Source: Brevundimonas sp. UBA7635
GTDB taxonomy: Bacteria; Pseudomonadota; Alphaproteobacteria; Caulobacterales; Caulobacteraceae
Assembly (NCBI GenBank): GCA_002483865.1
Contig: DLIT01000024.1
Location: 1 to 17,221, forward strand
Direction: 5' to 3'
DNA: 17,221 nucleotides
Shown here: one piece after another, positions 1-17,221 of the stretch
How positions within the stretch are numbered: position 1 is the first letter of the stretch
How the letters are laid out: each line of letters starts with the position of its first letter
Notes under the pieces: model-generated
The model's database searches: none
The model's input: the letters and a program-made list of their open reading frames with translations, nothing else
What the model was told of the DNA's origin: nothing
Translations under genes and position numbers: made by a program

Positions 1-189
1 CAGTTCGCCATCGGGCGACAGGCTGACGCCGCGCGCTACCGGTCCGGCGAGCGACGGATTGGCAAACACCCGCTCGACCGTAAGGATATTGGAAGCCGGA
101 GCAGCCGCCACCACGGGTGCGTTCTGGGCCATGGCCGGCATAGCCGCTGCGGCCATCAGGATCGTCGAAGCGAGAAGAAATGTGCGCAT
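1..189 (-). CDS. S9B (DPP-IV-like) peptidase, N-terminal fragment
   Basis: Only the first 63 codons lie in the window; the gene continues past the left edge. The ATG is at 189-187. Residues 1-22 form a Sec signal peptide (MRTFLLAS, then an alanine-rich hydrophobic core, then AMAQ), so the product is exported. The mature start reads LTVERVFANPSLAGP followed by ARGVSLSPDGEL. This is the usual opening of the beta-propeller in bacterial dipeptidyl peptidase IV-like S9 enzymes, where an L-T-x-E-R-x-F-x-x-P-S-L stretch precedes the first S-P-D-G blade motif. The catalytic Ser-Asp-His domain is outside the window, so the activity is inferred from family resemblance. No clear Shine-Dalgarno site precedes the ATG. 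Another S9 propeller peptidase is possible. Confidence 0.7.
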   Translation of the reverse strand, partial: MRTFLLASTILMAAAAMPAMAQNAPVVAAAPASNILTVERVFANPSLAGPVARGVSLSPDGEL

Positions 190-323
190 GGCGGCCAAGC
201 TAGAACGACAACCGTTGGCCGTCACCTCCCATTGACTGCCTGGTCGCCCTTTTTGCTTTGTGCGGGGAACAGGAGGCCTTGCCCACACCGCTGGAAGGTG
301 CCGCAAAGGCTATCCCGCGCGAC

Positions 324-358
324 CATCCTTAAAGCACACGAATAAAGATTTAAGGATG
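324..358. repeat. Perfect 10-bp inverted repeat
   Basis: CATCCTTAAA (324-333) and its exact complement TTTAAGGATG (349-358) are separated by 15 bases. The arm centres lie 25 bp apart. It sits between two divergent genes and is not followed by a T-tract, so an operator is more likely than a terminator. No matching regulator family was recognised. Confidence 0.5.
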
Positions 359-513
359 AATTCAGCAAGACGTAGATTCTGGACCAGGCTTTTCAGCTAC
401 ATTTAACTGACATCTTCAGATTACCTTAAGTCCCGTATATTCTTGGCATTTATGAAATGGAGAAATTCCTATTGAATTTTCACGAAGCACAAAAACGTGA
501 TCTCAATATTTTT

Positions 514-608
514 CATAATGCTCTATAGTGCAGCTTGGTTCGTTCGGAACCTCACTGGCCTCATCTCATTGAGCGCCTCCAAAGCGCCCGTTTCGGACGG
601 GCGCTTTT
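514..608 (+). ncRNA. Candidate small RNA or symporter leader RNA
   Basis: The segment starts with a -10-like CATAAT (514-519), without a good -35. It then holds a 5-bp hairpin GGTTC/GAACC (537-551), an unpaired CCTCC that could pair with ribosome binding sites (576-580), and a strong intrinsic terminator (581-608). A promoter-like box, about 80 bases and a terminator with no reading frame fit either a free small RNA or an attenuated leader of the symporter gene, whose start lies 117 bases downstream. It did not match any riboswitch I know. Confidence 0.25.
581..608 (+). terminator. Rho-independent terminator upstream of the symporter gene
   Basis: AAAGCGCCCG (581-590) pairs perfectly with CGGGCGCTTT (598-607). 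One more T-A pair closes a five-base TTCGG loop, and the stem ends in a run of four T. The T-run is on the plus strand, so it stops rightward transcription, yet no plus-strand gene precedes it in the window. Confidence 0.7.
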
Positions 609-725
609 GCACTTTTGCAGAGTCGACCGCACCCTTGCCGTCCGGGATGGCAACTTACGGGCGTGCGGCGTCGCGCGCTTGATCATTCGACAGGGCGCGG
701 CACCACAAAAGGAGCGCGAACACGC

Positions 726-2372
726 GTGGATGATTTACAGTTGAACGGTCTGGGCGGCCCGCTGACGCTTGCCCTGCTGGCTGTGTTTTTTGGCGGGACG
801 CTACTGATATCCCTTACCATCCGCCAAAGTAAGGAAGACGCCGACAGCTATATGACCGCAGGTCACGGCATCGGCTTCGGGATATCTGCAGCGTCCATGA
901 CGGCCACCTGGATCTGGGCCGCGTCAATGTATGCGTCAGCGACCTCCGGCTACACCTATGGCGTTTCGGGCCCGATCCACTACGGCCTGTGGGGCGCGCT
1001 GATGATCCTGTTCATCTACCCCTATGGCAAGCGTATCCGGGCGCTGGCCCCCAACGCCCATACCCTGGCCGAGGTGATGCATGCGCGCCATGGACGGTCC
1101 AGCCAGTTGATGCTGGCAGGGTCCAATATTCTTGGCAGCCTGATCAGCCTGACCTCCAACTTTATCGCAGGCGGTGCGCTGATATCCATGCTGTCGCCGT
1201 TCAGCTTCAGCCAGGGCGTAGCCATCATTGCTGCGGGCGTGCTGCTTTATACCCTGTGGTCCGGGTTCCGGGCTTCGGTCCTGACCGACTTTGTTCAGGT
1301 CTGCGCCATGCTGGGGGCGGTCGTGGTGATCATCCCCACGGTATTCTTTGCGGTCGGCGGTCCACAGGTCTTTGCTGAAGGGGCCAGCCGCGTTACCCCA
1401 CAGCAGGCTTCCTTCTTCTCGTCCGAAGCCTTCCTGAAACAGGGCGCGCCCTACATCACCGCCGTGTTGGCCTATGCCATCGGCAACCAGACCATCGCCC
1501 AGCGCCTGTTTGCCGTGCGTGAAGACCTGATCAAGAAAACCTTTATCACGGCCACGATCGGTTATGGCGCAACCATCATCGGCATCGGCATGCTCGGCGT
1601 TGTGGCGCTGTACGCCGGCATCCAGCCCATGGACGGCGACCCGAACAACCTGATCCCGCAATTGGCCGCCACCTATCTTGGCCCCGTCCTGCTGGCTGTC
1701 TTTTTCGTCATGATCATCGGGGCTCTGGCCTCGACCGCCGATTCCGACCTTGCCGCCCTTTCGGCCATTGCCATGACCGACGTCTATGGGCGTTCGGGCC
1801 TGCCGACCAACCCCCGGACCATGCTGATGATCGGTCGCGGGACCATGATTATCGCAACGGCGGCGGCCCTGTATTTCGCTGGCGGCCGGATGAACATTCT
1901 AGACCTGCTGGTGCTGGTGGGTGCCCTTTGGGGTGCCCTGGTATTCCCGGTGATCGCCAGCTTCTACTGGGATCGCGTGACCAACTCGGCCTTCACCGTG
2001 TCGGTCCTGGCGGCGCTGGCCTGTTTCCTGCCGGTGCGTTTCGGCCTGATCCCGATGACCGGCTTCATCGGCTATGTCTCGGATGTGATCGCCGTCATCG
2101 GTGTCGGCGTCGTCGCCGGCTTGATGGTTTTCGGCTTCTTCGGACGCCGGCCAGCAATTGTGGTTGGCATCCTGGCCAGTCTCGCCGCTGCGCCTTTCGC
2201 TATCGGCTTCCTGCATGACTATGCCGTGCTGAGCAGTGCCCTGATTGCCTATGCGGTCAGCACCATGGTCTGCGCCGGGATGTCCATGCGCAACAAGGCC
2301 CGCTTCGACTTCGGGCTGATCAAGGCCCGTACCGACGACTTCGGCCCTGCCGACAATATTCCTGCTGAATAA
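726..2372 (+). CDS. DUR3-like sodium:solute symporter
   Basis: A 548-residue inner-membrane transporter of the SSS family with about 13-15 hydrophobic segments. The stretch from TWIWAASMYASATSGYTYG to YGVSGPIHYG, then APNAHTLAEVMHARHG, closely follows the DUR3 (urea/polyamine) branch, where S-W-x-W-A-A, Y-G-V-S-G-P and A-P-N-A-H-T are hallmarks. LLYTLWSGFRASVLTDFVQ is the typical SSS core segment. Substrate is not proven: urea is the best-known DUR3 cargo, but bacterial members vary. I chose the GTG at 726 because AAAGGAG lies 11 bases upstream and the hydrophobic N-terminus begins just after it; longer frames from 615 give a basic, non-membrane extension. A 43-residue partner follows 21 bases downstream. 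Confidence 0.85.
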   Translation: MDDLQLNGLGGPLTLALLAVFFGGTLLISLTIRQSKEDADSYMTAGHGIGFGISAASMTATWIWAASMYASATSGYTYGVSGPIHYGLWGALMILFIYPYGKRIRALAPNAHTLAEVMHARHGRSSQLMLAGSNILGSLISLTSNFIAGGALISMLSPFSFSQGVAIIAAGVLLYTLWSGFRASVLTDFVQVCAMLGAVVVIIPTVFFAVGGPQVFAEGASRVTPQQASFFSSEAFLKQGAPYITAVLAYAIGNQTIAQRLFAVREDLIKKTFITATIGYGATIIGIGMLGVVALYAGIQPMDGDPNNLIPQLAATYLGPVLLAVFFVMIIGALASTADSDLAALSAIAMTDVYGRSGLPTNPRTMLMIGRGTMIIATAAALYFAGGRMNILDLLVLVGALWGALVFPVIASFYWDRVTNSAFTVSVLAALACFLPVRFGLIPMTGFIGYVSDVIAVIGVGVVAGLMVFGFFGRRPAIVVGILASLAAAPFAIGFLHDYAVLSSALIAYAVSTMVCAGMSMRNKARFDFGLIKARTDDFGPADNIPAE

Positions 2373-2393
2373 AATCCAAGGAGATTTAAGACT

Positions 2394-2525
2394 ATGGGTA
2401 CTCTTGCACTTACCACCTACGTCCTCATCTGGCCGGCTCTGGTCGCCATTGTTCTGGCCGTATTGGCCAAGGCCTTTTTCGCGGACTGGATCGAAGCCCG
2501 CCGCGAAGGTCGCCCGATGATCTAA
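2394..2525 (+). CDS. Small membrane partner subunit of the symporter
   Basis: A 43-residue protein with one transmembrane helix (about residues 7-29, TYVLIWPALVAIVLAVLAKAF) and a charged tail, DWIEARREGRPMI. AAGGAG at 2378-2383 sits 10 bases before the ATG, an excellent ribosome binding site. The gene lies 21 bases after the symporter and before a strong terminator, so both share a transcript. Small proteins of this kind (opening M-x-T-L-A-L-T-x-Y-V-L-I-W-P) are known beside SSS transporters and are annotated as putative transporter small subunits. By analogy with MetS of NSS-family carriers it may be needed for assembly or transport; that role is inferred. Confidence 0.8.
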   Translation: MGTLALTTYVLIWPALVAIVLAVLAKAFFADWIEARREGRPMI

Positions 2526-2545
2526 GGCTATAGCCTCCAACGCAG

Positions 2546-2579
2546 AATGCCCGCCCTGCACGCCAGGGCGGGCATTTTT
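2546..2579 (+). terminator. Strong intrinsic terminator of the symporter operon
   Basis: AATGCCCGCCCTG (2546-2558) pairs perfectly over 13 bp with CAGGGCGGGCATT (2564-2576) around a five-base loop. The stem's 3' end runs into five T (2575-2579). It starts 20 bases after the small-subunit stop codon. Confidence 0.92.
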
Positions 2580-2685
2580 GTATCAGGATGTGGAGCGCGC
2601 GGTGGTCTTCAGCCCGTTCCGGGTTTTCGTCCAGAAAGACCCGCTCGGGCTTTCGTTCCGGCCAATGAACACCTAGTTAGGCGGC

Positions 2686-3501
2686 ATGACTGATGCCCTC
2701 GTCGTTGCACCGCCTGCAAAGGCCAGCCCCTTCCATAGTCTTGAAGTGCTTTGGGTTCGCCACTGGACGGACCAGCTTTTCAGCTTTGGCGTGAAGCGTC
2801 CCGAAGATTTCCGTTTCCGCTCGGGTGAGTTCGTCATGATCGGCCTGCCCGGCGAGGATGGAGCCAAGCCGGTCCTGCGTGCCTATTCGATCGCCAGCCC
2901 CTTCTGGGCCGAAGAGCTTGAGTTCTTCTCGATCAAGGTGCCTGACGGGCCCCTCACCTCACGGCTGCAAAGAATCCAGCCGGGCGATGAGGTTTTGATG
3001 GGCAAGAAACCGACTGGCACCCTGGTGCTGGATGCCCTGACGGGTGGCGAACGGCTGTGGCTGATCGGCACAGGCACAGGACTGGCACCGTGGCTGTCGG
3101 TGGCGCGTGAACCTGAGACCTATTCCCGTTTCAAGGAAGTGATCGTGTGCCACACAGTCCGCAACGTGGCTGACCTGGCCTATCGCGATTTCTTCACCGC
3201 GGGCATCCACGACGACCCCCTGATCGGCGATGAGGCGAAAGCCCAGCTAAGATATTATCCCACGGTGACCCGCGAGCGCTTCGAAACGCCCGGCCGCATC
3301 ACCGACCGCATCAAGTCCGGCGACCTGTTTGCCGATCTGAAACTGCCCGTCGGCTTCTCGCCCAATACGGATCGGGTGATGCTGTGCGGTTCCATGGCCA
3401 TGATCAAGGAGACCGCCGAGCTGCTGGAATCCTACGGTTTGAAAGAGGGCTCTAATGCCGAGCCCGGCGACTATGTGCTGGAGCGTGCCTTTGTCGGTTG
3501 A
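2686..3501 (+). CDS. fpr: Ferredoxin/flavodoxin--NADP+ reductase
   Basis: A 271-residue cytoplasmic FAD enzyme that moves electrons between NADPH and ferredoxin or flavodoxin. The N-terminal FAD domain holds RAYSIASP (65-72), the R-x-Y-S flavin motif. The NADP domain holds the GTGTGLAPWLS phosphate-binding turn (from 128) and VMLCGS, where the conserved Cys contacts the nicotinamide. The chain ends ERAFVG; bacterial class I Fpr proteins typically finish E-x-A-F-V-x. Length is normal for the family. The ribosome binding site is weak (AGGCGG directly before the ATG). The next gene overlaps its 3' end by 47 bases, implying co-transcription. In other bacteria Fpr supports oxidative-stress repair and Fe-S or heme chemistry; nothing here specifies which. 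Confidence 0.93.
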   Translation: MTDALVVAPPAKASPFHSLEVLWVRHWTDQLFSFGVKRPEDFRFRSGEFVMIGLPGEDGAKPVLRAYSIASPFWAEELEFFSIKVPDGPLTSRLQRIQPGDEVLMGKKPTGTLVLDALTGGERLWLIGTGTGLAPWLSVAREPETYSRFKEVIVCHTVRNVADLAYRDFFTAGIHDDPLIGDEAKAQLRYYPTVTRERFETPGRITDRIKSGDLFADLKLPVGFSPNTDRVMLCGSMAMIKETAELLESYGLKEGSNAEPGDYVLERAFVG

Positions 3502-3835
3502 CCTTGAAATCTTGTCGTCTGTCGCAATCGACCCACGAAAGGCCCCCGAGGCCTGCCAGACCATGATGGACGTGCGCCAGGGCGTCGACGCCCTGGACCG
3601 AGCTCTGGTCACGCTTCTGGCCGAGCGCCAGCGTTATATGGACGCCGCCGCCCGCATCAAGCCCAACCGCGACGCTGTCTTCGACCAGGCCCGCATTGAC
3701 GATGTGGTCGCCAAGGTCCTGTCCGCTGCCGAACCCGCCGGCCTGTCGCCCGACATAGCCGAACCCGTCTGGCGCCTGCTCATCGACCGCTGCATCGCGC
3801 ATGAGTTCGGCCGCTGGGACGCGACGCGGACCTGA
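3455..3835 (+). CDS. Chorismate mutase (AroQ type)
   Basis: An all-helical AroQ-fold enzyme converting chorismate to prephenate on the route to phenylalanine and tyrosine. The region DVRQGVDALDRALVTLLAER is the first long helix, with the Arg of the D-V-R motif and the L-L-A-E-R end typical of the family. AARIKPNRDAVFDQARIDDV then supplies the active-site Lys and Arg, and VWRLLIDRCIAHEF is the last helix. I placed the start at 3455, where GAGGG sits five bases upstream inside fpr. A later start (TTG 3491 or ATG 3563) is possible, because residues before about 30 are poorly conserved, although PEACQTM upstream of the helix resembles homologues. The overlap with fpr suggests translational coupling. 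A PchB-like isochorismate lyase is less likely. Confidence 0.82.
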   Translation: MPSPATMCWSVPLSVDLEILSSVAIDPRKAPEACQTMMDVRQGVDALDRALVTLLAERQRYMDAAARIKPNRDAVFDQARIDDVVAKVLSAAEPAGLSPDIAEPVWRLLIDRCIAHEFGRWDATRT

Positions 3836-3846
3836 ACGGCGCGAGT

Positions 3847-3874
3847 CCAGCCGGGTTGTGCACCACCCGGCTGG
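3847..3874. terminator. Hairpin between convergent genes
   Basis: CCAGCCGGGT (3847-3856) pairs perfectly with ACCCGGCTGG (3865-3874) around an eight-base loop. It lies between the 3' ends of the chorismate mutase gene and the convergent PraB-like gene, so it may end transcription both ways. Neither strand has a T-run, so it could be a processing or stability element instead. Confidence 0.5.
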
Positions 3875-3895
3875 TCAGGCTGTCATTTAGGCGGA

Positions 3896-4402
3896 TTACG
3901 GATTAATGGTCACGCCCGGATTCAGCGTCACAGTACCGCTGACCAGGGTGCAAATTGGATCACCCGCTGTGACCGGAGGCAAGGTCTGGCCGCTGAACGT
4001 AAGGGTCTTGGTGGCGCTGTTATAGGGAACTTCCACGGTGCCGTAGCAAGGCTTGTTCAGTACCGTGTTGGCCCCCACCGTCAGCAGAATGGACGTGGTG
4101 CTGCCGCTTTTTACGCTAAAGCTCCAGGCCCCATAAGGACGAACGATAGCGGAGTTAGGTACACCGGGAATGATCGGGTTGCACAGCCCACCGGACATGG
4201 TCGGGGAGATGGCACCACCCGAGGGCCCGGTCAGGGTGTAGGTTCCACCGATGAAACAGCTTGCGGTTGTCGACTGGCTAAGCACGACGGTGCTGGATGA
4301 AATAGTGCCGGTCCCCGATGACGGCGACAGCGACTGCGCCGAAGCGGCGGAGGCAAACCCCAGAGCCACCAGCCCTGTCACGATAGCTACTGACTTTTTC
4401 AT
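3896..4402 (-). CDS. Secreted PraB-like protein
   Basis: A 168-residue exported protein. Residues 1-22 are a Sec signal peptide ending ASA, with AQS beyond. The mature chain is rich in Ser, Thr, Gly and Val, with no catalytic motif. Four cysteines (49, 74, 119, 151) could form two disulfides. The order of features resembles the PraB family (protein activator of alkane oxidation): an early Cys within a beta strand, a short Cys loop, YGAWSF, then KPCYGTVEV, a T-L-T-F-S strand and a final C-T-L-V-S-G-T-V-T-L-NPGVTI. Molecular function in that family is poorly understood; in Pseudomonas PraB has been linked to surface or biofilm properties. The ribosome binding site AGGGAG is well placed before the ATG. 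A large hairpin sits just ahead of it in the 5' leader. Confidence 0.6.
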   Translation of the reverse strand: MKKSVAIVTGLVALGFASAASAQSLSPSSGTGTISSSTVVLSQSTTASCFIGGTYTLTGPSGGAISPTMSGGLCNPIIPGVPNSAIVRPYGAWSFSVKSGSTTSILLTVGANTVLNKPCYGTVEVPYNSATKTLTFSGQTLPPVTAGDPICTLVSGTVTLNPGVTINP

Positions 4403-4417
4403 TTTTTCACTCCCTTA

Positions 4418-4453
4418 GTTCCTATGGCTGCCAGAAGCGGCAGTCATAGGAAC
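4418..4453 (-). promoter_or_regulatory. Long hairpin abutting the PraB-like ribosome binding site
   Basis: The arms 4418-4432 and 4439-4453 pair at 14 of 15 positions around a six-base loop. On the minus strand this follows the end of the TonB receptor gene and lies directly upstream of the AGGGAG ribosome binding site of the PraB-like gene. No T-run follows it on either strand, so a 5'-UTR stabiliser, an initiation-control element or a weak terminator are all possible. Confidence 0.65.
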
Positions 4454-4467
4454 ACTATCACAGGTAG

Positions 4468-4495
4468 AATTTAACGCTACTTAAAGTTGCGTCAA
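4468..4495 (-). promoter_or_regulatory. Candidate promoter of the PraB-like gene
   Basis: On the minus strand TTGACG (4495-4490) lies 16 bases before TAAATT (4473-4468). It overlaps the last codons of the TonB receptor gene and would start transcription just before the hairpin at 4453-4418. It is only a sequence match. Confidence 0.35.
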
Positions 4496-7464
4496 AAGCG
4501 CTTTTTCAGGCTTACACCCACCAGTCGGGGATCAAGGGTGAACACGTTTGTCGTCAGACCCGTGTCATCACTGTTGGTAAAGGCATCCACAATAGGCGTC
4601 TCATCAAGGACGTTCTTGACATAGATACCCAGCTCAAGATCGCGGGCCGCATTCACCACGGTTATGGACAGGTTTAGATTGTCCCACGCCCGGATACGGT
4701 CATATTCGGTGTTATATACGCGGAAGTAGCTATCCGACTGCCAATAGTAGTCACCGCGAACCGTCACGTCCCATCTGCTTCCATAGAAGGTGTACTGGCT
4801 ACCGATGTTGGCGGTGAGCTCTGGCGAGTTCGGCAGGTTGTTGCCACTGAGATCCGCCGCAATACCGCGACCGAAATTAGGCGCGTCAGTGAGCGGATTA
4901 TAGGTTTCGCCAAGGAAGGCCCAGAAGGGAATTGTGGACTCGATCTCCGGCGTCCAGGAACCAAATCGGGCAGAACCGGCGCAAAGCGCCTGAAGCCCCC
5001 ACATAGTGGTCTCGCCCGCATTGAGATCAAGCATCAGCTTGGCCAGCCTGGTCGGGGCGATACAGTTCGACGGCACCTGAACCCAGGGGCGAAGCAACGT
5101 CCACTCAGGATCGCCCTGGGTCCGGTTCATCACGTCGATCGAGCTCTCACCATCCCCGACTCGGGTCTGCAGGTAGCCGATATTGCCATCGATCCGCCAG
5201 TTGGGCGTGGGCCGGAATGCGGCCTCCAACTCCAGACCCCAAATCTCGGCATCGAAGTTCTCATTCAAGGAAATTCGATCGACAATCTGCGATACCTGAT
5301 AGTCCTTATAGTCGTAGTAGAAGGCTGTGAGGTTCAGGCTTCCCCGACCACCGGCGAAGCTGTTCTTGGTGCCAATTTCAAAGGCATTGACATATTCGGG
5401 CTCGAAAACCTCGGCCAGCGGCAGGTATTGGATCACTTCTGGATTGAGATCCACGCGAGGCGGATTGACGCCACCTCCTTTGTACCCCCGCGAATACGAG
5501 GCATAAAAGAGCGTGTCGTCTGTGAAACTCAGGTTCGGTTTCCAGTCCAGGACGACACGTCCTGTCGTGGCATCCCATTCCTGTTTGATATCTGGTTGTT
5601 CGGGGTAGCCTCGCTGATGGAAACCGCCTGAAAGCCAGCCTGGACGACCATCCTCCAGAGCGCCCAGCAAAAGCTGGCTGGGAACGGGCGTCGTGACCTT
5701 TTCATCCATTGTATAGCGCAGACCAGCGGTGAGGCGCATACTCTCGGTCACATCAAGATAAACTTCGCCGAAAATTCCGGTTGACGTTATCTCGACCGGA
5801 TTACGGCTTCGGAAATAGTTGTGACCATCACCTTCCAGGTCGCTGATGCTGCTCCGATCGACATAGATGCACTCACGCAGCGGATTATCGATCTCTCCAC
5901 AGTCCCGCGTCTCTGGCCCAAAATTCCCGGGCGCATTGTGCCTGTTATAATAGTATTCCGTTATAAGATTAAACAGATTATTGAAGACGTAATAATTATC
6001 TTCGGTTTTGAAATCTATATAGTTGACGCCGAAGTTAAAGTTGAACCTACCATCGTAGTTAGATTGAATACGAAACTCCTGCGTCCATTGGCGATTGTCG
6101 GACGTGCTCAAGTCAGCGGATAATATGCGCGACGACGGCCCCAGCTGTGGATCCACATAAATCCCATTGGCCAATGGTGGATTGGGATTTTCATAGGGCA
6201 CACCCGCCCCCAGCGTGAAAGAATCTACAAAAACAGGATTGCTAACATAACGGCTATAGTCCTGCGTCGACCAATAGTCGTCCTTGGTATAGGTCGTCTG
6301 TGAAATCAGACTTACGCCATTATTACTGTTCCACTCCATATTGAGCTGGAAAATGTCATTGGTGGCGCGGAACCGCGGCTTATAGGGCGAGTCGATTTCA
6401 CGAAGATTTCTGGACTGCTCAATACCCAGATAGGGGTCGACGGTATTATCCACCGCATAAACCGGCTGCCCCTGATTGGGCCCGTCCAGCGCGAAGCCCA
6501 TAAGTGTCATGCCCGACACAAAATAATGGCCGAAAGCGCCACCGTTTGGCGTCCCGTAGGCGGCGTCATCATAGAGGCTTCTAGCCAGGCAGCCCTGACT
6601 CAGTCGATTTTGGGTAAGGCTGTCCACTACCACAGACCCACCTACGCTTGTTGGGCCCGGATCTCGCGTACAGAGCTGTTTGCCGGTACGCAAACGGTCA
6701 TCGTCCTCTCCGAATCGTTCCCACACAAAGCTGGCATTGAAGTTATCGGTCGGTGCCCACGCGGCTGACAGACGGACCGAGTGCAGATCGCGGCCGTTTA
6801 CCGACGTATTATCATAGAGGTTGTAATCGAATCCGTCCCGTTTGGTGAACGACGCAGCACCCCGCACCGCAAAAGACTCGCTGAGTGGGAGATTAAGCAT
6901 CATCTGCGCGCGAACTGACCCGAAATTACCCCCCTCGACCTTGAGCATGGCGTCCAGCTCATCACCCGGCAGATTGGGGATCATGTTGACGACGCCCGCC
7001 GTCGCATTGCGGCCATAAAGCGTGCCCTGAGGGCCGCGCAGAACCTCAACCCGCGCCACATCCAGATACTCGGCCTCGAACAGACGGTTCCGGATCATCG
7101 GCGCATTGTTAAAGCTGACGGCCACGGCCGGATCGGACGAAGCGGCCACGGCCTTGGTCCCGATCCCCCGGATCGAGAAATTGTACATGCTGAAGTTGTT
7201 CTTCGAGAAGGCGACGTTCGGGATGGCCCGCAGCAGTTCCGAGCCCCCTTCGATTTTCATGGCGTCCAAGGTTTCAGCGCTAAAGGCCGAAACCGCGATA
7301 GGCACGTCCTGGATAGATTCTTCGCGTTTCTGGGCAGTGACGATGATGTCGTCGATGGTGGCCGCCTGTTCCGGCCCCGACTGGGCCAAAGCCGGCGTGG
7401 CCATACTCAAGGCTACCAAGGATACCGTCGCAACCAAGCGCGCGCGAACGACACGAGTCGTCAT
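4492..7464 (-). CDS. TonB-dependent outer-membrane receptor
   Basis: A 990-residue outer-membrane importer powered by TonB-ExbB-ExbD. The signal peptide covers about residues 1-27 (ends PALAQ). IDDIIVTAQKR (37-47) is the TonB-box region. The plug follows, with IQDVPIAVSAFSAETL, SIRGIG, VEVLRGPQGTLYGRNATAG and the rest of a 22-strand barrel, ending in a terminal Phe (VGVSLKKRF) as expected for BamA-mediated insertion. The start at 7464 is preferred to an upstream ATG because GGAGGG lies six bases before it and the signal peptide starts there. Cysteines cluster in predicted surface loops. This subfamily is very abundant in Caulobacterales and sphingomonads, and the cargo cannot be read from sequence. 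No transport or catabolic gene adjoins it to hint at one. Confidence 0.95.
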   Translation of the reverse strand: MTTRVVRARLVATVSLVALSMATPALAQSGPEQAATIDDIIVTAQKREESIQDVPIAVSAFSAETLDAMKIEGGSELLRAIPNVAFSKNNFSMYNFSIRGIGTKAVAASSDPAVAVSFNNAPMIRNRLFEAEYLDVARVEVLRGPQGTLYGRNATAGVVNMIPNLPGDELDAMLKVEGGNFGSVRAQMMLNLPLSESFAVRGAASFTKRDGFDYNLYDNTSVNGRDLHSVRLSAAWAPTDNFNASFVWERFGEDDDRLRTGKQLCTRDPGPTSVGGSVVVDSLTQNRLSQGCLARSLYDDAAYGTPNGGAFGHYFVSGMTLMGFALDGPNQGQPVYAVDNTVDPYLGIEQSRNLREIDSPYKPRFRATNDIFQLNMEWNSNNGVSLISQTTYTKDDYWSTQDYSRYVSNPVFVDSFTLGAGVPYENPNPPLANGIYVDPQLGPSSRILSADLSTSDNRQWTQEFRIQSNYDGRFNFNFGVNYIDFKTEDNYYVFNNLFNLITEYYYNRHNAPGNFGPETRDCGEIDNPLRECIYVDRSSISDLEGDGHNYFRSRNPVEITSTGIFGEVYLDVTESMRLTAGLRYTMDEKVTTPVPSQLLLGALEDGRPGWLSGGFHQRGYPEQPDIKQEWDATTGRVVLDWKPNLSFTDDTLFYASYSRGYKGGGVNPPRVDLNPEVIQYLPLAEVFEPEYVNAFEIGTKNSFAGGRGSLNLTAFYYDYKDYQVSQIVDRISLNENFDAEIWGLELEAAFRPTPNWRIDGNIGYLQTRVGDGESSIDVMNRTQGDPEWTLLRPWVQVPSNCIAPTRLAKLMLDLNAGETTMWGLQALCAGSARFGSWTPEIESTIPFWAFLGETYNPLTDAPNFGRGIAADLSGNNLPNSPELTANIGSQYTFYGSRWDVTVRGDYYWQSDSYFRVYNTEYDRIRAWDNLNLSITVVNAARDLELGIYVKNVLDETPIVDAFTNSDDTGLTTNVFTLDPRLVGVSLKKRF

Positions 7465-7562
7465 ACTAAACCCTCCCCTACAGCGGGCCGGGTTGCCAGA
7501 CCGCCAAGAATACGCCGCCATCCCTTCGATAGACCACTGCGGCTACAGCCCATCGTTGAGTG

Positions 7563-7606
7563 GAGTGCACACTCTGGTAACCCGGATGTCAATATCTATT
7601 GACATC
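7563..7606. promoter_or_regulatory. Two palindromes upstream of the TonB receptor
   Basis: The larger has perfect 10-bp arms, GATGTCAATA (7585-7594) and TATTGACATC (7597-7606), with only two bases between, too few for an RNA hairpin loop; this points to a dimeric DNA-binding protein. A smaller one, GAGTG-CA-CACTC (7563-7574), lies 10 bases away on the receptor side. On the minus strand the large palindrome contains TTGACA (7592-7587), a perfect -35, so a bound protein could block or recruit RNA polymerase, though no good -10 follows. They lie about 100-140 bases before the receptor start. Confidence 0.55.
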
Positions 7607-7647
7607 GTTGTTCCCATTTAGGGTTGCCTGACGAGGGTCGTGACAGG

Positions 7648-8007
7648 TCAGATCTGGCGGCCCAGGCTCCGCAACATCAGCCCGTGGCGATAGGCAGCCA
7701 CGTCCGCCATGGCCAGGCCCAGCGCCGACAGGACCCGGTCCAGTCCCGCCGGGGCCTGCTCGGTCGAAAGGGCTTCAACCTGCATACAGACGTGGGCCAG
7801 CTGGTTTGCCCCGATGCCAGCACTAGCCCCCCGCAGGGTATGCAGGGCATCGCGCCAGCCTTCATGCTCGACATCAAGCAGGGGTGTCCACAGCCGGGTC
7901 TGGTCCACGAACAGATCGAGCACTTCCAGGGTGATCGTATCGTCACCGCCGGTCATCCGTTCGAGGACGGTGAAATCCACCGCCCCCGACAGATCGCGCA
8001 TGGCCAT
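7648..8007 (-). CDS. Stand-alone HPt histidine phosphotransfer protein
   Basis: A 119-residue soluble protein, essentially one HPt domain, relaying phosphate between response-regulator receivers. VDFTVLERMTGGD opens the four-helix bundle. ALHTLRGASAGIGANQL carries the motif H-x-L-[KR]-G-x-[SA]-x-x-x-G-A, so His56 is the predicted phosphorylation site. The ATG at 8007 shares its A with the stop codon of the upstream permease (TGATG), so its translation is probably coupled to that gene; a second ATG lies two codons later. No histidine kinase or receiver gene adjoins it, so its partners are elsewhere. A similar single-domain HPt protein is familiar from Caulobacter-group genomes. Confidence 0.8.
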   Translation of the reverse strand: MAMRDLSGAVDFTVLERMTGGDDTITLEVLDLFVDQTRLWTPLLDVEHEGWRDALHTLRGASAGIGANQLAHVCMQVEALSTEQAPAGLDRVLSALGLAMADVAAYRHGLMLRSLGRQI

Positions 8008-9419
8008 CAAGCCTGGTTGCGCTTGGCCAGGCGCGAGTTCCGCGATGACCACACGAAGTAAAGAGCCAGCCCTCCCAGGTTCCACAGCAGGAAATAGAGC
8101 TGGGTCGATGCCTTCAGGCTGAAGAAGAAGATGATGCAGCCGACAATGGCCACGCCGCCCACCAGCCACCACAGAGGTGCCTTGAACTTGCGCTCGCGAT
8201 TTGGCTCACGGATACGCAGGACGATCAGGCTGACGCCTACGGCCGAGAAGGCCATCAGGGTGCCGGCATTGGCCAGGGATGCCAGCTCGTCCAGGCGCAT
8301 GATGCCTGCCAGGATAGCGACCACAATGGCCGTGAAAATGGTGACGACCTGGGGCACGCCCCGCGAGGAAATTCGCGCCAAACGGGTTGGCAGCAGTCCA
8401 TCGCGCGACATCCCCAGGAAGATGCGGCTTTGCCCGAACAGGAATGCGAGCAGCACCGTCGGCAGGGCGACCACCGCCGCAGCGGCGATCCACTGGGCTG
8501 CCACCCCCTGTCCCAGGCCACGCAGAATGTGCGCCAGAGGCTCTGCGCTTTCGGCAAAGCTGCTGACCGGTGCGGCACCGATCGCAGCCGCCGCCACGGC
8601 GATGTAAAGCACGGTGCAGACCAACATGGACCCGACGATACCGATGGCCAGGTCACGTTCGGGCTTGCGCGTCTCCTCGGCCGCGGTGGCGATAGCGTCA
8701 AAGCCATAGAAGGCAAAGAAAATGATGGCCGCCGCCGCCATTACCCCCGTCTGAACGAAGGGCGCGCCAAAACCGTGGGGCATGAAAGGCGTGAAGTTGG
8801 CGGAGTCAAAGTGCGGCAAGGCGATAGCGACAAAGACGACCAGAGCCGCGATCTTGATGAAGACCAGGACGGCGTTCAGCGTGGCACTTTCGCGCGTTCC
8901 CAGAAGCAACAGGCCTGCCACCAGGGCGATGATGGCCACGGCGGGCAGGTTGATCATCCCGCCCTCGACGTGCGGGCCCACTGTCAGAGCCAGGGGAATG
9001 TCGATCCCAATGCCGCTGAGGAAGGCCACGGCATAGCCGGACCACCCCACCGCCACGGCAGAAACGACCAGCGAATATTCGAGGATCAGGCTCCAGCCCA
9101 CAACCCACGCAAAGATCTCGCCCAATGCCGCATAGGAATAGGTATAGGCGCTGCCCGAGGCGGGCATGATGGTCGACAACTCCGCATAGGCCAGGGCGGC
9201 GCAGGCACAGACCAGCCCTGCCATGCCAAAGCTGATCATCACAGCCGGGCCAGCCAAACCTGCCCCGACGCCGATCAGGGTCAAGATGCCGGTGCCGACG
9301 ATTGCGCCGACCCCCAATGCCATCAGATGCGGCCAGCTCAGCGATTTTCTAAGACCGGGCCCGCCAGCCTGGGGTTCAAACATGGCGTCGATCGACAGCC
9401 GACGATTCCAAAATGCCAT
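8007..9419 (-). CDS. APC-superfamily amino acid permease (CAT-like)
   Basis: A 470-residue inner-membrane amino acid transporter with about 12-13 transmembrane helices. Helix 1 holds GVGAIVGTGIL (36-46), the unwound glycine-rich segment that binds the amino acid backbone. YAELSTIMPASGSAYTYSY follows helix 2, and FFAFYGFDAIATAAEETRKP covers the helix 6-7 loop, all matching the cationic amino acid transporter (YfnA/CAT) branch. The start at 9419 is supported by GGAGG nine bases upstream; the reading frame extends 61 codons further, without membrane character. The HPt gene follows with a one-base overlap. The substrate is probably an amino acid, but which one is not visible. Confidence 0.9.
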   Translation of the reverse strand: MAFWNRRLSIDAMFEPQAGGPGLRKSLSWPHLMALGVGAIVGTGILTLIGVGAGLAGPAVMISFGMAGLVCACAALAYAELSTIMPASGSAYTYSYAALGEIFAWVVGWSLILEYSLVVSAVAVGWSGYAVAFLSGIGIDIPLALTVGPHVEGGMINLPAVAIIALVAGLLLLGTRESATLNAVLVFIKIAALVVFVAIALPHFDSANFTPFMPHGFGAPFVQTGVMAAAAIIFFAFYGFDAIATAAEETRKPERDLAIGIVGSMLVCTVLYIAVAAAAIGAAPVSSFAESAEPLAHILRGLGQGVAAQWIAAAAVVALPTVLLAFLFGQSRIFLGMSRDGLLPTRLARISSRGVPQVVTIFTAIVVAILAGIMRLDELASLANAGTLMAFSAVGVSLIVLRIREPNRERKFKAPLWWLVGGVAIVGCIIFFFSLKASTQLYFLLWNLGGLALYFVWSSRNSRLAKRNQA

Positions 9420-9515
9420 GCGGCACAGCCTCCAACATGCCGCGCCCACCCGGCGGCGATTCCCAGAGGCGACTTTGCTCTCCCAAAAAAGATTATGAAA
9501 GAGCACATTAGGCCC

Positions 9516-9544
9516 TTGCACAGACAAAACTTCCTGCGTATTAA
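9516..9544 (+). promoter_or_regulatory. Candidate tRNA-Lys promoter
   Basis: TTGCAC (9516-9521) is followed after 17 bases by TATTAA (9539-9544), giving a start about 65 bases before the tRNA. It lies in the gap shared with the divergent permease gene. The match to consensus is moderate. Confidence 0.35.
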
Positions 9545-9614
9545 GCCCGCCTTCCGGTGAGGCAAGCCTCCCCGAGAAGAACCGGTGCCACACCAAGGGC
9601 ACAGACGGCGGTAC

Positions 9615-9690
<76 letters not shown>

Positions 9691-9777
9691 TCGTCTCTTC
9701 TCGATTTTCAATGATACGCCTCCCCTCGGCTAGCCTGCGGGGCGTCATGGGCCTGCATTGATCGTGTCAGATATGAC

Positions 9778-9806
9778 AAAGGGCCGGGCAGGGCCCGACC
9801 CTTTTT
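9778..9806. terminator. Intrinsic terminator between tRNA-Lys and the XRE gene
   Basis: AAAGGG (9778-9783) pairs with CCCTTT (9799-9804), and CGGGC (9785-9789) pairs with GCCCG (9793-9797) around a three-base loop, with one internal mismatch. Five T (9802-9806) end it on the plus strand; the minus strand has three. It can serve both the tRNA and the convergent XRE gene. Confidence 0.82.
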
Positions 9807-9826
9807 ATCAACTCGGGCCTTGATAT

Positions 9827-10180
9827 TTATCGGCGCACGTCAGCTAGAGCACGGGCGGTCACCAGCAGAGCTTCGCGCTGACGCGGCTTCATCCGCTCAA
9901 ACAGATCATGCAATTCTTCAGCCGCCGCCTCGATACCCTTGGAGGAATCCTCGCCCGGATAGAGGTCGCCGATGGTGCAGCCCAGAGCGGCAGCGGCCTT
10001 GGCTAGCGTAGAGGCTGCCATGCGGTTTACGCCGCGTTCGTACTTCTGAACCTGCTGGAAGGTGACGCCGAGCGCTTCCGCCAGGCCGGATTGGGTCATC
10101 CGGTTCTGGATTCGAAACGCCTTCATCTGCGCGCCCACATGGACGTCTATTGGATCATGCGTCACGCTTGGGCTAGTCAT
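9827..10180 (-). CDS. XRE-family helix-turn-helix regulator
   Basis: A 117-residue Cro/CI-type DNA-binding protein. DVHVGAQMKAFRIQNRMTQSGLAEALGVTFQQVQKYERGVNRM (about 12-54) is the five-helix XRE domain, with T-Q-x-x-L-A as helix 2 and VTFQQVQKYERG as the recognition helix. Alphaproteobacterial relatives share the D-x-H-V-G and F-Q-Q-[VI]-Q-K-Y-E motifs. The C-terminal part (about 75-117) is an acidic then basic helix ending ARALADVRR, possibly for dimerisation. I placed the start at 10180, four bases after the preceding gene's stop; the ribosome binding site is weak, consistent with coupling. It is last in a minus-strand cluster of small genes and may regulate it. Target unknown. Confidence 0.82.
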   Translation of the reverse strand: MTSPSVTHDPIDVHVGAQMKAFRIQNRMTQSGLAEALGVTFQQVQKYERGVNRMAASTLAKAAAALGCTIGDLYPGEDSSKGIEAAAEELHDLFERMKPRQREALLVTARALADVRR

Positions 10181-10184
10181 TGTA

Positions 10185-10631
10185 TTACTGGTCCCGTCTC
10201 TCAATGCCTTGCTTATTACGACTGCCCCCAACTACCGCCCCCAGGCAGAGGCTGGCGATCAAGCCGATATTCCAGACATAATAGGCCGAAACATAGGCCC
10301 ATTGCATCAGCTCTTGGTTGCGGACGAAAACATAGTGCGTGGCCAGCACCAGAAATTGGAAGGCCGCGGCAAAAACCAGCCATCTCCGGGTCGATCTGAG
10401 GCATGCGTAGAGCAGGATAAGGAAAACGCCGGTATCGACGGCGATAACCTCCCATGGCGGGTTCACCTTATCAAAGGGTAGAACCGATGACAGACCCCAG
10501 GCGAACAGCAGAACTACGGCAACGGTTTTTTCCCACCAGCCGCCTCGCATAAAGGCCAGAAGACTGGCGAGCACCAGGAACAGCAGGGAAGCAAGAATTA
10601 TGGGTGGCATAGCCTGGCTATACCACCCCAT
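10185..10631 (-). CDS. Small polytopic membrane protein of unknown function
   Basis: I do not recognise this 148-residue protein. It has about five hydrophobic segments, near residues 9-28 (PPIILASLLFLVLASLLAFM), 35-52, 60-79, 84-104 and 112-136, with short polar links and a basic tail (SRNKQGIERRDQ), which suggests a cytoplasmic C-terminus. No catalytic or metal-binding motif is evident. Its start is six bases after the stop of the coiled-coil gene, and its stop is four bases before the XRE start, so the three genes are probably one operon. An ATG seven codons later is an alternative start. It could be an accessory or phage-like membrane protein, but nothing shows this directly. Confidence 0.72.
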   Translation of the reverse strand: MGWYSQAMPPIILASLLFLVLASLLAFMRGGWWEKTVAVVLLFAWGLSSVLPFDKVNPPWEVIAVDTGVFLILLYACLRSTRRWLVFAAAFQFLVLATHYVFVRNQELMQWAYVSAYYVWNIGLIASLCLGAVVGGSRNKQGIERRDQ

Positions 10632-10637
10632 GCTGAT

Positions 10638-11006
10638 TCAGGCTTGGCGGCCCACCAACTGAAGTTGAGCTGATCGCGCACGTCCGCGAATAATGTCCTC
10701 GTCATCCTTGTCCAGGCCGCCCATGTGGATCGAGCGGAAGCGGGACTTGCTCTTCACTTCGGCCAGAGCATGGTGCAGATCGACCATCGCTTTTTGGGCT
10801 TCGATCTGGGCGTTCATGGCGCGCGCCAAAGCATCAAAGGCCGGTTGGCCAACAGTGGCGGCCAGCCCCGCTTCGCGGCGGGTCCTGGTCAGGGTTTGGG
10901 CCAGGCGCGCCAGTCGTTCGATCGACTGGTCCTGGCCGTTCTCAGCGCTTTGCAGGGCGCGTTGAAGCCGTGCGACGAGCCTCGTCGCCTTTTCAATACG
11001 GTTCAT
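10638..11006 (-). CDS. Helical, probably coiled-coil protein of unknown function
   Basis: I do not recognise this 122-residue soluble protein. Residues 1-85 are almost entirely helix-forming, with hydrophobic residues at heptad-like spacing (IEKATRLVARLQRAL, then IERLARLAQTL and LARAMNAQIEAQKAMVDLH), suggesting a coiled coil. A charged segment KSKSRFRSIHMGGLDKDDED and a short basic helix follow. There is no signal peptide or membrane span. The gene follows the LuxR-type gene by 29 bases and precedes the membrane-protein gene by six. Codon third positions are G/C-rich as in neighbouring genes, which supports it being real. Confidence 0.7.
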   Translation of the reverse strand: MNRIEKATRLVARLQRALQSAENGQDQSIERLARLAQTLTRTRREAGLAATVGQPAFDALARAMNAQIEAQKAMVDLHHALAEVKSKSRFRSIHMGGLDKDDEDIIRGRARSAQLQLVGRQA

Positions 11007-11035
11007 GGGTCAGGTTCCGAAAAGGAGCCGGGTCG

Positions 11036-11668
11036 TCAGCCGCTATACCGCAATCTTTGCAAGAGCATGGTGAACTGCTCGACCCCGGCGATAGCAGTCA
11101 GGATCCAGGCGATGACGGCGGCGAGGCCGAAGACGACGAGGATGCTTCCGAGACGTCCGTATCCAGCAAGGTCGGACTGAAGTGCACGTCCAACATTGCG
11201 GCCCCTATGTAGATGATCTCTGACATCACCCCGCCCGCGGTCATGAAGGGCATCTGCTTGCGCGTTGCCTCCATCAGATGAGCGACCATGTCGCGCTTCG
11301 CCTGGGTGGTCGCCATACGCAGAAGGATGGCTTCCATCTCGGTCCAGCTGACGGGCGGCAGGGCTTCGGAGTGGTGGATCATGGGATGTCCTTTCAGCCC
11401 CCACAACCGACTGGATTTCGGGCACCTTCACCATTGGGAGCGGTTCGTATTGGGACTGGTTCCCAATGTCGGATTCCGCCGCAAATAGCCGAAGAGCGGC
11501 CGCCACCCGGTTTTCCGCCTGGAGCTTCCTGACCGCGTTCTCACAGTGGCGGTCAACCGTGCCGGGCTTGATGCCGAGCTGGCGGGCAATCTGCTTGGAG
11601 CTGAAATGCGAGTGCACCAGCCGCAGACACTGGCGCTCGCGTTCGGTCAGACGAAGGGCTTCATCCAT
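11036..11668 (-). CDS. LuxR-type HTH regulator with C-terminal membrane helix; frame problems
   Basis: The open frame codes for 210 residues. Residues 5-63 are a LuxR/GerE helix-turn-helix (LTERERQCLRLVHSHFSSKQ then LGIKPGTVDRH). The chain ends with a membrane helix, ILVVFGLAAVIAWILTAIAG (about 175-194). HTH, a YEPLPMV-like linker start and a terminal membrane anchor resemble membrane-tethered LuxR-like proteins of Caulobacterales and sphingomonads. GGGAG lies seven bases before the ATG. The oddity is the middle (about residues 95-168): its codons have low third-position G/C (about 41% by my count) and its composition looks out of frame, while another frame there looks strongly coding. The annotated protein may therefore be wrong in the middle. 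See the nested frame at 11098-11382 and the finding. Confidence 0.6.
   Translation of the reverse strand: MDEALRLTERERQCLRLVHSHFSSKQIARQLGIKPGTVDRHCENAVRKLQAENRVAAALRLFAAESDIGNQSQYEPLPMVKVPEIQSVVGAERTSHDPPLRSPAARQLDRDGSHPSAYGDHPGEARHGRSSDGGNAQADALHDRGRGDVRDHLHRGRNVGRALQSDLAGYGRLGSILVVFGLAAVIAWILTAIAGVEQFTMLLQRLRYSG
11098..11382 (-). CDS. Reading frame nested in the LuxR-type gene, unknown function
   Basis: I do not recognise this 94-residue product, yet it looks coding. AAAGGA (11394-11389) lies six bases before its ATG. Over its first 73 codons, 62 end in G or C (about 85%), against about 41% for the overlapping LuxR frame. The protein is sensibly helical: WTEMEAILLRMATTQAKRDM, then AHLMEATRKQ and a hydrophobic MSEIIYIGAAMLDVHF. 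After residue 73 it decays into a Ser/Pro-rich tail, exactly where the LuxR frame becomes a membrane helix with about 85% third-position G/C. A single missing base near 11160 would fuse the first 73 residues to that helix. It may be a separate small membrane protein damaged by a one-base deletion, or a frame-scrambled linker of the LuxR gene. Confidence 0.5.
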   Translation of the reverse strand: MIHHSEALPPVSWTEMEAILLRMATTQAKRDMVAHLMEATRKQMPFMTAGGVMSEIIYIGAAMLDVHFSPTLLDTDVSEASSSSSASPPSSPGS

Positions 11669-11701
11669 GGGCGATCTCCCTGAGACCCCTTGGGTAACGT
11701 G

Positions 11702-11732
11702 ACTATACTAGGGCCGTCGAGAGCTTGAGCAA
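11702..11732 (-). promoter_or_regulatory. Candidate promoter of the LuxR-type gene
   Basis: On the minus strand TATAGT (11707-11702) is a good -10 box about 35 bases before the ATG. The best -35 is TTGCTC (11732-11727) at a long 19-base spacing. It lies in the gap after regA, where no clear terminator was seen. Confidence 0.3.
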
Positions 11733-11762
11733 GTCAATGTCAATAACGGCCAAGGGGCGCTA

Positions 11763-12299
11763 TCAGGTGACCTGGCGTTTCTCAAGCTTGCGGGCCAGGG
11801 TTCGCCTATGCATCCCCAGTCGACGCGCGGTTTCCGAGATGTTGAAATTGGTCTCGGCCAGGACTTCGTGGATGCGCTCCCACTCCAGGGTCTTGATCGA
11901 GGTGGGCCGAGCGCTGAGGGCCGCCTCAGGGTCGCCGTCTTGCCGCGCAAAGGCCGCTTCGATTTCGTCTGTACCTGCGGGCTTCGCAAGATAGTGGCGC
12001 GCGCCGAGCTTGATCGCCTCCACGGCCGTGGCGATGCTGGCAAAGCCGGTCAGAACGACAATGACCATCTCGGGATCAAAGGCGTGAAGGGCCTGGACAC
12101 AGCTCAGCCCCGAACCTGTTCCCAGTTTCAGATCCACCACGGCATACTCGGGGTGATGGACCTGCAGCCGCTCCAGCATCTGCTCATGGCTGCGCGCCGA
12201 CACCACCTGATAGCCACGGCGTTCGAACGAGCGGCACAGAGTGCGCGAGAAGGACTCGTCGTCCTCGATGATCAGCAGCTGGCGTGGCGCATCGGTCAT
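11763..12299 (-). CDS. regA: Redox response regulator RegA (PrrA/ActR)
   Basis: A 178-residue response regulator of the RegA/PrrA/ActR family, which controls respiration, carbon and nitrogen fixation genes according to redox state. The receiver holds the acidic pair Asp13-Asp14, the phosphate acceptor Asp56 (VVDLKLG), Thr84 (VLTGFAS) and Lys106 (AKPAG). VLTGFASIATAVEAIKLGA is close to identical to the family signature. A short linker leads to the Fis-type helix-turn-helix, NISETARRLGMHRRTLARKL (153-172), also diagnostic. The start at 12299 begins directly with the receiver; an upstream in-frame ATG would add a non-conserved extension inside regB. It lies five bases after regB and is the last gene of the oxidase operon. 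Confidence 0.95.
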   Translation of the reverse strand: MTDAPRQLLIIEDDESFSRTLCRSFERRGYQVVSARSHEQMLERLQVHHPEYAVVDLKLGTGSGLSCVQALHAFDPEMVIVVLTGFASIATAVEAIKLGARHYLAKPAGTDEIEAAFARQDGDPEAALSARPTSIKTLEWERIHEVLAETNFNISETARRLGMHRRTLARKLEKRQVT

Positions 12300-12304
12300 G
12301 GTTT

Positions 12305-13621
12305 CTATCTCGGTGCCAAGGCGTCCATCGGCAAGGACAAACGCACACAGGCCCCGCCGTCGCGACGATTGGCGGCAGTCACGACGCCTCCCATCTTGCG
12401 CAGGACATTGACCAGAAGGAAGAGGCCCAGCCCCGCTCCCGCCCGGTCCTTGGTTGATTGATAAGGTTGTCCAAAGCGCTCCAGAATCTGCGAGGGGAAG
12501 CCCCACCCATCATCGTTGAATTCAATGACCAGCCGTTCGTCATCGATCACCAGGTTCAGGACCACCCGGCGCGCGCCTGCCTCCTGAGCATTGTCCAGAA
12601 GGGCCGAGAAAACCTGCTTCAGGGCCGCATCAGCGATGATGGGCGGGTCCATTGGCGCGGGCACTAGCTGCACCTGAACGTCTGCCCCCACCTTGCCCTG
12701 CCATTCCTCAACCACCTCATCCAGGAAGGTCTGGAGTGACGTCACGACCGGTGCCTGTCCCCTCGCCTCGCCCGCCGACATCAGGATGCCGGTGACAATG
12801 ATCTTGCAGCGCTCGACCTCAGCCTGCATGACCTCAAGGTCGCTGTTCAGGTCGCTGTCGCCCGCGACAATCGGCATCCGCTTCCAGTCACTGAGAATGA
12901 CGGACAAGCTGGCCAGAGGCGTCCCCAGTTCATGGGCGGCACCGGACGCCAGAAGCCCCATACGGACGATGTGATCCTGTTCGGCCGCCTGCTGCCGCGC
13001 CTCGGCCAGATAGGCGTCGCGGGCCCTGAGATTCTTGCTGGTCAGGGTCACGAAGACCACCAGCAGGACCGCGATCAGGGTGAAGTTCACCAGCATGCCG
13101 GACTGCAACAGGTTGACCGTCAACACCTCAGCCTGCGGCAGCTGCAACGGACGGTGCCAGACCGTCAGCAGGCCCATCAGCAGGCTGTTCACCGCGACGA
13201 AGCCCCAGGCATAGGCAGGCTTGAGCAGGACTGCCGCCAGGACGATCTGCATCACATAGAGCGGCGCAAAGGGATTGGTCGAACCCCCGGTGAAGAACAG
13301 CAACCAGGTCAGAGCCGCCACATCGACACTGAGCGCCAGCAGCAGCTCGACATCGGGCACACCCTGACGCCGACGCGTCAGTGGCGCGCTGACCAGGTTG
13401 ATGACGATCAAGGCCGCCGGGGCCAGCATCAACCAGACCAGCGGCAAGTCGATCTTCATGCCCCAGTGAACAATGCCGATCGTCAGCACCTGGCCGGCCA
13501 CAGCCAGCCAACGTAGCTGGATCAGCAGCAGCATGTTGCGGCGGCCCGCCCCCGCCGGGGACACTGGCACATTCAGGTCCTGGCCCAGGCCCAGAACCGC
13601 CCGCAGCTGCCTCATAAGCAT
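12305..13621 (-). CDS. regB: Redox sensor histidine kinase RegB (PrrB/ActS)
   Basis: A 438-residue membrane kinase that phosphorylates RegA when the quinone pool is reduced. The N-terminal half has about six membrane helices. GGSTNPF (112-118) matches the G-G-x-x-N-P-F ubiquinone-binding motif of RegB. The H-box GAAHELGTPLAS places the phosphorylated His at 230. Cys272 (VERCKIIVTGIL) corresponds to the redox-active Cys of Rhodobacter RegB (Cys265), which forms an intermolecular disulfide. The ATP-binding domain has the N-box DNAQEAG (343-349), NDDGWGF and GAGLGL. Its ATG shares a base with the SURF1 stop codon (TGATG). All signalling residues are intact, so an active redox sensor is expected. 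Confidence 0.95.
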   Translation of the reverse strand: MLMRQLRAVLGLGQDLNVPVSPAGAGRRNMLLLIQLRWLAVAGQVLTIGIVHWGMKIDLPLVWLMLAPAALIVINLVSAPLTRRRQGVPDVELLLALSVDVAALTWLLFFTGGSTNPFAPLYVMQIVLAAVLLKPAYAWGFVAVNSLLMGLLTVWHRPLQLPQAEVLTVNLLQSGMLVNFTLIAVLLVVFVTLTSKNLRARDAYLAEARQQAAEQDHIVRMGLLASGAAHELGTPLASLSVILSDWKRMPIVAGDSDLNSDLEVMQAEVERCKIIVTGILMSAGEARGQAPVVTSLQTFLDEVVEEWQGKVGADVQVQLVPAPMDPPIIADAALKQVFSALLDNAQEAGARRVVLNLVIDDERLVIEFNDDGWGFPSQILERFGQPYQSTKDRAGAGLGLFLLVNVLRKMGGVVTAANRRDGGACVRLSLPMDALAPR

Positions 13622-14367
13622 CAGTCGTCACCCAAGCGACGGCGACGGTTCTCGCGGAGGAACAGCCACAGGCCGAACAGGCTCATGCCCGCCAGGCCGA
13701 ACCAGGTCAGGGCATAGACCAGGTGATGGTTGGTGAAGCGGACGACGGTCATGCCCCCGCGTGGCCACTCCAGCCCAGACGCCTCGGCATCAATGAAATA
13801 GGGCGCGACCGGCCCGGTCAGGCCGCGGGTCTGAACAATGGCCGCGACATCGCGCGAGTACCAGCGGTCGCCTGCCGGGTCATTGTCGCGCAGGAAGCCG
13901 CCGTCCGGCTCAGTGATCCGCAGCAGGCCCGTGACGGTAACCGGTCCGGCGGCCTGGCCATCCTGCCGTTGCGCGGCCTCAGCCTGTGCCGGGGTAACAA
14001 AGCCCCGGTTGACCAGGATCGTAAAGCCCCGATCAGCCCGAAGCGGCGTCAGGACCCAGTATCCGGCCCCGATCTCGGTTACCGCCTTGGTCAAGGTTTC
14101 ACGCGAATGGTCGTAGGTGCCCCTGACCTGGACACGGCGATACTGGTCATCGGCCCGGGTGACGGTGATGGAGGGGGGCGGGGCCGCAACCGGGGCCATT
14201 TCGACCCGCGTATTGACCTGCTCTATCAGGTCAAGCTTCCAGAACAGCCGCTGGACCTGCCAGACCCCCAGGGCGCAGAAGCCGGCAAAAAGGATGGCAA
14301 AGCCGACATAGGCTAGGGCCATCCCCTTGCGCGACAACGAATGGGGGCGATCCGGCTGTTGGGTCAA
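13621..14367 (-). CDS. SURF1-family oxidase assembly protein
   Basis: A 248-residue inner-membrane protein of the SURF1 (Shy1) family, which helps insert heme into subunit I of heme-copper oxidases. The first helix (about 16-38) leads into GVWQVQR, matching the family motif G-x-W-Q-x-x-R. A large periplasmic domain follows, with GYWVLTPL and ILVNRGFV, and the second helix is announced by TNHHLVYALTWFGLAG. I chose the TTG at 14367 because GGAG lies six bases upstream; the ATG at 14322 would start inside the first helix and upstream in-frame starts overlap cyoD. It lies 20 bases after cyoD and overlaps regB by one base. Linkage to a quinol oxidase suggests it serves CyoB. Confidence 0.9.
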   Translation of the reverse strand: MTQQPDRPHSLSRKGMALAYVGFAILFAGFCALGVWQVQRLFWKLDLIEQVNTRVEMAPVAAPPPSITVTRADDQYRRVQVRGTYDHSRETLTKAVTEIGAGYWVLTPLRADRGFTILVNRGFVTPAQAEAAQRQDGQAAGPVTVTGLLRITEPDGGFLRDNDPAGDRWYSRDVAAIVQTRGLTGPVAPYFIDAEASGLEWPRGGMTVVRFTNHHLVYALTWFGLAGMSLFGLWLFLRENRRRRLGDD

Positions 14368-14387
14368 CGGCTGCTCCGAAGCCTGGG

Positions 14388-14786
14388 TCAGCCCATACCC
14401 TGCATGGTGTGGACGGGCATCATATTGGTGTTCAGGTGATACATGACCCACACCGAACCGGCGATGCAAATCACCACGATGACGATGGTGAAGATCAGGG
14501 CCAGCATGTTCCAGCCTCCCTCTGACTTGGGCGTCATGTGAAGAAAATAGACCATGTGGACCACGATCTGCACCACGGCTGCCGCCACGATCAACAGGCC
14601 CGTCGTCTGGGTCGGCAGGACGCCGGACATCACCAGACCGAACGGAATGATCGTCAGGATAACCGACAGGACAAAGCCGATCATATAGCTCTTGAACGAA
14701 CCGTGATCATGCTCGTCGTGGTGGTGCTCATCATGGCTGTGAGCGTGCGGGTCCACGGTCTGATCTTTCATGGTGTCGGCGCTCAT
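14388..14786 (-). CDS. cyoD: Cytochrome bo3 ubiquinol oxidase subunit IV
   Basis: A 132-residue small subunit of the bo3 oxidase with three membrane helices: [20 protein letters not shown] (about 33-52), [20 protein letters not shown] and [20 protein letters not shown]. The motif [13 protein letters not shown] and the downstream W-N are typical of CyoD. In E. coli this subunit assists assembly and stability of the complex rather than catalysis. The N-terminal 30 residues are unusually rich in His: eight between positions 14 and 28, mixed with Asp and Glu. Its ATG overlaps the cyoC stop by four bases (ATGA). Confidence 0.93.
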
Positions 14787-15427
14787 CTCAGCATCCCGAA
14801 CAGATAGACAAAGGTGAAGACGCCGATCCAGATGACGTCAAGGAAGTGCCAGAACAGGCTCAGGCACATCAGGCGGCGCTTGTTGGCCGGGATCAGGCCC
14901 TTCCACTTGACCTGAACCATCAGCGTTACCAGCCAGATGATGCCGAAGGTCACGTGCAGGCCGTGGGTGCCGACCAGGATGAAGAAGGCCGACAGGAAGG
15001 CACTGCGCTGGGGCGTCGCCCCGACGTGGAACAGGTGGCCGAACTCGTAGAGCTCGATCCCCAGGAAAGCCAGGCCGAACAGTCCCGTTATCGCCAGCCA
15101 GATCAGGACCTGGCGGATGTTGTTCTTCACCATGGCCAGCATGGCGAAGCCATAGGTGATCGATGAGAACAACAGCATGGCCGTGTTCAGGGCGATCAGG
15201 TTCAGGTCGAACAGGTCGCTTGGCGAAGGACCGGCCGCGTAGTTGCCGCCCAAGACGGCATAGACGGCAAACAGGATCGCAAAGATGAGGCAGTCGCTCA
15301 TCAGGTACATCCAGAAGCCCAGCATGGTGCTGTGGCCTTCCGGATGGTGCGGCTCCGTGACGGGGTGGAACAGCGGATTACCGTTCTCATCCACGTAGTC
15401 AGGGTTAATAGCAGGCGCGTGGCTCAT
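14783..15427 (-). CDS. cyoC: Cytochrome bo3 ubiquinol oxidase subunit III
   Basis: A 214-residue integral membrane subunit with five helices. The stretch [21 protein letters not shown] is the typical first helix of CyoC; GIELYEF and [17 protein letters not shown] contain the conserved Glu and His of the subunit III fold. The chain ends [20 protein letters not shown], another hallmark. It does not carry redox cofactors; it stabilises the oxidase. The start follows cyoB by four bases, with GGGG seven bases ahead of the ATG. It is co-transcribed with and overlaps cyoD. Confidence 0.96.
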
Positions 15428-15431
15428 CGAT

Positions 15432-17221
15432 TCACCCCTTGGCTGCGGTTACGGCCGCCAGGGCCTTGGTCCGCGCGTCTTCCGTGGCCACGACCTCTTC
15501 GGCCGGGATGTAGTAGTCGCGCTTGTAGTTGAACGTATGGAAGATGGCGTAGCCAATGATCGCCGCGAAGCTGATCGCCGCCAGCCACCACATGTACCAG
15601 ATCAGGGCAAAGCCGCAGATCAGGGACAGCATGGACAGGATCACGCCAGCCCCGGTGTTCGAGGGCATGTGGACCGCCTGGAATCCTTCCAGGGGACGCT
15701 GATAGCCGCGGGCCTTCATGTTCCACCAGGCATCACCGTCGTGGATGACGGGCGTCTTGGCAAAGTTGTAGGCTGGCGGAGGCGACGAGGTCGCCCATTC
15801 CAGAGTGCGGCCATCCCACGGATCGCCCGTCTCATCACGCAGCTTGTCACGATTGATGATCGAGACGGCAAACTGGATCAGCATGGCCAGGATTCCCACG
15901 GCAATGATACCGGCACCGACGGCGGCGATGACGAACCAGATCTGATAGGCGGGGTCATCAAAGACCCGCATGCGGCGCGTCACGCCCATGAAGCCCAGGA
16001 TGTAGATCGGGGCAAAAGCGACCCAGAAACCGACAACCCAGCACCAGAAGCTGACCAGGCCCCATTTCTTCTCCAGACGGAAGCCGAAGGCCTTGGGCCA
16101 CCAGTAGTTGATCGCAGCGAACAGGCCGAACAGCACGCCGCCGATGATGACATTGTGGAAGTGGGCGATCAGGAACAGCGAGTTGTGCAGCACAAAGTCT
16201 GCTGGCGGAACGGCCAGCATGACGCCGGTCATGCCACCAATGACGAAGGTCAGCATGAAGGCGATCAACCACATCATCGGCAGCTCGAAACGGATCCGGC
16301 CGCGATACATGGTGAAGAGCCAGTTGAAGATCTTCGCCCCTGTCGGAATCGAGATGATCATCGTCGTGATCCCGAAGAACGAGTTCACTGACGCACCCGA
16401 GCCCATGGTGAAGAAGTGGTGCAGCCACACCAAGTACGACAGGATGGTGATGACCACCGTGGCGTAAACCATCGAGGTATAGCCAAACAGCTTCTTGCGC
16501 GAGAAGGTTGAGGCCACCTCCGAGAAGACGCCGAACAGCGGCAGGATCAGGATGTAGACCTCGGGGTGACCCCAGATCCAGATCAGGTTCACGTACATCA
16601 TCGGGTTGCCGCCGAAGTCGTTCGTGAAGAAGTTGGTGCCGATGTAGCGGTCGGCCGACAGCAGGACGAGCGTAGCCGTCAAAATCGGGAAGGAGGCGAC
16701 GATCAGGACGTTGGAGCACAGCGACGTCCAGGTGAAGACCGGCAGCTTCATCATGCCCATGCCCGGCGCACGCATCTTGACGATGGTGGCGATCAGGTTG
16801 ATCCCGGACAGGGTCGTACCGACCCCCGCGATCTGCAGGGCCCAGATATAATAGTCCATGCCGACGCCGGGGCTGTAGCCGATGCCGGACAGCGGCGGAT
16901 AGGCCAGCCAGCCGGTGCGGGCAAACTCACCCACGAACAGCGAGGCCATGATCAGGATGGCCCCGGCCGTCGTCATCCAGAACGAGAAGTTGTTCAGGAA
17001 GGGGAAGGAGACGTCGCGCGCGCCGATCTGCAGCGGGACCAGATAGTTCATCAGGCCCGTGATCATCGGCATGGCCACGAAGAAGATCATGATCACGCCA
17101 TGGGCGGTGAATATCTGGTCGTAATGGTGGGCGTTCAGATAGCCCTCGGACCCGCCAAAGGCGATGGCCTGCTGCAGACGCATCATGATCGCATCGGCAA
17201 AGCCGCGCAGGAACATGATCA
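15432..17221 (-). CDS. cyoB: Cytochrome bo3 ubiquinol oxidase subunit I, 5' end outside window
   Basis: The catalytic subunit that oxidises ubiquinol, reduces oxygen to water and pumps protons. About 595 residues are visible; by comparison with E. coli CyoB roughly 67 N-terminal residues lie beyond the right edge, so the first ATG in the window (17216) is internal. Quinol-site residues are present: Arg and Asp of [10 protein letters not shown], and His and Gln of [11 protein letters not shown], which also holds a low-spin heme ligand. [12 protein letters not shown] has the CuB His, the cross-linked Tyr and the gating Glu; [10 protein letters not shown] has two CuB His; FLIAHFHNV has the heme ligands. 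The K-channel Lys ([10 protein letters not shown]) and D-channel Asp ([12 protein letters not shown]) are intact. It is therefore a quinol oxidase with full proton channels. Confidence 0.97.

Follow-up and report, generated by a model that had tools for sequence, protein, structure and literature searches.

Organization of the locus

The window, i.e. the whole stretch of 17,221 nucleotides from Brevundimonas sp. UBA7635 analyzed here, harbors on its minus strand a gene of 210 codons (11036..11668), denoted the host gene and read in frame 0, which runs from 11668 to 11036 without internal stop and encodes a LuxR-type helix-turn-helix (HTH) domain, a disordered linker and a C-terminal transmembrane (TM) helix. 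The HTH domain comprises host residues 7–59 (11492..11650, minus strand) and is assigned to the GerE family (Pfam PF00196) with an E-value of 2e-15 and a score of 56.6 bits on the 210-residue protein, the curated cut-off being 23.5. Among the 14 Pfam families listed for this protein the autoinducer-binding domain of quorum-sensing LuxR receptors is absent and the HTH domain begins already at residue 7, so that the host does not classify as such a receptor. The linker (residues 70–165; 11174..11461, minus strand), mostly read in both frames, is predicted to be disordered and contains no cysteine in this copy. It is followed by the TM helix (11081..11146, minus strand), the first part of which doubles as the Ser/Pro-rich tail of a second, nested gene. 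In the AF2 model of the host the HTH domain is confident (pLDDT 97–98 for residues 11–60), the linker mostly falls below a pLDDT of 50 and a helix extends from residue 170 to 208. Combining a predicted DNA-binding domain and a predicted TM region in one chain, the host would qualify as a transmembrane transcription regulator.

The nested gene (11098..11382, minus strand) lies entirely within the host gene in the +1 frame relative to it. It starts with an ATG at 11382, ends with a stop codon at 11100-11098 and thus spans 285 bases, or 94 amino acids plus stop. Ahead of it is a Shine-Dalgarno site, GAAAGGA (11389..11395, minus strand), made up of ordinary codons in frame 0. AF2 on 54 sequences predicts three helices for residues about 10–66 (11185..11355, minus strand), with pLDDT values of 96–98 for residues 11–60 and 89 for residues 61–70, and is less sure of the tail lying opposite the TM reading. 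In frame 0, the G/C content at third codon positions (GC3) amounts to 0.74 for the HTH part, drops to 0.42 at 11383-11168 and rises to 0.86 for the TM part, while the nested frame reaches 0.85 over 11382-11167. A preliminary description of the locus had pointed to a coding signature that switches frame, to a nested frame with its own AAAGGA and ATG, and to a return of the first frame as membrane helix; these features are borne out by the values given above and, for the helix, by a Kyte-Doolittle maximum of 2.73.

Immediately downstream, a helical gene of 122 amino acids (10638..11006, minus strand) resembles the gene following the pair in many homologous loci, and it is succeeded by a hydrophobic, multi-TM gene of 148 amino acids (10185..10631, minus strand) similar to a GG.WER-type gene. 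By motif search, 50 of 130 loci have a GG.WER-type gene downstream; the 148-residue protein itself reads GGWWEK and falls outside this pattern. One Brevundimonas subfamily carries a GGH.ER membrane gene after the pair in place of the 122-residue type. No Pfam family was found for the downstream helical and membrane genes. Upstream of the pair, 11763-17216 (minus strand) encodes a Fis-type HTH response regulator, a PilS-like histidine kinase, SURF1 and the oxidase subunits IV, III and I (quinol/cytochrome oxidase).

The arrangement in homologous loci

In a set of 101 genomes, ten congeners match the 210-residue frame near full length (E-values 3e-63 to 5e-39, 42–58% identity), G002 matches it in two frames, and weaker full-length matches come after; for the nested frame, matches are present in 18 other genomes, all of them Brevundimonas. 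With models built from the matches, 143 nested-gene copies were gathered and checked for distinctness (83 + 60), the first 83 stemming from Brevundimonas, Phenylobacterium and genus g19. In 134 of the 143 copies, which share ancestry and hence are not independent counts, a single reading frame, set one base ahead of the nested one, is open and carries the HTH domain upstream and the TM helix downstream, i.e. two frames are open over the overlap. The arrangement is also present in closed genomes, e.g. G008, G117 and G148. All 14 loci retrieved later display it as well; one duplicates an earlier locus (L229 and L087), leaving 13 new ones, and five represent additional genera of the Caulobacteraceae (g329 twice, g332, g333 and g335). 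Their frame-0 linkers contain no cysteine over the matched nested stretch, which in three of them (L222, L224, L230) is only 20–27 residues long.

Nine of the 143 copies deviate. L119 runs into a contig end, L123 (a metagenome assembly) has an indel within the nested gene, and an indel at the nested/TM junction of L014 leaves the TM helix in neither frame. The HTH domain sits in a different frame in L165 and L180, and is degenerate in L164. In the remaining three (L039, L161, L163) the nested gene is intact and HTH domain and TM helix are both absent. The nested gene can therefore stand alone, and HTH and TM are jointly absent in these cases; the genomes concerned (G005, G130 and G165) each carry an intact pair elsewhere (L153, L171, L166).

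In the genome that contains L164 the whole pair occurs twice in tandem, about 600 bases apart. L164 itself is the second copy, and the first (L133) has intact frames and a shortened nested gene. Three further loci counted among the 134 (L149, L157, L158) contain two tandem nested domains in one nested frame, together with a longer host linker. In these the host frame is open over both nested domains.

The statistics below refer to 130 clean copies, 74 from Brevundimonas and 56 others; the nine exceptions, L133 and the three copies with doubled domains were left out (13 of 143).

The preliminary description had considered that the locus may consist of a regulator gene and the gene of a small membrane protein, brought into their present relation by two one-base deletions; the run of five C at 11398-11402 of the plus strand (five G on the minus strand), singled out as the site of one of them, is present. 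That these would be sequencing or assembly errors might be suggested by the draft state of the source genome (2.16 Mb in 187 contigs, 66.9% complete) and by the single indels apparent in some copies (L123, L165, L180). However, the same frame relation recurs in 134 of the 143 copies from many species, the closed genomes included, so that errors of this kind are next to inconceivable as the explanation. Judged from the homologous copies, the frame switch is real and not a sequencing error.

Constraint on the host frame

Frame 0 is free of stop codons across the nested domain in all 74 Brevundimonas and all 56 other copies, compared with 100.5 and 71.8 stops, about 172 altogether, expected from synonymous resampling of the nested codons. 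For the third frame, 276 and 124 stops are counted versus expectations of 249.1 and 102.3. As a control, 97 and 110 long ordinary genes of relatives were taken from ten 20-kb stretches per set. Their shifted frames hold 0.62 and 0.68 of the stops of the shuffled expectation, and among windows of 80 codons, 207 out of 463 and 334 out of 530 are free of them. Since ordinary genes are thus also short of shifted-frame stops, shuffling alone overstates the surprise; the corrected expectation is about 110 stops, with none observed. Among 20 representatives with less than 50% identity to each other none has a frame-0 stop, and 18 are free of cysteine.

The shortage of cysteine in frame 0, which was spotted in the composition data and tested afterwards rather than planned, is pronounced. 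Over the nested domain 3 cysteines are found in the Brevundimonas copies (79.5 expected) and 1 in the others (34.1 expected), in total 4 compared with 113.6 under permutation of the codons of each amino acid; the shifted frames of ordinary genes reach 0.78 and 0.74 of expectation. Cysteine-free copies account for 71 of 74 and 55 of 56, as against 171 of 463 and 291 of 530 ordinary windows. Such a shortage makes sense only if frame 0 is made into protein. Stops and cysteines, both compared with ordinary genes, hence show that the overlapping part of the host frame is under coding constraint. Frame 0 also has fewer Val and Pro and more Ser and Phe, which was not used as evidence because ordinary genes deviate likewise. 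Lysine is nearly absent from frame 0 in Phenylobacterium-type copies (1 versus 25.6 expected; ordinary genes 0.95 of expectation).

From the HTH motif to the TM helix, 37 different distances occur among 125 copies, every one of them in frame. A frame-0 ATG, GTG or TTG within 30 codons ahead of the TM helix is found in only 27 of the 130 copies, in 5 of these as ATG. These starts bear on the notion that HTH, nested and TM parts are three separately translated pieces and that the middle of frame 0 is open for no reason. It draws on the copies in which the HTH domain lies in another frame (L165, L180) or is degenerate (L164) and the nested and TM parts stay. Besides the scarcity of starts, it is contradicted by a frame 0 with no stops and nearly no cysteine, by homologues lacking the nested gene, in which HTH and TM are fused, and by the stand-alone nested copies, all three of which are without both HTH and TM. 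Three independent pieces are therefore regarded as very unlikely.

Constraint on the nested frame

In the nested frame, differences per site at codon positions 1, 2 and 3 amount to 0.166, 0.125 and 0.324 for 99 Brevundimonas pairs and to 0.194, 0.143 and 0.375 for 899 other pairs. This excess at third positions, together with the predicted fold, indicates coding constraint on the nested frame. Third positions of the downstream gene differ at 0.397 and 0.412 per site, so that those of the nested gene are only slightly less variable, which is expected if frame 0 imposes a mild constraint.

An alignment of orthologues had been put forward in the preliminary description as a refuting test, the overlapping reading to be abandoned if the full 210-residue frame were encoded with a conserved middle and the nested frame were not conserved. 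The full frame is indeed encoded by orthologues; in its middle, however, it is conserved less well than the nested frame: over the overlap, identity averages 0.76 (Brevundimonas) and 0.75 (other) in the nested frame and 0.59 and 0.54 in frame 0.

Ahead of the nested start, the match to the 16S-complementary sequence averages 5.3 nt in the homologues (maximum 9), compared with 3.9 nt for the best start of the two other frames, where both means are inflated by taking the best-scoring start per copy, some picks are plainly false starts and L089 gave no start. On codon signature, substitution pattern, Shine-Dalgarno site and predicted fold, the nested open frame looks like a real gene.

The same four features oppose the idea that the host frame alone is genuine and the nested one arises as a by-product, an idea to which the known DNA-binding domain of the host and the annotation of some public proteins solely as host-frame HTH regulators lend some credit. 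It also has to account for the survival of the nested gene without host in the three stand-alone copies and for the doubled nested domains of L149, L157 and L158, and appears extremely improbable. A single gene with a compensated double frameshift, likewise entertained in the preliminary description, does not agree with a frame 0 that is stop-free in 130 of 130 copies and a nested frame that keeps its start, Shine-Dalgarno site, codons and predicted fold.

Programmed ribosomal frameshifting, finally, would use the two switches for the production of HTH-nested or nested-TM fusion proteins, and a Shine-Dalgarno-like site is situated at the first switch. Yet this site is succeeded by a conventional start codon, and the first switch offers no frame-0 stop to stall on. 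Near the second switch, the nested/TM junction, a heptamer of the form X XXY YYZ (Y = A or T), the only type and the only place covered by the search, is present in the nested frame of 0 of 130 copies, in agreement with the earlier remark that no classical slippery heptamer is visible. Frameshifting is thus considered highly improbable.

The preferred reading is therefore that of a true overlapping gene pair, which had been the third option of the preliminary description. Conservation of and constraint on both frames across the homologues are supported by the data, and the locus most probably represents a same-strand, fully nested pair encoding a membrane-tethered regulator and a small three-helix protein, a reading to which we assign a probability of roughly 0.88 on the comparative sequence data.

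Loci without the nested gene and distribution of the family

P0118, a Brevundimonas protein filed as B. goettingensis, and the loci L186, L187, L188, L192 and L193 encode the same HTH type and a TM helix and lack the nested gene, the two ends being connected by a short linker. In an HTH-based tree, five short-linker rows are placed among nested-bearing rows, and the short-linker state needs four changes, at least two of which are forced by well-supported branches; the tree is small (61 columns, 37 rows) and of unknown root. From this topology the nested gene has likely been lost more than once.

Matches to the nested model are found in at least 71 of 131 Brevundimonas genomes (at most 60 of 131 are without match) and in at least 178 of 299 Caulobacteraceae genomes from 12 of 22 genera, some of them weak (E-values 1e-4 to 1e-7). 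Across a sample of Alphaproteobacteria with few Caulobacteraceae, at least 2 of 385 genomes match, both Brevundimonas. All of these are lower bounds, since only the best first-look candidates of each genome were scored, and they count matches to the nested model, the nested arrangement itself having been checked in the fetched loci.

Proposed mechanism

In the overlapping pair, the host would act as a single-pass transmembrane transcription regulator, its cytoplasmic LuxR-type HTH domain connected through about 100 disordered residues to a TM helix at the C-terminus. From the internal Shine-Dalgarno site and ATG, ribosomes would translate the linker DNA in the +1 frame into a small three-helix protein of its own, and we infer that both proteins are translated from one mRNA. 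Within the shared stretch the nested frame would dictate the residues, and the host frame would need only to be open, flexible and nearly free of cysteine. Towards the 3' end the roles would be reversed, with the TM reading dominant and the nested protein finishing in its Ser/Pro-rich tail.

More speculatively, the nested protein may be a partner of the regulator that encodes it, binding or tuning its host. The near-constant co-location (134 of 143) and the intact pair that accompanies all three stand-alone nested copies in their genomes are in favor of a partnership, the existence of regulators without nested gene is against it. The same observations bear with opposite sign on the alternative that the nested protein is real but unrelated to the regulator, the overlap being a historical accident kept by compression. 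In five loci examined the regulator does without the nested gene, and comS inside srfA functions independently of its host, as far as described in the available part of PMC12350097; nevertheless, the nested gene lies within the host gene in nearly all copies, and the genomes with stand-alone copies hold the intact pair too. Unrelated function is accordingly given an appreciable but clearly minor chance. Returning to the partnership, the pair might constitute an ancient overlapping-gene family of the Caulobacteraceae, in which the disordered tether stays long for the sake of the dedicated partner housed in its DNA, regulator and partner being made from one mRNA and inseparable by recombination; we put this forward tentatively, at slightly less than even odds.

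Comparison with known systems

The pair resembles comS within srfA of Bacillus subtilis in being chromosomal and in comprising a small out-of-frame gene within a larger one on the same strand (PMC12350097, available part). In that system, however, the host serves surfactin synthesis and the nested gene competence, whereas the host of the present pair is predicted to be a membrane-tethered regulator; and, unlike comS/srfA as far as covered by that part, this pair recurs in paralogues and several genera. The Rz/Rz1 spanins of phage lambda share with it the +1 nesting, the membrane-protein host and the fate of being often overlooked by gene callers (PMC6139136, as excerpted). In contrast to Rz1, a viral outer-membrane lipoprotein according to the same excerpt, the nested N-terminus is devoid of a lipobox cysteine, and no phage function beyond HTH was found in five proteins tested.

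With transmembrane transcription regulators the host has in common a DNA-binding domain and a TM region in one protein, the single-pass form being reported as the most prevalent (PMC10269533, in part). It differs from the regulators described there in that the DNA of its linker holds a second gene; the main text of that report contains 0 occurrences of LuxR, and the passages considered do not speak of nested genes. The short-linker HTH-TM proteins of the P0118 type share with one nested-bearing subfamily the kind of HTH domain, the TM end and the membrane gene further downstream, but their linker has about 50 residues and no nested gene. An earlier report of the present pair was not found in the open-access literature searched.

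Gene callers choose either frame of the pair, with nested proteins listed as hypothetical and their hosts as HTH regulators. Extended overlaps between bacterial genes on the same strand have been regarded as annotation errors for the most part, and in one survey all 715 co-directional overlaps of more than 60 bases checked by hand fell into misannotation classes (PMC2478687, in the part available). Against this background the present case comprises a nested gene of 285 bases, more than 100 homologous pairs and, for each of the two frames, signals that are independent. Built-in controls are provided by nested genes that stand alone, by regulators lacking a nested gene and by doubled domains, and the pair is open to testing in culturable bacteria. 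It suggests that a disordered linker can house a second gene at little cost.
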